Part shown: positions 1 to 64,000 of the stretch, piece by piece
Layout of the letters: each line of letters starts with the position of its first letter
Position numbering within the stretch: the stretch's first letter is position 1
Source of the DNA: Chloroflexota bacterium
Lineage (GTDB): Bacteria; Chloroflexota; Anaerolineae; UBA1429
DNA length: 64,000 nucleotides
Direction of reading: 5' to 3'
Assembly (NCBI GenBank): GCA_019873625.1
Contig: JAIOAW010000003.1
Coordinates: 103,675-167,674 of the forward strand
Made by a program: the position numbers and the translations under genes
Notes under the pieces: model-generated
The model's database searches: none
Told to the model about the DNA's origin: nothing
Seen by the model: the letters and a program-made list of their open reading frames with translations, nothing else

Positions 1-22
1 CACACGCCGTCCCCCATCTTCC

Positions 23-751
23 TCACGGTGCGCCGATGACGAGGGCCAACGAGACCTTTTCTCGCGGCGTGCCATTATGCAGGTTGCGGCTCCAGATGGC
101 GAGGGTAATCGGGCCGGCCTCGTACGGGCGCAGATCGAGTTTCGCCGAAAAGCGCCCGGGCTGGCCGATTTCGGCCCACACGGGCGCCCAGGTTTCAAAA
201 AGGGTGCGGCCTTGCGCGTCCGTTGCGGAGATGAGGACGACGTTATCGGGGCTAGCGCCCATCCCTTGCAAGGTTATCTCGCCCCGCACGATGCTCCCCG
301 GCAAGGGGGCAAGGATGCGCAAGGCCCTCGCGGCCAATCCCTCAAAGGCCGGGTTCACGGCGGGGATGAGCAACACCTGGCCGACCTCGATGCGGTCGGC
401 CTGCCAAAGGCCGTTGTGGTGGGCGATGAGGTCTGGGGAAAGGCCGTACTGGGCGGCGATATCGGCCAGCGTCTCGCCGGGGCGCACGACATATTCGGCC
501 GCCGTCCACCGCGTGGGGAGGATGAGTTCGTCGCCGGGGTGAAGAATGGCGTCGTTCGGCAGGCCATTGGCGGCGAGGAGTTGCTCGACGGTGAGGCCGT
601 ACCGTTCGGCGATGCGCGCCGGCGTATCGCCAAAGGTTACGATGTAGCGGCGAAAGCCTTGGGCAGCGCTCCCCCAGGGGATGGTGAGGCATAGGACGAG
701 GAGGAACACCCCGCCCAGGGCGGATAAGCGCCGCTGAGGGAACCGGATCAT
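23..751 (-). CDS. Secreted LysM-repeat protein with C-terminal Gmad2-like domain
   Basis: A 242-residue exported protein, probably bound to the cell wall or surface. An N-terminal signal or anchor segment (about residues 8-30, ending GSAAQG) is followed by two LysM domains (about 34-78 and 86-130, each with a YxVxxGDT/GET-like start and a xPGDELxLP-like end). A C-terminal beta-rich segment (about 148-242, beginning LAPLPGSIVRG) resembles Gmad2 immunoglobulin-like domains. LysM modules bind N-acetylglucosamine-containing glycans such as peptidoglycan. I chose the ATG at 751 because it overlaps the stop of the upstream TPR gene by 4 bases (ATGA); longer in-frame starts lie inside that gene and give an arginine/proline-rich shadow sequence. 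It is the last gene of a leftward three-gene operon. No terminator is visible in the 22 bases left in the window. Confidence 0.85.
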   Translation of the reverse strand: MIRFPQRRLSALGGVFLLVLCLTIPWGSAAQGFRRYIVTFGDTPARIAERYGLTVEQLLAANGLPNDAILHPGDELILPTRWTAAEYVVRPGETLADIAAQYGLSPDLIAHHNGLWQADRIEVGQVLLIPAVNPAFEGLAARALRILAPLPGSIVRGEITLQGMGASPDNVVLISATDAQGRTLFETWAPVWAEIGQPGRFSAKLDLRPYEAGPITLAIWSRNLHNGTPREKVSLALVIGAP

Positions 752-1824
752 TCTCTGCGCCTCCCCAAGAATCTCTGCAAGAAGAGGATCACCGCGAGCA
801 CGGCGAACAGGGTGAGCGTTTGCGCCGAAGGTTTGGCCAAGACGATCCATGCCAAGACTGCGGCCAGGGCGAGGCCGATGATCAGATAGCGCCCCCAATC
901 GCGCAGCCAGATCGTCTGCCAAAGGGCGATGTAGCGGCTCAGCCCGCCCAGGCCCCGTTGAAGGGCCGTTTGATAGGCGGCGAGAGCCTTTTCCCTCTCA
1001 CCGCTCTTGGCGAGGGCCAGGCCATAGGCATAGTACACGTCCGCAGAGGCCCCTGGGCTGGCCGCGGTCATCCCCAGCACTTGGGCGGCCCGCGCATAGT
1101 GCCGCTGGACGAGCAAAAGCCTCCCCAGGGCAGAGGCCGCGCGGTGAAAATGCGGGTTCATCGCGTAAGCGCGCTCCAAATAGGCGATGGCTTCCTCGTA
1201 GCGGCGCGCCTTGGCCTCGAGAATGCCCAGGTTGGAATAGGCCAAACAGGCGGCGTAGGGGTTCGCCTCTTGGCGGGCGATAACCTCCTGGGCCGCATTC
1301 ATCGCCGCCGCGTTATCGCCCTGGGTCAGGCGGAGATAGGTTTCGACGTGCCAGGCGAGCGCCTCGAGTTCCTCCCGCAAGGGGGCCTCTTCCAGGCGCT
1401 CGATGAGCGCCCGCGCCTCGCGGAGCGCCTCCTCGGCCTCTTCGAAGCGCTGCTCGTCGGCCAGCACCTGCACCATCGTCAGACGCGGCTCGGGGTCTTG
1501 CGGCGCGAGGGCGATGGCCCGCTGAAGCGCCTCCTCGGCGGAAGATAGTTCGTCCGTGAGGAAATAGAGCATACCCAGGGTCGCATAGCCCTCCGGCCGT
1601 TCGGGGGCAAATTCCGTACACCGTTTGGCCAGTTCCAGGGCCTCGTTCTGCTCGCGCATACGCGCCAGGGTGCGCGCCAGCCCTACCATCGCGTCATAGT
1701 GATTGGGGGCCGCCTCGAGCGCGGCGCGGTAGGCCGCGGCTGCCTCCTCAAGGCGCAGGGCGTGGTATGCCTCTCGGCCTTGGGCAAGGAGAGCCTCTAG
1801 GGAGGATGGTGCTTGTTGGGTCAT
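748..1824 (-). CDS. TPR-repeat protein with C-terminal membrane anchor
   Basis: A 358-residue tetratricopeptide-repeat protein, probably a scaffold for protein-protein contacts at the membrane. Repeated helix pairs with the TPR spacing (for example GREAYHALRLEEAAAAYRAA and NLGILEAKARRYEEAIAYLE) fill about residues 10-290. The last 55 residues hold two hydrophobic helices ending in an arginine-rich tail (FLGRRRE), so the repeats are likely tethered to the membrane. The ATG at 1824 has an AAGG purine stretch about 7 bases upstream; a TTG at 1842 would add six residues and has no better ribosome site. The gene lies between the PHP gene (39-base gap) and the LysM gene (4-base overlap). TPR partners cannot be predicted from sequence. 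Confidence 0.85.
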   Translation of the reverse strand: MTQQAPSSLEALLAQGREAYHALRLEEAAAAYRAALEAAPNHYDAMVGLARTLARMREQNEALELAKRCTEFAPERPEGYATLGMLYFLTDELSSAEEALQRAIALAPQDPEPRLTMVQVLADEQRFEEAEEALREARALIERLEEAPLREELEALAWHVETYLRLTQGDNAAAMNAAQEVIARQEANPYAACLAYSNLGILEAKARRYEEAIAYLERAYAMNPHFHRAASALGRLLLVQRHYARAAQVLGMTAASPGASADVYYAYGLALAKSGEREKALAAYQTALQRGLGGLSRYIALWQTIWLRDWGRYLIIGLALAAVLAWIVLAKPSAQTLTLFAVLAVILFLQRFLGRRRE

Positions 1825-1863
1825 CTCGTTTTCCTTTTGCAAAAGGTCGCCGCAGGGCGTTCG

Positions 1864-3159
1864 CTAAGGTTTGGCCCACAGGCGGTCGTAAAGCCGAGCG
1901 GTGCTCCCTTGGAGGTGGGCCAATCCCTCCCGCGCGGCCATATCCCCCTCTAGGTAGCGGAGCATCAAGGCCCCCTGGCGCGCGGCAAGGGCGTCATGCT
2001 CGGGGAACACCTCGCGCATCAAGAACAAGGCATATTTGACGAGGCGGAACGGCCCGTAGGCGCGCGGCGTCTCGCCGGCTACGGCCTCCACCGCCACGGA
2101 GCGCAACCCTTTGATCGCCTCGATAATAGCCTCAAGGGTCAACTGGGGCGCCCAAACGATGGAGTAGTACCAGCCAAACAGTTCGCCATTGTGGCAACCG
2201 TGCGCGTCGCTCACGCCGACGATGGGGATGCGCTTGCCTCGCTTTTGTTCCTCGTGGTAGCGGGCCACTTGCAAGGTGTTCGAATCGATCTCGTCGCGGT
2301 GAAAGCCGCCGATCACCTCAAAGGCATCGAAGGGCTGGCGGTCAAACAGATAACTCGTCAGCGCGCCGGAAGGCGTGTAGCGATGGTTCGTGAACCAATA
2401 GGGGTGGCAAAAGATGCCCAAGCCCCCCGCCTCACGGATGGCCTCAAAGCACCAAAGGCAGGATGCGGCCTGATACCGATTTACGCCGGCGGGCACGGCC
2501 CCTAAATTGGCCATCATCTGCTCCACGCCTTTTGGGTAGGCCTCTGTGCCAAAGAGCGCGTTCAGGCTAAAACGCCCGCCAAAGTTGATGATGTGCACGG
2601 GGTTATCGGGCGGATGCACTTCTTCGCCGGGCACGAGGAGGAGGTCCGTGGGCACGCCCTCGAAGGCGCGGATCGCTTCCAGCGACGGTTCGTAAAGGCG
2701 GTGGTCGGTGATGGCTACGAAATCCATACCGATTTCTCGGCAGGCGGCGGCCACATAGGCCGGCTCCTCGCGCCCATCGGAACGGTTTGAGTGGATATGG
2801 AGGTCACCCTTATAAGGGCGCAGGGCGAAAAGGTCCGGCTGGAGGGAATAGACCCGCGCCTCCGCGATGGGGAAGCGTTCGCCGGCGCGCTCTTCCTCCA
2901 CCCAAAAGACGTGCTCTTGCTCGCCCTCGAACAAGACGTCTAGGCTCAAAGCGCCCTCTCTCGACCGCACGCGCCAGGCGCAGCCGGGGCGCCAGCCGCT
3001 CCGTTCGGCAAATTCCTCCGTAGGATAGTATGAGACGATGTACTCCTGCCCATCCTGAAAAAGGCCCTCGCCTCCTTGGGCCGAGAGGCGAATGGGAACC
3101 GTGGAATCGGCCAGGACGATCCGAGGGAGAACGTGCGCACGGCGTGGTATGGGGTTCAA
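1864..3159 (-). CDS. PHP-domain metal-dependent phosphoesterase
   Basis: A member of the PHP superfamily, whose members hydrolyse phosphoesters with a trinuclear metal site. An N-terminal region of about 115 residues has no recognised fold. The PHP domain starts at KGDLHIHSNRSDG (HIH near residues 121-123) and continues with AITDHR (near 152), PGEEVH (near 180), an HPYW segment and SDAHG, the usual metal-ligand series. I prefer the TTG at 3159, which has AAGGAG five bases upstream; an in-frame ATG at 3180 has no ribosome site. The gene follows a good promoter at 3215-3243 and heads the operon with the TPR and LysM genes. The substrate is unknown; CehA-type amidase/esterase or nucleotide phosphatase activity are both possible. 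Confidence 0.85.
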   Translation of the reverse strand: MNPIPRRAHVLPRIVLADSTVPIRLSAQGGEGLFQDGQEYIVSYYPTEEFAERSGWRPGCAWRVRSREGALSLDVLFEGEQEHVFWVEEERAGERFPIAEARVYSLQPDLFALRPYKGDLHIHSNRSDGREEPAYVAAACREIGMDFVAITDHRLYEPSLEAIRAFEGVPTDLLLVPGEEVHPPDNPVHIINFGGRFSLNALFGTEAYPKGVEQMMANLGAVPAGVNRYQAASCLWCFEAIREAGGLGIFCHPYWFTNHRYTPSGALTSYLFDRQPFDAFEVIGGFHRDEIDSNTLQVARYHEEQKRGKRIPIVGVSDAHGCHNGELFGWYYSIVWAPQLTLEAIIEAIKGLRSVAVEAVAGETPRAYGPFRLVKYALFLMREVFPEHDALAARQGALMLRYLEGDMAAREGLAHLQGSTARLYDRLWAKP

Positions 3160-3214
3160 CGGCGCTCCTTGGATTCGCATTTTGCCGGGCGTTCGCCGGC
3201 CACTTACGGGCGAG

Positions 3215-3243
3215 ATTATCCCTCAAAACGCCCTGTTTGGCAA
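3215..3243 (-). promoter_or_regulatory. Sigma70-type promoter for the PHP-TPR-LysM operon
   Basis: On the minus strand, TTGCCA (3238-3243) and GATAAT (3215-3220) are separated by 17 bp, with predicted transcription starting near 3207. It is divergent from the promoter at 3275-3303. Confidence 0.65.
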
Positions 3244-3274
3244 GGCAGGGGCCACGCCCAAAGGGGGCGCCTAG

Positions 3275-3303
3275 TTGACCCTCCCCTTGGGGGATGCTAT
3301 AAT
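3275..3303 (+). promoter_or_regulatory. Strong sigma70-type promoter for the 15-kb glycosyltransferase operon
   Basis: TTGACC (3275-3280), a 17-bp spacer and TATAAT (3298-3303) lie about 30 bases upstream of the first gene of the glycosyltransferase operon. The spacer contains a small CCCC/GGGG inverted repeat. Confidence 0.75.
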
Positions 3304-3332
3304 CCCCGCGAGCCTTAGGTGGGGAACCCATT

Positions 3333-4313
3333 TTGAAGAATCGCCTCATCAATCTCCTCAAATTGCTCGTGAGCCTCGGCCTTTTAGCGCTCCTCTCGCG
3401 GCTGGTGGATTGGCGCGCCGCCTGGGAAGTGCTCAAGGCGATGCATTGGGGCTACCTGGGCCTGGCCTTCTTGCTCTTTCAGGTTACGTTCCTGTTGCGT
3501 TCGTATCGCTGGCGCGCTTTGCTCGACGCGCTCGACACCCATGTGCCCATCCCTCGCCTCTTGTACCTGTATTATGTGGGCGGATTCTTTAATACCTTTC
3601 TCCCCTCGGGGTTTGGCGGTGATGCCATCAAGATGTACGAGTTGGGCCGCTACAGCCACCGCCCCTCTGAGGCCGTTGGCACCGTCTTGGTGGATCGCCT
3701 GGCGGGCATCATCGTCCTTTTGGCGATGGGGATTCTGGCATGGCCGTTTGTTTACCGCGACCTTCCGGCTCGGGAGGCGACCTTCGTCCTCGGCGTATCC
3801 TGCGCGGGGTTGGTGGCCTCTTGGGTGCTCTTTCAACGGCGCTTGGTGGAATGGCTTCTCAAGTTCCTCCCCAAGCGGGTGGGCGCGCCCTTGGGGCGCC
3901 TGTATACGGCCATTCACACCTGCGGAACGCGGGCCTTGTGGAAATCCCTTGCGATATCCGTGCTCTTTAACCTAGTCCTGTTCACGATGACCTTCGTCAT
4001 CGCCATTGCCCTGGGGCAGCGGATACCTTTCATCTATTTCGTGGCTTTTATGCCCATCATCTCGCTTTCGATGCTCATCCCCTCGGTGGGGGCGCTGGGC
4101 ACGCGCGAAGGGGCCTATGTGCTCCTCTTTGGCCTGGCGAATGTGCCGCAGCACGTGGCCATGGCGATGTCTTTGGGGTTTTACCTCGTCAACGTCCTCA
4201 CCGGGGTCATCGGGGCCGTGCTGTATGCCATCGCCGCGGCGAAGGGGATGGGCGTGCCACGCGGCAAGGAGGCTGTGGATGGATCTGTCGATCGTCGTGC
4301 CCGTATACAATGA
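3333..4313 (+). CDS. Flippase-like integral membrane protein (LPG synthase TM / UPF0104 family)
   Basis: A 326-residue multi-pass membrane protein with about seven to eight hydrophobic helices, matching the lysylphosphatidylglycerol-synthase transmembrane (AglD-like, UPF0104) family. The signatures FFNTFLPSGFGGDAIKMY (about residues 87-104) and PSVGALGTREGAYVLLF (about 251-267) are characteristic. Family members are often encoded beside polyprenol-linked sugar transferases and are proposed, not proven, to move lipid-linked sugars across the membrane. The start is TTG at 3333 behind AGGTGGGG. It is the first gene of the operon and overlaps the following GT2 gene by about 35 bases, supporting coupled translation. 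The aminoacyl-transferase domain of true LPG synthases is absent. Confidence 0.85.
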   Translation: MKNRLINLLKLLVSLGLLALLSRLVDWRAAWEVLKAMHWGYLGLAFLLFQVTFLLRSYRWRALLDALDTHVPIPRLLYLYYVGGFFNTFLPSGFGGDAIKMYELGRYSHRPSEAVGTVLVDRLAGIIVLLAMGILAWPFVYRDLPAREATFVLGVSCAGLVASWVLFQRRLVEWLLKFLPKRVGAPLGRLYTAIHTCGTRALWKSLAISVLFNLVLFTMTFVIAIALGQRIPFIYFVAFMPIISLSMLIPSVGALGTREGAYVLLFGLANVPQHVAMAMSLGFYLVNVLTGVIGAVLYAIAAAKGMGVPRGKEAVDGSVDRRARIQ

Positions 4314-5274
4314 AGAGGAAAATATCCAGGCCCTGTATGATCAACTGACGGCCGTGCTCGACCCTCTCGGCCTGACGTATGAGATCATTTGCACCGATGA
4401 TGGGAGCACCGACCGCTCTTTTGAGAAACTCAAGGCCCTCGCCGAACGGGACCCGCGGCTTAAGGTCATCCGCTTTCGGCGCAACTTTGGGCAGACGGCC
4501 GGCTTCAGCGCCGGGTTTGACTATGCCAGCGGCGATATCGTCATCACCATTGACGCCGATTTGCAGAACGATCCCGCGAGCATCCCCGCCCTTTTGGAAA
4601 AGATGGCTGAAGGCTACGATGTGGTGAGCGGCTGGCGTGTGAACCGCCAAGACCCCTTTTTGACGCGCCGGCTCCCTTCGCGCCTGGCGAATTGGCTCAT
4701 CTCGCGCACTACGGGCGTGCCCGTGCACGATCGGGGGTGCTCGCTGCGGGCGCACCGCCGTGAAATCGTCAAAGAGATGCGGCTATATGGCGAACTGCAC
4801 CGCTTCATCCCCGATATTGCCGCGTGGATCGGCGCGCGTATGGCCGAGGTGCCCGTGGGGCACCGGCCGCGGCGCTTTGGCAAATCGAAATACGGGCTGG
4901 GGCGCACCGTGCGCGTCATCCTGGATCTCATCACCGTGCGTTTTTTGCAGGGCTACTCCACGCGCCCCATCCAGATCTTTGGCCGCTGGGGGCTGATTAT
5001 GGCCTTCGTGGGGTTCCTGCTGGGGTTATGGCTCTCGTTCGAAAAGTTGGTTTTGGGCCATTCCATCGGCAACCGGCCGGCGCTCGTCCTTTCGCTCCTT
5101 TTGATGCTGATGGGCGTGCAACTCGTCTCCATCGGCCTCTTGGGCGAGATGATCGTGCGCACCTATTACGAGGGCCAAAAGAAACCCATCTATCGCATCC
5201 GCGAGATTGTGGATTACTCACGGGCGCAGCCTATCACCACGCCCGATGCGGGTGAGTGCGAGAGCGCAGTATGA
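4279..5274 (+). CDS. Polyprenol-phosphate sugar synthase-type glycosyltransferase (GT2, GtrB/DPM-like)
   Basis: A 331-residue GT2 enzyme expected to transfer a sugar from a nucleotide donor to polyprenyl phosphate on the cytoplasmic face, making the lipid-linked donor used by GT39 enzymes. The catalytic domain has LSIVVPVYNEEENI at the start, TDDGSTD (about residue 40) and the metal-binding IDADLQNDP (about 94). Two C-terminal transmembrane helices (about 235-260 and 270-295) are typical of GtrB/DPM1 type III proteins. The ATG at 4279 lies inside the end of the previous gene and starts exactly at the family's conserved N-terminus; the longer frame upstream is a shadow. Its stop overlaps the next ATG (ATGA). 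The sugar (glucose, mannose or other) cannot be read from sequence. Confidence 0.9.
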   Translation: MDLSIVVPVYNEEENIQALYDQLTAVLDPLGLTYEIICTDDGSTDRSFEKLKALAERDPRLKVIRFRRNFGQTAGFSAGFDYASGDIVITIDADLQNDPASIPALLEKMAEGYDVVSGWRVNRQDPFLTRRLPSRLANWLISRTTGVPVHDRGCSLRAHRREIVKEMRLYGELHRFIPDIAAWIGARMAEVPVGHRPRRFGKSKYGLGRTVRVILDLITVRFLQGYSTRPIQIFGRWGLIMAFVGFLLGLWLSFEKLVLGHSIGNRPALVLSLLLMLMGVQLVSIGLLGEMIVRTYYEGQKKPIYRIREIVDYSRAQPITTPDAGECESAV

Positions 5275-7337
5275 AGGCCCTCTTATGGCGCCGCTGGCTA
5301 TGGCTCATAGGGGCCTGGCTGGGCGCGAACCTCCTCGCCTGGGTGCCTGGAGACCCCACCTGGCGTTCGGCGGGCCTTCTTCTCTTGGGGATGGCCCTGC
5401 CGGGCTGGCTGGCCTTTGAGGCCCTATGCGGCCGCGAGGCACGTCCCTGGCCAGAGGCCGTCCTACTCGCCGGGGGGTTGGGCTATGCGGGCTTGATCCT
5501 CATCGGTTGGGCGCTCTATGCCCTGCCGGGGCCGATCTCTCGCTGGGGCGTGGCCGGAGCGTTCAACCTCCTCATCGCGGCCCTCCTGATATGGCGGCTG
5601 AAAAGGCCTGGCCCAACGCTTGACGGCCTCCCCAAAGGGGCCGTGTGGGGGCTGGCCCTCGTGTTGGTGGCGGCCGCCGCCTTTCGCCTGCCGAACCTGG
5701 GCTATGCCGAATTCCAGGGCGATGAGGTCAACGTCGTCCACCTGGCGGCCTCGGCCATCCAGGGGCGAGAAGATGCCCTCTTTTACCACAAGAAAGGCCC
5801 TGGCGAGGTTCTCGTAACGACCGCGATCTATGCCGGGGCGCGCGCTTTGAGCGAAGGGGGCGCACGCCTCCCCTTTGCGGTGGCGAACCTCCTCTTTGTG
5901 CTGGGCCTATACAGCGTGGCCTACCGCTTTCTAGGGCGGCAGGCTGCCTTTTGGGCGGGGCTTCTTGCGGCGCTGAACGGCTTTTTCGTGGCCTTTGGGC
6001 GCATCGTGCAATATCAGAGCCTCGTGCTCCTTTTCAGCGTGCTCGCGCTCGATAGCGCCTTGGCCTATGCAGAGCGCCGACACGGGCGCGATCTGTGGCT
6101 CTGTGCGCTCTGGGGGGCCGTGGGCCTTTGGGCGCATACAGATGCGCTGTTCGCCGGCCTCGCGGCGGCCGCGGTGATTGTCGCGGCGCTCTACCGAGAG
6201 AAACCGACTTGGGCGCAGGTGGCGAAGCGCTTGGCAGGGCCGGTGGGCCTGGGGGCGCTGCTTTTGGGCGCGTTTTACATCCCCTATGTTCGCCACCCCT
6301 TTTTTCAGGTGGCGCGCGCCTACGTGGCCAAACGCAAAGGGCTTATCCCTGCCGATAACCTCAACCATCTCATCCTCATCGGTGCGGTGTATAACGCCAT
6401 TTACTATCTCGGCTTCGTCGGCCTGGGCCTGCTCGGCGTAGTGGGCGAGGGCCTTTGCCGCTTTAGAAAATGGGGAGTCGTGCTCCTTACCGTGGCGGCG
6501 ACTTGGCTCCTTTCGGCCTGGCTTATGCCGGAACGCTGGCAGGCCGGCGGGCGCAGTTACGTCGTTTTGGCGTATCTCGCGGCGTTGCTTCCTCTGGGGT
6601 GGGCGCCCCGGCGCGGGCTGGGTTGGCGTTCGGCATTCATCTGGTTCGCTGTGCCGCTGGTGATCTATCTCTTCTTTTTTGCTGACCCGCGCACGCACCT
6701 GTATATTGCCTTCCCAGGGGCATGTTTGCTCCTTGGTGTGGGGTTCGGGGAACTCGAGAGGAGTTTGGGGCGTCTTCGGTGGGCGTGGTATCTCGTTTCA
6801 GGAGGGGTGCTCGCGCTTTCGGCGGTTTATCTCGCCATCCTTTTTGTGAGCCACCATCCGGAGTACAAGCGCACCTACCCGGAGCACCGTTTGCCCATTT
6901 TCTGGGCGCCCTATGGAGACAAAATGCCCACGCAAGGGCTGTTTGGCTTCCCGTACCGCGCGGGGTGGAAGGTGGTCGGCGCCCTCTATGCCCAAGGCAC
7001 CCTGCACGGCGATTATGGCACGAACGAGGAGGAGCACATCACCCATTGGTATACGCGGGGCGCGCCGGCCTGCGGGAGCCAGCCGCGCTATTACTTTATC
7101 GCCGACTATGTGCAGGATGTGCAGCCCGTGCCGATGGAAGAAATCGCGCGGGATTACACCCTCGTGGGGCGCGTGTGGGTTGGGGGGGCGCCCAAAATGG
7201 CGATTTATGAGCGCACCCCTGCCGCACTGCCTTATCGGGATTATCGCGTGGAGGATTATATCTCTGTGTTCGATCGGCATCTCTCTGGGCCAGACTATTT
7301 GCCTCTTCTCTGGGAGGCGAGGGGCCTAACAAGGTAG
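5271..7337 (+). CDS. GT39/ArnT-like membrane glycosyltransferase
   Basis: A 688-residue multi-pass protein of the PMT/ArnT (GT39, GT-C fold) type, expected to transfer a sugar from a polyprenol-phosphate donor on the outer face of the membrane. The early periplasmic loop has YAEFQGDEVNVVHLA with an acidic GDE motif, where the family has its catalytic acidic residue. About 12 hydrophobic segments follow, then a soluble C-terminal tail of about 180 residues without the repeated beta-sandwich module of the next paralogues. The ATG at 5271 overlaps the upstream stop; an in-frame GTG at 5256 would add five residues. Acceptor unknown. Confidence 0.85.
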   Translation: MKALLWRRWLWLIGAWLGANLLAWVPGDPTWRSAGLLLLGMALPGWLAFEALCGREARPWPEAVLLAGGLGYAGLILIGWALYALPGPISRWGVAGAFNLLIAALLIWRLKRPGPTLDGLPKGAVWGLALVLVAAAAFRLPNLGYAEFQGDEVNVVHLAASAIQGREDALFYHKKGPGEVLVTTAIYAGARALSEGGARLPFAVANLLFVLGLYSVAYRFLGRQAAFWAGLLAALNGFFVAFGRIVQYQSLVLLFSVLALDSALAYAERRHGRDLWLCALWGAVGLWAHTDALFAGLAAAAVIVAALYREKPTWAQVAKRLAGPVGLGALLLGAFYIPYVRHPFFQVARAYVAKRKGLIPADNLNHLILIGAVYNAIYYLGFVGLGLLGVVGEGLCRFRKWGVVLLTVAATWLLSAWLMPERWQAGGRSYVVLAYLAALLPLGWAPRRGLGWRSAFIWFAVPLVIYLFFFADPRTHLYIAFPGACLLLGVGFGELERSLGRLRWAWYLVSGGVLALSAVYLAILFVSHHPEYKRTYPEHRLPIFWAPYGDKMPTQGLFGFPYRAGWKVVGALYAQGTLHGDYGTNEEEHITHWYTRGAPACGSQPRYYFIADYVQDVQPVPMEEIARDYTLVGRVWVGGAPKMAIYERTPAALPYRDYRVEDYISVFDRHLSGPDYLPLLWEARGLTR

Positions 7338-7347
7338 GCACTTTGCG

Positions 7348-10300
7348 GTGGGCCTTATGAACTCATTTTCGACCAAACGAGGTCTTCACTCCACATTCTG
7401 GCTAGGGGCCGTGTTGGGCATCGTCCTCCTGACCTTGGCCGTGCGCCTGCCCCGCTTGGATGCGTTCATCACGCCCGATGAGATGAAATGGGTCTGCCGG
7501 AGCATCAATTTTTACCGGGGTCTACGCACCGGGAATTTGGCGGAGACCTTCCAAACGGGGCACCCCGGCGTCATCACGATGTGGCTCGGCGTGCCCTTTA
7601 TGCAGGCCAACCTCGAGGCCCCCTGGCTAGAGGCTTGCCGCGTTCCGGCGATCGCCCGCATCATCGAGGAAAATCCGCCCGAACTGCCCAACGAACTCGC
7701 CGCCTTGCTTTTTCGGGCGCGGCGCGGCGTGGCCCTGTGGACGAGCGCTTTCTTGGGGCTTGCCGTGTGGCTGCTCGCACACCGTGCGGGTTGGCCTTTG
7801 GCCCTTATCGCGGGCCTCTTGATCGCCCTCGATCCGTTCTATACCGCCCATTCGCGCTTCTTGCACCTCGATGCCATCGAGACGAGCCTCCTCTTCCCCG
7901 GCGTGCTCAGCCTGCTCGAGGGCTTGGCTTCCGGCCGTAAGCGGTTTTTCGCCCTTTCGGGAATCTTCCTGGGGCTGGCTATGCTGAACAAATCTCCCGC
8001 GATGTTCGGTATCGGCTTCGCTGGGTTGATCACGCTACTCTACGGCCTCTATGGGAAGCGGCCCTTCTCTTGGATGGTGCGGTGCGTCGTGGCTTGGCTC
8101 CTACCGGCGCTCGTAACCTATGTCGCCCTCTGGCCGGCCCTGTGGGTTCAGCCCGTTCAAACGGTGCAGAACGTCCTGAATACGGCGCTCTTTTACGCCT
8201 CACGCCCCCATGTGAACTCGAACTATTTCTGGGGAGCGCCTCGGCCCGACCCCGGCTGGGCGTTCTATCCGGTGGCCCTGGCCTTTCGGCTCACGCCGTG
8301 GGCGATGATAGGCGCGCTCGGAGGGGCCACCTTGGCGGCGCGCCGCCGCGAGAACAAGGCCTTTTGGGGGGCGTTGGGACTATTCATCGCCCTGTATGGC
8401 CTGTTTATGACGCTTGGCGAAAAAAAGTTCGACCGCTATCTCTTGCCCGTTTTCCCGTTCGTGCAGGTTTTTGCGGCGTATGGGATTTTGGCCTTTTTGG
8501 AATGGGGGATGCGGCGTATGCGGCGCGCCTCGCTCGCGCCCATCCTAGCGGGGGGCCTCGCGCTCGGCTTGGGGATGACGGTCATCTCCGAGGCGCCCTA
8601 TTACCTGACCTATTATAACCCCCTGGTGGGTGGCAAACGCGCCGCTGTGCATACGCTCCTCGTGGGGTGGGGCGAGGGCCTCGACCAGGCGGCAGCCTAC
8701 CTGAACAGCCTGCCGGGGAGCGAGGCGGAGATCGTGGCTTCGCGCTCGTTGCCGGGGCTGGCGCCCTTCTATCGGGGACGCGCCATCCACCAAACGAACT
8801 ATGACCCTGCCGTGGTGCGTTACGTGGTCTTTTACCTCAACGAGGTCCAGCGGCGCCTTGAGCCGGAACTCCTCGAAACCTATTATGACCGCCAAGAGCC
8901 GCTTTACGTGGTGCACGTCAAGGGGATAGAGTATGCCTGGATTTATGAGAACAAGACGCATGAGGCCGCCTGGGCCGAGATCGCCTCGCGTGCTCAGCCC
9001 GGCGATGCGCTCGTGGTGGGCAAGCCCTCGCTGATCGCTAGGATGTATCGCGGGCCGCTAGAGGTCGTGACGTTGGATCCTACCGCCCGCCGGGAGGAGA
9101 GTTTGGCGGCGCTGCAACGGGTCGCCGAACAACACGAACGGGTGTGGTACGCCCTCTATGCCGAAAAGAACCCCAATCCCTTCCAAGAGTGGCTCCTTTA
9201 CCAATGGCGTACGCATGCCCGGTTGCTTGAGCGCCGCGAATTCCCGCAGATTACGCTCTACCTTTGGGATACGACGCAGGGCATCCCCTTTACGCCTTCC
9301 TCCAAGCGGTGGGTTCCGCTCGATATGCGTTTCGGCGAGGAACTCGCTCTGCGCGGCTACACGCTGGAGGAACCGGCGCGCTGGGATCACGCGGTGGGCT
9401 TGACGCTCACGTGGGAGGTGCTGCAGCGGCCTGCGCAGTACTATGCGCTCTACATCCACGTGCTGGATGAGGCCGGCCACCGCGTGGGCCAGGGGGATGC
9501 TTGGATGACGGATGCCTCGCTAAGGCCCACGGTGGATTGGGAGGCCGGCGCGCTCGCCCAAGAGGACGTCGCACTCGACCTTCTGCCGGGCCTCGCGCCG
9601 GGCACCTACCGCCTCCTGATGGGCGTGTACGATCGCCTGAGTGGCGCGCCCCTTCTCGCCAAGGCCCCTGATGGGCAAACCCTGCGCGAGGTGATGATCG
9701 GGACGTTGGAGGTCAAGCCCTCGGCGGCGCCTTGGTCGCTCAAACAGGCGGGCCTAGCCCCTGCCGATCTTCCCTTGGCGCCGGGGGTGCGCCTGGTGGG
9801 ATACAACAAATCTCCCCAGGAGCCTGCCTTTGGCGAGATCCTGACGCTAAAATTGGCCTGGGAGGCCCCCGATGCCGCCTTGAGGGGATACTCGCTCGCC
9901 CTGGAGGTGGTGCAAGGGGGCCAAACCCTCTCGCGCAAGGAGTATCCTTTCCTCGCCTCCATCTCTTCCGCGCCGCTGCCGGAGGGCCTGGGGACATTCT
10001 GGCGATTCTATGATCTGCCCATTTCGGAGGAGGCCCTTTGGGGAGAGGCCGATCTCCGCTTGACCGTGCGAGACGCCCAAGGGCAGGCTATGGGCGAGCC
10101 GATGACGCTCACGCGCCTTTTTGTGCGGGGGCACCGCTTTGAGGAACCGCCTTTGGCCTATCGGCAAGAGGCTTCGCTGGGGGAAGGTCTTCGTTTTGTG
10201 GGGTATGATGTGGCCCCCCAGGATGTGCACCCCGGCGGGGCGATCACCCTGACGTTGTGTTGGCAGGCGACGGGGCCTATCACCCGTTCGCTCACGGTCT

Positions 10301-10581
10301 TTACCCACCTCCTCGATGAGGGGGGCGCGGTTCGCGGCCAAAAAGACGGCCTGCCTATGGGCGGGCGCTACCCCACGGACGCCTGGCGCGAGGGGGAATA
10401 CATCGTGGAGGAATACCTCATCCCAGTGGAGGCTGAGGCGCCGCCGGGCGTCTATCGCATCGAGATCGGTATGTACGATGCAGCCCTATCCGGCGCGCCG
10501 AGAGTCCCGCTCTTTGTAGGGGGCGTGCGCCAGGCGGATGATCGGCTCATCCTCGAGCATACGGTGAACGTGGTGCCGTAG
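7348..10581 (+). CDS. GT39-like membrane glycosyltransferase with three C-terminal beta-sandwich modules
   Basis: A 1077-residue fusion. The N-terminal half (about residues 15-430) is a GT-C multi-helix region with FITPDEMKWVCRS in the first loop (the acidic DE expected for GT39) and TGHPGVITMW. The soluble C-terminal part contains three related modules (about 660-765, 811-925 and 945-1075). The last is the clearest, with LTLCWQATG, VFTHLLDEGG, GRYPTDAWREGE and PPGVYRIEIGMYD. Such modules may bind glycans or the acceptor; that is inference. The start is GTG at 7348, or possibly ATG at 7357 behind GGTGGG. It is the fourth gene of the long operon, 10 bases from the previous stop. Confidence 0.85.
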   Translation: MGLMNSFSTKRGLHSTFWLGAVLGIVLLTLAVRLPRLDAFITPDEMKWVCRSINFYRGLRTGNLAETFQTGHPGVITMWLGVPFMQANLEAPWLEACRVPAIARIIEENPPELPNELAALLFRARRGVALWTSAFLGLAVWLLAHRAGWPLALIAGLLIALDPFYTAHSRFLHLDAIETSLLFPGVLSLLEGLASGRKRFFALSGIFLGLAMLNKSPAMFGIGFAGLITLLYGLYGKRPFSWMVRCVVAWLLPALVTYVALWPALWVQPVQTVQNVLNTALFYASRPHVNSNYFWGAPRPDPGWAFYPVALAFRLTPWAMIGALGGATLAARRRENKAFWGALGLFIALYGLFMTLGEKKFDRYLLPVFPFVQVFAAYGILAFLEWGMRRMRRASLAPILAGGLALGLGMTVISEAPYYLTYYNPLVGGKRAAVHTLLVGWGEGLDQAAAYLNSLPGSEAEIVASRSLPGLAPFYRGRAIHQTNYDPAVVRYVVFYLNEVQRRLEPELLETYYDRQEPLYVVHVKGIEYAWIYENKTHEAAWAEIASRAQPGDALVVGKPSLIARMYRGPLEVVTLDPTARREESLAALQRVAEQHERVWYALYAEKNPNPFQEWLLYQWRTHARLLERREFPQITLYLWDTTQGIPFTPSSKRWVPLDMRFGEELALRGYTLEEPARWDHAVGLTLTWEVLQRPAQYYALYIHVLDEAGHRVGQGDAWMTDASLRPTVDWEAGALAQEDVALDLLPGLAPGTYRLLMGVYDRLSGAPLLAKAPDGQTLREVMIGTLEVKPSAAPWSLKQAGLAPADLPLAPGVRLVGYNKSPQEPAFGEILTLKLAWEAPDAALRGYSLALEVVQGGQTLSRKEYPFLASISSAPLPEGLGTFWRFYDLPISEEALWGEADLRLTVRDAQGQAMGEPMTLTRLFVRGHRFEEPPLAYRQEASLGEGLRFVGYDVAPQDVHPGGAITLTLCWQATGPITRSLTVFTHLLDEGGAVRGQKDGLPMGGRYPTDAWREGEYIVEEYLIPVEAEAPPGVYRIEIGMYDAALSGAPRVPLFVGGVRQADDRLILEHTVNVVP

Positions 10582-10590
10582 GAGCGTTCT

Positions 10591-12069
10591 ATGCGCGAGC
10601 CTGCTCGTGAGCGCCTATTTTGGGGAATTCTCGCCGGCGAAATCGCCCTTTTCGTGGGGTGGCATTGGGCGCATCTGGGGGGTTTTCAGTGGGGCACCGA
10701 CGAGGGCACCTACCTGATGCGCGTGCGCCTGATGCAACAAGGGTATGCCCTCTATCGGGATATTTGGACGGATCAACTCCCCGGCCTCATCGTGCTCCTG
10801 CGGGGGACGTTCGCCCTTTTGGGGACCTCCGTCGAGGCCGGGCGGGGTTTGATCGTCTGCCTGGCGGCCTGCGGTTTGGTGGGGGTGGCGATTCTGGGGT
10901 GGGCCTTCCGGGCGCGGGCGGGCGCACTCGTCATCGTGCCCATATGGGCCTTGGCGCCGACCGTCTTCTGGCTCTCGCGCGCCATCATCTCGCCAGATTG
11001 GCCATCCATCAGCCTAGGGGCGCTCGGCTTGGCCCTGGTGGCCGCCTATGGGCGTACGCGCCGGTGGGGTTGGCTTGTGGCTTCAGGCCTCGTCTTTGCC
11101 TTGGCGCTCTACATCAAGGCGACGGCGGCCCTCGCCTGGGTGCCGGCGGTGTGGCTCCTTTGGCAAAGTACCCGGCGAGAAGCGAATGGCCGCCGGCGCG
11201 TGCTCCTGTGGGGCGCGTGGCTCGCCGGGCTGGGTGTGCCCTTGATGGTGGGCCTCTTGGCGCACGACGTGGGCGCGATGTATGCCCAGTTCGTGGGCAC
11301 CCAGGTGTCGAGCGGGCAGATGGCCCTCAAAATCGGCCCCCATGCCGCCAAAATCGCCGATTACCTCCGCCAGGATAACTGGGGGTTGGTGGCCCTCGGC
11401 GCGGCCGGGGGAATCGTCAGCCTCTGGCGCCGGCGGGAACTGGCTGCCCTGGTGGGCATCTGGCTGGGGCTTTCCCTCGCCGTGCTTCTCGTCCGTTCGC
11501 CGATGTGGCCCAGCCATCATCTCGTGGTGCTCCTCGCGCCCCTGGCTGTGGCGGGGGCGGTGGCCGTTTCCTCCGTATGGGCTGTTTTCTGGGAGAAGCG
11601 GCCCACGCCCGCGGACCGTTCGGCCTTTGCCATAGGGCTGGTCGCGCTTATGGTCTATGCCTTCAGCCTGCCCAGCGTTTTGCGAGGGGATGCCCAACTC
11701 CTCTCGGCCCCCTCGTGGCGCAGTGGCGAGGAGGCGATTCGGTTCCTCCAAGAGCGCTTCCCCGAGGGGGCGGTCGTCATCAGCGATTATCAGATGATCC
11801 CCTTCCGAGCGGGGTGCAGTGTGCCGCCGCCCCTCGCCACGGTCACGAAAAAGCGCCTCCAATTGGGGCTGCTCACGACGGAACACCTCGTGCGCCTTGC
11901 GGAGGCATATCGGCCGGCGGCGATCCTGTTGTGGGATGAGCAGTTGACGGCCTTGCCCGATTTTGTCGCGTGGGTCAAAGCGCATTATGACCTGGCCTTC
12001 CAGTGGGATTATCATGAGATTTATGTCTTGCCCAGTACAGCGCCCGTGGGCGAGGAGGGGGCGCGATGA
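10591..12069 (+). CDS. GT39-like membrane glycosyltransferase, short form without modules
   Basis: A 492-residue polytopic membrane protein paralogous to its neighbours. The first loop has WGTDEGTYLMRVRL (acidic DE pair) followed by GYALYRDIWTDQLPG, closely matching the equivalent loop in the 14168 and 16090 genes. About 10-11 hydrophobic helices follow, and then a soluble region of about 130 residues with GAVVISDYQMIPFRAG. It ends before any C-terminal beta-sandwich module. AGGAG lies six bases before the ATG, and the stop overlaps the next start (ATGA). Donor and acceptor are unknown. Confidence 0.85.
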   Translation: MREPARERLFWGILAGEIALFVGWHWAHLGGFQWGTDEGTYLMRVRLMQQGYALYRDIWTDQLPGLIVLLRGTFALLGTSVEAGRGLIVCLAACGLVGVAILGWAFRARAGALVIVPIWALAPTVFWLSRAIISPDWPSISLGALGLALVAAYGRTRRWGWLVASGLVFALALYIKATAALAWVPAVWLLWQSTRREANGRRRVLLWGAWLAGLGVPLMVGLLAHDVGAMYAQFVGTQVSSGQMALKIGPHAAKIADYLRQDNWGLVALGAAGGIVSLWRRRELAALVGIWLGLSLAVLLVRSPMWPSHHLVVLLAPLAVAGAVAVSSVWAVFWEKRPTPADRSAFAIGLVALMVYAFSLPSVLRGDAQLLSAPSWRSGEEAIRFLQERFPEGAVVISDYQMIPFRAGCSVPPPLATVTKKRLQLGLLTTEHLVRLAEAYRPAAILLWDEQLTALPDFVAWVKAHYDLAFQWDYHEIYVLPSTAPVGEEGAR

Positions 12070-14171
12070 ACGCCCCGCGTCGCCTTGCTGCGCGCCCTTT
12101 GGCCCTGGCCGTGAGCGCCTATGCGCTCCTTGCGGTGCTCCTCACCTGGCCGGCCGCCGCCCGGTTGGGGCGCGCTGTGATGGGGCTGGAAGCGCGAGAT
12201 AATCTCCAGTACACATGGCTCCTGTGGTGGACGGGCTACGCCTGGGAGCACGGGCAAAGCCCCGCCCAGGTGAGCCTGCTGAATCACCCTTGGCAGGTGG
12301 AGCATCCCCTTCTCGACGTGACGCTCGAGTTGGAGGCGTTGGCCTACCCTTTACAGAAGGCCTTCGGGCCGACGGCGGCCTATAATTTGCTCGTCCTTTC
12401 CTCGTTTGTGCTCTGTGGCCTCGCGATGTACCTTTTGGCGTACGACCTCACGGGCCAACCCTGGGCGGCCTTTGCTGGGGGGCTGATCTTTGCCTTCTTC
12501 CCGCACCGGATGGGGCACGCCTTGGCCGGGCACCTTTCTCAGATGGCTTTGTGGTGGGGGCCGCTCTATCTGAGGCATCTCCTGCGGCTCTTTCAGGTGC
12601 CGCGCTGGCGCGACGCCCTCTGGATGGGCCTATGGCTTGGTTTGGCCCTTTCGGTAGGGCTGGTGGTGAGCGCCTACTATGCCCTGCCGCTTGCCGCCTT
12701 GAGCGCCGTCTATCTCCTCATCGCCAACCGCAAGAGGGTAAACCGCGCTCTGGTGGGGTGCCTCGTCGTGGGGTGGGGGCTGGCCCTTCTCCTCATCGCA
12801 CCCAAATGGGCGCCCTTTTTGCTCCGCGTATGGCGCGAGGGGGCAGATTACCGCGTGGCGGGCTTTACGCCGCTCTCGGTGGATGGGCTAGCCCTCATCC
12901 TCCCCTCGCCCTTTCACCCCCTGTGGGGCAACCTAATCTATCGCCTGGAGGGGATGCAGCGCGTCTTCCCAAGCGTCTCTGAGGTCGAACGGACGGCCTA
13001 TCTGGGCCTCATCGCGTTGGGCCTGGCCGTTTGGGGGATGGTGCGCATTCGGCGGCAAGGCGGGCTGTGGGCCTTTATTGGGGGCGTGGCGCTCCTCTTG
13101 GCCTTAGGGCCGAGCCTTTCCGTAGGGGGTGCCAACGTGGGCCTCCCCTTGCCCTATGCCTTGATGGAAAAGGTCCCTATCCTTTCTTGGGGGCGTACGC
13201 CGGAGCGGTTCTTGGCGCTCACTATGCTTGCCCTCGCCGCGCTCGCCGCGCAAGGGTTCACAGCCTTGCCCGCGCGGCGCACCGTGCGGGGGGCGATCCT
13301 CCTCGGCCTTGTGGTGGATATGCTCGTCCTTTGGCCGTGGCCCCAGGGGACGCCGACTCCGCCGGCTGAAGTGAGCGCTTGGCGCGGTGGGGGTGGGGCC
13401 GTCCTTCACCTGCCGGCGAGCAAGCGGCAAATCAGCAATATGGCGATGTACTATCAGACGGCGCACCATCTCCCCATCGTGGGGGGATACATCCACCGTG
13501 ACCTGCCCGGTATGCGCGAATACGCCAAGGCGCTCGACGCGGCCTGCACGGAGCAATCGGGGCGGGCCGAGCGACCGCTGACCCCTGCCGAACTGCGCGG
13601 GCTGATCCAGGGGCTGGATATCCGGCACATCGTGGTGGATCGGACGTGGGTTTCGGCGCGGCAATCCTCGGAGACCGTTCGGCGATTAGAGGCGGCTTTT
13701 GGCCCTGCTGTGAGGGATTGGGGTGCGGCCGCCCTGTTCGAGGTCGCGCCGCGCGAGGAGGCCGGCCCAGCGCTCGCCGCTTGGGAGAACGCCTCGTTAC
13801 TTCGCATCGAGGTTATGCCAGCCCCAGCGCAGGCCGGCCAAACGATCGTGGTGCGCACGGTGTGGCGTTCCGAGCGCCCTACGCGTAGCCCGATGACCCT
13901 CTATATCCATGTTTTGGATGAAAGGTTGGAACGCGTAGCCCAGAAAGATGGCCCGCCCCTAGGGGGGAACTGGCCGACGACGCTTTGGGCGCCCGGCACG
14001 ACCGTTCTCGACGAGCGGGAAATCGCCCTGCCGGCTGGCCTGCCCCCTGGGGAGTATGCCTTAGGCATCGGCTGGTATGATGCGCTCACGGGGCAGGGCG
14101 CGCGGTTGGCGAACGCACCCCGTGCCTTGGGCGATATGCTCATCCTCGACGAGGGGGTCAGCGTCCGATGA
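12066..14171 (+). CDS. Polytopic GT-C-like membrane protein with one C-terminal beta-sandwich module
   Basis: A 701-residue membrane protein. Its first loop carries EARDNLQYTWLLWW, resembling YfhO/GT-C-like proteins more than classical GT39. Roughly 11 hydrophobic segments span residues 10-425. A soluble domain follows (about 435-560, with LHLPASKRQISNMAMYYQT), then one C-terminal module (about 577-701) with LYIHVLDERLERVAQKDG, GNWPTTLWAPG and PPGEYALGIGWYD, the same module found in the 7348, 14168 and 16090 genes. Starts and stops overlap both neighbours by 4 bases. Glycosyl transfer to a surface acceptor is the likely role; the catalytic acid is less certain than in the other paralogues. 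Confidence 0.8.
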   Translation: MNAPRRLAARPLALAVSAYALLAVLLTWPAAARLGRAVMGLEARDNLQYTWLLWWTGYAWEHGQSPAQVSLLNHPWQVEHPLLDVTLELEALAYPLQKAFGPTAAYNLLVLSSFVLCGLAMYLLAYDLTGQPWAAFAGGLIFAFFPHRMGHALAGHLSQMALWWGPLYLRHLLRLFQVPRWRDALWMGLWLGLALSVGLVVSAYYALPLAALSAVYLLIANRKRVNRALVGCLVVGWGLALLLIAPKWAPFLLRVWREGADYRVAGFTPLSVDGLALILPSPFHPLWGNLIYRLEGMQRVFPSVSEVERTAYLGLIALGLAVWGMVRIRRQGGLWAFIGGVALLLALGPSLSVGGANVGLPLPYALMEKVPILSWGRTPERFLALTMLALAALAAQGFTALPARRTVRGAILLGLVVDMLVLWPWPQGTPTPPAEVSAWRGGGGAVLHLPASKRQISNMAMYYQTAHHLPIVGGYIHRDLPGMREYAKALDAACTEQSGRAERPLTPAELRGLIQGLDIRHIVVDRTWVSARQSSETVRRLEAAFGPAVRDWGAAALFEVAPREEAGPALAAWENASLLRIEVMPAPAQAGQTIVVRTVWRSERPTRSPMTLYIHVLDERLERVAQKDGPPLGGNWPTTLWAPGTTVLDEREIALPAGLPPGEYALGIGWYDALTGQGARLANAPRALGDMLILDEGVSVR

Positions 14172-16093
14172 GGCGGCCAAGTGGGCAATGCGTTCGCCAG
14201 AGTAGCGTTGAGGGGGCCTCGGGCCTCCCTGCGTGGGCCTATTGGGCGGCGGGGCTGGCGGTGGCCGCCCTTTCGGCGGCGCTCTTTGCGTCGCGAAGGG
14301 ATTACCTCGTCTGGCGAGATGATGAGGCCGTCTTCTTCCTGACGGCCCGCGCGGTGGCGCGAGGACACGCGCTCTATCGGGAGGTATGGTACAACTACCC
14401 GCCGGGGTTCATCCTCTATTTGAGCGCTGTTCTGCGTTTCGTTAGGGATTCGTTGGCTATCGGGCGGGCGGCTGTTTTCGCCTGGGGGCTGGTGGCTTTA
14501 GGCGCGGTGGCCGGTTTGGGGTGGTTCCTGCGAGGGCGCGTCGGTGCCCTTGGGGCGCTCGGCCTGTTGGCCGTGGCGCCGCTTTTCGTTATGCTCTCTT
14601 CGGCCGTTATGGCGGAGATCCCGGCCTTTACCCTGGCAAGCGCCGGAGTACTCGCCGCACTCCTCTATCGCACCTGTGGCAAGGTGTTCTACCTGGCGAT
14701 AAGCGGCGCTCTATGCGCCCTATCCATCTGCGTCAAGCCGACGACCTTCCCCGCGCTCATCGTGCCCGCCTTGGCTGCCGCGTGGGTGCCGGAGGGTTGG
14801 CCCCAGCGCTGGCGGGCCTGGGGCGCTTTGGCCTTGGGGGGTGTTTTGCCTGCGGCGCTCGTCATCTTGCCCTACCACCCTCGAGAGTTCTTGGCCCAAT
14901 TCCTGGGCACCTATGCGCGGAGCCGCGAGGCCTTTACGCCGGATGTGTGGGGCAACCTGTGGCAAATCGGGCGCTTCTTCTATCATCATTCATACGGCCT
15001 CAGCCAGGTGAGCCTCTTGGCCCTGGCCGCCTATGGGGGAGTGCGCGCGCGGCCGCTCCAAAAGGGGCCTTTCCTCCTCGTCGCACTTTGGTTTGGGGGG
15101 GCGTTCTTCCAACTCGCTTTCCATACGCCGCTCTACCGCCACCACCTCATCGCCCTTGTGTTCCCTCTCGTGGCGATGGCGGGGGCTGGATTGGGGTATC
15201 TTTTGGAGGATTTGACGACCTGGCGTGGCTGGAAGCGCCTACCCTTGGCGCTCCTCCTGGCCTGGGCCGTGTTCGAGGCGCGCGAGGCGGCCTGGGTGAG
15301 CGCGGTGACGCTCCCCGCGGTAGAGGCCGATCAGCCGGAGATAATGCAAGAGGCCATCCGCTGGGTGGAAGAGAATACCTCACCCACGGCGCGCATCGTG
15401 ACGGATGCGCACATCATCGCCATCCGCGCCGGCCGCGAGGTCCCTTTGGAGACGATCAACGTCTCGCGGATGCGCATCCGCACGGGCGGCCTAGAGAACG
15501 CCTGGCTCATCGAGGCCGCCCGCCGCGAGGCGCCGGAGGCGATCATCTTTTGGGAAAAGAAATTGAGTTCCCTTGACGACTTTGCCACCTGGGTGCGTTG
15601 CCACTATAACCTCGCGCGGGCCTTTGACGAGCGCCACCGCATCTACCAAGCACGCCCACCCGTCAACCCGCCCCCCGAGGTGACCGTGCGCCAGGCGGAT
15701 TTTGGCGCGATAGGCCTTTTGGGGTATATGCTATCGGCAACCGAGGTGCGCCCCGGCATGCCCCTCACCGTGACGCTTTACTGGGAGGCCAAGGCCCCCG
15801 TAGAGGGCGATTGGACCGTCTTTGTGCATCTGCTCGATAGCCAAGGGGAGCGCATCGCCCAGCATGACGGGAAGCCGGCCTTCGGCGCTTGCCCCACGTG
15901 GGTTTGGCAGGAGGGGGAGCGCTTCGAAGATGTGCACCCCATCGCGATAGACCGCCTGGGGGCCGGGGGGCCTTATCAGATCGTCGTCGGCTGGTACGAT
16001 GCGGTGAGCGGAAGGCGTTTGCGCGAAGGGGCCTTCTCTCTGGCGACCTTGGATGAGTCGTTGGTGCTTCCCCATAAGGCGGGTGTGAGATGA
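14168..16093 (+). CDS. GT39-like membrane glycosyltransferase with one C-terminal beta-sandwich module
   Basis: A 641-residue paralogue. A cytoplasmic arginine-rich start leads to the first helix, and then the loop LVWRDDEAVFFLTARAVA with the DDE acidic motif, followed by GHALYREVWYNYPPGF, nearly the same as the matching loop of the 10591 gene. About 10 helices follow. The segment TARIVTDAHIIAIRAGREVP precedes a C-terminal module (about 511-641) with VTLYWEAKAP, VFVHLLDSQGERIAQHDGKP and YQIVVGWYDAVSGRRL. It overlaps the neighbours by 4 bases on both sides. The membrane part is the expected catalytic unit using polyprenol-phosphate sugar; the module may contact acceptor glycan. Confidence 0.85.
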   Translation: MRRPSGQCVRQSSVEGASGLPAWAYWAAGLAVAALSAALFASRRDYLVWRDDEAVFFLTARAVARGHALYREVWYNYPPGFILYLSAVLRFVRDSLAIGRAAVFAWGLVALGAVAGLGWFLRGRVGALGALGLLAVAPLFVMLSSAVMAEIPAFTLASAGVLAALLYRTCGKVFYLAISGALCALSICVKPTTFPALIVPALAAAWVPEGWPQRWRAWGALALGGVLPAALVILPYHPREFLAQFLGTYARSREAFTPDVWGNLWQIGRFFYHHSYGLSQVSLLALAAYGGVRARPLQKGPFLLVALWFGGAFFQLAFHTPLYRHHLIALVFPLVAMAGAGLGYLLEDLTTWRGWKRLPLALLLAWAVFEAREAAWVSAVTLPAVEADQPEIMQEAIRWVEENTSPTARIVTDAHIIAIRAGREVPLETINVSRMRIRTGGLENAWLIEAARREAPEAIIFWEKKLSSLDDFATWVRCHYNLARAFDERHRIYQARPPVNPPPEVTVRQADFGAIGLLGYMLSATEVRPGMPLTVTLYWEAKAPVEGDWTVFVHLLDSQGERIAQHDGKPAFGACPTWVWQEGERFEDVHPIAIDRLGAGGPYQIVVGWYDAVSGRRLREGAFSLATLDESLVLPHKAGVR

Positions 16094-18912
16094 CGCCATC
16101 AGCAGGCAAGATCCCATTTCGGCGGGCCGCCCTTTTCGGCGCGGTGTTGCTCTTGGCCCTTGCGCTTGCCGCGTACACGTGGCGGCTCACGGCCTGGCTG
16201 GCCTATGACGACGAGGGGGGCTACCTTTACGCCGCCTGGCGGATTACGCTCGGCGAATTGCCCTACCGAGATTTCCTCACACCGCAACTCCCCGTCTTTT
16301 TGTACCCCGGCGCGGCCGTCCTAGCGCTCACACACCGTTCGGTGTGGGCTATGCGCTTCTCGATGACGCTCTTCACCCTAGGGGCGGCGGCCTTTTGCTT
16401 TGGGGCCATCCGCCGCGTGTGGGGAGAGGGGCCGGCCCTCGCCGCGCTGATCCTCCTCCTCGTGCACCGCGAGATGTTCTGGGCAGCGCGTTTCTTTCGC
16501 CCCGAGGCGCCTATGCTCTTTTGGGGTATGTTGGGCTTGTGGGCCTTTGTAAGGGGGTACCGCACCGCGAAGCGCCCCTGGCTCATCGCGAGCGGCGTGG
16601 CCTTGGGGCTTTCGATGATGTCCAAATTGTTCGGTGCCCTATGGATGGCCGGCGTGGGCCTGTTCATCCTCGCCGAAGGGGTGCGCACGCGCCGCTGGCG
16701 CGAGATGTGGGCGCGCGGCCTGGCGGTGGGGGTGCCTTTCGCCCTCGTGGTAGGGGGGATGACCCTCGCCTTTTGTAAGGCGGCGCCCGGGTTCATCGCG
16801 GCCGTGTTGGAACATCACCTGCGCCAGGGGAGCGGCACGCCGCTTCCGCAGGTCATCCTCAAGGGGCTGGTCCTTTTTCGGGATTTCGTCAAAGCCCAAC
16901 CTGCCTACATCGCCCTGGCCGCGTTGGGTGTGTATGTCGCCTGGCGCCGGCCCGATCCTTTAGGGCGGCTTTTCGTTTGCCAGTTGCCCACGGCGATCGT
17001 CTTTCTCTTTATGACTCGCGAACTCCAAGAGCGCCACTTGACCTACCTGGCGCCCAGCCTGGCGGCCCTCGGCGGCTTGACCCTGGCGGAGGGTTGGCAG
17101 CGTTTGGCGGGGAGCGCCGGCCGGAGGGCCTGGTGGCGTGGGGTTTTGGCCACCCTATGCGCCCTCGCGGCGCTTGCGGCGGCCCTTTGGCCCCATAGCG
17201 CGTTTGACGCCTGGGTGGCCCGTTGGGAAGAGCACACCACGGCCTCTTGGGAGGCCTTTTTGCAACAACGCACGTCTCCAACCGAGTATGTTATGTCTGA
17301 CTACCCGGGCCTGAACTTTTACGCCCAACGCCCCACGACGCCGATCGCAGCGGGCATCTCTCGCGGGGCGGCCAAGAGCGGGCAGATTATGGGCCAAGAC
17401 CTCATCCGAGAGATCGAGACGTACAACGTGCGAATGGTGCTCTTGAACGTGGCCCAAGGGGCACACCAGTTCGTCCTGCTCCGCGATTATGACGTCTTCA
17501 AGCGCTACGTCCAGACCCATTTCTATCTCCTCGAGCGGCGCGTGTATGATTACCGCCTCATCGAGGTGTATGACCGCCTCGACCGCTGGGAGGGGGAGCG
17601 ACGAGACGACCTCTTTGGCGGGCAGATCGCCCTCACGGGCCTGCGTTGGGAGGCGAACGCCGCCGAACCGGGGCAAGACCTGCACATTATGATGCGCTGG
17701 CAAAAGCGCGGCACAGCCCCCGTTCCGGGCGATTTTTCGGTCGCCTTGCGCCTGATGGATGAAGAGGGCCACGTGCGGGGCCTGGGCGATAAACGGTTGA
17801 TGGATATTGACCGCGAGACCTATTGGGATGAACGCGGCCTAGAGCAGCCCGTGCTCATCCCCACATCCCAATGGCCGGATGGCGAAACAACCATTGACTT
17901 GTTTCAACTCCCCGTCTGGCCGGCCACGCCGCCGGGGCGATATCGCGTCCTCCTGCGGCTGCACCGCGAGGGTGCGTGGGATGGCTTCCCCCTTTTGGGC
18001 GCGGATGGCGAACCGCAGGGGTATGACCTTTTCATCGGCTATGCCACGGTGCTCCCCGCCTCCCATCCGCCGGAAGTTGCGGACCTCCCGATGCAGAAGC
18101 ACGTGGATTTGGACCTCACGGAGGACCTTCGCCTGGAGGGATACACCCTGCCGGAGGGCGATGTGCGCCCGGGAGATCGCCTCACGGCCTCCGTCTTTTG
18201 GTCGGCGCGGCGCAAGCCCTCGCGCGATTATACGCTCCGGTTGAGCTTGCGGGGCGAAGACCATCTTTGGGCCGAGGCGGAAGGCCCCCTTGCAGGGGCG
18301 GATTACCCCACCTCCGCGTGGCGCGAGGGAGAAGTGCTTTTGGGCTTGCATGACGTGGTGGTGGACCCCGAAACGCCCACCGGCACCTATCGCCTTGTAC
18401 TCGAACTGCTCGATGGCCAACAGGCCGTTGCCAGCCACACGATGGGCGAGGTGCGCGTAGCCGGGCGCGAACGCGTGTACGCCGTGCCGCATTTCGCGGT
18501 GGCCGATGACGCCCATTGGGGCGGGGCCGTCTCGCTCCTAGGGCATGACCTTGCCCTTGGCCAAGGCGAGGGCGGAGCCTATGTGGATCTCACCCTCCAT
18601 TGGCAGACCCAAGAGCGGATGGAGACCTCCTACACGGTGTTCATCCACCTGGTGGATGACCAAGAGCGCATCTGGGGGCAGGTGGACCGCATCCCCCTCG
18701 AGGGCACCTACCCCACGAGCGCCTGGCTGCCCGGCGAGATCGTCAGCGATCGGTACATCATCCCATGGCGAGAGGATGCCCCCGCCGGCGAATACCGCAT
18801 AGCCGTGGGCCTGTATGATTTGGAAAGCGGCCGCCGGCTGGCCCTCTATGTGCAGGGCGAGCGCGTGCCCGATGATCGCTACATCCTCGGCCGGGTGATG
18901 CTCCACCGCTAG
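16090..18912 (+). CDS. GT39-like membrane glycosyltransferase with three C-terminal beta-sandwich modules
   Basis: A 940-residue paralogue and the last gene of the operon. The first loop has AYDDEGGYLYAAWRI, then LPYRDFLTPQLPVFLYPG. About 10-11 transmembrane segments run to residue 380. Three modules follow (about 511-655, 677-800 and 811-940). The third has LTLHWQTQERMETSYTVFIH, GTYPTSAWLPGE and AGEYRIAVGLYDLESGRRL. The stop TAG at 18910-18912 directly abuts the stop of the convergent FAD oxidoreductase gene, so there is no room for a dedicated terminator between them. Confidence 0.85.
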   Translation: MTPSAGKIPFRRAALFGAVLLLALALAAYTWRLTAWLAYDDEGGYLYAAWRITLGELPYRDFLTPQLPVFLYPGAAVLALTHRSVWAMRFSMTLFTLGAAAFCFGAIRRVWGEGPALAALILLLVHREMFWAARFFRPEAPMLFWGMLGLWAFVRGYRTAKRPWLIASGVALGLSMMSKLFGALWMAGVGLFILAEGVRTRRWREMWARGLAVGVPFALVVGGMTLAFCKAAPGFIAAVLEHHLRQGSGTPLPQVILKGLVLFRDFVKAQPAYIALAALGVYVAWRRPDPLGRLFVCQLPTAIVFLFMTRELQERHLTYLAPSLAALGGLTLAEGWQRLAGSAGRRAWWRGVLATLCALAALAAALWPHSAFDAWVARWEEHTTASWEAFLQQRTSPTEYVMSDYPGLNFYAQRPTTPIAAGISRGAAKSGQIMGQDLIREIETYNVRMVLLNVAQGAHQFVLLRDYDVFKRYVQTHFYLLERRVYDYRLIEVYDRLDRWEGERRDDLFGGQIALTGLRWEANAAEPGQDLHIMMRWQKRGTAPVPGDFSVALRLMDEEGHVRGLGDKRLMDIDRETYWDERGLEQPVLIPTSQWPDGETTIDLFQLPVWPATPPGRYRVLLRLHREGAWDGFPLLGADGEPQGYDLFIGYATVLPASHPPEVADLPMQKHVDLDLTEDLRLEGYTLPEGDVRPGDRLTASVFWSARRKPSRDYTLRLSLRGEDHLWAEAEGPLAGADYPTSAWREGEVLLGLHDVVVDPETPTGTYRLVLELLDGQQAVASHTMGEVRVAGRERVYAVPHFAVADDAHWGGAVSLLGHDLALGQGEGGAYVDLTLHWQTQERMETSYTVFIHLVDDQERIWGQVDRIPLEGTYPTSAWLPGEIVSDRYIIPWREDAPAGEYRIAVGLYDLESGRRLALYVQGERVPDDRYILGRVMLHR

Positions 18913-20154
18913 TTACCACAAAAAGGCCCCTTGGCGCCGCAATTCGGCGCGCACAAGGTTCACATCGAGCGCCCTGGGGAGCGCGCCCTGTTGCGCAGAG
19001 AGCGCCGCGGCCACCCCGGCGGCTTGACCGATGGCCATCATCGGCACCATCGCGCGGTGCGACTCGTAGGGTTGCTGCTCGCTGGAGATGCACCGCCCCG
19101 CCACCAAAAGGCCCTCGACGCGCTTGGGCACGAGGCAGCGATAGGGGATGTCATACCCCTCGTGCTCGAGGTAGCGGCGGTACCCGTAGTAACTGATGAT
19201 GGGGCAGGGGCTGATGGCGATGGCATCGGCAAAGCGGCGGCCGGTGAGGGCGTCTTCGGCGGTGAGGGTGTATTCCCCTTCGATGAAGCGCGTCTGGCGG
19301 ATGCCCAAGGCCGGGGGCGTCTCGACGATGCGGGCCTGAGCAAGGCCGGGCATTTGGGCCTGTTTGGCGGCGAAATCGTCATACAGTTTCAGGCGCGCCT
19401 CGATTTCCCCTTGGGTCAATTGTTCCGCGTCCGTCCCATCGAGCGGGCCAACCGTCGGCCCCCAGAGGACGGCGGTACTGCCGAAATCGCAGGCGTGGAG
19501 CGCCTCGGGCCGCACCGTGCCCAGGGCGACCCGATACATCAGCGTGTCATTCAGACGGGGGGCCTCGGCGCCCTTAGTCTGCCAATAAGGGGCGCCGGCG
19601 CGGGCGGCCACGTCGCCGTCGCCGGAAGCATCCACCACCACGCGGCCCAGCAAGGCCTGCCGCCCTGACTTGTTCTCGACGATCACCCCCGTAATGCGGT
19701 TCCCCTCCAAAATTGGCTGGGCAAACCAGGTATGCAGCAGGAGGTCCACGCCGGCCTCTATGCACATCGAAAGGACCACGAACTTGAAACGCTCGGTATC
19801 AATGGCGTAACTGTACTCGAGTTGGCCTGGTAAGGTGGGGTAGGGTTTCTGCGGATAGGGGCTTTTGCCCAGGCCGCCCAGGGCCTTGAGGCGGAGGACG
19901 ATCTCCTCCGCAATGCCCCGCACCACCTGGGTATAATCCGGCTCCACCTGGTTGCGAAAGCCGTTGATGCAGGCCATCAGAGAGGCGGTGGCCGTGCCGC
20001 CCAGGTAGCCGAAGCGCTCGACGAGGGTTACCCGTGCGCCGGCCCGCGCCGCCCCAATGGCCGCGGCCAGCCCCGAAGGGCCGCCCCCTACGACGAGAAC
20101 ATCCACATCGCGCACGATGGGGACCTCACGGCTTGGCTCGTGAAACGTCTTCAT
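18913..20154 (-). CDS. FAD-dependent oxidoreductase (FAD_oxidored family)
   Basis: A 413-residue flavoprotein. A Rossmann FAD-binding start, VLVVGGGPSGLAAAIGAARA, with the acidic strand end VTLVERFGYLGGTAT, occupies about residues 20-57. A second FAD motif, GRVVVDASGDGDVAARAG, lies near 175. The C-terminal VEGLLVAGRCISSEQQPYES and IGQAAGVAAALSA close the FAD site. This order is typical of the FAD_oxidored (PF12831-like) group, whose substrates are mostly unknown. A GGGAGAAGGGAAGG purine stretch precedes the ATG at 20154. It follows the THUMP methyltransferase gene by 27 bases as the last gene of a four-gene operon and converges on the glycosyltransferase operon. Confidence 0.8.
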   Translation of the reverse strand: MKTFHEPSREVPIVRDVDVLVVGGGPSGLAAAIGAARAGARVTLVERFGYLGGTATASLMACINGFRNQVEPDYTQVVRGIAEEIVLRLKALGGLGKSPYPQKPYPTLPGQLEYSYAIDTERFKFVVLSMCIEAGVDLLLHTWFAQPILEGNRITGVIVENKSGRQALLGRVVVDASGDGDVAARAGAPYWQTKGAEAPRLNDTLMYRVALGTVRPEALHACDFGSTAVLWGPTVGPLDGTDAEQLTQGEIEARLKLYDDFAAKQAQMPGLAQARIVETPPALGIRQTRFIEGEYTLTAEDALTGRRFADAIAISPCPIISYYGYRRYLEHEGYDIPYRCLVPKRVEGLLVAGRCISSEQQPYESHRAMVPMMAIGQAAGVAAALSAQQGALPRALDVNLVRAELRRQGAFLW

Positions 20155-20181
20155 CCTTCCCTTCTCCCTTTTTGGAATGCC

Positions 20182-21279
20182 CTAATGGGGTAGGCGCCGC
20201 GCCACGACGATGGTGGCCCTGCGGCCTAGGATTTCCACGGGGAGCGTCCTCTCGATGGCAAATTCCCCTTGGGCCTTGAGGAGTTCGCCGAGCAGGTTCC
20301 CCTGGCCGCTGAGGAGCGCCGCCCGCCCACGGGGGCTGAGGACGCGCGCCATCTCGCGCACGAACGATCGGTACAGCGTGGGCATCTCGCGCGGGCTGCC
20401 GATTTGCACGCCAAAGGGCAAGTTCGAGGCCATAGCGTCTATGCTATCCGCCGCCAGGGGGAGGCGCGTCGCATCCCACTGGAAGAGTTGGCGGGGCTTG
20501 TGCCGAGGGCCGATGTTTTCCATCGCGGCGGCCAGGGCCTGTTCGTCGCGATCTCCACCCAAGAGGAGGCGATGGCGCGCCGCCAGGGCGCGTTCGATGA
20601 GCACCGTGCCCGCGCCGCAAAAGGGGTCAAGGAAGGCATCCTCGGCGCGAGGCGCCGTCAGCCATACCAGGGCCGCCGCCACGGAGGGGCGTAGGGAGGC
20701 CGGTAGGTGCTCCTGCTTGTATTCGCGGTGGCGCAGGGCATCGGAAGAAAGGCGCACGCCGCAGATAAAGTCGAACCCGATGAGGTTTGCCCAAACCTCC
20801 ACCAACCCCTCCTCGCGGTCGGCGCGCCATTTGCCCCGCGTGTGGCGCTCGATGGCCTTTTCGATGCTCTGTTGGAAATCCAAACGGCGATATGGCGGAT
20901 TTTTGGTGATGAGGCGCGCGATGACGCGAAAGGTCGGCGCCAAAGGGCGCCCTTTTGGGGGGCGAGGGAGGGCCATCGTCAGCGCCCCGAGGAGATCATC
21001 CGCTTTAGAAAGGCCCTCGTAGATGGCCGAAAGGCCCTCGTGGCCCCAAGGCACTTTGGGGAAGCGGGCCGCCACGACAAAGAGATCCTCGATGGTGCGC
21101 AGGGCGAGGAGGTCCGCCGCATCGCCCGCGTACGTAAAGAGGGCCAGCCCGTTGCGCTCGGGGATGCGCTTATAGCTCTCGATGGTTGCCTCTGGGAAGC
21201 GTGCTTTGAGTTCCTCGCCGGCTACACTCTCTAAACCCGGCATCGTGTGAACGTAATATCTGTGCGGTGTGGGCATCAT
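20182..21279 (-). CDS. THUMP-domain class I SAM RNA methyltransferase
   Basis: A 365-residue RNA methyltransferase. An N-terminal ferredoxin-like/THUMP region (about residues 5-165, with HTMPGLESVAGEELKARFP) precedes a Rossmann methyltransferase domain. The SAM motif I is DPFCGAGTVLIERA (about 205-220), and motif IV reads SNLPFG (about 287) in place of NPPY/NPPF. This layout matches the TrmN/Trm14 and RlmL/RlmK-N families, which make m2G in tRNA or rRNA; the exact target is not decidable here. The ATG at 21279 overlaps the stop of the YhaM-like gene by 4 bases. Confidence 0.85.
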   Translation of the reverse strand: MMPTPHRYYVHTMPGLESVAGEELKARFPEATIESYKRIPERNGLALFTYAGDAADLLALRTIEDLFVVAARFPKVPWGHEGLSAIYEGLSKADDLLGALTMALPRPPKGRPLAPTFRVIARLITKNPPYRRLDFQQSIEKAIERHTRGKWRADREEGLVEVWANLIGFDFICGVRLSSDALRHREYKQEHLPASLRPSVAAALVWLTAPRAEDAFLDPFCGAGTVLIERALAARHRLLLGGDRDEQALAAAMENIGPRHKPRQLFQWDATRLPLAADSIDAMASNLPFGVQIGSPREMPTLYRSFVREMARVLSPRGRAALLSGQGNLLGELLKAQGEFAIERTLPVEILGRRATIVVARRLPH

Positions 21280-22268
21280 CGGCCTTCGGGCTTCCAAAAG
21301 GAGAGTTGTTGTTCATCCGGCGACTCTTGCGAGCCGCGGTAGAGGCGCGTCTCGTGCATCAGGCTGTGGCGGGTAAAACTGCCCGTTTCGCCCTGCGAGC
21401 GCTCGAACTGGTCTATGGCCCCGCGCGCATCGCCATCCAACTGGTCGGCGGCGTGGAGCACAATGGCTTCCAGCGTCATCGGGAGGACGGGCGAGCCGTG
21501 CTCCAACTTGCCGTGATGGGCAAGGATGGCATGGACGATGCGCAACCCCAATTCCTTATCGAACCCGTCGAGCGAGGCGATGGCGTGTTCCACCTGAGAG
21601 GCGCCCATATAGAGGTGCCCCCACACGGCTCCCTCGTCCGTCATCTCGAAGGTGCGAGGGTTGTAGGCGCGCACCTTGCCGATATCGTGCAGGAGCGCGA
21701 CGGTGAGGGCCAGGTCGCGATCTAACTCGGGGTAGAGGGTGCAGGCCGTCTCGACCAGGCGCGCCACGCAAAGGGTGTGCTCCAAAAGGCCGCCTAGGCA
21801 GGCGTGATGGAACGTCTTGGCGGCCGGCGCTTGAGAGAAGGCCTTCATAAAGGCCGCGTCGTCAAAGAGGGCCTCGAGCAAGCGCGCCAGGTCCGGCTGG
21901 CGGATGCTCGAACGGAGGGCGGCGAACTCGGCGAGCATCTCCGGGATGGGCCGGCGCGCCGTGGGCAAGAACTCGCTGAGGTCGTCGAGTTCCACGGGCG
22001 TGATGCGGTCAATGGCCACCTGGAGTTCATCTCGATACTCGCTGACGCGCCCCGTAACCTCCACGCCGGTGCCCGGCGTGAGCATCTCGACGATGTGGCT
22101 GGGCACGTCGAACTGCACGCCGGGGATGGTGCCGCTGCGATCGGCGAGGGTTACGCGGAGCATCGTGCTGCCGCCCCGCGTGGTGATGAGGTTCGCCTCT
22201 CGCAAAAGGAAGGGATGCCTGCGCAGGGGCATATTCACGCGAAACTGGGCAATGGGCACTCGAGGCAT
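21276..22268 (-). CDS. YhaM-like 3'-5' exoribonuclease (OB fold plus HD domain)
   Basis: A 330-residue protein with an N-terminal nucleic-acid-binding OB-fold (about residues 15-100, LITTRGGSTMLRVTLADRSG then VEVTGRVSEYRDELQV) and a C-terminal HD phosphohydrolase domain. HD metal ligands are visible as FHHACLGGLLEHT, VALLHDIGKVRAY and ILAHHGKLEHG. The OB-HD order is that of YhaM/CBF1, a Mn-dependent 3'-5' exoribonuclease. It lies in an operon with an RNA methyltransferase, which fits a role in RNA processing. The stop overlaps the start of the methyltransferase gene. Confidence 0.85.
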   Translation of the reverse strand: MPRVPIAQFRVNMPLRRHPFLLREANLITTRGGSTMLRVTLADRSGTIPGVQFDVPSHIVEMLTPGTGVEVTGRVSEYRDELQVAIDRITPVELDDLSEFLPTARRPIPEMLAEFAALRSSIRQPDLARLLEALFDDAAFMKAFSQAPAAKTFHHACLGGLLEHTLCVARLVETACTLYPELDRDLALTVALLHDIGKVRAYNPRTFEMTDEGAVWGHLYMGASQVEHAIASLDGFDKELGLRIVHAILAHHGKLEHGSPVLPMTLEAIVLHAADQLDGDARGAIDQFERSQGETGSFTRHSLMHETRLYRGSQESPDEQQLSFWKPEGR

Positions 22269-22305
22269 AGCGATCCTTTACATCCTAGAAATGGGGCCAA
22301 GGGCC

Positions 22306-23331
22306 TTACTCCAGCCCATACCAGCGGCACATTTGAGAGACGTAGGCGGAAATATCCGTTTCGCTTTCCTGCGCCGGGCCAAGCGGGTCATCGTAGGGGA
22401 GGTCGAGAAGGCTGGCAAAGGTCGTGGCCACGCAATGTTTGAAGGCCTCGAGGCCGTAACCCCCTTCCAGCATCAAGGCCAGGCGGCCGCCGCAAAGGGC
22501 GCGAGCCGCGGTATGGAGGATATCCATAATCTGCCGAAAGCCGTTCACCGAGAGGAGCATCCAGGCGAGCGGATCGGACCAGTGGGCGTCATACCCCGCC
22601 GAGACGAGGATGATCTCCGGCTCAAAGCGCTCCAACGTGGGCTGGATGAGGCGCGTGAACACCTCGGTATAGCCCGCATCGCCCGTGCCAGCGGGGAGGG
22701 GGATATCCATAATATTGGGGATGCCCACCTGCACGCCGGCCTGCCGCCAGTGCCCCGTGCCGGGGTAAAAGGGGTATTGGTGCGTCGAGATATAGAGCAC
22801 GCGCGGGTCGGGCCGAAAGACTGTTTCGGTGCCGTTGCCGTGGTGCACGTCGAAATCCACAATGGCGATGCGGCGCACCTCCCTTTCGGCGAGCGCCCAC
22901 GTGGCGGCGATGGCGATATTGTTAAAGAGGCAGAACCCCATCGCGGCGGAGGGGGTGGCATGGTGGCCGGGCGGCCGCACGAGCGCAAAGGCCGATTCCA
23001 CCGTGCCCTCGAGCACGTGCCGCACGGCGGCAATGCTCGCGCCGGCTGCGGCAAGGGCGGCGTCGAACGAATCGGGGCTGACGACCGTATCCGGCCCGAT
23101 GGAACCACCTCCGCTTTGGGCGAGGTCGCGGAGTTCCTCGATCATCTCGGGCGTGTGCACGCGGGCGATATCCTCGAGCGAGGCGGGTTCGCTGGGCAAA
23201 GCGACGAGGCGTTCCAGCAGCCCGCAGGCCGCCAAATGGCGCATCGCGTGTTCCAGGCGCTGTTTGCGCTCGGGGTGGATGCCCGTCTCGTGCTTGAGAA
23301 AGATGGGGTCATAGAGATAGCCAACGGCCAT
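22306..23331 (-). CDS. Histone-deacetylase-family (AcuC/class II HDAC-like) amidohydrolase
   Basis: A 341-residue zinc amidohydrolase of the arginase-deacetylase superfamily. The catalytic series is present: LVRPPGHHATPSAAMGFCLF (paired His near residue 120), IVDFDVHHGNGTE (zinc ligands), ILVSAGYDAHWSDPLA and the glycine-rich LMLEGGYGLEAFKHC. Bacterial relatives deacetylate proteins (AcuC acts on acetyl-CoA synthetase), polyamines or other acetylamides; nothing here picks one. ATG at 23331 follows an AGGAG about 10 bases upstream. It heads the leftward operon and is divergent from the Rrf2 regulator. Confidence 0.88.
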   Translation of the reverse strand: MAVGYLYDPIFLKHETGIHPERKQRLEHAMRHLAACGLLERLVALPSEPASLEDIARVHTPEMIEELRDLAQSGGGSIGPDTVVSPDSFDAALAAAGASIAAVRHVLEGTVESAFALVRPPGHHATPSAAMGFCLFNNIAIAATWALAEREVRRIAIVDFDVHHGNGTETVFRPDPRVLYISTHQYPFYPGTGHWRQAGVQVGIPNIMDIPLPAGTGDAGYTEVFTRLIQPTLERFEPEIILVSAGYDAHWSDPLAWMLLSVNGFRQIMDILHTAARALCGGRLALMLEGGYGLEAFKHCVATTFASLLDLPYDDPLGPAQESETDISAYVSQMCRWYGLE

Positions 23332-23371
23332 ATCGTGTTTCTCCTAACTTGGCAGGCCGATCGTTACCCCT

Positions 23372-23377
23372 ATTATA
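23372..23377 (-). promoter_or_regulatory. -10 element of the HDAC-YhaM-THUMP-FAD operon
   Basis: A perfect TATAAT on the minus strand lies about 40 bases upstream of the start codon. No good -35 hexamer is seen at the expected distance, so this promoter may need an activator. Confidence 0.5.
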
Positions 23378-23451
23378 CACCCCAACGCCCAGGGTAAAAG
23401 TGCCCGTGCGAGGGAGAACGGTAGGCTCGGAGAGGCAAATAGGGCGCCCGT

Positions 23452-23479
23452 TTGACAAACCTCCGCCCTTGCTTATAAT
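23452..23479 (+). promoter_or_regulatory. Consensus sigma70 promoter of the Rrf2-cys-met operon
   Basis: TTGACA (23452-23457) and TATAAT (23474-23479) are both perfect and 16 bp apart. The start of transcription should be near 23486, giving a 25-nt leader before the Rrf2 gene. Confidence 0.8.
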
Positions 23480-23487
23480 AGTCTAAA

Positions 23488-23500
23488 ATCCTATCGGGAT
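23488..23500. promoter_or_regulatory. Candidate Rrf2-regulator operator
   Basis: An ATCC-5-GGAT inverted repeat covers the predicted transcription start region just upstream of the Rrf2 gene, a position suited to autorepression. That this is the regulator's site is inference. Confidence 0.35.
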
Positions 23501-23510
23501 GGTATGATTT

Positions 23511-23954
23511 ATGCGCCTCAGCACGCGGATGCGTTACGGTACCAGGGCTTTGCTCGATCTGGCGCTCCATGAGGAGCAAGGGCCTCGCTCAGTGGGAGAA
23601 ATGGCCGAGGCCCTCGGCGTTTCGGCCAAATATCTGGAAGCCTTGCTGAATGCCCTCCGCCGGGCCGGCTTGGTGCAGAGCCTGCGCGGCGCGGGGGGCG
23701 GCTACCGGCTGGCACGCCTGGCGGACGAGATCACCCTGCGAGACGTCTTTTGGGCCCTCGAGGGGGTAGAGGGGTTTGTGCCCTGCACGGCCTCGCCGGA
23801 GGTGTGCGCGCAGGCCGAGATGTGCGTGATGCAAGAGGTGTGGGCGGCGCTCTATGCAACCTGTTTGGATTTTTTAGCCTCTTATACATTGGCCGATTTG
23901 GCACGCCGCGCCCGCGAACGGCAGGCCGGCCAGGCGCTGATGTACTATCTGTAG
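23511..23954 (+). CDS. Rrf2-family transcriptional regulator with IscR-like cysteine triad
   Basis: A 147-residue winged-helix regulator. The N-terminus [18 protein letters not shown] and the helix-turn-helix [20 protein letters not shown] are diagnostic of Rrf2 proteins, followed by the wing [10 protein letters not shown]. Three cysteines at positions 92, 99 and 105 match the place and approximate spacing of the [2Fe-2S] ligands of IscR, so iron-sulfur or redox sensing is likely. It is the first gene of an operon with cysK, metY, metX and metW, so it probably controls sulfur amino acid synthesis (CymR/CysR-like) and its own expression. A TATAAT/TTGACA promoter and candidate operator lie immediately upstream. 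Confidence 0.88.
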
Positions 23955-23962
23955 GAGGGGAT

Positions 23963-24886
23963 ATGCGCATCTATGGCGATATAACCCAGACCATCGGCCA
24001 CACTCCGCTCGTGCGGTTGAATCGCGTGGGGGCGGGCCTGCCCGGCCAGATCGTGGCCAAGGTGGAGGCCTTCAATCCCCTTGGCTCCGTCAAAGATCGC
24101 ATCGCCTTGAGTATGATCGAGGCGGCGGAGCGCGAGGGGCGCATTGGCCCCGGCATCACGGTGATCGAGCCGACGAGCGGCAACACGGGCATCGGCCTGG
24201 CCATGGTCTGCGCCGTGCGCGGCTACCGGCTCATCCTCACCATGCCCGAGACGGTGAGCCGGGAGCGAATGAAACTCGTGCGCGCCCTAGGGGCGGAACT
24301 CGTCCTCACGCCCGGCGTTGAGGGGATGGCCGGCGCTGTGCGGCGGGCGGAAGAGTTAGCCCGCACCATCCCCAACGCGTGGGTCCCTCAGCAATTCGAA
24401 AATCCCGCCAACCCGCGTATCCATCGGGAGACGACGGCCGAGGAAATCTGGGCGGATACGGATGGGCAGGTGGATGCCCTGGTGGCGGGCATCGGCACCG
24501 GGGGCACCATCACGGGCCTGGCGGAGGCGCTCAAGCCGCGCAAGCAGGGCCTGCGCGTGGTGGGCGTGGAGCCGGCGCGGAGCGCCGTCCTTGCGGGCCA
24601 AAAGCCAGGGCCGCATGCCATTCAGGGGATCGGCGCGGGGTTCATCCCGGCGGTCCTCAAGCGAGATCTGCTCGATGAGGTCATCGCGGTGGAAGATCAC
24701 GATGCGTTGGAGACGGCCAGGCGCCTCGCCCGCGAGGAGGGTCTCCTTGTGGGCATCTCTTCTGGGGCGGCGGCCTGGGCGGCGCTCCAAGTGGCTGCGC
24801 GGCCCGAAAGCGCAGGGCGGATGATCGTGGTGATCTTGCCCGATACGGGCGAGCGATACCTGAGCACCGAACTATTCCAAGGATGA
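23963..24886 (+). CDS. cysK: Cysteine synthase A (O-acetylserine sulfhydrylase)
   Basis: A 307-residue PLP enzyme that makes cysteine from O-acetylserine and sulfide. The PLP lysine lies in [12 protein letters not shown] (about residue 41). The substrate loop is [13 protein letters not shown], the phosphate-binding loop is [13 protein letters not shown], and the C-terminal [10 protein letters not shown] is conserved. The ATG at 23963 has a strong AGGAGGGG ribosome site; the longer upstream frame overlaps the Rrf2 gene and is a shadow. It sits 8 bases after the regulator and its stop overlaps a possible start of metY, so the genes are co-expressed. CBS-type beta-synthase activity is less likely because there is no C-terminal CBS pair. 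Confidence 0.93.
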
Positions 24887-24900
24887 TGTGCGGAGGCAAA

Positions 24901-26181
24901 ATGGCTGAAAAGACGTCTTACGGGTTCGATACGTTAGCGCTCCACGCGGGCTATACGCCCGATGCCACCGGCGCCCGCGCTGTGCCCATTTGGCAGACGA
25001 CGAGTTACGTCTTTCGGGATACGGAACACGCGGCGCGCCTTTTTGCCTTGGAAGAGGCGGGCAACATCTACACGCGGATGATGAACCCCACGACGGCCGT
25101 CTTGGAGGAGCGCGTAGCGGCCCTAGAAGGGGGGGCAGCGGGGCTGGCCTTTGCCAGTGGGATGGCGGCCATTTCGGCCACGCTCCTCACGCTCTGCGCA
25201 GAGGGGGATGAGGTCGTCGCCAGCACGCGCCTTTACGGGGGCACGGTCACCCTCCTCAAGGCGACGCTCTCGCGCCTGGGCATCCGCACGGTAGACGTGA
25301 ACAGCGATGAGCCGGAGGATTTTGCGGCGGCCATCACGCCGCGCACCAAGGCCGTTTTCCTCGAGACGATCGGCAACCCCAAATTGACCATCCCCGAGTT
25401 GGCGGGAATCGCCCAGGTGGCCCATGCGCAGGGCGTGCCCGTGGTGGTGGATAACACGACGGCCTCCCCCGCGCTGTGCCGGCCGCTCGAGCACGGCGCG
25501 GATATCGTCATCCACAGCCTCACGAAATACCTCGGCGGGCACGGCAATTCCATCGGTGGCATCGTGGTGGATGGCGGGCGCTTCCCGTGGGATAGCGGCC
25601 GCTTTGCCGAGTTCGTCGAGCCGGATATGAGTTACCACGGCCTGCGCTTTTACGAGGCGTTCGGCCCCACCACCTTTGCCGTGCGCACACGGGTGCGCAC
25701 CCTGCGCGATTTGGGGGCCTGCCTCAGCCCCTTCAACGCCTTTCTCATCCTGCAAGGCATCGAGACGCTCAGCCTGCGGATGGCGCGGCATTCGGAAAAC
25801 GCCCTGGCCGTGGCGCGGTTTTTGAGCGGGCACCCCAAAGTAGCCTGGGTGCTCTATCCCGGCCTGGAGAGCCACCCCTCCTATGAGCGAGCGCGACGCT
25901 ATTTGCCCCAAGGGTGCAGTGGGCTGGTGGGCTTTGGTGTGAAGGGGGGCCGCGAGGCGGGGCGGCGGTTCATCGAGAGTTTGCGCCTCTTTAGCCACTT
26001 GGCGAACATCGGCGACGCGCGGAGTTTGGCCATTCATCCCGCCTCGACCACGCACCAACAGTTGAGCGATGAAGAGCAGATCGCCGCCGGCGTCACGCCC
26101 GATTTCATCCGCCTTTCGGTGGGCATCGAGACGATTGACGATATCTTGGCTGATCTCGACCAGGCGCTCGGCAAGGTCTAG
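24901..26181 (+). CDS. metY: O-acetylhomoserine sulfhydrylase
   Basis: A 426-residue Cys/Met-metabolism PLP enzyme that makes homocysteine from O-acetylhomoserine and sulfide. The start [13 protein letters not shown], the long [20 protein letters not shown] and the PLP lysine in [13 protein letters not shown] (about residue 206) are typical of MetY/Met17 rather than MetB/MetC. The C-terminal [15 protein letters not shown] is also characteristic. I prefer the ATG at 24901 because GGAGG lies five bases upstream; an ATG at 24883 overlaps the cysK stop and is an alternative. The adjacent metX supplies the substrate. Confidence 0.93.
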
Positions 26182-26227
26182 CGGCCTGGCGCGATTTTGG
26201 CGGCGCGCGCGGCTGTGGGTAAACTAA

Positions 26228-26233
26228 TATAAT
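26228..26233 (+). promoter_or_regulatory. Possible internal promoter upstream of metX
   Basis: A TATAAT is present in the 112-bp metY-metX gap, but no -35 hexamer fits. A CGCCGG/CCGGCG hairpin lies between it and the start codon. This gap is the only sizeable one in the operon, so separate control of metX-metW is possible. Confidence 0.3.
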
Positions 26234-26293
26234 GTCATCATCACCTAACGCCGGGCCTCGTTCTACCGGCGGTAAGGCGAGGGAGTAGGCACC

Positions 26294-27511
26294 TTGGCTA
26301 CGGATGAAGAACTGGAAATCGCCGAAGATTCGCGCTTGGGCGGGGCGCGCAGCGTCGGCTTGGTGGAGACCCAATATTGGACCTCCGACGAGCCGTTGGA
26401 TCTGGAATGCGGCGCCGTCTTGCCTCAGATCACCCAGGCCTACGAGACCTATGGCGAACTGACGCCCGAACGCGATAATGCCATCCTCATCTTCCACGCC
26501 CTGTCGGGGGATGCGCACGTGGCGGGCTACCACTCGCCGGAGGATCGGAAACCCGGCTGGTGGGATATTATGGTCGGCCCGAACAAACCCTTCGATACAA
26601 ACCGCTACTTTGTGGTGTGCGCCAACGTCTTGGGCGGGTGTAAGGGGAGCACGGGGCCATCCAGCATAGACCCGGAGACGGGCCGGCCATATGGCCTGCG
26701 CTTCCCGATGGTGACGATCGGCGATATGGTGCGCGCTCAGGCGCGCTTGATGGATCATTTGGGCATCGAACGCCTTTTGGCTGTGGCGGGCGGCAGCATG
26801 GGGGGGATGTTGGCCTTAGATTGGGCGGTGCGCTTCCCCGAGCGCACGGCGTCGGTCATCGCCATCGCCACCACGGCCCGTTTGAGCGCCCAAGGGATCG
26901 CCTTCAACGAGGTGGGCCGCCAGGCCATTATGGCGGACCCCAACTGGCGCCAGGGGAACTATTACGAGGATGGCGAACAGCCCCAGGCCGGCCTGGCCAT
27001 CGCCCGTATGATTGGGCACATTACCTACCTTTCCGATCAGCAGATGCGCGCCAAGTTTGGCCGTCGCCTGCAGAACCGCGATACGCTCGGGTACGAGTTC
27101 GGCACCGAGTTCCAGGTGGAGAGTTATCTCCGTTACCAGGGGAATAGTTTCGTGCGGCGCTTTGACGCAAACTCGTACCTTTATATCACCAAGGCCATTG
27201 ACTATTTCGACCTCTCGGCGGGGCACCGCTCGCTGGTGGAGGCTTTGGAACGCGTGCAGGCCTCTTTCCTCGTCATCTCGTTCACCAGCGATTGGCTTTT
27301 CCCCACCTATCAATCGAAGGAACTCGTGCGGGCCTTGCAGGCGGTGGGCGCGCCGGTGACGTTCTTGGAGATCACCAGCGAATATGGGCACGATGCTTTC
27401 CTTTTGCCCAATGAGGAACTGGAGAGTGCCATCAGCGACTTTTTGGCAAACGTGTATCGGCGCATCCGGGGGCAGCACGGCCGGGCGCTGAGCGAGGAGG
27501 CGGCTTTATGA
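26294..27511 (+). CDS. metX: Homoserine O-acetyltransferase
   Basis: A 405-residue alpha/beta hydrolase that acetylates homoserine, the first committed step to methionine here. The oxyanion segment FHALSGDAHVAG, the nucleophile elbow AVAGGSMGGMLALDWA (catalytic Ser), the Asp in FTSDWLFP and the His in EYGHDAFLLP form the expected triad. Acyl choice (acetyl or succinyl) cannot be read with certainty; acetyl is favoured by the neighbouring MetY. The start is TTG at 26294 after GAGGGAG. The stop overlaps the metW start (ATGA), the common MetX-MetW pairing. Confidence 0.92.
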   Translation: MATDEELEIAEDSRLGGARSVGLVETQYWTSDEPLDLECGAVLPQITQAYETYGELTPERDNAILIFHALSGDAHVAGYHSPEDRKPGWWDIMVGPNKPFDTNRYFVVCANVLGGCKGSTGPSSIDPETGRPYGLRFPMVTIGDMVRAQARLMDHLGIERLLAVAGGSMGGMLALDWAVRFPERTASVIAIATTARLSAQGIAFNEVGRQAIMADPNWRQGNYYEDGEQPQAGLAIARMIGHITYLSDQQMRAKFGRRLQNRDTLGYEFGTEFQVESYLRYQGNSFVRRFDANSYLYITKAIDYFDLSAGHRSLVEALERVQASFLVISFTSDWLFPTYQSKELVRALQAVGAPVTFLEITSEYGHDAFLLPNEELESAISDFLANVYRRIRGQHGRALSEEAAL

Positions 27512-28125
27512 GCGAGGCCGAGCCAAAGCGCCCTAAACGCCGGCTGGATCATCGCCTCATTGTGGCCCTCGTGCCCCCACGCAGCAATGTGCTCGATTTG
27601 GGCTGCGGCGATGGTTGGCTTTTGGAGGAGCTCATCTTACAGAAGGGCTGCCGGGGGCGGGGCATTGATATTGACGAGCAGGCCGTGCGGGCCTGCATCC
27701 GCCGGGGGGTGCCCGTCTACCACGGCGATATGATGGAGGGGATGGCCCACTACCGCGATGGGACGTTCGATGTGGTCATCCTCAGCCAAACGCTCCAGCA
27801 GACCCACCGGCCGGTGGAGGTCATCCACGAGATGCTCCGCGTGGGGCGTACGGCGATCATCTCCTTCCCCAATTTCGGCTATTGGCAAGTGCGGCTGCAA
27901 CTCCTCCTCACGGGGCGTATGCCGCGCACCGACCTTTTGCCCTACGCTTGGTATGATACGCCCAACGTGCACCTGTGCACCATCACCGATTTTCGTGAGA
28001 TGTGCGACCGCGAGGGGCTGATCCGCGTCCGCGAGATCTTTGTCAAGGCTCCGGCGCATCGCATCGGCCCCTGGGGGGCCAACTGGCGGGCGAATTTGGC
28101 CATTTTTCAGGTTTGCAAGGCTTAG
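27508..28125 (+). CDS. metW: Methionine biosynthesis protein MetW (methyltransferase fold)
   Basis: A 205-residue class I SAM-type protein. The SAM-binding motif VLDLGCGDGWLLEEL is near residues 27-41. The family-specific segments SQTLQQTHRP, ISFPNFGYWQVR, LPYAWYDTPNVHLCTI and the C-terminal WRANLAIF identify MetW. MetW is known to work with MetX in homoserine acylation; its own chemistry is unsettled. It is the last gene of the sulfur operon, with a candidate terminator hairpin just downstream at 28149-28188. Confidence 0.9.
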   Translation: MSEAEPKRPKRRLDHRLIVALVPPRSNVLDLGCGDGWLLEELILQKGCRGRGIDIDEQAVRACIRRGVPVYHGDMMEGMAHYRDGTFDVVILSQTLQQTHRPVEVIHEMLRVGRTAIISFPNFGYWQVRLQLLLTGRMPRTDLLPYAWYDTPNVHLCTITDFREMCDREGLIRVREIFVKAPAHRIGPWGANWRANLAIFQVCKA

Positions 28126-28144
28126 GCCGAACACTTACGGAGCA

Positions 28145-28173
28145 TTGACAGGCCGGCGCGCCGCGTGGATAAT
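28145..28173 (+). promoter_or_regulatory. Promoter of the TspO-like gene
   Basis: Perfect TTGACA (28145-28150), a 17-bp spacer and GATAAT (28168-28173) lie about 45 bases upstream of the TspO-like start. Confidence 0.7.
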
Positions 28174-28188
28174 GCGGGTGTCGGCCTG
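28149..28188 (+). terminator. Candidate terminator of the cys-met operon, overlapping the next promoter
   Basis: An 8-bp stem, ACAGGCCG with CGGCCTGT, encloses a GC-rich loop and is followed by TTTTCTT. It overlaps the -35 and -10 boxes of the following promoter. Confidence 0.4.
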
Positions 28189-28217
28189 TTTTCTTGCCTT
28201 TTTGAAAGGAGTCTGCG

Positions 28218-28970
28218 ATGAAGCGCGTTTGGCCTTGGGTGAATTTGGGAGCTTTTCTCGTCGTCGTCATCGTGAATGCCTTGGCGAACATCCTCCCCTT
28301 GAACAACCTTTCTACCGGGGAAATTTCGGATCGGTTTCAGGTGTATTTCGTGCCAGCGGGATATGTCTTTTCCATCTGGGGGCTGATCTATCTCCTCTTG
28401 GCGATCTATGTGATCTATGGCCTCACGCCTACGGGGCGCGAAGCGGCCGATGTGGGGCCGCTCTTTGCCTTGAGTTGCCTGGCGAACGTCGTTTGGCTCT
28501 TCCTGTGGCACTATGAGCAGTTCGGCTGGACGATCCTCGCGATGCTCGTGCTCCTCGGGTCGCTCATCGCCATCTATCTGCGCCTGGGGGTGCACTATCC
28601 TCCGGCGGAAAAGCGCCGGTGGCTGGTGCAGTTGCCCTTTAGCGTGTATCTGGGGTGGGTCTCTGTGGCGACGATCGCGAATGCCAGCGATGTGCTCTAC
28701 CTCGTGGGGTGGGGAAGGAGCGGGATTCTTCCGCAGGTGTGGGCTGTGGTGATGATGGTCGCGGCCTTCCTCCTGGCCTTGGCGATGGCCCACTTTCGGC
28801 GAGATTGGGCTTATGGCGCCGTCATCGTCTGGGCGCTGGTGGGCATCGGCATCAAACAGAGCGGCTCGGCCCTTGCTGCGCCGGCGGCCTGGGTGCTGGC
28901 CACGCTCACGGCGGTGGGAGTTATCGCGCGAGTGGCGTTTGGGGGAGGCCGCAAGCCGGCTAGGGCATAA
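28218..28970 (+). CDS. TspO/MBR-like tryptophan-rich membrane protein
   Basis: A 250-residue protein with about seven hydrophobic helices, two more than the classical five-helix TspO core. Motifs such as YVFSIWGLIYLLL, LFALSCLANVVWLFLWHY and VSVATIANASDVLYL agree with the long TspO/tryptophan-rich sensory group. TspO proteins bind porphyrins and other hydrophobic ligands; the role of the long forms is not established. A GAAAGGAG ribosome site precedes the ATG by six bases. It has its own promoter and a perfect bidirectional terminator, so it is monocistronic. Confidence 0.75.
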   Translation: MKRVWPWVNLGAFLVVVIVNALANILPLNNLSTGEISDRFQVYFVPAGYVFSIWGLIYLLLAIYVIYGLTPTGREAADVGPLFALSCLANVVWLFLWHYEQFGWTILAMLVLLGSLIAIYLRLGVHYPPAEKRRWLVQLPFSVYLGWVSVATIANASDVLYLVGWGRSGILPQVWAVVMMVAAFLLALAMAHFRRDWAYGAVIVWALVGIGIKQSGSALAAPAAWVLATLTAVGVIARVAFGGGRKPARA

Positions 28971-29007
28971 CGCAAGGCCCCTCCGCGCTCTATGCGTTCG
29001 TAAAGGA

Positions 29008-29040
29008 AACCTCCCGCAGGCCTAAAACCTGCGGGAGGTT
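29008..29040. terminator. Bidirectional intrinsic terminator
   Basis: A perfect 13-bp inverted repeat, AACCTCCCGCAGG, with a 7-base loop separates the convergent TspO-like and GH4 genes. It gives A/T-flanked stems in both directions. Confidence 0.8.
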
Positions 29041-29047
29041 ACTCTGT

Positions 29048-30301
29048 TCAGTGCAGGTAGCCCAGATACTCCGCCTGGCGCTCAAGGATCGTCTCCAGCG
29101 TTTGTTCGGCGGCGCGTGCGCTATGCACCACGGGGTCCACCAAGAGCGCTTGCAGGGCGGCCTCTTTGGAGCCGGTGAGCACGGCCTCGGCGGTGAGATC
29201 GTGCACGGCCACCTGGTTGCGCAAGAGGCCCGCGATCCCCTTGGGCAGGGGCGGCAGTTTGTGCGGGTGGATGCCCTTTCCATCCACCGTGGCGGGCACC
29301 TCGACGACGATATCGTTCGGCAGTTCGGCGATGTAGCCCGCGTTCATCACGTTCACGGCCAGTTCCTCGCTCGGCTTGCCCGTAACGATGGCCTCGATCA
29401 TCGGGACGACGCGCTCATGGCTCGGCTCGCCGATGGTAAAGACCTTCTCTGCGCAGTAACGCTTGTACCAGGCGTAAAAGTCGAGGATGCCCTTGTGATC
29501 CACCACATCCCAGGCCCACTGGACGTATTCGCCGGTGTGGCTATCCGTGGTGATGGGGAGATAGCCAAAGCGCTCAAAGAGCATACGGAAGAGGCCCCGC
29601 TCCGGTTTGCCCTCGAAATAGGCCGGCGCCTTGGCGCGGATTTCGGGGTAGAGGTCCTTCGCCGTCGCGCGTTCGCGCGCCTCGAGGAGGAAGGAGAAAT
29701 GGTTCAGCCCACCGGCCACGATTTGGATTTCTTCGAAGGGCCTATCGAGGATGTATGGCAAATGGCGCTCCATTGAGGCGATCTCGTGGCAGAGGCCCGT
29801 CAGCCTCAGTTCGGGGTATTTGCGCTTGACCGTGGTGCAGATGCGGCTCATCGGGTTCGAAAAGTTGAACACATAGGCCTCCGGGCAGAGGCGCATCACG
29901 TCGCCGCAAATCTCCAGAATGGGCGGGATGATGCGCAGCGAGTGGAATAGCCCGCCGGGGCCGCCGTTTTCGCCGTACACTTGGCGAATCCCGTATTGCA
30001 GGGGGATGAACCAATCCTGTTCCCACAGCAAGAAGCGGTTGCCCACCTCGATGGAGATGATGCAGAAATCCGCGCCTTGGAGCGCCTCGGCGCGAGAGGT
30101 GGTCGCCTCCAACGTGTAGGGGAGGTTGTGTGCCTGGGCGTATTCCCGCCCCATTTTCAAGACGCGCTCCAGCGCTTGGGGGTTGATGTCATGAAGGACG
30201 ATCGTGCTCCCCCGGAGCGGCTCGCTTTGAAAGAGGTCTGTCAGGGTGCCCAGCCCGAACTGGGCGCTCCCCGCGCCGATGAGGACGATGCGCTTGGACA
30301 T
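29048..30301 (-). CDS. GH4-family NAD-dependent glycosidase (alpha-glucosidase/galactosidase type)
   Basis: A 417-residue family 4 glycoside hydrolase, which cleaves glycosides by an NAD- and Mn-dependent oxidation-elimination mechanism. The NAD motif VLIGAGSAQFG is at the N-terminus. Metal-binding residues are visible as the Cys in LTGLCHEI (about residue 171) and the His in AGGLNHFSF (about 199). NFSNPMSRICTTV matches the conserved substrate loop. The lack of an obvious phospho-sugar pocket signature leaves alpha-glucosidase, alpha-galactosidase or alpha-glucuronidase open. The ATG at 30301 follows GAAAGGAG; the 12 extra upstream codons are unlikely. Confidence 0.88.
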   Translation of the reverse strand: MSKRIVLIGAGSAQFGLGTLTDLFQSEPLRGSTIVLHDINPQALERVLKMGREYAQAHNLPYTLEATTSRAEALQGADFCIISIEVGNRFLLWEQDWFIPLQYGIRQVYGENGGPGGLFHSLRIIPPILEICGDVMRLCPEAYVFNFSNPMSRICTTVKRKYPELRLTGLCHEIASMERHLPYILDRPFEEIQIVAGGLNHFSFLLEARERATAKDLYPEIRAKAPAYFEGKPERGLFRMLFERFGYLPITTDSHTGEYVQWAWDVVDHKGILDFYAWYKRYCAEKVFTIGEPSHERVVPMIEAIVTGKPSEELAVNVMNAGYIAELPNDIVVEVPATVDGKGIHPHKLPPLPKGIAGLLRNQVAVHDLTAEAVLTGSKEAALQALLVDPVVHSARAAEQTLETILERQAEYLGYLH

Positions 30302-30357
30302 AACCTTTCTCCTTTCTTTTGATGATGCAACGCGCACCCTTGTGATGCGCCTATTCT

Positions 30358-30363
30358 ATAATA
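30358..30363 (-). promoter_or_regulatory. Candidate -10 element for the GH4 gene
   Basis: A minus-strand TATTAT lies about 57 bases upstream of the GH4 start. The -35 region falls in the terminator of the ABC operon and is weak. Confidence 0.35.
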
Positions 30364-30364
30364 C

Positions 30365-30399
30365 AAAACGCCCGCCGCAAACCACGCGCCGGGCGTTTT
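30365..30399. terminator. Intrinsic terminator of the ABC-exporter operon
   Basis: A 10-bp stem, AAAACGCCCG with CGGGCGTTTT, lies just beyond the ABC-exporter stop at 30415 and ends in a T-run on the minus strand. Confidence 0.7.
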
Positions 30400-30414
30400 G
30401 CCAAGGGGATACCC

Positions 30415-32286
30415 TTAGATGGTTGGCATCATCTCGCCGCCCATACCGCCGCCTCCGCCGCCAAAGCCACGCCTCGGCACGGCGAGCGCCTCTTCCTCCT
30501 CGGGGGGCGTTTCCCGGTCGCGGAACTGCATCGCATGCAGTTTGGCATAGAGGCCCCCTTGGGCCAGCAGTTCCTCATGCGTGCCCACCTCCACCACCTC
30601 GCCCTGGTCAAACACGTAGATGCGGTTGGCGCGCCGCACGGTGGAAAGGCGGTGGGCGATGACGATGCTCGTGCGATCCTCAAAAAGTTTCAGGAGCGCC
30701 CTTTGAATGATCAGTTCGGTGTAGGGGTCAATGCTGGAGGTGGCCTCATCCAGGATGAGGATGCGTGGGTTGGCGATGAGGGCGCGCGCCAGGCAGATGA
30801 GTTGCCGCTCGCCCATAGAGAGTTTCTCGCCGCGTTCGCGCACCTGGGTGTCATAGCCATCGGAGAGGCGCATAATGAACTCGTGGGCGCCCACGATTTT
30901 GGCGGCCTCTTCGATCTCCTCATCGGTGGCATCCAGCCGGCCATAGCGGATGTTTTCGCGCACCGTATCGGAAAAGAGGAACCCGGCCTGGAGCACTACG
31001 CCGATTTGCGTGCGGAGCGTGGCCAAATCGAGATCGCGCAGGTCGTGGCCATCTATGCAGATGGCGCCGCCCGTTACATCGTAAAAGCGCGTGAGGAGGC
31101 TGATGGTGGTCGTTTTGCCGGCGCCCGTGGCCCCCACGATGGCGATCATCTCTCCGGGGCGCGCCACCAAGTTCACCCCTTTGAGCACGGGCTGCTCCGG
31201 CTTGTAATGGAAGTGGACATCTTTGAACTCGACTAACCCCTCGATGCGCGGCAGGATGAGGGGGTTGGGCGGGTTTTGGATTTCGGGGCGGGTATCGAGG
31301 AGTTCGAAGATGCGTTCCGCCGCCGCCATCGCCGCGAGCACGCTATCGTACAACACGCTCAAGTTGCGGATGGGCTGGAAGAAGCGCATCAGGTAACTGA
31401 TAAAGGCCACCATCACGCCCACCGAAAGGTCGCCGCGCAAGATGGCCGCCCCTCCGAAAAAGACCACGATGGCCATCCCCAGCGATCCCGTCACATCAAT
31501 CATAGGGAAGTAGAAGGAGCGCACCGCCGCCGCCTCGAGGTTCACGTCGCGGCTGGCGGCGTTCACCTCTTTAAAGACGCCCATATCGCGATCCTCTTGG
31601 GCAAAGGCCTGGATGATGCGCACGCCCGAGACGGCCTCTTCGATGTGCGCGGTGACGGCGGCGATTTTTTCTCGCGTGGCGCGGTAGGCCGACCCCACCC
31701 ACTTGCGAAAGACGGTCGTTACAATGTAGAGGAGCGGCATCACCGAAAAGGCCAAGAAGGAAAGGCGCGCGTTCATCGCGATCATCACGACGATGACGCC
31801 CCCTAGGCTGAAAATGGTGTTCACCAACGTCACCAACCCGTTGGAGAGGAGTTCGTTGAGGAGGTCAATATCGTTCGTGATGCGTGAAATGATATCGCCC
31901 ATCTCGTGGTCGTCATAAAAGCGGAGGGAAAGGGTTTGGAGATGGTCGAATACGGCAGCGCGCAGGTCCATAATCACCTGCTGGCCCAGCCAGCCGGTGA
32001 TATACGTCTGCCCAGATTGCATTGCACTGTTCAGGAGGATGGTAAAGAGGTACAAAAGAAGGGTGCTCACCAGGCCAGACCAGGACCCCGCCGCCAGGTC
32101 GCGGTCAATGGCGCGGCGCAGGAGCGCCGGCCCAGCGAGGTCGCTCGCGGTAACGGCGAGAACCGCCGCGATGGACCCGGCCAGGGCGATTTTGTACGGC
32201 GCCATAAAGCCAAACGCCCGCCAGAGAAGTTTCGGGTCGAACTTGCGCTTATCCAAGCCCGCCAGGTCAAACCGCATCGGCCCCAT
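30415..32286 (-). CDS. ABC exporter half-transporter, catalytic-site subunit with degenerate signature
   Basis: A 623-residue fusion of six-helix ABC exporter membrane domain (about residues 20-335) and ATPase domain. Walker A is GATGAGKTT (about 387). Walker B keeps the catalytic glutamate (LILDEATSS, about 512), but the signature is LSMGERQ instead of LSGGQ (about 487). The partner subunit upstream has the opposite pattern. This is the arrangement of heterodimeric exporters such as TM287/288 and BmrCD, with one active and one degenerate ATP site. It overlaps the upstream gene by one base (TAATG), with a strong GGAGGTGG site. The C-terminus is glycine-rich (FGGGGGGMGGE). Substrate unknown. 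Confidence 0.9.
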   Translation of the reverse strand: MGPMRFDLAGLDKRKFDPKLLWRAFGFMAPYKIALAGSIAAVLAVTASDLAGPALLRRAIDRDLAAGSWSGLVSTLLLYLFTILLNSAMQSGQTYITGWLGQQVIMDLRAAVFDHLQTLSLRFYDDHEMGDIISRITNDIDLLNELLSNGLVTLVNTIFSLGGVIVVMIAMNARLSFLAFSVMPLLYIVTTVFRKWVGSAYRATREKIAAVTAHIEEAVSGVRIIQAFAQEDRDMGVFKEVNAASRDVNLEAAAVRSFYFPMIDVTGSLGMAIVVFFGGAAILRGDLSVGVMVAFISYLMRFFQPIRNLSVLYDSVLAAMAAAERIFELLDTRPEIQNPPNPLILPRIEGLVEFKDVHFHYKPEQPVLKGVNLVARPGEMIAIVGATGAGKTTTISLLTRFYDVTGGAICIDGHDLRDLDLATLRTQIGVVLQAGFLFSDTVRENIRYGRLDATDEEIEEAAKIVGAHEFIMRLSDGYDTQVRERGEKLSMGERQLICLARALIANPRILILDEATSSIDPYTELIIQRALLKLFEDRTSIVIAHRLSTVRRANRIYVFDQGEVVEVGTHEELLAQGGLYAKLHAMQFRDRETPPEEEEALAVPRRGFGGGGGGMGGEMMPTI

Positions 32287-34178
32287 TAGGCCACCTCCTT
32301 CTCTTCCTGTTGGGCTAGGGTCGTCTCGTAAATGCGGCGGTAGTGGCCGCCGAGGGCCAGGAGTTCCTCATGGGTGCCCTCTTCGACGATGCGCCCCCGA
32401 TCCAGCACGATGATACGGTCGGCGTTTTTGACGGTGGAAAGGCGGTGCGCGATGACCACCGCCGTGCGGTTCCTCATACTGGCGTTGAGGGCCTGCTGGA
32501 TTTGATATTCCGTCTCGATATCCACGCTGGAGGTGGAGTCATCCATAATCAAGATGGGCGGGTTCAAAAGGATGGCGCGGGCGATGGTGATGCGCTGCCG
32601 TTGACCGCCCGAAAGCGTTACGCCGCGCTCGCCCACGCGCGTTTGGTAGCCATCGGGGAAGCTCATAATGAAATCATGCGCTTGGGCGATCTTGGCGGCG
32701 GCGATGATCTCGTCCATCGTCGCATCGGGGCGGCCGTAGGCGATGTTTTCGGCGATGGTGCCCGAAAAGAGCACGGCCTCCTGGAAGATGGTGCCGATTT
32801 GGCGGCGCAAAGATTTGAGCGTGACGTCGCGCACATCATAGCCGTCTATCGTCACGCGGCCCGAGGTGACGTCGTAAAAGCGCGGGATGAGGTTGATGAT
32901 GGACGTCTTGCCGGAGCCGGTAGCGCCCATAATGGCCACCGTCTCGCGCGGGTGGATGACGAAACTGCAATCGTGCAGGACTTCTGTATCCTGTTCGTAG
33001 GCAAAGGAGACGTGCTCGAAGCGAATCTCCCCTTTGACGGGCGGGAGTTCGATGGCATCGGGCTTTTCTTTGACCTCGGGCTGGGTGTCGAAAATCTCGA
33101 ACATCCGCTGGCCGGAGGCGATCGCCTCTTGAGACATAATCATCAACCAACCGATCATACGGATGGGGCCAAAGAGCATCATCATATAGCCCTGCGAGGC
33201 CACGAGTTGCCCTAACGTCAACTTTCCTTGGAGGACGGCGTGCCCCCCCACGGCCAAAAGGAGCACCAAGCCGAGGTTCGTGAGGAAGGACATACTCGGT
33301 TGGAGCAAGGCAAAGATCTTGATGACGCCCATCCGCCGCCGGTTGAATTCCTGCAACTCGCGGCGGAATTTCGAGATTTCCAGTTGTTCCCGCGCAAAGG
33401 CCTTGACCACGCGCACCCCGGCATAGTTCTCTTGAATTTGCGCCGTGATGCGCCCGAACTGCTGGCGCAGGCCGTAAAAGCGCGGCCCCAACTCTTGCGA
33501 ACCGCGCAGGGCGATCCAAATCATCGGGGGTAGGATCGTCCAGCCCAAGAGGCCCAATTGCACGGACATTCGAAAGAGCATAATGCTCGCGCTGAGGAAG
33601 GTCAACGTTACGCTGGCGAGTTCGGCGATGCCGAACCCAAGAAAGCGCGAGATGCGGTCAATATCGCTCGTTAGGCGCGAGATCAACTGCCCCGTGCGGC
33701 TACGATCGTGAAAGCCAAAGGGCATGCGGATGATCCACTCGTAAAGGCGGTTGCGAATGTCATAGACCGCGTTTTCGACGCTGTAGGCCAGGCTGTAACG
33801 TTGAATGGTATGTAAGGCGGCGTTGGTCAGCGAGAGGGCGACAATGCCCAGGGCATAGAGCGCCACCACGGGCAAGTTGCCCAAGGTCAGGGCTTTATCA
33901 ATCACCTGTTGTATAAGGTAGGGCGTCGCCATGCCCAAGAGCGCCGTCGCAAACAGGAGAAGGATGACTTGGATGACCACGCGACGGTATGGCGCGAGGA
34001 AACCAAGCAACCTCCGCACCGATTCCATCGGCGTGATGGAGGAACGGCTTACGATGCCGAACCCCTCGCCCTCTCGTTCGGCGCCCGGTGGGCGCCGCGG
34101 TGCGCCGGGGCGCGCCGCTTGGCCCGCCTCAGGCGGCCGCTGACCAGGCCTTACTTGGGAACGCGTTTCTACTACCAC
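32286..34178 (-). CDS. ABC exporter half-transporter, degenerate-Walker-B subunit
   Basis: A 630-residue ABC exporter subunit with a membrane domain (about residues 55-350) and an ATPase domain. Walker A is GATGSGKTS (about 418) and the signature is a full LSGGQRQR (about 524). Walker B is ILIMDDSTSSVD (about 546), where Asp replaces the catalytic Glu, as in the degenerate site of heterodimeric exporters. The first 50 residues are proline/arginine-rich. The GTG at 34178 overlaps the preceding adaptor stop; an ATG at 34028 (MESVRR) is a possible shorter start, although it has no clear ribosome site. It pairs with the downstream 623-residue subunit. Confidence 0.88.
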   Translation of the reverse strand: MVVETRSQVRPGQRPPEAGQAARPGAPRRPPGAEREGEGFGIVSRSSITPMESVRRLLGFLAPYRRVVIQVILLLFATALLGMATPYLIQQVIDKALTLGNLPVVALYALGIVALSLTNAALHTIQRYSLAYSVENAVYDIRNRLYEWIIRMPFGFHDRSRTGQLISRLTSDIDRISRFLGFGIAELASVTLTFLSASIMLFRMSVQLGLLGWTILPPMIWIALRGSQELGPRFYGLRQQFGRITAQIQENYAGVRVVKAFAREQLEISKFRRELQEFNRRRMGVIKIFALLQPSMSFLTNLGLVLLLAVGGHAVLQGKLTLGQLVASQGYMMMLFGPIRMIGWLMIMSQEAIASGQRMFEIFDTQPEVKEKPDAIELPPVKGEIRFEHVSFAYEQDTEVLHDCSFVIHPRETVAIMGATGSGKTSIINLIPRFYDVTSGRVTIDGYDVRDVTLKSLRRQIGTIFQEAVLFSGTIAENIAYGRPDATMDEIIAAAKIAQAHDFIMSFPDGYQTRVGERGVTLSGGQRQRITIARAILLNPPILIMDDSTSSVDIETEYQIQQALNASMRNRTAVVIAHRLSTVKNADRIIVLDRGRIVEEGTHEELLALGGHYRRIYETTLAQQEEKEVA

Positions 34179-34840
34179 AGCCTTGGCTCCACCTGAACGT
34201 GAATCTCGGCGCTCATCCCGGGGTAGAGGCGGTAGCCCCGCGTATCCACCGAGATGCGCACCGGCACTTCGACCGGGTTACTGCTCGCGGCACCCAGGCC
34301 GGTGGCCCCCAAGGCCACCGTGGTCGCCTGGCTAATCTGCTCCACCCGGCCGGGGAAACTCATCTTGAGCGCGCGGATGCGCACCCTCACGGGCTGGCCC
34401 ACTTTGACGCGGGCGATGCGCGACTCATGGATAGTCGCCTCAACCCAGATATCGTTGGGGTCCACGATGGTGAGGATGGTTTGCCCGGCCGTCCGCGCGT
34501 CCCCCTCGTTCGCTGGGCGCGTGACTACGATGCCCGAAATGGGCGAACGGATGGGCAGTAGGACGCGCTGGCTCCCTTGAGACGTGGAGGCGAGCGCCTC
34601 GAGGACGGCGATCTCTTCATCCTGCGCGACGTAATCGCCCACTTCGACGGGCAGTTCCACAAGGCGCCCGTTCGTGGGGCTGGCCACGGTAACCACGTGC
34701 CCCGCCACACGGGCATGGAACGTCTCGATTTGGGCAATGCTGCGCAACCCGAAATATCCCACCAAGCCGATGATGATGAGAAAGGCGATAATGGCGATGC
34801 TCGCGACCAGGCGCAGGCGTTTGGCCGTCGTAGTGCTCAT
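34172..34840 (-). CDS. HlyD-like membrane-fusion/adaptor protein, short
   Basis: A 222-residue periplasmic or extracellular adaptor with one N-terminal transmembrane helix (about residues 8-32). A split biotinyl-lipoyl-like domain follows: GHVVTVASPTNGRLVELPVE and then IRSPISGIVVTRPANEGD. A beta-barrel segment has VGQPVRVRIRALK. The coiled-coil hairpin of full HlyD proteins is almost absent. I prefer the ATG at 34840 with CAGGAA upstream over 34858, which has no ribosome site. It lies between a long HlyD protein and the ABC subunits. Confidence 0.82.
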   Translation of the reverse strand: MSTTTAKRLRLVASIAIIAFLIIIGLVGYFGLRSIAQIETFHARVAGHVVTVASPTNGRLVELPVEVGDYVAQDEEIAVLEALASTSQGSQRVLLPIRSPISGIVVTRPANEGDARTAGQTILTIVDPNDIWVEATIHESRIARVKVGQPVRVRIRALKMSFPGRVEQISQATTVALGATGLGAASSNPVEVPVRISVDTRGYRLYPGMSAEIHVQVEPRLW

Positions 34841-34861
34841 AGATGTTCCTGTCGTCATCGG

Positions 34862-36364
34862 TTAGTCAGCCCTCCACATAATGCCGAGCGGCAGCCAAAC
34901 ATAGTCCCCGCGCTCGGTGCCCAAAGCGGTCGTTGCGGTAACCACCCGTTCGCCTTCCTGAAGCCCGTCTTTCACCTCGATGAGGCGCCCCTGGCGCAGG
35001 CCCGTCTCCACCGGGACGGTGGCGATTTGCCCTTGACGTAGGACGCGCACCGCCCAGGTGCCCCCTTCGACGATGAGCGCCTCGCGCGGGATGAGGAGGG
35101 CATCAGCCTTTTCGGTGGCGATGATCTGCACCTCGGCGGTCATCCCCGGCCGAAGCCTCTCCGTGGAGGGGATATCTATTTGGACGTCATAATTCGCCAG
35201 GCCGGCCGTGAGGCTGGGGAGCGGGGCGACCTGGCGGACGCTCCCCTCCACCGTGCGGGAGAGGTCTGCCTCTAGCCGCACGAGCACCCTCTGCCCCGGC
35301 TGAACCTGAGAGATGTACAATTCATTGACCAGCGCCCGCACATAGAGGGCGTTTAGGTCCTGCAACGTCGCGATGGGCGTCGCCATCGAAACGGCCTGCC
35401 CAATGCTCGCCTGCACGTTGGTGACCGTGCCGTCTATCGGCGCGGTAATTTGCGCCGCTGCTAACCGTCGCTTGGCCTCTTCGAAGGCCACACGGGCCGC
35501 GTCCACCTGGGCTTCGGCCACGGCGATTTCCTCCTTGGTTGGCCCGGCCTTGGCGCGCTCCAGTTCCGCCTCCGCCTGGGCCACTTGGGCCTCGGCCGTT
35601 TTCAGTTGGCCCAGGGCGGCATTCAATTGCGACTGGGCCGAGAGGATGGTCGTTTCGTCCACGCCGGCCTTCAATTGTTGCAGTTGCAGTTCGGCGATGC
35701 GCACGTTCTCTTCGGCGCGCAAGGCGGAGGCCTGAGCGCCATCGCATTCGGCCTGGCCGGCGCCATCTCGCACGCGGCCACAGATCGCGTCTCGCTGGGC
35801 CTGGGCGCCCCATAGGGCGTTCTTGGCTTCTTCGATGCGCCGCTCGGCGATGGCGATCTCCTCGGCCGTTGGCCCCTTGCGTACGCCCGCGAGGTAGGCA
35901 CGCGCGCCATCCACCGTGGCCTGCGCCGTAAGGAGCCGCGCTTGCGCCACGGCCACGCCCGCTTCTAACACGCGGAGATATTCCGGCGAAGACCCCGCGC
36001 GCGTGCGGGCCAACTGCGCCTCGGCGGTGCGCAGGGCCATCTCAGCCTGGCGCACGGCCGCTTCGAGGTCATCCGTCTCCAGCCGCGCTAAAACGTCCCC
36101 TGCACGGACGGTATCTCCCACCTTGACGAGTATTTCGCGAACCCGGCCCGAGATGGCGGGGTTCACCACCACGGCATCGGGCGCGGCAACTTGCCCATAG
36201 GCGCGCACCACTTGGCGAATGGTGCTCCGGACAACGGGGGCAGTCTGCCCTTCGGCCACCTGGCGGATCGGTTGAGCCAGCCACCAGTTGTAGGCCGTCA
36301 AGAGGCCTAACACGGCGATGACGATCGCGACCAAAAGGGTAATCCAGAATCTCAGCCGTTTCAC
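34862..36364 (-). CDS. HlyD/MacA-like membrane-fusion protein with long coiled coil
   Basis: A 500-residue adaptor of the RND/ABC membrane-fusion class. An N-terminal transmembrane helix (about residues 5-28) is followed by half a lipoyl domain (PAISGRVREILVKVGDTVRA) and a long alpha-helical hairpin (about 95-290) rich in Ala/Gln/Glu. Within it a GPTxEEIAxAE motif occurs twice, which suggests internal duplication. The second half lipoyl (ITAPIDGTVTNV), a beta-barrel and a MacA-like C-terminal domain (LRPGMTAEV, VPVETGLRQGRLIEVKDGL) follow. The GTG at 36364 has GGAAGGAG directly upstream, while the longer ATG-initiated frame lacks this support. It is the first gene of the efflux operon. Confidence 0.85.
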   Translation of the reverse strand: MKRLRFWITLLVAIVIAVLGLLTAYNWWLAQPIRQVAEGQTAPVVRSTIRQVVRAYGQVAAPDAVVVNPAISGRVREILVKVGDTVRAGDVLARLETDDLEAAVRQAEMALRTAEAQLARTRAGSSPEYLRVLEAGVAVAQARLLTAQATVDGARAYLAGVRKGPTAEEIAIAERRIEEAKNALWGAQAQRDAICGRVRDGAGQAECDGAQASALRAEENVRIAELQLQQLKAGVDETTILSAQSQLNAALGQLKTAEAQVAQAEAELERAKAGPTKEEIAVAEAQVDAARVAFEEAKRRLAAAQITAPIDGTVTNVQASIGQAVSMATPIATLQDLNALYVRALVNELYISQVQPGQRVLVRLEADLSRTVEGSVRQVAPLPSLTAGLANYDVQIDIPSTERLRPGMTAEVQIIATEKADALLIPREALIVEGGTWAVRVLRQGQIATVPVETGLRQGRLIEVKDGLQEGERVVTATTALGTERGDYVWLPLGIMWRAD

Positions 36365-36471
36365 ACGCGATCTCCTTCCTACAAGAAAATCCTGGCTCGG
36401 CCAGCAGAGAGCATCGGGCCAAAGGGGCTGCCCCACACGGTGACGGGCGCCCGAGGCAAGATACAAAGGCT

Positions 36472-36501
36472 ATTGTAGAAGCATCCGCGAGGGCATGTCA
36501 A
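36472..36501 (-). promoter_or_regulatory. Proximal promoter of the efflux operon
   Basis: Minus-strand TTGACA (36496-36501), an 18-bp spacer and TACAAT (36472-36477), with a leader of about 100 nt to the GTG at 36364. Confidence 0.65.
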
Positions 36502-36594
36502 GCCGATTTTTCGCCCTCGAAAGATTTTGAGGGGCACGAACGGCATAGCGAGAGGGTTGTGATAGGGCATATCGTCCTTTCAAAGGTTTACAAC

Positions 36595-36626
36595 GTATAC
36601 TCTATACAGTGTACACAATTTGTCAA
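36595..36626 (-). promoter_or_regulatory. Distal promoter with palindromic operator-like sites
   Basis: A minus-strand TTGACA (36621-36626) is followed by overlapping TATAGA/TAGAGT candidates for -10. Over the spacer lie GTATA-CTC-TATAC (36595-36607) and the perfect palindrome GTGTACAC (36609-36616). The arrangement looks like a repressor-controlled efflux promoter (TetR/PadR type), but no regulator gene is adjacent. The 415-base gap between the efflux operon and the creatininase gene holds these two promoters, the -10 box of the creatininase gene and nothing else that I recognise. Confidence 0.45.
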
Positions 36627-36739
36627 ACGCCGCGTTTCAGCACAGGCGAAAGCGGGATCCCCACTCCAAATGGGTCCTGAAGGCGTATTCGGCAAGGCCC
36701 TGCCCCCCAAGAAGAGATGCGCGAGTAGAGCAACGTGCC

Positions 36740-36745
36740 TATAAT
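36740..36745 (+). promoter_or_regulatory. -10 element for the creatininase-like gene
   Basis: A perfect TATAAT lies 35 bases upstream of the start codon at 36781. The -35 is not convincing. Confidence 0.45.
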
Positions 36746-36780
36746 AGGGGGGTGTGCTATCTTGACGAATGAGGGGAACG

Positions 36781-37533
36781 ATGGAAGAAAGGGTCTTGTA
36801 TGCTGAATTGACGCCGCAGGCCTTTCGCGAGCGCTTGGCGAAAGCGCCCATCGCCTATCTCCCTTTGGGGACGCTCGAATGGCACGGCGAACATCTGCCT
36901 TTGGGGGCAGATGGCCTACAATCTCAAGGGTTCTTCGAACGGCTGGCTCGCCAGGTAGGGGGAATCGTCCTCCCTATGCTTTTTATGGGGCCGGATCGGC
37001 GGCGCGCAGTGGGAGAGATGGAACTCTACGGTATGGACTTGTGCCTTGGCGCGCCGCCCGAAAAGGCGTACCCCGATCAGCAATTGGCCGGCAGCGCCTA
37101 TTGGGTGCCGGAGGACCTCTTTGGCGCGTGGGTGGAGGCCATCCTCAAGCAGTTGCGCCGCGCGGGGTTCCGCATCGTGGTGGCGCATGGCCATGGCCCC
37201 TCGACGGGCTATGTGCAAAATCACGCCGCCGAATGGGCTGAGCGGTATGGGCTGGCCATTCTCACCTGCTGGGGCAGCCCGCTGGATCGGGAGGGTTTGG
37301 GCATTCAGGTGGACCACGCGGCGATGAACGAGACCTCGCTGGTGATGGCCCTGCGGCCCGATTTGGTGGAGATGGAACGCCTGCCCAAAGACCCGAACGA
37401 ATGGCCCGTGGGCATCGGCGGCCAAGACCCGCGCCTGTACGCGAGCGCAGAGTTGGGCGAGCGCATCTTGGCGATGAACGCCGAGCGGATGGCAGGGATC
37501 TTGCGAGAGTTGCTAGAGCGTGTGAAGGCATAA
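36781..37533 (+). CDS. Creatininase-family amidohydrolase
   Basis: A 250-residue member of the creatininase/creatinine amidohydrolase family, metal-dependent hydrolases of cyclic or linear amides. The defining motif YLPLGTLEWHGEHLPLGAD (about residues 24-42) carries metal-binding Glu, His and Asp. VVAHGHGPSTGYVQNHAAEW and DHAAMNETSLVMALRPDLV give the remaining conserved His and Glu. Family members also act on formamidopyrimidines and mycofactocin precursors, so creatinine need not be the substrate. The ATG at 36781 follows GAGGGG. The next gene, 48 bases downstream on the same strand, is a CehA-like hydrolase. Confidence 0.85.
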   Translation: MEERVLYAELTPQAFRERLAKAPIAYLPLGTLEWHGEHLPLGADGLQSQGFFERLARQVGGIVLPMLFMGPDRRRAVGEMELYGMDLCLGAPPEKAYPDQQLAGSAYWVPEDLFGAWVEAILKQLRRAGFRIVVAHGHGPSTGYVQNHAAEWAERYGLAILTCWGSPLDREGLGIQVDHAAMNETSLVMALRPDLVEMERLPKDPNEWPVGIGGQDPRLYASAELGERILAMNAERMAGILRELLERVKA

Positions 37534-37581
37534 GATCACGCGATAAACAAACCTCATACCACGGAAAGGGAGGGTGAGGCT

Positions 37582-40140
37582 ATGATCGTTCGCGATGGAC
37601 CGGCTCATCGTGGCTTTCGGCCTTTGGCCCTGGAAGGCCCTTGGCAAGGGGCGGAGGCCGTGAAGGGGTGTACGGCGTTCAGCGCCGAACTCCGTTCGGC
37701 CCTCGAACACGCCCCGTTGGGCGCCTGTGTGGGTTGGGGCATCCCCTTTGACATCAAGGGATTCCTCCCCCTCCACGAGGGGGCGCCCATCACCCTGCGG
37801 TGTGCGCCCAACACGGCGCGCTGGCTCGTCTTCCAGCATACGTCGGATATTCGGCCTCCTCAGCCCAACCGATATGGGTTTATCTCGCCCAGCCGGGGTT
37901 GGGGCCAACTGGGAGAATTGGCCGCGCGCTACACGGTGCTCTATGCGGATGGCTCGGAAGAGGAGATTCCCATCCGCCGGCGCCACGAAATCGGCACGTT
38001 TCAGCGCCCCTGGGGAGAGAATTGCTTCCAGGCCGTGGCGCACTGCAAACCCAGGCCCCAGCGGCCTCATCATGAGCAGACGGCGTTCTCTTGGGGCACC
38101 TCGCAGACGCGCGTAGATGCCGCCGATGACGGCCCTTGGGTGAACTGGCTCTATGCGTGGAATAACCCACACCCTGAGAAGGCCATTGTGGGCCTGCGTT
38201 GTGAGCCTGTCGAGGGGGCTGTACTCCTTATGGCGGTGAGCCTTGGCAATGTGCAGGAGCATCCTTTGCGTTGGCGTCCGCGCCGCAAGGCCGTGCTGAC
38301 CCTGCCGGAGGGCCTTTCTTTTGACCCCACGCTCGATGAGATGGGCCTTCTCAGCCAGATACGGCTCGATATGGGGCAGATCATCTCCGCCCAATGGCGG
38401 CCCATCTACCTCACGCGCGCCTGGAGCGATAGTTACAACAACCAACTGCCCGTCATCAGCCGGCGCGAGGTCATCTTGGAATATACGTCTCACCCGGAGG
38501 CCGCCTTCCACCTGTGGGACGGGGAGCAGGTGCCCGTCTCTCGCGTAGAAGAGGCCCAGGCGGTGCACCTCAAACCCGTGCCGCCGGCCAACCAGCGCGT
38601 TCTCTTGCGCGTGGTCGAAAAGGGCAGCCGCAAGCCCGTGGCCGTCAAACTCCATGTGCACGGCCAGGCAGGGGAATACCTCGCCCCCGTGGATCGGCAC
38701 CGCATCCCCAACCCCGCCTGGTTCGAGGATTACTCGGTGGATTTCACCCATCGGGGCCAACATCATTGCACCTACATCCCCGGCGAGGCGGTCATTGACC
38801 TGCCCCTTGGCCCGGTGTATTTGGAGATTTCCAAAGGGTTTGAGATCAAGCCACTCCGCCTGGTCAAAGAGATCACGCCAGAAACCCGCGAGATCTTCAT
38901 CGAGTTGGACAAGGTTCTCCCCTGGCGCGAGCGCGGCTGGGTGAGCGCGGATACCCACGTGCACTTTCTCACGCCGATGTCCGCCCTGTTGGAGGGGTCG
39001 GCGGAGGGCGTCAACGTGGTGAACCTCCTGGCCAGCCAATGGGGCGAGTTGATGACCAACGTGGGCGATTTCGACGGCAAAACGACCTGGGGTTCGGTGG
39101 AGGCGGGCGGTGACGGGGAATATCTCGTCCGCGTGGGGACGGAGAACCGCCAGCACGTGCTGGGGCACATCTCGCTCTTGGGGTACGAGGGGCGCATCAT
39201 CGCACCGATGACGACGGGCGGTCCCGATGAATCGGCCCTGGGCGACCCCATCGAGATTCTCCTGACGGAGTGGGCGCGGCAGTGCCGCCAGCAAGGCGGT
39301 TTGGTCATCCTCCCGCACTTTCCCAACCCACGGGCCGAAAATGCCGCCGCCATCGTCGAAGGCGTGGTGGATGGCGTGGAGATGACCGCGTGGGACGATC
39401 TTTACAGCGGCATCAACCCTTATTCCCTCTCCGATTGGTACCGCTACCTCAACAATGGCTATATGGTGGCCGCCGTGGGTGGGACGGACAAGATGACGGC
39501 GCGCACGGCCGTGGGCACGGTGCGCACCTATGCCCGGTTGCGCGAGGGGGAACCCTTTACCTATCGCGCCTGGATGGAGGCCATCCGCCGGGCCGAGACG
39601 TTTGTTACGTATGGCCCCTTGATGGAGATGACCGTGGATGGCCGGCCGATGGGCGCGCGCATCCATATGACCTCGAGCGGCGGCACGGTGGACGTGGCCT
39701 GGGAGTTGGCCAGTGTTACGGTGCCGATGTCGCGCATCGAACTCATCGTGAACGGCGAGATTCGCGAGAGCCTGGCCATTGACCCCTGGGCGGCGAGGGG
39801 GTCGTTCCGCGTGCCCGTTACGCGCTCTTCGTGGATCGCCCTCCTCGTGCGCGGCCACTATACCGATAAGCCGGAGATCATCGCCGCCCATTCCACGCCC
39901 GTGATGGTGGAGGTGGAGGGGTCGCCTTTCTATGCCGCCGCCGATGCGGTCACCATCCTTGAGCAAATCGAGGGGGCCTTGGCCTATCTCGATACGGTGG
40001 GCACCCGCGCCGAGACGCGTGCCTACAAGCGGATGCGCCTAATCCTCGAAGGGGCGCACCGGCGCTTGCACAACCGTATGCACCAAATGGGGTATTACCA
40101 CGAGCACACCCCGCCGCACGACCACGCGGCGCATCACTGA
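37582..40140 (+). CDS. CehA/McbA-like PHP-domain metallohydrolase with large N-terminal region
   Basis: An 852-residue protein whose C-terminal half (from about residue 452) is a PHP domain of the CehA/McbA type: WVSADTHVHFLTP supplies the HxH metal motif, and GGLVILPHFPNPR and AAVGGTDKMTARTAVG follow. The first 440 residues are beta-rich with no recognised catalytic motif, and a further beta-sandwich-like segment follows the PHP core (about 690-770). The C-terminus is histidine-rich (HEHTPPHDHAAHH) and may bind metal. CehA hydrolyses carbaryl; the natural substrates of most relatives are unknown. A GGAAAGGGAGGGTGAGG stretch precedes the ATG. It may be co-transcribed with the creatininase gene. 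Confidence 0.82.
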   Translation: MIVRDGPAHRGFRPLALEGPWQGAEAVKGCTAFSAELRSALEHAPLGACVGWGIPFDIKGFLPLHEGAPITLRCAPNTARWLVFQHTSDIRPPQPNRYGFISPSRGWGQLGELAARYTVLYADGSEEEIPIRRRHEIGTFQRPWGENCFQAVAHCKPRPQRPHHEQTAFSWGTSQTRVDAADDGPWVNWLYAWNNPHPEKAIVGLRCEPVEGAVLLMAVSLGNVQEHPLRWRPRRKAVLTLPEGLSFDPTLDEMGLLSQIRLDMGQIISAQWRPIYLTRAWSDSYNNQLPVISRREVILEYTSHPEAAFHLWDGEQVPVSRVEEAQAVHLKPVPPANQRVLLRVVEKGSRKPVAVKLHVHGQAGEYLAPVDRHRIPNPAWFEDYSVDFTHRGQHHCTYIPGEAVIDLPLGPVYLEISKGFEIKPLRLVKEITPETREIFIELDKVLPWRERGWVSADTHVHFLTPMSALLEGSAEGVNVVNLLASQWGELMTNVGDFDGKTTWGSVEAGGDGEYLVRVGTENRQHVLGHISLLGYEGRIIAPMTTGGPDESALGDPIEILLTEWARQCRQQGGLVILPHFPNPRAENAAAIVEGVVDGVEMTAWDDLYSGINPYSLSDWYRYLNNGYMVAAVGGTDKMTARTAVGTVRTYARLREGEPFTYRAWMEAIRRAETFVTYGPLMEMTVDGRPMGARIHMTSSGGTVDVAWELASVTVPMSRIELIVNGEIRESLAIDPWAARGSFRVPVTRSSWIALLVRGHYTDKPEIIAAHSTPVMVEVEGSPFYAAADAVTILEQIEGALAYLDTVGTRAETRAYKRMRLILEGAHRRLHNRMHQMGYYHEHTPPHDHAAHH

Positions 40141-40156
40141 GGGCGCTTTCAAACGA

Positions 40157-40188
40157 GCGAGGGCGCGCTGGCGAAAACGCGCCCTCGC
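40157..40188. terminator. Bidirectional intrinsic terminator
   Basis: A perfect 11-bp stem, GCGAGGGCGCG, with a 10-base loop lies between the convergent CehA-like and HEAT-repeat genes. Confidence 0.75.
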
Positions 40189-40193
40189 ATTGT

Positions 40194-42446
40194 TTAGGGC
40201 TGGTAGTAAAAGAGGATAGTATCTACCTCTTCGAGATCAGGGAGGTCGGCCAATTCGCGGTGGAAGAAGCGCGCCTCCCAATCGGCAATGGTCCCGCCTT
40301 CGCGGATAATCCATTCCTGGAAGGCCTTGACCAGCCCTTGAAACACGTTTTCGCCCGGCTCAAAGCGGTAGAACGATTCGTGGAGGCGCGAAAAGTCGCT
40401 CAGGATGGTGGCGTGCACCCATTGGAGCGCCGGCGCCTGTTCGCCGAGTTCCGTCAGGGCCTGGTGGGCGATTTCGCTCCATTCGTCGGGCGGCAGGTCT
40501 CGCGGGCTGCACACCATCACATAGAGGTGCGCGGTGCGCGGCGGGGCCGAAAGCGCGATGGGGTCGAACACGCCGAGCCGTTGCAGCGCGCCAAAGGCCG
40601 CCGCGCGGATGGCTTGGTCTCCATCCCAAAGGAGCGAGAGGAGCGGTTCTTCGGCGCGGCGGTCGCGCATATCTCCCAGGGCGGTAATGGCCTTCTGGCG
40701 CGTTTCCGCGTCGGGGTCATAGAGCATCGCGATAAAGGCCTCCACGGAGGCCGCCTGGAGGCGTTTGAGCGCTTCGAGTGCGGCGTTGCGCACGTTGCGC
40801 TCGGGGTCCTTGCGAAAGACCGGCAGGAGGATCTCCGTGGCCTGCCCAAGGCCCGAGTAGCCCAAGGCCATCACCGCGCCTTGGCGAGTGTGCCAGTCTT
40901 CGGCCTCGAGGAGGGGCAGGACGCTCGGCAAGGCCTGCTCGCTAAAAGGGCTTAAGGCCTTGGCGGCGGCCTCTTGCACGTTGAGTTCCCAATCCTTCAG
41001 GGCCTCCACCAGGGCAGGGATGGCTCGCGGATCTTTGATCTCGCCCAGGGCGGCCGCAGCTGCCTCGCGCACGGAACGTTCGGGGTCTTTGAGGGCCTGC
41101 AAGAGCGGCTCGAGCGCCTCTTGCCCTGCGATGCGCGCCAAGAGGCCCGCGGCCTCGGCCCGGAGGGCCTTTTGAGGGGCCTGCAAGGCCCCCAAGAGGT
41201 GGGGTACCGCCACAGACCCAATGCGCTCGAGGGCGTTGCGGATGAGGCGCTGTTCGGAGGAGGTGGCCTCCGGTAGGTAATCTAAAAGGACGACCACGGC
41301 CGGCTCGCCGATCTGCACGCACCGCTCCCAGCGCCCTTGGCTGGCCCAATAGCGCGCGGCCGTCTCCGAGCGGTCTGGCTCCCAACCTAAGGCCTTGATG
41401 GCCTCGGCCGCCTTCTGGCGTACGGCATAGTCGCGGTCGCTCAGGGCGCGCACAAAGGCCTCGAGCGAAGAGGGATCGCGCAGGCGCGCCAGGACCTCGA
41501 CCACGGCGCGCCGCACCATCGTGTCGTCATCGTTCACCAAGAGGTTGTTCAAGGCCTGGATGGCCCGTGGGTCCCCCGTTTTGCTCAGGGCCTGCGCGGC
41601 CAGGCGGCGCAGGTTGGCCTGGACGGCCCCCAAGGCGGTGAGGAGGGGCACGACGACGGCCGGCGTGCCGATGCGATCCAAGATAGTGATGGCCGCCTCG
41701 CGGAGCGAGACGCTCTCGAGGCGCAAGAGATCGGCCACGGCGGGAATGCTGCTTTCCCCTCGGACGGCCAAGGCGGCGATGGCCGCCTCGCGCACGTAAT
41801 AGTCGCGATCTTGCAGGGCCTCTATGAGGAAAGCGGTGGCGGCCTCGCCTTCGATTTCGCCCACTACCTCCACCAGGCGCCAGCGAAGGTCGCGGTTTTC
41901 GTCGTTCAGGTAGGGGCGCAGGGTCGGGATGGCCGCTGCACCCATCCGCTTGAGGATGGCCCGCCCCGCCTCGCGCGCGGCGGCATCTTGATGGTAGAGG
42001 AGGGGCACGGCCGCCCGGGCCGCCGCCGCGCCAATGGTGCTCAAAGCGTCCAGCGCGGCCTCGCGCAGATAAGGGCGTTTGCCGCTGCGCACAATCTGGA
42101 CGAGCGGAGGGACGGCGCGCGGATCTTTGACAGCGGCCAGGCTCATCGCCGCCTCTTGGGCGACGGCGTCATCTTGGTCATCGAGTTTGGCGATGAGCGC
42201 TTCGGTCGCCTGGAATTTGCCCACCGCCGCGAGCGATCGCACGGCGGCCTGGCGCACCTCCGGCGCGGGGTCCTCGAGGGTCTCGCGCAAAGCCTTGAGC
42301 ACCTCGGGAGAGGAAAAGGCCGCGAGGGCCTGGGCGGCCGCCGCACGGATGGCGGGATCTCGATCGTAACCCAGGGCCTTGATCAACCCGTCTACATCGG
42401 CCCTTTCGGCCAACCTTTCGACGTTGGGGGGTCTCAAGCCCAGCAT
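40194..42446 (-). CDS. HEAT-repeat protein with unrecognised C-terminal domain
   Basis: A 750-residue protein made of about 20 HEAT/PBS-lyase-like repeats of roughly 31 residues (for example DPRAIPALVEALKDWELNVQ, and repeated AVRQxAAxALxxxG patterns), covering about residues 10-615. A mid-protein linker, LGWEPDRSETAARYWASQ, is a feature shared by other HEAT proteins. The last 130 residues (after RTAHLYVMVCSPRDLPPDE, ending TILFYYQP) are not repeats and I do not recognise them. Probably a binding scaffold. The ATG at 42446 has GGAGGG upstream; a GTG at 42464 would add six residues. It lies 37 bases after panB in the same operon. Confidence 0.85.
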   Translation of the reverse strand: MLGLRPPNVERLAERADVDGLIKALGYDRDPAIRAAAAQALAAFSSPEVLKALRETLEDPAPEVRQAAVRSLAAVGKFQATEALIAKLDDQDDAVAQEAAMSLAAVKDPRAVPPLVQIVRSGKRPYLREAALDALSTIGAAAARAAVPLLYHQDAAAREAGRAILKRMGAAAIPTLRPYLNDENRDLRWRLVEVVGEIEGEAATAFLIEALQDRDYYVREAAIAALAVRGESSIPAVADLLRLESVSLREAAITILDRIGTPAVVVPLLTALGAVQANLRRLAAQALSKTGDPRAIQALNNLLVNDDDTMVRRAVVEVLARLRDPSSLEAFVRALSDRDYAVRQKAAEAIKALGWEPDRSETAARYWASQGRWERCVQIGEPAVVVLLDYLPEATSSEQRLIRNALERIGSVAVPHLLGALQAPQKALRAEAAGLLARIAGQEALEPLLQALKDPERSVREAAAAALGEIKDPRAIPALVEALKDWELNVQEAAAKALSPFSEQALPSVLPLLEAEDWHTRQGAVMALGYSGLGQATEILLPVFRKDPERNVRNAALEALKRLQAASVEAFIAMLYDPDAETRQKAITALGDMRDRRAEEPLLSLLWDGDQAIRAAAFGALQRLGVFDPIALSAPPRTAHLYVMVCSPRDLPPDEWSEIAHQALTELGEQAPALQWVHATILSDFSRLHESFYRFEPGENVFQGLVKAFQEWIIREGGTIADWEARFFHRELADLPDLEEVDTILFYYQP

Positions 42447-42483
42447 AGGCGGTATTCCCTCCACACCTTAATGAGATGGTGTT

Positions 42484-43332
42484 TCAACGCTTGGCAGCAT
42501 AGTCGAGAAACTGCTTGAGCGCGTCCGCAGGGATCTTGAACGAGTGCTCTGGGCCAGGGTAAGTGCGATCTTTGATTTCGCGGTGAAAGGCCTCCATCGC
42601 CTCACGCAAGGCAGCGCCTACATCGGCATACTTTTTGGCGTGGCGCGGCGTAAAGGCCTCGAACATACCCACCACGTCATGAAAGATCTGGCAATGACCC
42701 GAGCAGCCCGCCCCCGACCCGATGCTGATGGTGGGGATGCTCAACTTCTCGGTGATGACCTCGGCCACGCGGGCCGGCACGAGTTCGAGGAGGATGCTCC
42801 AGACGCCGGCGTCTTGCAGGGCAAGGGCGTCCTCCAAGAGGGCAATGGCCGCATCGGCTGTGCGCCCTTGGACGCGATACCCCCCGATGGCCGAGGCCGA
42901 TTGCGGCGTCAGGCCCAAGTGCCCCATCACGGGGATGCCGGCCTTGACGATGCCCCGCACGGCCTCCACCATATTGCGGCCCCCTTCGAGTTTGACGCCA
43001 TCCACCCCCGCCTCGGCCATAAAGCGCCCGGCGTTGTGAATCGCCTCGCTCACCGAGGCCTGGTAACTCATATAGGGCATATCGCCGATGACAAAGGCGC
43101 TTTCACACCCTTTCGCTACGGCGCGCGCAAAGATGATCATCATATCCATCGTGGCGGGGAGGGTGGTGGGGTTGCCCAGCACGGTCATCGCCACCGAATC
43201 TCCCACGAGGACGATATCCACCCCCGCACGGTCAATAATGCGGGCCGAGGGATAATCATAGCAGGTGATCATACTGAGCGGTTCGCCGCGCTCGACCATC
43301 GCATAGAGATCGGGGATCGTTTTCTTGGGCAT
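42484..43332 (-). CDS. panB: 3-methyl-2-oxobutanoate hydroxymethyltransferase
   Basis: A 282-residue TIM-barrel enzyme that converts alpha-ketoisovalerate and methylene-tetrahydrofolate to ketopantoate, the first step of pantothenate and CoA synthesis. Diagnostic segments are MITCYDYPSARIIDRAG, VLVGDSVAMTVLG with the metal-binding Asp, IGDMPYMSYQ, KLEGG and MGHLGLTPQS. The ATG at 43332 has AAGGAG upstream; a longer frame to 43467 is a shadow over the aminotransferase end. No panC or panD is seen nearby. Confidence 0.93.
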   Translation of the reverse strand: MPKKTIPDLYAMVERGEPLSMITCYDYPSARIIDRAGVDIVLVGDSVAMTVLGNPTTLPATMDMMIIFARAVAKGCESAFVIGDMPYMSYQASVSEAIHNAGRFMAEAGVDGVKLEGGRNMVEAVRGIVKAGIPVMGHLGLTPQSASAIGGYRVQGRTADAAIALLEDALALQDAGVWSILLELVPARVAEVITEKLSIPTISIGSGAGCSGHCQIFHDVVGMFEAFTPRHAKKYADVGAALREAMEAFHREIKDRTYPGPEHSFKIPADALKQFLDYAAKR

Positions 43333-43363
43333 TGGGAACTCCTTAAAGTGTGATGGCTTATTC

Positions 43364-44575
43364 TCAACTCCACGCCGCGTACACCTTGCGCGCCGCGGTG
43401 ACGATATCCTCCATATCTTCGCGGCTCCCCAGGAGCACGCGCTGGGGCATCCAAAGGCCGCGAGCACAGACCTCTTCGCAGGCCGGCGTGGGATCGGGCG
43501 CTTGCTGGGGCAGGCCCAACCGCTCGCGGATGAAGCGGCTGCGTTTCACGATGACCTCCTGCTGGCTGAGCGGCTCGGGGTAGCCCAAGGCGATGGGGAT
43601 GCCCTCCGCACGCATAGCCCGCGCGAACTCGCCGGCCGGGCGCCCGCCAAAGGCCTCCGGCTCATACAGCATGCGGTAGATGTGGTAGGCGCAGAGGGTT
43701 GTGCGCGGGTCGCTCCGTACAGGATTTAGGCCGGGGATTTCGCTGAGCGCTTCGTCGAGGTAAGCGGCGTTCGCCGCGCGCCGTTCGGTCTGTTCTTGGA
43801 GGCGTGTCAACTGCACGCGGAGCACCGCGGCGCTCCACTCCACCATACGATAGTTGGAGGCGAGGCCGATGTGCTCGTAAAAGGCGCCGCCGCGGCCGCG
43901 CCCCACGTTGACCACCGACCAGCATTTGTCGGCCCACTCTGCCGAGTTCGTGAGGACTATGCCCCCTTCGCCGGCCGTGATGTTCTTGCTGTTCTGAAAA
44001 CTGAAACAGCCCATATCGCCCAAGGCGCCCACTTTGCGGCCCTTCCACATAGCGCCGTGGGCTTGACAGGCATCTTCGATGACGAGGAGGCCGTGCCGCG
44101 CGGCGATGGCGCAGATGGCGTCCATATCGGCGGGTTCCCCGCCCAAGTGCACGGGCAGGATGGCCTTGGTGCGCGGCGTGATGAGGGCCTCGATGCGCTC
44201 GGGGTCGAGGTTCCAGGTGGATAGCGAAATATCCGCAAAACGGGGGATGGCCCCGACCAAAAGGCAGGCGTTCGCCGTGGCGATGAACGTGTAGGGCGTG
44301 GTGATGACCTCATCTCCCCAGTCAATGCCGGCCGCCCGTAGGCACACCTCCAACGCCGCCGAGCCGTTCGTACAGGCCACGCCATAGGCTGCATCGTGAT
44401 AGGCGGCAAACTCCTCTTCAAAAGCCTTCACCTGGGATCCCTCATAGGACCACCATACCCCCGAACGCAAGGTCTCGAGCAGGGCGCGCTCTTCGGCCTC
44501 CGTCCACTGGGGCCAAGCGGGGAAAGGCGCCGTGCGAACGGGCCTGCCTCCTTCGATCGCTAGCCTTTCGCGCAT
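43364..44575 (-). CDS. DegT/DnrJ/EryC1/StrS-family PLP aminotransferase
   Basis: A 403-residue sugar-aminotransferase-type enzyme, usually converting keto-sugars of nucleotide-linked sugars to amino sugars. It starts IEGGRPVRTAPFPAWPQW, has NGSAALEVCLRAAGI, the substrate segment EDACQAHGAMWKGRKVG and the PLP lysine in FSFQNSKNITAGEGG. The C-terminal ALGYPEPLSQQEVI also fits. The ATG at 44575 follows AAGGAGG. A clean promoter is at 44605-44633. No nucleotide-sugar genes are adjacent, so AHBA-synthase-like or other uses are possible. Confidence 0.88.
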   Translation of the reverse strand: MRERLAIEGGRPVRTAPFPAWPQWTEAEERALLETLRSGVWWSYEGSQVKAFEEEFAAYHDAAYGVACTNGSAALEVCLRAAGIDWGDEVITTPYTFIATANACLLVGAIPRFADISLSTWNLDPERIEALITPRTKAILPVHLGGEPADMDAICAIAARHGLLVIEDACQAHGAMWKGRKVGALGDMGCFSFQNSKNITAGEGGIVLTNSAEWADKCWSVVNVGRGRGGAFYEHIGLASNYRMVEWSAAVLRVQLTRLQEQTERRAANAAYLDEALSEIPGLNPVRSDPRTTLCAYHIYRMLYEPEAFGGRPAGEFARAMRAEGIPIALGYPEPLSQQEVIVKRSRFIRERLGLPQQAPDPTPACEEVCARGLWMPQRVLLGSREDMEDIVTAARKVYAAWS

Positions 44576-44604
44576 TGGGCACCTCCTTGTGCAATCTGCG
44601 CCCA

Positions 44605-44633
44605 AATGTAAGCGGGAGGGCGCTTCTTGTCAA
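44605..44633 (-). promoter_or_regulatory. Promoter of the aminotransferase-panB-HEAT operon
   Basis: Minus-strand TTGACA (44628-44633), a 17-bp spacer and TACATT (44605-44610), about 30 bases upstream of the aminotransferase start. Confidence 0.7.
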
Positions 44634-44656
44634 GGAAAGAGGGGTATGGGAAAAGG

Positions 44657-44694
44657 GCGGGGCCTCCAAGAGGCTTGGCCTATAGAGGCCCCGC
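44657..44694 (-). terminator. Intrinsic terminator of the MgtE_N-CBS/Nramp operon
   Basis: A 10-bp stem, GCGGGGCCTC with GAGGCCCCGC, lies just past the Nramp stop and is followed on the minus strand by CTTTTCCC. Confidence 0.6.
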
Positions 44695-44711
44695 GCCGAG
44701 CCTCGAGGGAT

Positions 44712-45953
44712 TTAGGTGCTAAAGAAGAACATCGTGACCGTGGCGATGCTCACTAGGATGGCTAGAATCGTGGCAAAGATATTCGTGCCGCGGCCGTTGC
44801 GCCAATCTCCCATAATGCGGGGGTTGTTGGCCAGTTTGAGCATAAAGATGAGCACAAAGGGCAGGAGCACCGAGTTCGCCACCTGCGAGAGCCACATCAG
44901 GGGGAAGAGCGGGATGCCCGGGATGAGCACGAGGAGCGTGCTTAGGACGATTTGCGCCGTGTACAAGTTGTAAAAGATGGGCGCCTCGCGGTAACTGCGG
45001 TTGATGCCGCGTTCCCAGCCAAAGGCCTCGCACACGGCGTAAGTGGTGGAAAGGGGCAGCACAGAGGCCGCAAGAAGCGAGGCCCCCAAGAGGCCGATGG
45101 AAAAGAGGAATTCGGCCCATTCGCCAGCGAGGGGGGCCAGGGCGCGGGCGGCCTCCTCGGCGGAATCCACAGCGATGCCGGCCTTGTAAAGCGTGGCGGC
45201 CGTGGCGATGATGATGAACGCCGAGACGATGTTCCCAATGACGGCGCCGACGGAGACATCTAGCCGGGTGTAGGCGAATTCCTCCTTGCGGACGCCCTTG
45301 TCAGCCACGGTGGCCTGCATATAGGCGCATCCCCAGGGCGTGATCGTCGTGCCCACAGTGGCCAGGAGGGCGATGAGGTACTGCCGATCTCGCGAAAAGG
45401 TGGGGATGATGAAATTGTGGGCGATGGCTCCCCAGTCGGGCTTCACGAGGATGGCCGAGGCGATGTAACAGATGGCGTAACTCGCCAAGACGAGGAGCAC
45501 TTTTTCGACATAGCGATAGGACCCCCTCAATACCAGGAACCAGATCATCGCGGCGGCGATGGGCACGGCGATGTACCGCGAGACGCCGAGGAGTTCCGAG
45601 GCCGCCGCGATGCCCGCGAATTGGGCCGCCGTGGTGCCGAAATTGGCGATCATCAACCCCAGCATAATGAGGAACGTCTCGCGAACGCCATACTCCTCGC
45701 GCACGAGGTCAGAAAAGCCCTTGCCCGTTACCGCGCCCATCCGGGCGGCCATCTCCAAAATCACCACTTCACCGAAGGTGATCCACAAAATGACCCATAG
45801 GAAGCGGAAGCCAAAGACGGACCCCGCCATCGAGTAGGTGGCGATGCCAGGGGCGTCATTATCGGCGCTGGAGGTGATCAGCCCTGGCCCCAGGATGGCG
45901 AGAAACATCAAGATACGTTGTCCAATCAACCCAAGCCGCGTGCGCCAGCGCAT
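44712..45953 (-). CDS. Nramp-family divalent metal transporter, NrmT-like (possible Mg2+ transporter)
   Basis: A 413-residue transporter with 11 predicted membrane helices, of the SLC11/Nramp family. The family fold is clear (FLAILGPGLITSSADNDAPG at the start; GEVVILEMAARMGAVTGKGF in helix 2). However, the helix-1 DPGN motif is replaced by DNDAPG (about residues 31-36). The helix-6 MPH motif is replaced by TPWG in GTTITPWGCAYMQ, which loses the soft metal-binding Met. Such changes, as I recall, mark Nramp-related magnesium transporters. The ATG at 45953 has GAGGAGAAA upstream; longer N-terminal frames overlap the previous gene. It is the second gene after a MgtE-N/CBS protein, which supports magnesium or a similar hard metal. 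Confidence 0.85.
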   Translation of the reverse strand: MRWRTRLGLIGQRILMFLAILGPGLITSSADNDAPGIATYSMAGSVFGFRFLWVILWITFGEVVILEMAARMGAVTGKGFSDLVREEYGVRETFLIMLGLMIANFGTTAAQFAGIAAASELLGVSRYIAVPIAAAMIWFLVLRGSYRYVEKVLLVLASYAICYIASAILVKPDWGAIAHNFIIPTFSRDRQYLIALLATVGTTITPWGCAYMQATVADKGVRKEEFAYTRLDVSVGAVIGNIVSAFIIIATAATLYKAGIAVDSAEEAARALAPLAGEWAEFLFSIGLLGASLLAASVLPLSTTYAVCEAFGWERGINRSYREAPIFYNLYTAQIVLSTLLVLIPGIPLFPLMWLSQVANSVLLPFVLIFMLKLANNPRIMGDWRNGRGTNIFATILAILVSIATVTMFFFST

Positions 45954-45991
45954 CGTGTCATTTCTCCTCTCGCGTGGGGTTCGTCGAAAGA

Positions 45992-47245
45992 TCAGAAGAA
46001 GCGCGGGAGGCGTTTCTTCCAAGCGGTGGGGATGAAGGCATCAATGGCATCATCCACGGTGACGATGCCATGGAGGACGTTCTCCTCATCCACCACAGGG
46101 ATGGCTAATAAGTCATACTTGGCCACCAGGCGGGCTACCTCCTCTTGGGGCGTGGACAACTTGACGCGGATGGGGCGCGTGCCGATGAGCCGATCAATGG
46201 GCGTATCCGGGTCCGCCATAACGAGGTCGCGCAGGGTGATGACGCCCTCCAGGTGCCCTTCGTCGTCTATCACATAGACGTAATACATCGTCTCATCCTC
46301 GCGGGCCTCTTCGGAGCGACGCAGGGCCTCCAGGGCCTGGCCGGCCGTCAGGCCGCGGCGGATGGTCGTGTATTCGGTGGTCATAATGCCGCCGGCCGTA
46401 TCGGGCGGGTGGGCGAGGAGTTTTTGGACCTCCTCGGCGTCTTCCGCCTCCATATGATCGAGGATTTCCTCGCGGTCGTCCGGCTCCAGAGTGGCCAAGA
46501 GGTCGGCGGCCTCGTCGGGGTCCATCTCCTCCACCACATCGGCGGCGCGGTCGGGGCCGAGGGTTTCAAGGACGGAGGCCTGGAGGGCCGGCTCGATCTC
46601 CTGCATCGCATCGGCCACGACGGAGGTATCCAGCGAAGAAAGGAGGGCCTGGCCGGCGGGATAGTCCAACTCATTCACGATGTTGGCCAAATCTGCCGGG
46701 TGCAAGCGGCTGAGGCGGTCTCGCGAGATGCGCAGGCGGATGGGCGCCCCGCTTTCCACAGGGGCCACATCGCGCCAAGGGATGACCACGCCGGGCACCG
46801 GCCGGCCCAACGTGGTGGCCACGCGCTCGACGATCCGTTCGGCCCCCATGCGGCGCGCCAGGCCGAGCGACCCCACATCAACCGCGGCCAGGCAGTAATG
46901 CCCATTGGGCCGGATGATCTGCAAGTCGTTCACGCGCACCACACGGCGGCCCTCGGTATCCACAATTTGGCGATCCAGCACCTGGCGGCGCAGATAGAGT
47001 TCATCCCCCTTGGGGATGTAGGGGATGGGCTTGGTCACTTTGAGGATGATGGATGGGGTGAGCCAAGCGACGTCTGCCGCGGAGACGAGCAGCGTCTCTT
47101 GCTTTTCGCGCGCCACCGCCAAGGCGCGCAGGGGCGGCAGGGCCTTTTCGGTCTCTGCCACGAGGACGTCCACACATCGGCCAAGGCGTTCGCCTTGAGC
47201 ATCCCAAACGGGGCGGTCGAGAATACGGCTTAACCACATCGCCAT
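45992..47245 (-). CDS. Soluble PRC-barrel/MgtE-N/CBS-pair protein lacking the MgtE membrane domain
   Basis: A 417-residue protein. Two PRC-barrel-like segments (about residues 3-85 and 86-165) precede an MgtE N domain of short acidic helical repeats (about 180-285: LHPADLANIVNELDY, PDRAADVVEEMDPDEAADLL). A CBS pair follows (about 290-405, with TAGGIMTTEYTTI, VYVIDDEGHLEGVITLRDL and LLAIPVVDEENVLHGIVTVD). True MgtE continues into a five-helix channel; here the protein stops after CBS with no hydrophobic helix. MgtE N and CBS domains are known Mg2+ sensors that gate the channel. I infer that this one regulates the co-transcribed Nramp transporter. The ATG at 47245 has a strong GGAAGGAGG site. 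Confidence 0.85.
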   Translation of the reverse strand: MAMWLSRILDRPVWDAQGERLGRCVDVLVAETEKALPPLRALAVAREKQETLLVSAADVAWLTPSIILKVTKPIPYIPKGDELYLRRQVLDRQIVDTEGRRVVRVNDLQIIRPNGHYCLAAVDVGSLGLARRMGAERIVERVATTLGRPVPGVVIPWRDVAPVESGAPIRLRISRDRLSRLHPADLANIVNELDYPAGQALLSSLDTSVVADAMQEIEPALQASVLETLGPDRAADVVEEMDPDEAADLLATLEPDDREEILDHMEAEDAEEVQKLLAHPPDTAGGIMTTEYTTIRRGLTAGQALEALRRSEEAREDETMYYVYVIDDEGHLEGVITLRDLVMADPDTPIDRLIGTRPIRVKLSTPQEEVARLVAKYDLLAIPVVDEENVLHGIVTVDDAIDAFIPTAWKKRLPRFF

Positions 47246-47304
47246 AGGGCACCTCCTTCCGCGCAGAGGTTTAGGCGGTCCCAGGGGCCACGGAATGCCC
47301 ATAC

Positions 47305-47332
47305 AAAAAGGCCGCAGCAGCAAGCTGCGGCC
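47305..47332 (-). terminator. Intrinsic terminator inside the metal-transport leader
   Basis: On the minus strand, GGCCGCAGC-TTGCT-GCTGCGGCC followed by TTTTT lies 60 bases upstream of the MgtE_N-CBS start. It lies between promoter and gene, so it is probably an attenuator. Confidence 0.85.
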
Positions 47333-47509
47333 TTGAACACGCGTCGGAGGCGCCGACGTGGTCAGCGCGGCTTGACTGCTTTAGGGAGGTAGGTTTTTCC
47401 GTGAACCCGCAAGGCCGTCGGTACTATCTACGTTCGGACTTGAACTTTCGGCTTCCATCGCTCTTTCGTCACCGTGCATCGCGCCAGGTTGGGTGAGTAG
47501 GCGCGGCTC
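47305..47509 (-). ncRNA. Structured riboswitch-like leader RNA of unknown class
   Basis: About 205 nt between a good promoter and the attenuator. Visible helices (given on the plus strand): CGCGCC/GGCGCG (47480-47485 with 47500-47505), a GCCG/CGGC stem enclosing a GUUC/GAAC hairpin (mid-leader), and CGTCGG/CCGACG (47342-47347 with 47353-47358) just before the terminator. The minus-strand word AGCCGCGC occurs twice (47501-47508 and 47365-47372). Both copies can pair with the same GGCGCG segment, a possible switch. I do not find the GUUAGGUGAGGCU core of the M-box, the GGGGAGUAG core of yybP-ykoY, or other cores I remember. Ligand unknown; Mg2+ or another divalent metal is inferred from the genes. 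Confidence 0.55.
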
Positions 47510-47515
47510 GCAGGC

Positions 47516-47543
47516 ATTATAGGCCAAATGAACAAGCGGTCAA
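47516..47543 (-). promoter_or_regulatory. Promoter of the riboswitch-like leader and MgtE_N-CBS/Nramp operon
   Basis: Minus-strand TTGACC (47538-47543), a 16-bp spacer and a perfect TATAAT (47516-47521). The 455-base gap between the MgtE_N-CBS gene and the tRNA holds this promoter, the leader, the attenuator, an AATGATCATT palindrome (47585-47594) and the tRNA promoter. Confidence 0.75.
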
Positions 47544-47661
47544 GTCAGCAAGTTTCACCGAGGGTGCCCTGGTGTGTCAACTCAAATGATCATTGTACCG
47601 GGGAAGGAAGGTTCACTCAATGGATCATAATACTGGGCTGAAGGGGCCTGAGAGGGGCGAT

Positions 47662-47690
47662 TTGTGCATTCGGTGCAATCGCGGTATACT
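47662..47690 (+). promoter_or_regulatory. tRNA-Pro promoter
   Basis: TTGTGC (47662-47667), a 17-bp spacer and TATACT (47685-47690), 10 bases before the tRNA. Confidence 0.6.
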
Positions 47691-47700
47691 GGGCAGTGTT

Positions 47701-47774
47701 CGGGGCGTAGCGCAGCCCGGTAGCGCGCACGGTTCGGGTCCGTGAGGTCGACGGTTCAAGTCCGCCCGCCCCGA
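47701..47774 (+). tRNA. tRNA-Pro (CGG anticodon)
   Basis: A full cloverleaf: acceptor CGGGGCG/CGCCCCG, D stem GCGC/GCGC with GG in the loop, anticodon stem CACGG/CCGTG with loop TTCGGGT (anticodon CGG at 47735-47737, reading CCG), variable loop AGGTC and T arm with TTCAAGT. The T stem has one A-C mismatch (positions 50-64). The discriminator is A, and CCA is not encoded. The sequence beginning CGGGGCGTAGCGCAGCCCGG is typical of bacterial proline tRNA. Confidence 0.95.
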
Positions 47775-47777
47775 CAG

Positions 47778-47812
47778 GCGCCGAAGGCTTTTAGAGGCCT
47801 TCGGCGCTTTTT
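47778..47812. terminator. Intrinsic terminator of the tRNA gene, shared with the convergent GT2 gene
   Basis: An 11-bp stem, GCGCCGAAGGC with GCCTTCGGCGC, is followed by five T on the plus strand. The stop codon of the convergent GT2 gene lies in the loop, so the hairpin's right arm is also coding. Confidence 0.85.
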
Positions 47813-48798
47813 GATGTTCTCCGGAAGCGCTCCCCTAGGTGCAAAAGGGCACAGACCCCAAGCGCGGCGCTGGAATACAGGAGGTAGAGAAAGTGCAAAC
47901 CCGCCGCCCCCACGGCAAAGCGCCAGCCGCCGTGCCGGGCGAGAAAGCGGTAGAGGTCGGCATTGAGCCAGACCAGCGCGGCCAGCGCGATGCCCGCACC
48001 GATCCCTGCCCAGGGCCAAAAGGGGATGGCGAGAAGGCTCAATAAAACCCCAATGGCCAGCCCGGCCCCCAGGCGGTTATGCCAATCGAGGTTGAGGTCG
48101 TTGGCCAAATGCCCCTCGCGGAGCATCAACCGCCCCCAGGGCAAGGCGCGTTGCAGGATATCCGTGCGAAGCATATTCCAGAATGTCCAACGTTTGAGGT
48201 GGGTGCCTTGGATTTCTGGGCAAAGCCAGATGCGCTGCCCTAGGCGCCGTAGGCGCATCCCTAAGGCGATATCCTCGATGGAGGGCTGGGCGAAATCCTC
48301 TGGGAACCCCCCGGCCTGTACAAAGGCCCCCCGGCGGATGGCGCCGCACCCCGCCCAGAAGGTGGAAGCCTCGCGCCGGCCGTGCTGGTGGGTGTAGTGA
48401 TGGAATAGGTTCTTGTAGCGGCTCACCAGGCCGGGAGCCGCGGGCGCGTCATCATACGAGCCAAAGAGGGCCGAGACCTCGGCGTGGGCCTCAAAGCGGG
48501 CTTCCATCTGCGCGAGCGCCTCGGCGTGGAGGGCGACGTCCGCATCCACAAAGACGAGGACATCCCCTTGTGCAAGAGCCGCCGCCCGATTGCGGGCCAC
48601 GGCGGGGCCTTGAGGGGCCTCTCCCACGCGTAGGACGCGCGCGCCCATCTCACGCGCGAGCGCCCCCGAGCCATCCGTCGAGGCGTCATCCGCCACGATG
48701 ACCTCATCGGGCATCCGGGTGGAGCGCCAAATGGCCTCTAAACATTGGGCAAGGTGCTCCCTGCCGTTATACACGGGGATGATGACACTCAGTCGCAC
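47791..48798 (-). CDS. GT2-family glycosyltransferase with C-terminal membrane helices
   Basis: A 335-residue inverting glycosyltransferase. The GT-A domain begins LSVIIPVYNGREHLAQCLEA, has ADDASTDGS and the metal-binding FVDADVALHAEAL (about residue 90), then FWAGCGAIRRGAF and PSIEDIALGMRLRRLG, whose ED is the usual acceptor-side catalytic pair. Three hydrophobic helices fill the C-terminal 100 residues. The GTG at 48798 overlaps the dehydrogenase stop by 10 bases and has AAAGGGG upstream; the long N-terminal extension in the same frame is an antisense-like shadow. It is the last gene of the five-gene operon and ends inside the tRNA terminator. Confidence 0.88.
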   Translation of the reverse strand: MRLSVIIPVYNGREHLAQCLEAIWRSTRMPDEVIVADDASTDGSGALAREMGARVLRVGEAPQGPAVARNRAAALAQGDVLVFVDADVALHAEALAQMEARFEAHAEVSALFGSYDDAPAAPGLVSRYKNLFHHYTHQHGRREASTFWAGCGAIRRGAFVQAGGFPEDFAQPSIEDIALGMRLRRLGQRIWLCPEIQGTHLKRWTFWNMLRTDILQRALPWGRLMLREGHLANDLNLDWHNRLGAGLAIGVLLSLLAIPFWPWAGIGAGIALAALVWLNADLYRFLARHGGWRFAVGAAGLHFLYLLYSSAALGVCALLHLGERFRRTSKSAEGL

Positions 48799-50018
48799 GC
48801 CAACCCCTTTCGGATATAGCGCGAGGCCAAAGGCGAGACGAGGGCGCGGGGGACCCACCCCCGGCGATATAGGGCGAGCGCCGCGGTCAACACCTTTTGC
48901 CGAACGGGGTGGCACTGGGCGGCGCGGCATAGCCTCTCGCGGTTGGCCAGGGCGAGCGCCTCGGCCACCTCTCGCGGGGTTCGGTCTTGCGCCTCGGCCT
49001 TGCGGAGGATATCTCGCATCCGGCGGCCGATCTCCCGATGGATGAAGGCCTCGATGGCGGCCCTCGGGCACCCGGCGAACTCCAGAGTGCCGCCGAGCAC
49101 ACCCCCGCAGTTCGATACAAAATCGGGGATCACGAGCACCCGCCGCCCTTGCAGGATGCGTTCCGCCTCCGGCGAGACGGGATTATTCGCGCCGGGGCAG
49201 ATGAGGCGGGCCTGCACGTGAGCCGCATTCCCCGTGTGGATGCTGTGGTGCCGCGCGCAAGGAGAGAGGATATCCACCGGCAAAGTGAGGAGATCGGGGA
49301 GGGCGATGCGTTCCGCCATGCCGTAGTGCAGGATGGCGGCGCTGCCGTGCGCCTCGCGCAGGCGAAGGAGAGAAGGGATATCCAGCCCTTGGGGGGCGTA
49401 GATGGCCCCTGCCGAGGTAGAAACGGCTACCACGTTCGCCCCCTGCTCGTAGAGGAATTTGGCGAGCGCCCCGCCCACGTGCCCAAACCCTTCGATGGCG
49501 ACCGAGGCGCCGCGAAGGCCAAACCCTAGATGCGCCGCCGCCTCTAGGGTGCAGGCCAGGGTCGAACAGGCCGTGTAATATCCCGAATCGCTGCGGCGCG
49601 TGTCGTGCGGGTTCGGGCGCAGGCCCAGGCTCCTCAGAAGGAAACGAATATCCTCATGCGTGGTGCCCATATCGGCATTGGGGATGTACACGCGAGAGCG
49701 GAGTAAGGGGGCAGCGACCTGGGCAAAGCGTCGTAGGGCGGCCTGGCGTGCCTCGAGGGGGGCCTCAGGATCAAAGCGGAGGCCGGCCTTGGCGCCCCCT
49801 TGCGGGAGGCCCAAGAAGGCATACTTTAAGGTCATCGAACGGGCCAGGAGGCGCAGTTCCTCGACGGTTACGTCGGGGAGCATCCGCAGGCCGCCCATTG
49901 AGCGCCCTCTGAACGTAGAGTCTATCACGATATATCCTAGGTCGCTCGAGGCATCCGCAAGTTGGCAGGCGATCTCGAGGCCGAGTGGGCTGCACACCTC
50001 ATCCGCAAGGCGCGGCAT
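48789..50018 (-). CDS. Glu/Leu/Phe/Val dehydrogenase-family protein
   Basis: A 409-residue amino-acid dehydrogenase homologue (normally reversible oxidative deamination with NAD(P)). Key residues are kept: the substrate-binding Lys in SMTLKYAFLGL, the catalytic Lys in LPQGGAKAGL, the Asp in IPNADMGTTHED and the dinucleotide fold VAIEGFGHVGGALAKFL. The C-terminal FVSNCGGVLGG corresponds to the conserved SNAGGV of the family with Cys for Ala. The ATG at 50018 shares one base with the preceding stop (TGATG) and has AAGGAGGGGG upstream. It is embedded between a methyltransferase and a glycosyltransferase, so it may use a specialised amino acid or keto acid rather than glutamate. Confidence 0.85.
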   Translation of the reverse strand: MPRLADEVCSPLGLEIACQLADASSDLGYIVIDSTFRGRSMGGLRMLPDVTVEELRLLARSMTLKYAFLGLPQGGAKAGLRFDPEAPLEARQAALRRFAQVAAPLLRSRVYIPNADMGTTHEDIRFLLRSLGLRPNPHDTRRSDSGYYTACSTLACTLEAAAHLGFGLRGASVAIEGFGHVGGALAKFLYEQGANVVAVSTSAGAIYAPQGLDIPSLLRLREAHGSAAILHYGMAERIALPDLLTLPVDILSPCARHHSIHTGNAAHVQARLICPGANNPVSPEAERILQGRRVLVIPDFVSNCGGVLGGTLEFAGCPRAAIEAFIHREIGRRMRDILRKAEAQDRTPREVAEALALANRERLCRAAQCHPVRQKVLTAALALYRRGWVPRALVSPLASRYIRKGLACD

Positions 50019-50800
50019 CAATCCCCCTCCTTGATGGCCAGGATGGCGATGAAGTACCCCGTGAGCCAGCGGCTGGGTGGGCGCTGGAGGATTTCCCAGC
50101 GCGCCAGGCTCCGTAAAAAGCGCTCCTGCCCAAGGGGCGGCGCGTTTTTTAGCCGCCGCGCGCGGCGCACCGCCCAATAGCGCGGGCAATGCAGGATGGG
50201 AGACATCTCCACAATCCGAAGGGCAAGGGCGCGGAGCATCGCCTTGAGGCGATTTGGGCCTACGGTGCGGCCCACCGCATAGGGCGTGATGCCTAGGCGA
50301 TACAAGAGGCCTTTCGGTAGGGCCTGACGCAGGGCGATGACGGGGTTGGCGGCGTTATCGAGCGTCAAAAGAAGCCGGCCGCCCGGCCGAAGGACGCGAC
50401 GCAGTTCCTCGAGTGCCCCACTTATGTCGCCGATGGCCTCGAAATGGTCGAGCGTCGAGTTGGAAAGGATGGCGCCAAAGGCGCCATCGGCAAAGGGGAG
50501 GTGCCGCACGTCGGCGACGATCACATTCCAACCTGGGTGGCGGCGGCGTGCCGCTAGGGCCACCTCCTCCGAAATATCCACCCCCACGGCGAGGCTGGAT
50601 TCAGCCCCAAGGGCGCTCATCCCTTCGCTCACCGCTTCATCGAAGAGGTCCGTCTTGAGCAAGCGCCCCCCAGGGCGTTTGCCCAGCCACCGGCGAAAGA
50701 GGGCGGTGTGCAAGGCATCGCTGTAGCGCCTCCACAGGGCGTCGCGATCCTCGGCCAGCCACTCTTGGAGGATGCCATCCCAATAGCGGCCGTTTTTCAC
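50018..50800 (-). CDS. Class I SAM-dependent methyltransferase
   Basis: A 260-residue methyltransferase (Methyltransf_11-like). The SAM site is unusual: the usual glycine-rich loop is replaced by LLKTDLFDEAVSEG, followed by VGVDISEEVALAARRR. VIVADVRHLPFADGAFGAIL and STLDHFEAIGDI match motifs II-IV, and LRRVLRPGGRLLLTLDN motif V. The GTG at 50800 overlaps the stop of the PaaK-like gene (GTGA). The longer frame is a proline/arginine-rich shadow. Substrate unknown; a small molecule or lipid made by the neighbouring enzymes is likely. Confidence 0.82.
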   Translation of the reverse strand: MKNGRYWDGILQEWLAEDRDALWRRYSDALHTALFRRWLGKRPGGRLLKTDLFDEAVSEGMSALGAESSLAVGVDISEEVALAARRRHPGWNVIVADVRHLPFADGAFGAILSNSTLDHFEAIGDISGALEELRRVLRPGGRLLLTLDNAANPVIALRQALPKGLLYRLGITPYAVGRTVGPNRLKAMLRALALRIVEMSPILHCPRYWAVRRARRLKNAPPLGQERFLRSLARWEILQRPPSRWLTGYFIAILAIKEGD

Positions 50801-52155
50801 GGTGAACCTTCTTCCCCGTCTTCCTCTGGGCAAGGCAAGATGATGCGCGGCTTGCCGCCCGGGGGCCTGGGGATCTCGCGCACGTAATGGATGTGGCGCA
50901 GGCGTAGGGCCTCGCCGAACCTTTGCTGCCAATCGGCGCGCAAAGAGCGCTCCAGGGCCTCGCGATCGCAGCCCGGCCGCACGATGAGGCGCACATCGCA
51001 GGTGTAACGCGGTAGAATGAGGACCTGGAATTGGCAGATTTCGGGGTGGATGATGAGCAGGGTGCGCACGGTCGTGGGGTGGGCGCGCCCGCCGGAGGCT
51101 AGGGGGATGAACTCATCATTTCGGCCCTCGATGCACGCCAAGAGGGGCAGGTTGCGGCCGCAGGGGCAAGGCTCCGTCGAGAGCACGGCCAGGTCGCGCA
51201 GGCGGTAGTTCAAGAGCACCGTGCCCCGGTTGACGAGGTTGGAGATAACGACCTCGCCCGTCTCGCCGGGCGGCACGGTGCGGCCGGCTTCATCTACGAT
51301 GCGCAGGGGGTATAGGTCTATATTGAGGTGATACCCCCGCTTCGCTTCGCATTCGAAACCGATTTGAAAGGCCTCAATGGTCTGATAGGTGCCGAATACC
51401 GGCAGACCGAATTCCTCCTCGATGAGGCGACGCGCGCCGGGGAAAAGATTATCGGATGAAAAGGTCACGAGTTTGAGCGAGGGGAAGGTGATGCCATGGG
51501 CATAGAGATACGGAAAGAACGCGTTGAGATAGGAGCCATGGCTGTGCAGAACGTGGGGCCGAAACCGCTGGATTTCGCGCACGTTATGCTCGAAGGAATC
51601 GGCCATTTTGAGGTATTGGCGCTGGATGCGCAGAGCGCGCGGGAGCGCTAGGCGCGAGGCGACGAGGCCCTGCGTATCCCCGGCGACGCTCGCGATGGAG
51701 ATGAGCACCGTCTCGCGGTAACCGAGGGCTTGCCCGATGAAGCGGGTGTAGATGGCGCGTTGGCGTTCCCCGTGGGAGGCGTTTTCGAGGACGGCCCGGT
51801 GATCGTGCCACACCTCGATGGGGATGCCCATACTGCCGCTCGAGTGGGTGTAGAGCAGGCGATCTTGTGGGATGATCTCGGAGCGAAACCGTTCAGGCGC
51901 CTCCTGCACTGCGCTGCGTTCGATGATCGGCAGGCGTTCCAGGGCCTCTACCGTGTAAAAGTCATCCGGCGTGAGGCCACGGGCCCTCATCGTCTCTCGA
52001 TAATAGGGGACGTGCCGATAGGCGTAGGCGACCATCTCGTGCAGGCGTTTGCGCTGGCGGCGGATGATCTCCTCCTGAGGGAGGAAGGGCACGCGCGCCT
52101 GCTGCCGCGCGCGGTAGGCAAGGTAAGCCGTCCAATAGAGGTTTTCTAGGAACAT
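50797..52155 (-). CDS. PaaK/CapK-like adenylate-forming enzyme
   Basis: About 450 residues with the phenylacetate-CoA ligase/CapK fold. The motif THSSGSMGIPIEVWHD corresponds to the AMP-binding P-loop-like TSGSTGxP. SHGSYLNAFFPYLY and VFGTYQTIEAFQIGFEC hold the adenylation core, with GETGEVVISNLVNRGTVLLN and YRLRDLAVL completing the ATP site. LPLLACIEGRNDE includes the hinge. A CPCG pair may bind zinc, as in some relatives. The start is uncertain: ATG codons at 52155, 52173 and 52188 are possible. I use 52155 because it follows the flavoprotein stop without overlap. CapK-like members act in polysaccharide gene sets, but the acid activated here is unknown. Confidence 0.82.
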   Translation of the reverse strand: MFLENLYWTAYLAYRARQQARVPFLPQEEIIRRQRKRLHEMVAYAYRHVPYYRETMRARGLTPDDFYTVEALERLPIIERSAVQEAPERFRSEIIPQDRLLYTHSSGSMGIPIEVWHDHRAVLENASHGERQRAIYTRFIGQALGYRETVLISIASVAGDTQGLVASRLALPRALRIQRQYLKMADSFEHNVREIQRFRPHVLHSHGSYLNAFFPYLYAHGITFPSLKLVTFSSDNLFPGARRLIEEEFGLPVFGTYQTIEAFQIGFECEAKRGYHLNIDLYPLRIVDEAGRTVPPGETGEVVISNLVNRGTVLLNYRLRDLAVLSTEPCPCGRNLPLLACIEGRNDEFIPLASGGRAHPTTVRTLLIIHPEICQFQVLILPRYTCDVRLIVRPGCDREALERSLRADWQQRFGEALRLRHIHYVREIPRPPGGKPRIILPCPEEDGEEGSP

Positions 52156-52156
52156 T

Positions 52157-53557
52157 TCAAAGGGCCTCGCCATAGGTCGAATCGGCATTCACGGCCCAAA
52201 TGTCATATCGGGCGCCGAGCACGTTCCGTGCGGCCAAAAGGCCGGTCAGCATCGCGTGATCGAGGTTGTTGTAGCGGTGCATCCCATTGCGCCCGATGGT
52301 CTGCACATTCTGGAACCCCGCCAGGTAATTGCGCAGGCGCGCCACGTGGGTGCGATATTCCGCATTATAGACGGGGTAAGCGCGCGCTTGGCGGATCACG
52401 ACGCCATCTACTATGCGAGAGCCATCGGCCAGCCCCAATTGTTCCAGTTCTTGGGCGGCCAGGGCGATGAGATCTCGATCCGGTTGGCTCCAGAGGGTAT
52501 CCCCCTCGTCGCAAAAATACTCCATCCCCAGGCTGGTGTGTTCGCTTGAGGGGACGAGCGCCTCGCTCCAATTGCGAAAGTTTTGGATGCGCCCCACCGC
52601 GACCTCTGGGCTGTGGACGTAAATCCAATTATCGGGGAAGAGGTCTCGCCCCTCGAGGATGAGGCCCACGAGGAGAAAGGCGCGGTGGCGCAGGGCGCGG
52701 GCCGAGGCGAGGATCTCCTCGGGGGGCGGCGGGTCAAGGCGCTGAACCAACTCGCCAAGCGGCATACTGGAGATGACGTGGTCGCAGGGGATGAGGGCGG
52801 TCGCCCCCTGGTGAGAGGCCTCCACATAGGTGATGCGGCCGCCTTCGCGCTTGAGGCCCGTTACAGGAGCGTTCACGCGGACCTCCGAACCGTTCCGGAG
52901 GATTGCTTCGCGCATACGCTCCCAGAGGAGGCCGGGGCCGAGGCGGGGGTAGTGAAAGGTGCGAATCAACGTTTTGGCGCGGCTCTTACCGCCCAGGGCC
53001 GAAAGGATGGCGCCGGCCAAAGTCAGGTCTTGGATGCGCTGCGCCGCCCAATCGGCGCCGAGTGTGTGGCAAGGCATACCCCACACCTTTTCCGTATACG
53101 TCTTGAAAAAGATGCGGTAGAGCCGGGAGCCGAAGCGGTTTGTCAGCCATTCTTCGAGGTTTGTTTCGTGCCTGTGGGGGAAGAGCCTGGCCCGGAGGTA
53201 ACTCGCCATGACCGCGATGCTTTCGCCGAGGCCTAGGTTTGAGAGGGCATTCCCAAAGGAGAGGGGATACTCGAAGAATTTGCCCTGGTAATAGATGCGC
53301 GAGAGGCGGCGCACCTGGATGAGGTCCGGCCCAAGGAGTTCCTCCCAAAGGCGTTGGATCTCGCTGAGGCGCGTGTAGAAGCGATGCCCGCCGATGTCAA
53401 AACGATACCCTTGATACGTCTCGGTGCGGGCCAGGCCCCCCAGGTGAGGCGTCGCTTCTAAGACGAGCACCCGTTGAGCGTGGCGGGCGAGTTCGTAGGC
53501 GGCGGCTAGGCCGGCCGGCCCCCCGCCGATGATGACGTGGCCGTTTTTCGCCTGCAA
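52157..53557 (-). CDS. UDP-galactopyranose-mutase-like FAD oxidoreductase
   Basis: A 466-residue flavoprotein. The FAD motif VIIGGGPAGLAAAYELAR, then LEATPHLGGLARTETYQGYR and FDIGGHRFYT, place it among the amine-oxidase/UDP-galactopyranose-mutase-like enzymes (the Glf-like NAD(P)-binding group). YTEKVWGMPC and the C-terminal IGRNGMHRYNNLDHAM are also family traits. It may reduce or isomerise a nucleotide- or lipid-linked sugar. The start is TTG at 53557 with GAGGAG upstream. It is the first gene of the operon, downstream of the palindromic divergent promoter. Confidence 0.85.
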   Translation of the reverse strand: MQAKNGHVIIGGGPAGLAAAYELARHAQRVLVLEATPHLGGLARTETYQGYRFDIGGHRFYTRLSEIQRLWEELLGPDLIQVRRLSRIYYQGKFFEYPLSFGNALSNLGLGESIAVMASYLRARLFPHRHETNLEEWLTNRFGSRLYRIFFKTYTEKVWGMPCHTLGADWAAQRIQDLTLAGAILSALGGKSRAKTLIRTFHYPRLGPGLLWERMREAILRNGSEVRVNAPVTGLKREGGRITYVEASHQGATALIPCDHVISSMPLGELVQRLDPPPPEEILASARALRHRAFLLVGLILEGRDLFPDNWIYVHSPEVAVGRIQNFRNWSEALVPSSEHTSLGMEYFCDEGDTLWSQPDRDLIALAAQELEQLGLADGSRIVDGVVIRQARAYPVYNAEYRTHVARLRNYLAGFQNVQTIGRNGMHRYNNLDHAMLTGLLAARNVLGARYDIWAVNADSTYGEAL

Positions 53558-53593
53558 GGTGCGGCTCCTCGGGCGTTAGGATGTGTGTTCACT

Positions 53594-53622
53594 ATGCTAT
53601 AAGGCTTTGAGGCCTTCGTCAA
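53594..53622 (-). promoter_or_regulatory. Promoter of the five-gene flavoprotein-PaaK-MT-GDH-GT2 operon
   Basis: Minus-strand TTGACG (53617-53622), a 17-bp spacer and TAGCAT (53594-53599). Its -35 box is one half of a palindrome shared with the opposite promoter. Confidence 0.6.
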
Positions 53623-53638
53623 GGCGCCTTGACGAAGG
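53613..53638. repeat. Perfect 26-bp palindrome between divergent promoters
   Basis: Two 13-base arms, CCTTCGTCAAGGC and its reverse complement, meet without a spacer. Each arm contains a TTGACG -35 hexamer, so both promoters would be controlled by anything that binds here. Confidence 0.7.
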
Positions 53639-53657
53639 GCGTCACTTCAGGTAGGCT
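53629..53657 (+). promoter_or_regulatory. Promoter of the small membrane protein gene
   Basis: TTGACG (53629-53634), a 17-bp spacer and TAGGCT (53652-53657), with predicted start near 53664. Confidence 0.55.
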
Positions 53658-53696
53658 CTGGCCGCTATGTTGCAGCATAGGATGGGGCAGGCTGGG

Positions 53697-53942
53697 ATGC
53701 GTTGGACATCGCGCTTGGGGCATTGGGCCTCTCGAGGCGCCCGATGGAGCAATTCGCCCTGGGTGGCGCTCCTTCTCACCCTCGTGCTGTACGGCGCCTT
53801 TGCGAGGGGATACCTCCGTGCTCAAGGCGGCGATATCACGGCCTTTATCTTGCTGGGGGTGCGCACGAACCTCGCGCGCCTGCTCACGCCGGGGGTAGGC
53901 GTGGGATGGATGCTCCTGGCCCTCGATGTGCTCAAGCGGTAA
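53697..53942 (+). CDS. Small hydrophobic membrane protein of unknown function
   Basis: An 81-residue protein with a basic N-terminus (RWTSRLGHWASRGARW), a hydrophobic helix (WVALLLTLVLYGAFARGYL), a charged loop (RAQGGD) and one or two further hydrophobic stretches. The reading frame has the GC-rich third positions of its neighbours. The ATG at 53697 lies about 33 bases from the predicted transcription start; an in-frame ATG at 53667 would be nearly leaderless. I do not recognise a family. It is divergent from the flavoprotein operon and may be regulated with it. Confidence 0.55.
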   Translation: MRWTSRLGHWASRGARWSNSPWVALLLTLVLYGAFARGYLRAQGGDITAFILLGVRTNLARLLTPGVGVGWMLLALDVLKR

Positions 53943-53945
53943 GGC

Positions 53946-53974
53946 TTGCGAAGGGCGGCTCCCTTGGCGATAAT
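53946..53974 (+). promoter_or_regulatory. Promoter of the uronate-isomerase-like/flavin-reductase operon
   Basis: TTGCGA (53946-53951), a 17-bp spacer and GATAAT (53969-53974), about 35 bases upstream of the start codon. Confidence 0.55.
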
Positions 53975-54009
53975 AGTCGCGGACGAACCTTGCGGCATAA
54001 GGAGAGAAG

Positions 54010-55314
54010 ATGAACAACGCGCTCGTCAACGAGTTGTATGAACGCCTCGACAGCCTACCCATCTTAGATATCCACACCCACGTGAATTGGAAGACGGGCA
54101 CGGCCCGCAACATCGGCGAGATCTTGAGTTACCACTATTACACGGAACTGGCCAATTCCGCCGAATTCCAGCGGGGAGATTTCCCCTTTGAGGACCCCGA
54201 AGAACTGACGCGACTGATGCTCCCCAAACTGCGCTTTTTGCGCCACACGGTGCAATACGATTGGCTGATGATGATTTCGCGCGAGTATCTCGGCTTGGAG
54301 GCGGAAGATTGGGCACCCGAGAACTGGAAGATGATCTTTGACCGTTCGGTGGAGGTGATGGATCGCCCCGAATGGAAGGACGAGTTGGTGGCCCAGGCCG
54401 GCATCGAACGCGTCTTCCTCACGAACCAATACGATGACGACCTCGACGGGCTGGATGAGGATTTCTACACGCCCTGTTTGCGCGCGGAACCGTTCGTCTT
54501 GTGGATGGATCGCCCGCAGGAACGGCAGAAGATGGAGGCCTTCTTTCGGCGGCCCATCCGTTCGGTGCGGGATTTCAGGGCCATCATCGAGGCGACCTTT
54601 GAACGCTTTATGGCGCATGGGATGGGTTATGCGGCGATGTCCATTCCCGCGAATTTCAAGACCTTCCCCGTCTCTGACGAGGAGGCCCAGCGGCTGCTGG
54701 ATAGGGCCATCGCCGGCGAGGTATGGGGGCCTTCCGAACGGGAGGTGTGGGGGGCGTATGCCATCGCGCGCCTAGGCGATGCCTGCCGCCGCTACGGGCG
54801 CCCCTTCCACCTGATGATCGGCGTAGATCGCGAGGTGTATGCCCAGGGCGTGCCCGGCGGAATGGACCTCTTTACCTCCGTCAATTCCCTGAGAGGGTAT
54901 GACTATCTTCTGAACACCTATTGGGATGTGCCCTTCCCCACGGCGGTGCTCGCCGATACGAGCGGGCTGGAACTCGTCGCCTCGGCCTGGATTCGCCATA
55001 ACGTCTATCCCTCCGGCCATTGGTGGTACACCAACCAGCCCACCGATATCGCCCGCGAGATACGCCGCCGGCTGGATACGGTGCCCTCGAACAAGATCAT
55101 TGGCTATTTTTCCGATGCGTACTATCTCGAATTCATCCTGCCCAAGTTCCGTATGTACAAATTCGAACTGGCCGTAGCCTTGGCCGAACGGATGGAGCGC
55201 AGCCTCATCCACCCCAATATGGAGCCGTTCACCCTGGAGGATGCGCTAGAGTTGGCCGAGGATCTTCTCATTCGCAACCCGGCGCGGATTATCGGCATTC
55301 CGAACCTCATCTAA
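54010..55314 (+). CDS. Glucuronate-isomerase-like amidohydrolase-superfamily protein
   Basis: A 434-residue TIM-barrel protein distantly like uronate isomerase (UxaC) and related amidohydrolases. ILDIHTHVNW (about residues 18-27) is the metal-binding HxH start. FHLMIGVDREVY, HWWYTNQPTDIAREIRRRLD and GYFSDAYYLEFILPKFRMYK resemble the C-terminal half of UxaC, where the corresponding tyrosine-rich segment precedes the catalytic Asp region. A UxaC assignment is plausible but not certain; hydrolases of other sugars or lactones remain possible. AAGGAGAG lies upstream of the ATG. A flavin-reductase-like gene follows after 20 bases. Confidence 0.7.
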   Translation: MNNALVNELYERLDSLPILDIHTHVNWKTGTARNIGEILSYHYYTELANSAEFQRGDFPFEDPEELTRLMLPKLRFLRHTVQYDWLMMISREYLGLEAEDWAPENWKMIFDRSVEVMDRPEWKDELVAQAGIERVFLTNQYDDDLDGLDEDFYTPCLRAEPFVLWMDRPQERQKMEAFFRRPIRSVRDFRAIIEATFERFMAHGMGYAAMSIPANFKTFPVSDEEAQRLLDRAIAGEVWGPSEREVWGAYAIARLGDACRRYGRPFHLMIGVDREVYAQGVPGGMDLFTSVNSLRGYDYLLNTYWDVPFPTAVLADTSGLELVASAWIRHNVYPSGHWWYTNQPTDIAREIRRRLDTVPSNKIIGYFSDAYYLEFILPKFRMYKFELAVALAERMERSLIHPNMEPFTLEDALELAEDLLIRNPARIIGIPNLI

Positions 55315-55334
55315 CCTCAAGAAGGAGGTGTGCG

Positions 55335-55907
55335 ATGGCCAAAGTGCGTTTGGGGCCGACGACGAACCTTTTGCCGATGCCCACAATCCTCGTCGCCGTC
55401 AAGACGGGCGAGGGGCGGGCGAACGTGCTCACCGTGGCCTGGGCGGGCATCGTGGCGGGGCGGCCGCCGATGCTCGCTGTGGAAATCGGCCAGCACTATT
55501 CGACGCCCTTTTTGGAGCGCGAAAAGTGCTTTACGGCAAACATCCCCTCGACGAAACTGATGGTCCAGGCCGATTACTGCGGGATGGTGAGCGGGAGCGA
55601 AGACCCCGATAAGCCCAAGACCTGCGGTTTCACGCTTTTGCCCGCGACCAAAGTCAGCGCGCCCATCATCGCCGAGTGCCCACTCAACTTTGAGTGCCGC
55701 ATCGTGCGCGAGGTGCCGGCAGGGTCGAGCAAGTTCTATCTGGCCGAGATCGTCGAGACGCATCTTGACGAAGAGGCTATGGAGGGCAACGACATCTCGC
55801 CCCTCAAGGTAGACCCGCTCATCTTTACGCCGGATGGTTTCTATCACGCCCTGGGCGCGCGGCTAGGGCAGGCCTGGAATGTAGGCGCAGCGCTCAAGAA
55901 GGGCTAA
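55335..55907 (+). CDS. Flavin-reductase-like FMN-binding split-barrel protein
   Basis: A 190-residue protein of the flavin reductase/FMN-binding split-barrel fold. TTNLLPMPTILVAVKTGEGR, VLTVAWAGIVAGRPPMLAVE, HYSTPFLEREKCFTANIP and the C-terminal PLIFTPDGFYHALGARLG are conserved family segments. Such proteins supply reduced flavin or act as NAD(P)H-dependent reductases on diverse substrates. The ATG at 55335 follows AAGGAGG; the longer frame overlaps the preceding gene and is a shadow. It is likely co-transcribed with the isomerase-like gene and ends before a perfect palindromic terminator. Confidence 0.87.
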   Translation: MAKVRLGPTTNLLPMPTILVAVKTGEGRANVLTVAWAGIVAGRPPMLAVEIGQHYSTPFLEREKCFTANIPSTKLMVQADYCGMVSGSEDPDKPKTCGFTLLPATKVSAPIIAECPLNFECRIVREVPAGSSKFYLAEIVETHLDEEAMEGNDISPLKVDPLIFTPDGFYHALGARLGQAWNVGAALKKG

Positions 55908-55924
55908 GTGCCGTACGGCAATAT

Positions 55925-55960
55925 CACAGCCCGCCCTCGGCGCGCCGAGGGCGGGCTGTG
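55925..55960. terminator. Bidirectional terminator, perfect 36-bp palindrome
   Basis: Two 18-base arms starting CACAGCCCGCCCTCGGCG pair perfectly with no spacer. It lies between the convergent flavin-reductase and UroD-family genes. Confidence 0.75.
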
Positions 55961-55965
55961 CCTTG

Positions 55966-56964
55966 TTACGCGGGGCGCGCGGCCTTGCGGTATGGGTCGA
56001 ACTCCATAAAGGCGTCGAACATCACTTGTTTTTTCCACAAGGGGACCCCGATGGCCGCGCCGTCGCCGTAATCTGAAAGGATGAACCCCCCTTGCGGTGT
56101 GGCCCAGTATTCCAAGAGGAGTTTGGCCTCCTCGCGGATGGCCTCGGCGTCTTTGAAGGGGAGGGTGGCCTGGATGTCGCAGAGCGACTCAAAGCAGATG
56201 CGCCCGGCAAAACGCTTGCCGATCTCCTCGATGCCCAAGGCACGCGGCTGTTGGAGGTTGATGACGTCGCAACCGATCTCGATGAGCGGTTCGATGATGG
56301 CGTTCACCTTGCCGCAGGAGTGCATCCAAACGTCCCACCCTTGGGCGTGCATCGCCTCGAAAATCCGCGCGTAGCGCGGTTGGAAAAAGTCGCACCACAT
56401 CTTGGGGCTGACGAAGGTGGCCAGTTCCGTGCCCCAATCGTCGGAAAAGTGCATCCCGTGGATGCGCCCTGGGAAGCGCGCCCCGATGTTGCGGATGACG
56501 GCCAAATCGAACTCGACGATGCGATCCGCCAAGTATTCCATCCGCCCGCGATCGGTATAGAGTTCGGTGAGGACGTTCTGCATACCGCGCAGGGCGTGCA
56601 TCCGTTCAAAGAGGAGCATAAAGATGCCCGTGGTGACGTATTTGCCCTCCGAGCCGGCAAAACGTTCCTCCATACCGGCATAATAGGCGGGGTCATCGGG
56701 GTCTGGCCAGCGGTAGGTTTTGATGTTTTCCCAATCCTCCAAGGGGTGCCCCTTGACTTGGCCCATATTGGCCATCTCACTGCGCACCCAAAGGCAACCC
56801 CACTCGTCATAGGTCTCGCGGTAGGCGTGGTTCCCCGTGCCGATGGCATTCGTGGGCACGTTGTGCGTATCGCTGATGCCTAGGCTCTCGAATTTGACGG
56901 GCAAGCGATCGGGCGTTTGGAAGTGGATGGCCCGTTTCACGACCTCGTAAGAAGACATTGCCAT
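55966..56964 (-). CDS. Uroporphyrinogen-decarboxylase-family protein (probable methyltransferase-like)
   Basis: A 332-residue TIM-barrel protein of the URO-D family. It begins VVKRAIHFQTPDRLPVKF, has DEWGCLWV, IHGMHFSDDWGTELATFVSP and MHSCGKVNAIIEPLIEIGCD. It lacks the N-terminal arginines of true heme-pathway HemE. Many such homologues are corrinoid-dependent methyltransferases or act on methoxylated sugars and aromatics. The ATG at 56964 follows AAAGGAG at a rather long spacing; the longer frame runs over the glucokinase gene. It is the last gene of the amidohydrolase-glucokinase operon, so a role in carbohydrate breakdown is possible. Confidence 0.82.
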   Translation of the reverse strand: MAMSSYEVVKRAIHFQTPDRLPVKFESLGISDTHNVPTNAIGTGNHAYRETYDEWGCLWVRSEMANMGQVKGHPLEDWENIKTYRWPDPDDPAYYAGMEERFAGSEGKYVTTGIFMLLFERMHALRGMQNVLTELYTDRGRMEYLADRIVEFDLAVIRNIGARFPGRIHGMHFSDDWGTELATFVSPKMWCDFFQPRYARIFEAMHAQGWDVWMHSCGKVNAIIEPLIEIGCDVINLQQPRALGIEEIGKRFAGRICFESLCDIQATLPFKDAEAIREEAKLLLEYWATPQGGFILSDYGDGAAIGVPLWKKQVMFDAFMEFDPYRKAARPA

Positions 56965-56981
56965 ACGTGCTTTTTCTCCTT

Positions 56982-57971
56982 TCAGGCAAGGGCGTTCTGT
57001 AAGGCAAAACAGGCCGCGCCGAACAAGCCCACCTTGGGCCGCATGATGACGTAGAGGGGAATCTTTTCCACCAAGAAGCGCAGCCGTCCCTTGCTCAAGA
57101 AGGCCCCCAGAAGCCGGCCATCCCCAAGGATGGGGAGGAGATGCCCCGAAAGGCCGCCGGCGAGGTAAACGCCCCCTGTGGCCAAATAGCGCAAGCCCAG
57201 GTTCCCGGCCTCGGCGCCGAGGATGCGCACAAAGAGGTCCAGCACCGCCGCGCATAGGGGGCAGGGGCGGCCGGCCTCCAGCCCGGCCTGCACGATCGTC
57301 GCCGTCATATCGGGCGAGGAGGCCAGTGCCTCGCGGAGCCAAACCGGCTCTTCTAAGCCTTCGCGATCTCGCAAAAAGCGGTAGAGATAGGGCACCCCCA
57401 GCCCAGAGCAGACGCGCTCGTAACTCACATGGTCGAACGCCTCCAGAAGGTAGGTGAGCAGGCGCGTCTGGAGGGCGTCGGTCGGGGCGAAATCGGCATG
57501 GCCCCCTTCGGAAGGATGGGGCAGGTAGCGCTGCCCATCCCACGTGAGGTAGGCCTCTCCCAGGCCCGTGCCGGGCGCGATGACGGCCTTGGCGCCGTGC
57601 GCATCCGGCGCGCCGGGGTGAAGCGTCAAAAGGTCTTCGGCGCCCAAGGCGGGGATGGCGTTCGCCACGGCCTCCAAGTCATTCAAGAGCCGTATGGGCA
57701 TCCCCAGCGTCTGGCTGAGTTGCGCCTGTTCCACGGGCCAGGGCACGTTCACGCCCACGGCGCGGCCCTCCACCACCGGCCCCGCCGAGGCGAGCACGCC
57801 CTGCCTCACCTGGCCCCGCTGGGGGCCAAGGAACTCGCCCACCAGGGTGGCGAGATCACAATAGTCTGCACTGCGAAAGGTCCCCTCTTTGAGGGGCACC
57901 TTTGGCCCTTGGGCCGGATCGTACAAGGCGAGGTCCACCTTGGTGCCGCCGATATCTCCCGCTAGGATCAT
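56982..57971 (-). CDS. glk: Glucokinase (Glk-type sugar kinase)
   Basis: A 329-residue ATP-dependent hexokinase of the bacterial glucokinase (Glk, PF02685-like) family. The phosphate motif LAGDIGGTKVDLAL is at the N-terminus. LNDLEAVANAIPAL carries the catalytic Asp in the sugar site, VIAPGTGLGEAYL is the second phosphate motif, and SEGGHADFAP and GGVYLAGGLSGHLLP complete the fold. It lacks the zinc motif of ROK kinases. The ATG at 57971 follows GGAAGGAGG. Product glucose-6-phosphate feeds central metabolism; substrate breadth is not known. Confidence 0.9.
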   Translation of the reverse strand: MILAGDIGGTKVDLALYDPAQGPKVPLKEGTFRSADYCDLATLVGEFLGPQRGQVRQGVLASAGPVVEGRAVGVNVPWPVEQAQLSQTLGMPIRLLNDLEAVANAIPALGAEDLLTLHPGAPDAHGAKAVIAPGTGLGEAYLTWDGQRYLPHPSEGGHADFAPTDALQTRLLTYLLEAFDHVSYERVCSGLGVPYLYRFLRDREGLEEPVWLREALASSPDMTATIVQAGLEAGRPCPLCAAVLDLFVRILGAEAGNLGLRYLATGGVYLAGGLSGHLLPILGDGRLLGAFLSKGRLRFLVEKIPLYVIMRPKVGLFGAACFALQNALA

Positions 57972-58003
57972 CTGCCTCCTTCCTCCCAAAGATCGTTCGT
58001 TTT

Positions 58004-58762
58004 TTACAGAGGGAATATCCGGGCGATGTTGCCGCCGAGCACCTTGGCCTTGTCATCCGCGCTCAAATCTTGATAGATGACCTGCCTTAGGCCCCACTCG
58101 AAGCGCATCGGGCAAAACGGCGTATCGCTCCCATAGCAAACGCGGTCGGCCCCCAATACGGCGAGCGCCTTGTGAACCTTGCGGTAGTCGGCCTCCGAAT
58201 CCACCAAGTACCAGGAGGGGTAGCGAGCGGCCAGGTCAATCACCGCATCGTGCAGGTTGGGCTGGCCGGCCCCGCCCATATGGACGATGAGGATGGGCAC
58301 CTGTGGGTAGCGGTCAGAGATTTTCGCGATGCGGTAGGGGTGGGTGCGCTCGAAATCGTTCGCGCCGCAGTGAAAGGCGAGCACCAGCCCTGCTTGGACG
58401 GCTATCTCGATGAGGGGCAGGCTGAGGGCGGGGTCATCCACATAGTAGAGGTCTCGCGCGCCGTTCAATTTCACACCCTTGACGCCGTACACTTCGATAC
58501 AGCGCCTCAGTTCATCTTTGGCTTCCTCCAACCCCAGCCGTGGGTTCACGCCACAAAAGGGGATGATGCGATCGGGGTGGGCCTTGTAGCCCGCGTAAAT
58601 GGCCGCGTTATCGGGCGCGATGTCGCGCGTATAAGAGACCATCGGCCAGCAGATGGCCCTCTCCACGCCGACGGCATCCAGTTGGCGCAGGAGGTCATCC
58701 ACGCCGATTTCCGAAGGGGCCTTGCGCGATGAGATGTGGCAATCCGCGTCAATGTAAGCCAT
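58004..58762 (-). CDS. Amidohydrolase-family (PF04909-like) metal-dependent hydrolase
   Basis: A 252-residue TIM-barrel protein of the amidohydrolase_2 group. YIDADCHISSR replaces the standard DxHxH start. The later HCGAND, IVHMGGAGQPN and VCYGSDTPFCP (catalytic Asp) are conserved. Relatives include decarboxylases and lactonases acting on aromatic or sugar-derived acids. The ATG at 58762 has GGAGG five bases upstream; a GTG at 58765 is adjacent. A good promoter lies just upstream. First gene of the operon with glk and the UroD-family gene. Confidence 0.82.
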   Translation of the reverse strand: MAYIDADCHISSRKAPSEIGVDDLLRQLDAVGVERAICWPMVSYTRDIAPDNAAIYAGYKAHPDRIIPFCGVNPRLGLEEAKDELRRCIEVYGVKGVKLNGARDLYYVDDPALSLPLIEIAVQAGLVLAFHCGANDFERTHPYRIAKISDRYPQVPILIVHMGGAGQPNLHDAVIDLAARYPSWYLVDSEADYRKVHKALAVLGADRVCYGSDTPFCPMRFEWGLRQVIYQDLSADDKAKVLGGNIARIFPL

Positions 58763-58794
58763 CACATCCTCCGATGCTTGCCGGTTTCGCGGCT

Positions 58795-58823
58795 ATTCTA
58801 GCATTGGCCTGGGCGCGCGGCAA
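58795..58823 (-). promoter_or_regulatory. Promoter of the amidohydrolase-glk-UroD operon
   Basis: Minus-strand TTGCCG (58818-58823), a 17-bp spacer and TAGAAT (58795-58800). Confidence 0.6.
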
Positions 58824-58836
58824 GCCGCTCTTATGC

Positions 58837-58865
58837 TGGACAATTCCATCAACCTTCTCTAAAAT
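58837..58865 (+). promoter_or_regulatory. Promoter of the sugar-epimerase and GDP-mannose genes
   Basis: TGGACA (58837-58842), a 17-bp spacer and TAAAAT (58860-58865). A CAAGGA-AGA-TCCTTG inverted repeat lies in the leader near 58884. Confidence 0.55.
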
Positions 58866-58922
58866 AGGGCCATCCCACAAGGAAGATCCTTGCGGATACG
58901 ACGCAGAAAGGGGATATAACAA

Positions 58923-59681
58923 ATGGCTTATCCACCGCTCGGTGTGCAGTTGATCGTCTTTAGCGCGCAGGCCGATCTCGTAACCAATGCGGCGGAGGTG
59001 TTGGATGCCGTCAAGGCCGCGGGGTTTGATGCGATCGAATGCGGTGTGACGATGTATGCCCATGCCCCCGAGGTGTTCAAGGCGATGCTCGAGGCGCGCC
59101 AATTGAGGGTGGCGGGGTTTCACGGCGGCCTCGACCAAGACCTGGACCAGACCTTGCGCCTTATGGAACTGTACGGCGCGCAAGACTTGTGCATCTCGAA
59201 CCTCGGCGGCTGGGAAAACACCCTGGCCGAAAATTACCGCCGAGACCTGGAGCGGTTGAACGAGATGGCACGCCTTTGCGCCGCACACGGCGTGCGCGTG
59301 CACTATCACAACCACGCCTATGAGTTCAACCCGACGGATGAGGGCTGCTTGGGCATCGAACTCATCTTGGCGGAGATGGATCGCAGTGTGGTGGATTTGT
59401 GCGTGGACGTGGCCTGGGTGCACATCGCCGCGCATGACCCGGCGCTCTTTTTGCGGCGCGTGGGAGACCTGGTGGGTTACGTCCACCTCAAAGATTACAC
59501 GGGCGACCGTAGATGGGTGGAGTTGGGTTACGGCGTCGTGCCGCTGGATAGCGTGATGCGGGCCATCGGCGAACTCAAGCGCGTGCGTTGGGTCGTCTAT
59601 GAGCAGGATACGAGCGATCGGCCCGCCGCCGAGAGTTGTGCCATCAGTCGGCAGTACCTGCGCAGTACGTACGGCTACTAG
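58923..59681 (+). CDS. Sugar phosphate isomerase/epimerase (xylose-isomerase-like TIM barrel)
   Basis: A 252-residue AP-endonuclease-2/xylose-isomerase-like enzyme. Metal-binding residues appear in HYHNHAYEFNP, CVDVAWVHIAAHDPA and GYVHLKDYTGDRRWVELG. The final acidic residue is in VVYEQDTSD. Such enzymes isomerise or epimerise sugars and inositol derivatives; no specific substrate can be named. AAAGGGG lies upstream of the ATG. It is followed after 56 bases by the GDP-mannose pyrophosphorylase-like gene on the same strand. Confidence 0.85.
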   Translation: MAYPPLGVQLIVFSAQADLVTNAAEVLDAVKAAGFDAIECGVTMYAHAPEVFKAMLEARQLRVAGFHGGLDQDLDQTLRLMELYGAQDLCISNLGGWENTLAENYRRDLERLNEMARLCAAHGVRVHYHNHAYEFNPTDEGCLGIELILAEMDRSVVDLCVDVAWVHIAAHDPALFLRRVGDLVGYVHLKDYTGDRRWVELGYGVVPLDSVMRAIGELKRVRWVVYEQDTSDRPAAESCAISRQYLRSTYGY

Positions 59682-59737
59682 ACGCTGGGGCATAGCCCCT
59701 CCGTTTTTACAGATGCGATCGAATCAGGAGGTGTGCG

Positions 59738-62242
59738 ATGAAAGCCGTCGTGATGGCAGGGGGAGCGGGTTCCAGGTTGAGGCCGCTGACTATTAATCGG
59801 CCCAAGCCCATGGTGCCGATGGTGAACAAGCCGGTCATCGGCCATATCTTGGATCTCCTGAAGCGCCATGGGATCACCGAGGTGGTTATCACGCTCCAGT
59901 TTATGGCCGAGGCCGTGCAAGATTACTTTGGCGATGGCCAAAACCTGGGGATGACCATCCATTACTCCATCGAAGAGACGCCGCTCGGCACGGCGGGGAG
60001 CGTGAAGCAGGCCCAGCACCTCTTGGATGACACCTTTATCGTCATCAGCGGAGATGCCGTAACCGACTTTGATTTGGGGGCTATCTTGGCCTATCACCGC
60101 GCCAAGCAGGCCCTCGCGACGATCACCCTCTATCGGGTGCCCAACCCGTTGGAGTACGGCGTGGTGATCGTTGACGAGCAAGGGCGCGTCCAGCAATTTT
60201 TAGAGAAGCCGAGTTGGGGCGAGGTCATCTCCGATACGGTCAATACGGGTATTTACGTCCTAGAGCCTCGCGTTTTGGATTATTTCGAGCCAGAAACGCC
60301 GTTTGACTTTAGCAAAGACCTTTTCCCCATCCTCCTTTCGCGCCAAGATCCGATGTATGGCTACATCGCCCAGGGGTATTGGTGCGATGTGGGCAATATC
60401 GCCGAGTATATGCGCGCCACGGCGGATATGCTTCAGCACCGCGTGCAGGTGGAGCCGTTTGGCGCGCACTTGGGCGGGGATGTGTGGGTGGGCGAGGGCG
60501 TGGAGATCGCGCCGGATGCCCAACTGTACGGCCCCATCTATCTGGGCGATGGCGTCAAGATCAAGCAGGGGGTTGTCATCCACGGGCCAACCGTGGTGCG
60601 CGATTACACCGTGGTGGATCGCTTTGCCCACCTCGATCGGAGCATCGTCTGGCGCAACTGCTACATCGGCGAGAGCACGGAACTGCGCGGGGCCATCATC
60701 GGGCGCCAATCGAGCCTCAAGAGCAAGGCCGTGGTGTTCGAAGGGGCCGTCGTCTCGGATGGCTGTGTGGTGGGCGAGGGGGCCATCATCCAACCGGGCG
60801 TGAAAATCTGGCCAGATAAAGAAATCGAGGCGGGCGCCACGGTGAACACGAGCCTCATTTGGGGGGCGCAGGGGCGGCACGTCCTCTTTGGCCGCTACGG
60901 CGTAACGGGCCTGGTCAATGTGGACCTTACCCCTGAGTTTGCCGCGCGCCTAGGGGCCACCTTCGGGGCCACCCTTCCCAAGGGGGCTATTGTAACCATC
61001 AACCGAGACCCGCACCGCAGCCCGCGTATGCTCAAGCGGGGCATCATCTCCGGTTTGCCCTCGGCGGGCGTCAACGTGCTGGATTTGCGGTCGGTGCCCA
61101 TCCCCGTGGCGCGGTATTACACGCGCACCAGCCCGGCGGCAGGGGGCGTGCACGTGCGCCTTTCCCCTTACGATAACCGCGTGGTGGATATCAAGTTCTT
61201 CGATGCCAACGGGCAAGACCTGCGGCGCGACGACGAGCGGAATATGGAGCGCGTCTTCTTCCGAGAGGATTGGCGGCGCGTTTACCTCGATGAAATCGGC
61301 ACGATTGACTATGCCGATCACGTCGTCGAGCGCTATACCGAGGCCTTTATGGCGGCCATTGATGTGGAGGCCATCCGTGCGGCGAACCCCTATCTCGTGG
61401 TGGATTTTGCCAATGCGCCCACGGCCCAGGTCTTGGCGCCCATCCTCACCGCGCTCAATTGCCAGGTGGTGGCCTTGAACGAGGCCGTGGATGAGAACAA
61501 GATGTCCATCCCCACGGTCGAATTTCAACAGTCGCTTCAGCAATTGGGCAAGATCTGCGGCGCCTTGCAGACGACCCTCGGCGTGCGCCTTGATGTGGGC
61601 GGAGAGCGCATCTTTGTGGCCGATTGTGGCGGCAACTTGCTCAATGGGGTAGACCTAGCCGCCGCCATTGCGATGATGGCCTTGCGCGCTCACCCCGGGG
61701 GCACGGTGGCCGTGCCCGTCTCGATGCCGAACGTCTTTGAGAAACTGGCCGAACGCTACGGCGGCTCTATATTGCGCACCCGCGTCAGTATGCGCGGCTT
61801 GATGGAGGCGGCCAATCAGCCAGGGGTCATTTTGGCGGCAGATGGCAACGGGTCATTCATCTGGCCCGACTTTCAACCCGTGGTGGATGGGATGATGACC
61901 GTGGCCAAGATCCTGGAGATGACCGCCCTGCAAAAGATTTCCCTCAGCCAGGCCATCGCCAGCCTGCCCGTTTACCATCTCGCCCACGGCGAGGTCAGTT
62001 GCCCGTGGGAGCACAAGGGCACGGTGATGAGGCTCCTCAACCAGCAGTACAAGGGGCGGCTTGGCCCGCAGATTGACGGCGTGCGCATCAACCTCGGCGC
62101 CGACGAATGGGTGCTCATCCTGCCAGACCCCGACCGGCCGGTTTTTCAGATCTTTGCCGAGGCTGACAGCGACGAGCAGGCCCAAAGCCTTTTGGCGCGC
62201 TATCAGCGCATCGTCGAGGGGTTCCAAGAGGGGGCCTCATAG
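59738..62242 (+). CDS. Mannose-1-phosphate guanylyltransferase-like enzyme fused to degenerate phosphomannomutase domain
   Basis: An 834-residue fusion. The N-terminal nucleotidyltransferase (about residues 1-235) has [15 protein letters not shown] and [21 protein letters not shown] as the metal-binding Asp and [10 protein letters not shown] left-handed beta-helix of hexapeptide repeats follows (about 245-370). The C-terminal half (about 380-834) has the phosphohexomutase fold. There, however, the phosphoserine loop, usually TASHNP, reads HVRLSPYD (about 470). The metal loop, usually DGDxDR, reads LDVGGERIF (about 618). So nucleotide-sugar synthesis is likely, and mutase activity doubtful. 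GDP-mannose or another NDP-sugar would supply the GT2/GT39 operon. AGGAGG lies upstream of the ATG. Confidence 0.9.
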
Positions 62243-62270
62243 GGCGGCTGGGGATTCTGCCAAGTCGAAG

Positions 62271-62298
62271 CGCGCCCCGCGAATGCTCGCGGGGCGCG
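62271..62298. terminator. Bidirectional intrinsic terminator
   Basis: A perfect 12-bp stem, CGCGCCCCGCGA, with the loop ATGC lies between the convergent GDP-mannose enzyme and YtcJ-like genes. Confidence 0.8.
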
Positions 62299-62314
62299 AC
62301 CTATTTGGATGCCC

Positions 62315-63961
62315 TCACCCTTGGTCAACGAAGGCGCCGCCGACCATCGTCGCTTCTACCCGCGCTTCGAGGAGGACTTCCGGCGGGCCTTGGGTGATAT
62401 CTTCCGAGAGGATGACGAGATCCGCCGCCATACCGGGCGTGAGCCTTCCTTTGAACCCTTCTTCATACGAGGCATACGCGCTGCCGGCCGTGTAGGCCTC
62501 CAGCGCCTCGGCGAGGGTCAGGCGCTCTTCGGGGAACCATCCATCGGTGGGGGTGCCGTCGGCGCGGCGGCGGGTGATGGCGGCGTAAAGGTTCAACAGG
62601 GGGTTGAGGGATTCCACGGGGCAATCGGTGCCCAGGGCCAAGCGCGCCCCTTGCCGAAGGAGGCTGCGCCACGCATAGCCCCAGCGGCAGCGCGGCCCCC
62701 ATTTGCGCTCGGCCATCTCCATATCCTGCGTGGCGTGAATGGGCTGCATCGAGGCGATGACGCCCAGGCGCGCAAAGCGGGGCATATCCTCTGGGGAGAC
62801 GAGTTGAGCATGCTCGATGCGTTGCCGTAACCCAAGGGGGCCGAGTTCTTGGCTCACGCGCTCGTATACGTCCAACACGCGGCGGTTGGCCGCATCGCCA
62901 ATGGCATGGATGGCCGAGGCGATGCCTCCTTGAGCGGCGCGGCGCACAGCATCGTATATCTCCTCGGTGCTCATCGCGGCCACGCCATAATCGTCAGGGC
63001 GCCCCTCGTAGGGGGCGAGCATCTCCGCCGTGGCCGAACCGAGGGCGCCATCGGCAAAGAGTTTGAGATGGCCGATCTTGAGCCACTCATTGCCAAAACC
63101 GGTGCGCAGCCCCAATGCCAAGGCAGGCTCCAGCGCCTCGCGGGGCAGCATATGCCATACGCGGAGCGTCAAACCGCCTTCGGCCTCCAGGCACGCCAAG
63201 GCGGCAAAGCGATCCATCCCCTCGCAATTGTGGACGCTCGTTACGCCCAGGCGCGCCGCCTCGGCGAGGGCGCGGCGGGCCGCGGCCTCCAAGGCCTCCG
63301 CCCCCGGTTGGGGGAGGACGCGCGCGATGAGCGCCTGCGCATTCTCGGTGAGGATGCCCGTGGGTTCGCCCTCTGCATCGCGGAGGATTTGGCCGCCCGG
63401 CGGATCCGGCGTGTGGCGGTCAATCTCGGCGAGGCGCAAAGCAAGCGTGTTGACCCACAGGGAATGGCCGTCTTTGGAGGCGAGGCAAACGGGCACCTGC
63501 GGCACCACGCGGTCAAGGTCGTGCCGCGTGGGGCGCTGGGCGCCCGGCCAGAGGTTGTCATCCCACCCGCGGCCCTGCAGCCAATCTCCAGGGCGCAGGC
63601 CTTGCGCCCCTTGGCGGAGGCGCGTAAGGGCCTCTTCGAGCGAACGAGCGCCCTCTAGAGAGACGGCCATCAATGCCAGGCCGAATGTCGTGAGATGCAC
63701 GTGGGCATCTTGAAAGCCAGGCAAGACGCAGCGGCCTGCGAGATCCACCTTGTGGGCTTGGGGATGGGCCGCGCGGAGCATATCGGCCGAGTCTCCAGCG
63801 GCCGCGATGCGTCCGTTGCGAATCAAAAGGGCCTGCACCTTGGGCTGATGGGGTGCCAACGTATAGATGGCGCCGTGATAGAGCACGCACTCGCCCCAAG
63901 CGGAGGCCCTCACCCGTTCAGCGCGTTGAAGGGGCGCGATGTGTGGCGTTGTTCCGTTCAT
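62315..63961 (-). CDS. YtcJ-like amidohydrolase
   Basis: A 548-residue amidohydrolase_3 family protein. The beta-sandwich start (VLYHGAIYTLAPHQPKVQAL, GRIAAAGDS) is followed by the barrel with PGFQDAHVHLTTFGL (HxH metal site), LLRPGDWLQGRGWDD-type loop, SAIHAIGDAANRRVLDVYE, RIEHAQLVSPEDM and ALGTDCPVESLNPLLNLYAA. Known relatives hydrolyse N-acyl amino acids or exoenzyme-type amides; the substrate is unknown. The ATG at 63961 has no clear ribosome site. It lies 9 bases after the upstream SSB stop, so it may be translated by coupling. Confidence 0.85.
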   Translation of the reverse strand: MNGTTPHIAPLQRAERVRASAWGECVLYHGAIYTLAPHQPKVQALLIRNGRIAAAGDSADMLRAAHPQAHKVDLAGRCVLPGFQDAHVHLTTFGLALMAVSLEGARSLEEALTRLRQGAQGLRPGDWLQGRGWDDNLWPGAQRPTRHDLDRVVPQVPVCLASKDGHSLWVNTLALRLAEIDRHTPDPPGGQILRDAEGEPTGILTENAQALIARVLPQPGAEALEAAARRALAEAARLGVTSVHNCEGMDRFAALACLEAEGGLTLRVWHMLPREALEPALALGLRTGFGNEWLKIGHLKLFADGALGSATAEMLAPYEGRPDDYGVAAMSTEEIYDAVRRAAQGGIASAIHAIGDAANRRVLDVYERVSQELGPLGLRQRIEHAQLVSPEDMPRFARLGVIASMQPIHATQDMEMAERKWGPRCRWGYAWRSLLRQGARLALGTDCPVESLNPLLNLYAAITRRRADGTPTDGWFPEERLTLAEALEAYTAGSAYASYEEGFKGRLTPGMAADLVILSEDITQGPPEVLLEARVEATMVGGAFVDQG

Positions 63962-63970
63962 ACGCGCCCG

Positions 63971-64000
63971 TCAGAAGGGGATTTCCTCTTCATCAATGGC
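63971..64000 (-). CDS. ssb: C-terminal tip of single-stranded DNA-binding protein (partial)
   Basis: Only the last nine codons and the TGA stop (63971-63973) are in the window. They encode AIDEEEIPF, matching the acidic DDDIPF-like tail by which SSB binds its partner proteins. The rest lies beyond the right edge. Confidence 0.7.
   Translation of the reverse strand, partial: AIDEEEIPF

Follow-up and report, generated by a model that had tools for sequence, protein, structure and literature searches.

Organisation of the locus

The window, namely the whole stretch of 64,000 nucleotides of Chloroflexota DNA that was analysed, carries two minus-strand open reading frames (ORFs) with a spacing of 38 nt, at the coordinates that the initial annotation had given (44712-47245). 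The upstream gene encodes a soluble MgtE-type sensor of 417 aa that starts with ATG behind the ribosome-binding site GGAGGTG, and the downstream gene encodes an Nramp-type transporter. A short leader ORF with promoter-like and terminator-like sites precedes the pair. The features are as follows:

47516..47543, minus strand: sigma-70-like promoter TTGACC-16-TATAAT upstream of the leader ORF (sequence match)
47381..47458, minus strand: leader ORF of 25 aa, MEAESSSPNVDSTDGLAGSRKNLPP, with an acidic start and a Pro-Pro-stop end, at the same position in near relatives
47303..47334, minus strand: intrinsic-terminator-like GC hairpin, AAGGCCGCAGC-TTGCT-GCTGCGGCCTT plus a T run, in the interval between leader ORF and sensor gene
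45992..47245, minus strand: soluble sensor gene with two PRC-type domains, MgtE_N, a CBS pair and a basic C-terminal tail, without a channel
46400..46705, minus strand: MgtE_N (residues 181-282), with D212, D244 and D248 as equivalents of the Mg7, Mg4 and Mg6 ligands of T. thermophilus MgtE
46034..46393, minus strand: CBS pair (residues ~285-404), with D378, D399 and D402 as equivalents of Mg5, Mg4 and Mg5 ligands, respectively
45995..46030, minus strand: basic tail PTAWKKRLPRFF (residues 406-417), where MgtE has the plug helix with Mg2/Mg3 ligands
44712..45953, minus strand: NRMT-type Nramp transporter of 413 aa (Pfam, motifs and an AF2 model with pLDDT 90)
45846..45863, minus strand: TM1 metal-site motif DNDAPG (D33xxG36)
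45333..45350, minus strand: TM6 metal-site motif TTITPW (T202xxT205)

Elsewhere in the window, a 756-aa ORF unrelated to the pair (40194-42464, minus strand) looks by eye like a series of HEAT-type repeats with a distinct C-terminal part.

Transporter type and Mg2+ transporter inventory

The transporter matched Nramp in Pfam (9.2e-95) and carries DxxG in TM1 (D33-A-P-G36) and TxxA/T in TM6 (T202-T-I-T205, followed by P-W), the combination that defines the NRMT clade (PMC8806188). The initial annotation had pointed out the DNDAPG and TPWG motifs and had related the protein to Mg2+ transporters of the Nramp type with altered motifs, and both statements agree with the NRMT signature and the best PDB match. 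This match was the Mg2+ transporter EleNRMT (7qia, 351.7 bits over a 394-residue alignment), followed by a structure with 96.9 bits; the PDB bit scores place the protein nearer NRMTs than MntH/DMT Nramps. Its metal site lacks the soft Met ligand. Gln111 occupies the position of EleNRMT helix-3 Glu133, near the metal site; Glu was found here in 46 of 56 aligned sequences, and Gln only in the window protein and its two nearest relatives among those sampled. A second NRMT-like branch (L049, L041, L044 and L050; ~35% identity) also has DxxG-TxxA and bears C-terminal extensions of ~100 aa, which gave no Pfam match in the two members scanned.

The genome of the window is 97.6% complete and encodes one Nramp and one MgtE_N protein. 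Other classical Mg2+ importers are absent: a profile search of the genome gave no hit for CorA or the MgtE channel, and none for an MgtA-type ATPase that passed the curated cut-off. One CNNM protein is also present. Mg2+ is the likeliest cargo because the host has neither CorA nor an MgtE channel and no MgtA above cut-off, and we consider this assignment, made from sequence, highly probable. Across the phylum, MgtE channels were rarer in genomes with close NRMTs (19/104 vs 76/197, Fisher p = 2.6e-4, kinship ignored), and the difference for CorA or MgtE combined was not significant (p = 0.07).

Soluble MgtE-type sensor

Pfam assigned MgtE_N (1.9e-24) and two CBS domains to the sensor, and neither a TM segment nor the MgtE channel domain PF01769 was detected by Pfam and a TM scan of the 417-aa protein. 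The N-terminal part, scanned separately, contains a PRC barrel above cut-off (22.5 vs 21.2 bits), a homologue (L080) has two PRC matches, and the AF2 model (pLDDT 90) shows two consecutive beta-rich domains at the N-terminal end. The best structural match of this model was the cytosolic part of MgtE (2yvy, E 5e-23). The domain order initially read from the letters, MgtE_N plus a CBS pair with two PRC-like segments and without the membrane channel, was thus recovered by Pfam, PRC scan, AF2 and TM scan.

The Mg2+ ligand positions of MgtE (PMC5882242) were mapped onto the sensor and its homologues (n = 44). In MgtE_N, D212 stands at the position of E59 and is acidic in 40/44 homologues, D244 stands at that of D91 and is Asp in 40/44, and D248 stands at that of D95 and is kept in 44/44; in the CBS pair, D247 corresponds to D399 (kept in 43/44), D250 to D402 (acidic in 37/44) and D226 to D378, which is Asp in the window protein and Asn in most homologues. 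The Mg4-Mg7 ligand positions are acidic in the sensor, and the plug-helix Mg2/Mg3 ligands are missing. In place of the plug helix (E258/D259), there is a conserved and usually basic tail, which may contact the membrane or the NRMT. The sensor has L379 where MgtE has the ATP-stacking Phe227; a sensor-specific loss of ATP sensing was rejected because Leu also occurs in 6/7 canonical MgtEs fetched from this phylum.

Linkage of sensor and NRMT genes

The listed matches of sensor and NRMT were compared in 301 genomes of the phylum. Among the matches listed, a sensor lies within 3 kb of 81 of the best 120 NRMT matches, and it is directly upstream on the same strand in 73 of them, including 68 within 217 nt. 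About one-third of the best 120 have no sensor within 3 kb among the matches listed; some of these are contig ends, and one (G235) is divided by the end of a contig. In a set of 80 NRMT loci from Chloroflexota, Nitrospirota, Firmicutes, Omnitrophota, Acidobacteria, Deltaproteobacteria and others, the sensor is upstream on the same strand in 61. The survey of co-occurrence and gene order that had been suggested at the outset thus revealed strong linkage, and a sensor that is always unlinked from NRMT is at odds with this linkage across many phyla. The partnership of sensor and transporter proposed in the initial annotation is well supported by this genomic context; however, it is not new (PMC4072509), and the genes are not always adjacent. 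In the window's own family, one genome (G136) has them on separate contigs; they are also unlinked in G270, and G283 has a sensor with no NRMT match among the matches listed.

No single chain combining sensor and NRMT was found in the phylum survey or in the 80 loci across phyla, and long open frames that resembled such fusions were overlapping frames on inspection. A fixed alternative partner for unlinked sensors was also discarded, given that the scanned neighbours were housekeeping genes with no common transporter. M-box elements precede homologous sensor-NRMT pairs in Firmicutes (L126, L140, L123 and L077) and in an Actinomycetes-labelled MAG (L080); an Rfam scan of the window found neither the M-box (RF00380) nor another riboswitch upstream of the operon. 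Two neighbourhoods were recorded separately. In G297 (L051, 3644-7709), three consecutive genes encode the sensor, the NRMT and a full-length MgtE of the canonical kind that retains its pore Asp, and in Clostridium pascui, an NRMT under M-box control has two fluoride riboswitches (L116, 528-586 and 1305-1364) within a few kb.

MgtE-type proteins with PRC barrels

In some proteins (e.g. in G124), one chain unites PRC barrels with MgtE_N, CBS and a membrane part of the MgtE type. Twelve such PRC-bearing proteins were compared with seven MgtEs without PRC. The pore Asp432 is missing in 12/12 of the former, being replaced by Ala, Gly or Met, and is kept in 7/7 of the latter; the independent cases number fewer than 12 because 10/12 belong to one family. 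The GGN-type filter is likewise missing in 12/12, and the plug-helix residues E258/D259 are kept. T. thermophilus MgtE with a mutation at Asp432 no longer conducts Mg2+ (PMC5882242), and the PRC-bearing forms without the pore Asp are probably non-conducting.

Two of the 12 are encoded directly upstream of an NRMT gene, in G015 (L154) and in a Coriobacteriales MAG (L078). A probably non-conducting channel with a kept sensor beside an NRMT would, we argue, have only a regulatory role remaining. In the Coriobacteriales locus (L078, 2030-3937), the NRMT-adjacent sensor retains a membrane part too diverged for a Pfam MgtE channel match. A tree of the MgtE_N-CBS core, inferred using a quick method with the root assumed on canonical MgtEs and with weak branch support, separated canonical, pseudo-channel and soluble forms into three groups (support 92, 79 and 67). 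These sequences fit a sensor lineage that would have lost conduction first and the channel domain later; they are just as compatible with the soluble form having arisen as a sister group.

Leader ORF, promoter and terminator

Near relatives have a short ORF of 24-43 aa at the corresponding place, such as MDEDNSNSDKAAVSDDLAGAGEDDPPR, MDTDSSSSHIHTGSDDLASYQTNIPP and METDSSNSHIATSSDDPASYQETHPP. A fixed rule, which asks for an acidic second residue and for two or more acidic residues in positions 2-8, was applied to 35 close loci with 100 dinucleotide shuffles. A leader ORF satisfying the rule was found in 18/35 loci vs 0.96 expected (shuffle maximum 4; reverse strand 0), in a test on related rather than independent loci that was not fully blind because the rule was set after the first examples were known. 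In 33 hand-selected leader ORFs, acidic residues in codons 2-12 averaged 2.97 in frame, and the two alternative frames gave 0.36 and 0.55; since acidity was part of the basis for picking this set, the fixed rule provides the fairer test. Codon 2 is GAC in 12, GAA in 11 and GAT in 2 leaders, thereby retaining the acidic property despite codon change. Family f2 has three ATG starts and, read by eye, two apparent TTG starts, with an AGGAGG-type site ahead of all five. Repeated AGT-AGT codons suggest some nucleotide-level conservation, and the third-position bias of the leader ORFs is modest.

Of the 35 close loci, 18 have a terminator-like hairpin, where mononucleotide shuffles predict 0.04; promoter-like sites stand upstream of the leader ORF in 16/33 loci, the latter by regular-expression match alone with no shuffle baseline. 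A short leader ORF with acidic residues near its start, as in mgtL and mgtQ, is thus present. As for alternative RNA structures, the terminator is there; a conserved antiterminator, in which the leader ORF would pair with a terminator arm, was not detected (z ~0), and in most loci the pairing did not surpass that of shuffled sequences. Applied to the remainder of the class (2/36), the phylum (1/32) and other phyla (0/50), the rule gave no excess over chance, and no such leader was seen ahead of the unlinked NRMT of G136 or the CNNM gene of the window's genome. The conservation in close loci makes it very likely that the leader acts as a real cis-regulator, and by analogy with known leaders its response to Mg2+ is somewhat favoured.

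A 79-nt stretch upstream of the promoter (47566-47644, minus strand) recurs about six times elsewhere in the genome at 83-93% identity, with one of these copies only 27 nt long. One copy lies upstream of the CNNM gene; the stretch includes two similar internal repeats and looks like a dispersed intergenic element. An operator common to the operon and the CNNM gene was rejected, and no Mg2+ regulon is claimed, because the 73-nt match between them belongs to this element.

Proposed mechanism and alternatives

We propose, at odds slightly better than even, a self-limiting Mg2+ import operon with sensor feedback and leader control. The NRMT would import Mg2+, and the soluble PRC-MgtE_N-CBS protein would use its MgtE-derived ligand cluster to bind Mg2+ in the cytosol. 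At high Mg2+, the sensor would lower NRMT activity, possibly by docking at the inner face through its C-terminal tail, which would stand in for the MgtE plug helix. The acidic leader ORF and the terminator would provide a second level of control, on expression: at low Mg2+, ribosomes would drop off the acidic leader peptide and the operon would be read through, and at high Mg2+, the leader would be translated and transcription terminated, a scheme reported for mgtL and, as regards the acidic residues, for mgtQ. Regulation of the NRMT by the sensor is the probable case. More tentatively, and with less than an even chance, the Anaerolineae NRMT may be placed under two Mg2+ sensors, the acidic leader with its intrinsic terminator and a detached MgtE sensor descended via non-conducting PRC-bearing pseudo-MgtEs, so that an MgtE would have been turned into a regulatory subunit for a transporter outside its own superfamily.

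Precedents exist for the NRMT being mainly a Mn2+ importer and its MgtE-like partner a Mn2+ sensor: the NrmT of A. capsulatum, whose gene neighbours one for an MgtE fragment, resembled a Mn2+ importer in its behaviour (PMC4072509), and EleNRMT also carries Mn2+ (PMC8806188). However, this would leave the genome with one CNNM protein as its only recognised candidate for Mg2+ import, and the missing Met ligand, the M-box control of related pairs and the likeness of the leader to those of Mg2+ transporters all speak against it; we regard a Mn2+ system as quite improbable. A weightier, still rather unlikely possibility is that sensor and NRMT are co-expressed as a Mg2+ response without contact, the sensor being a Mg2+ buffer, a chaperone or a regulator of another target. 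The unlinked genes in G136 and G270 and the sensor without listed NRMT match in G283 would suit such an arrangement, as would complementation results in which the sensor was dispensable for NRMT transport (PMC4072509). Against co-expression without contact stand the tight gene order conserved over many phyla and the dead-channel MgtE forms that adjoin NRMT. In the one published co-expression, the MgtE fragment of A. capsulatum gave no better Mg2+ rescue (PMC4072509), which weighs against the self-limiting operon proposed here.

The leader may also be conserved as an RNA element, such as an undescribed riboswitch or a protein-binding site, in which the ORF is incidental. The repeated AGT-AGT codons, the modest third-position bias and the antiterminator partner missing from the pairing scan are in line with this explanation; yet the acidic enrichment is confined to the ORF frame, Asp and Glu codons exchange at position 2 and AGGAGG-type sites stand before the start codons in family f2, and we regard an RNA element as unlikely.

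Comparison with known systems

Most NrmT genes adjoin a gene for an MgtE cytosolic domain, and cytoplasmic feedback regulation has been proposed for them (Shin et al. 2014, PMC4072509); the central idea of the initial annotation had therefore already been published. The window shares with these operons both genes, their neighbourhood and the proposed feedback role. In C. acetobutylicum, the NrmT-MgtE-like operon is under an M-box (PMC4072509), whereas the Chloroflexota window has a leader ORF with a terminator instead of an M-box, and its sensor has a basic tail for the plug helix. The leader attenuator and the dead-channel lineage are thus what would be new over the published pair. Both the PRC-bearing MgtEs without pore Asp and the acidic leader with terminator appear to be undescribed; a literature search reaching few subscription journals found no paper on an acidic leader for NRMT or in Chloroflexota. 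The PRC-bearing forms may offer a direct handle on the role of the MgtE-like fragment, which has been at issue since 2014.

The transporter resembles EleNRMT (7qia, PMC8806188) in its DxxG-TxxA/T site and the lost Met ligand and differs from it in Thr205 instead of Ala in TM6 and Gln111 instead of Glu133 in helix 3. The sensor shares with T. thermophilus MgtE (2yvx, 2zy9) the MgtE_N and CBS module and most cytosolic Mg2+ ligands; in contrast, it has neither channel nor plug helix and bears two additional N-terminal PRC-type domains.

In enterobacteria, ribosomes are destabilised by the acidic codons in mgtQ, which control mgtB (PMC8092293), and acidic and proline residues of mgtL couple translation to Mg2+ (PMC11552253). 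With the leader ORF and terminator described here, control of Mg2+ transport by acidic leaders would reach a distant phylum and a further transporter class. Like mgtL, mgtQ and corL (PMC8092293, PMC11552253), the window-type leaders are short ORFs upstream of a Mg2+ transport gene with acidic residues near the start, where mgtL also has proline; unlike them, they are longer (24-43 aa), often end in Pro-Pro-stop, occur in Chloroflexota and lie ahead of an intrinsic terminator, not of a known Rho site.
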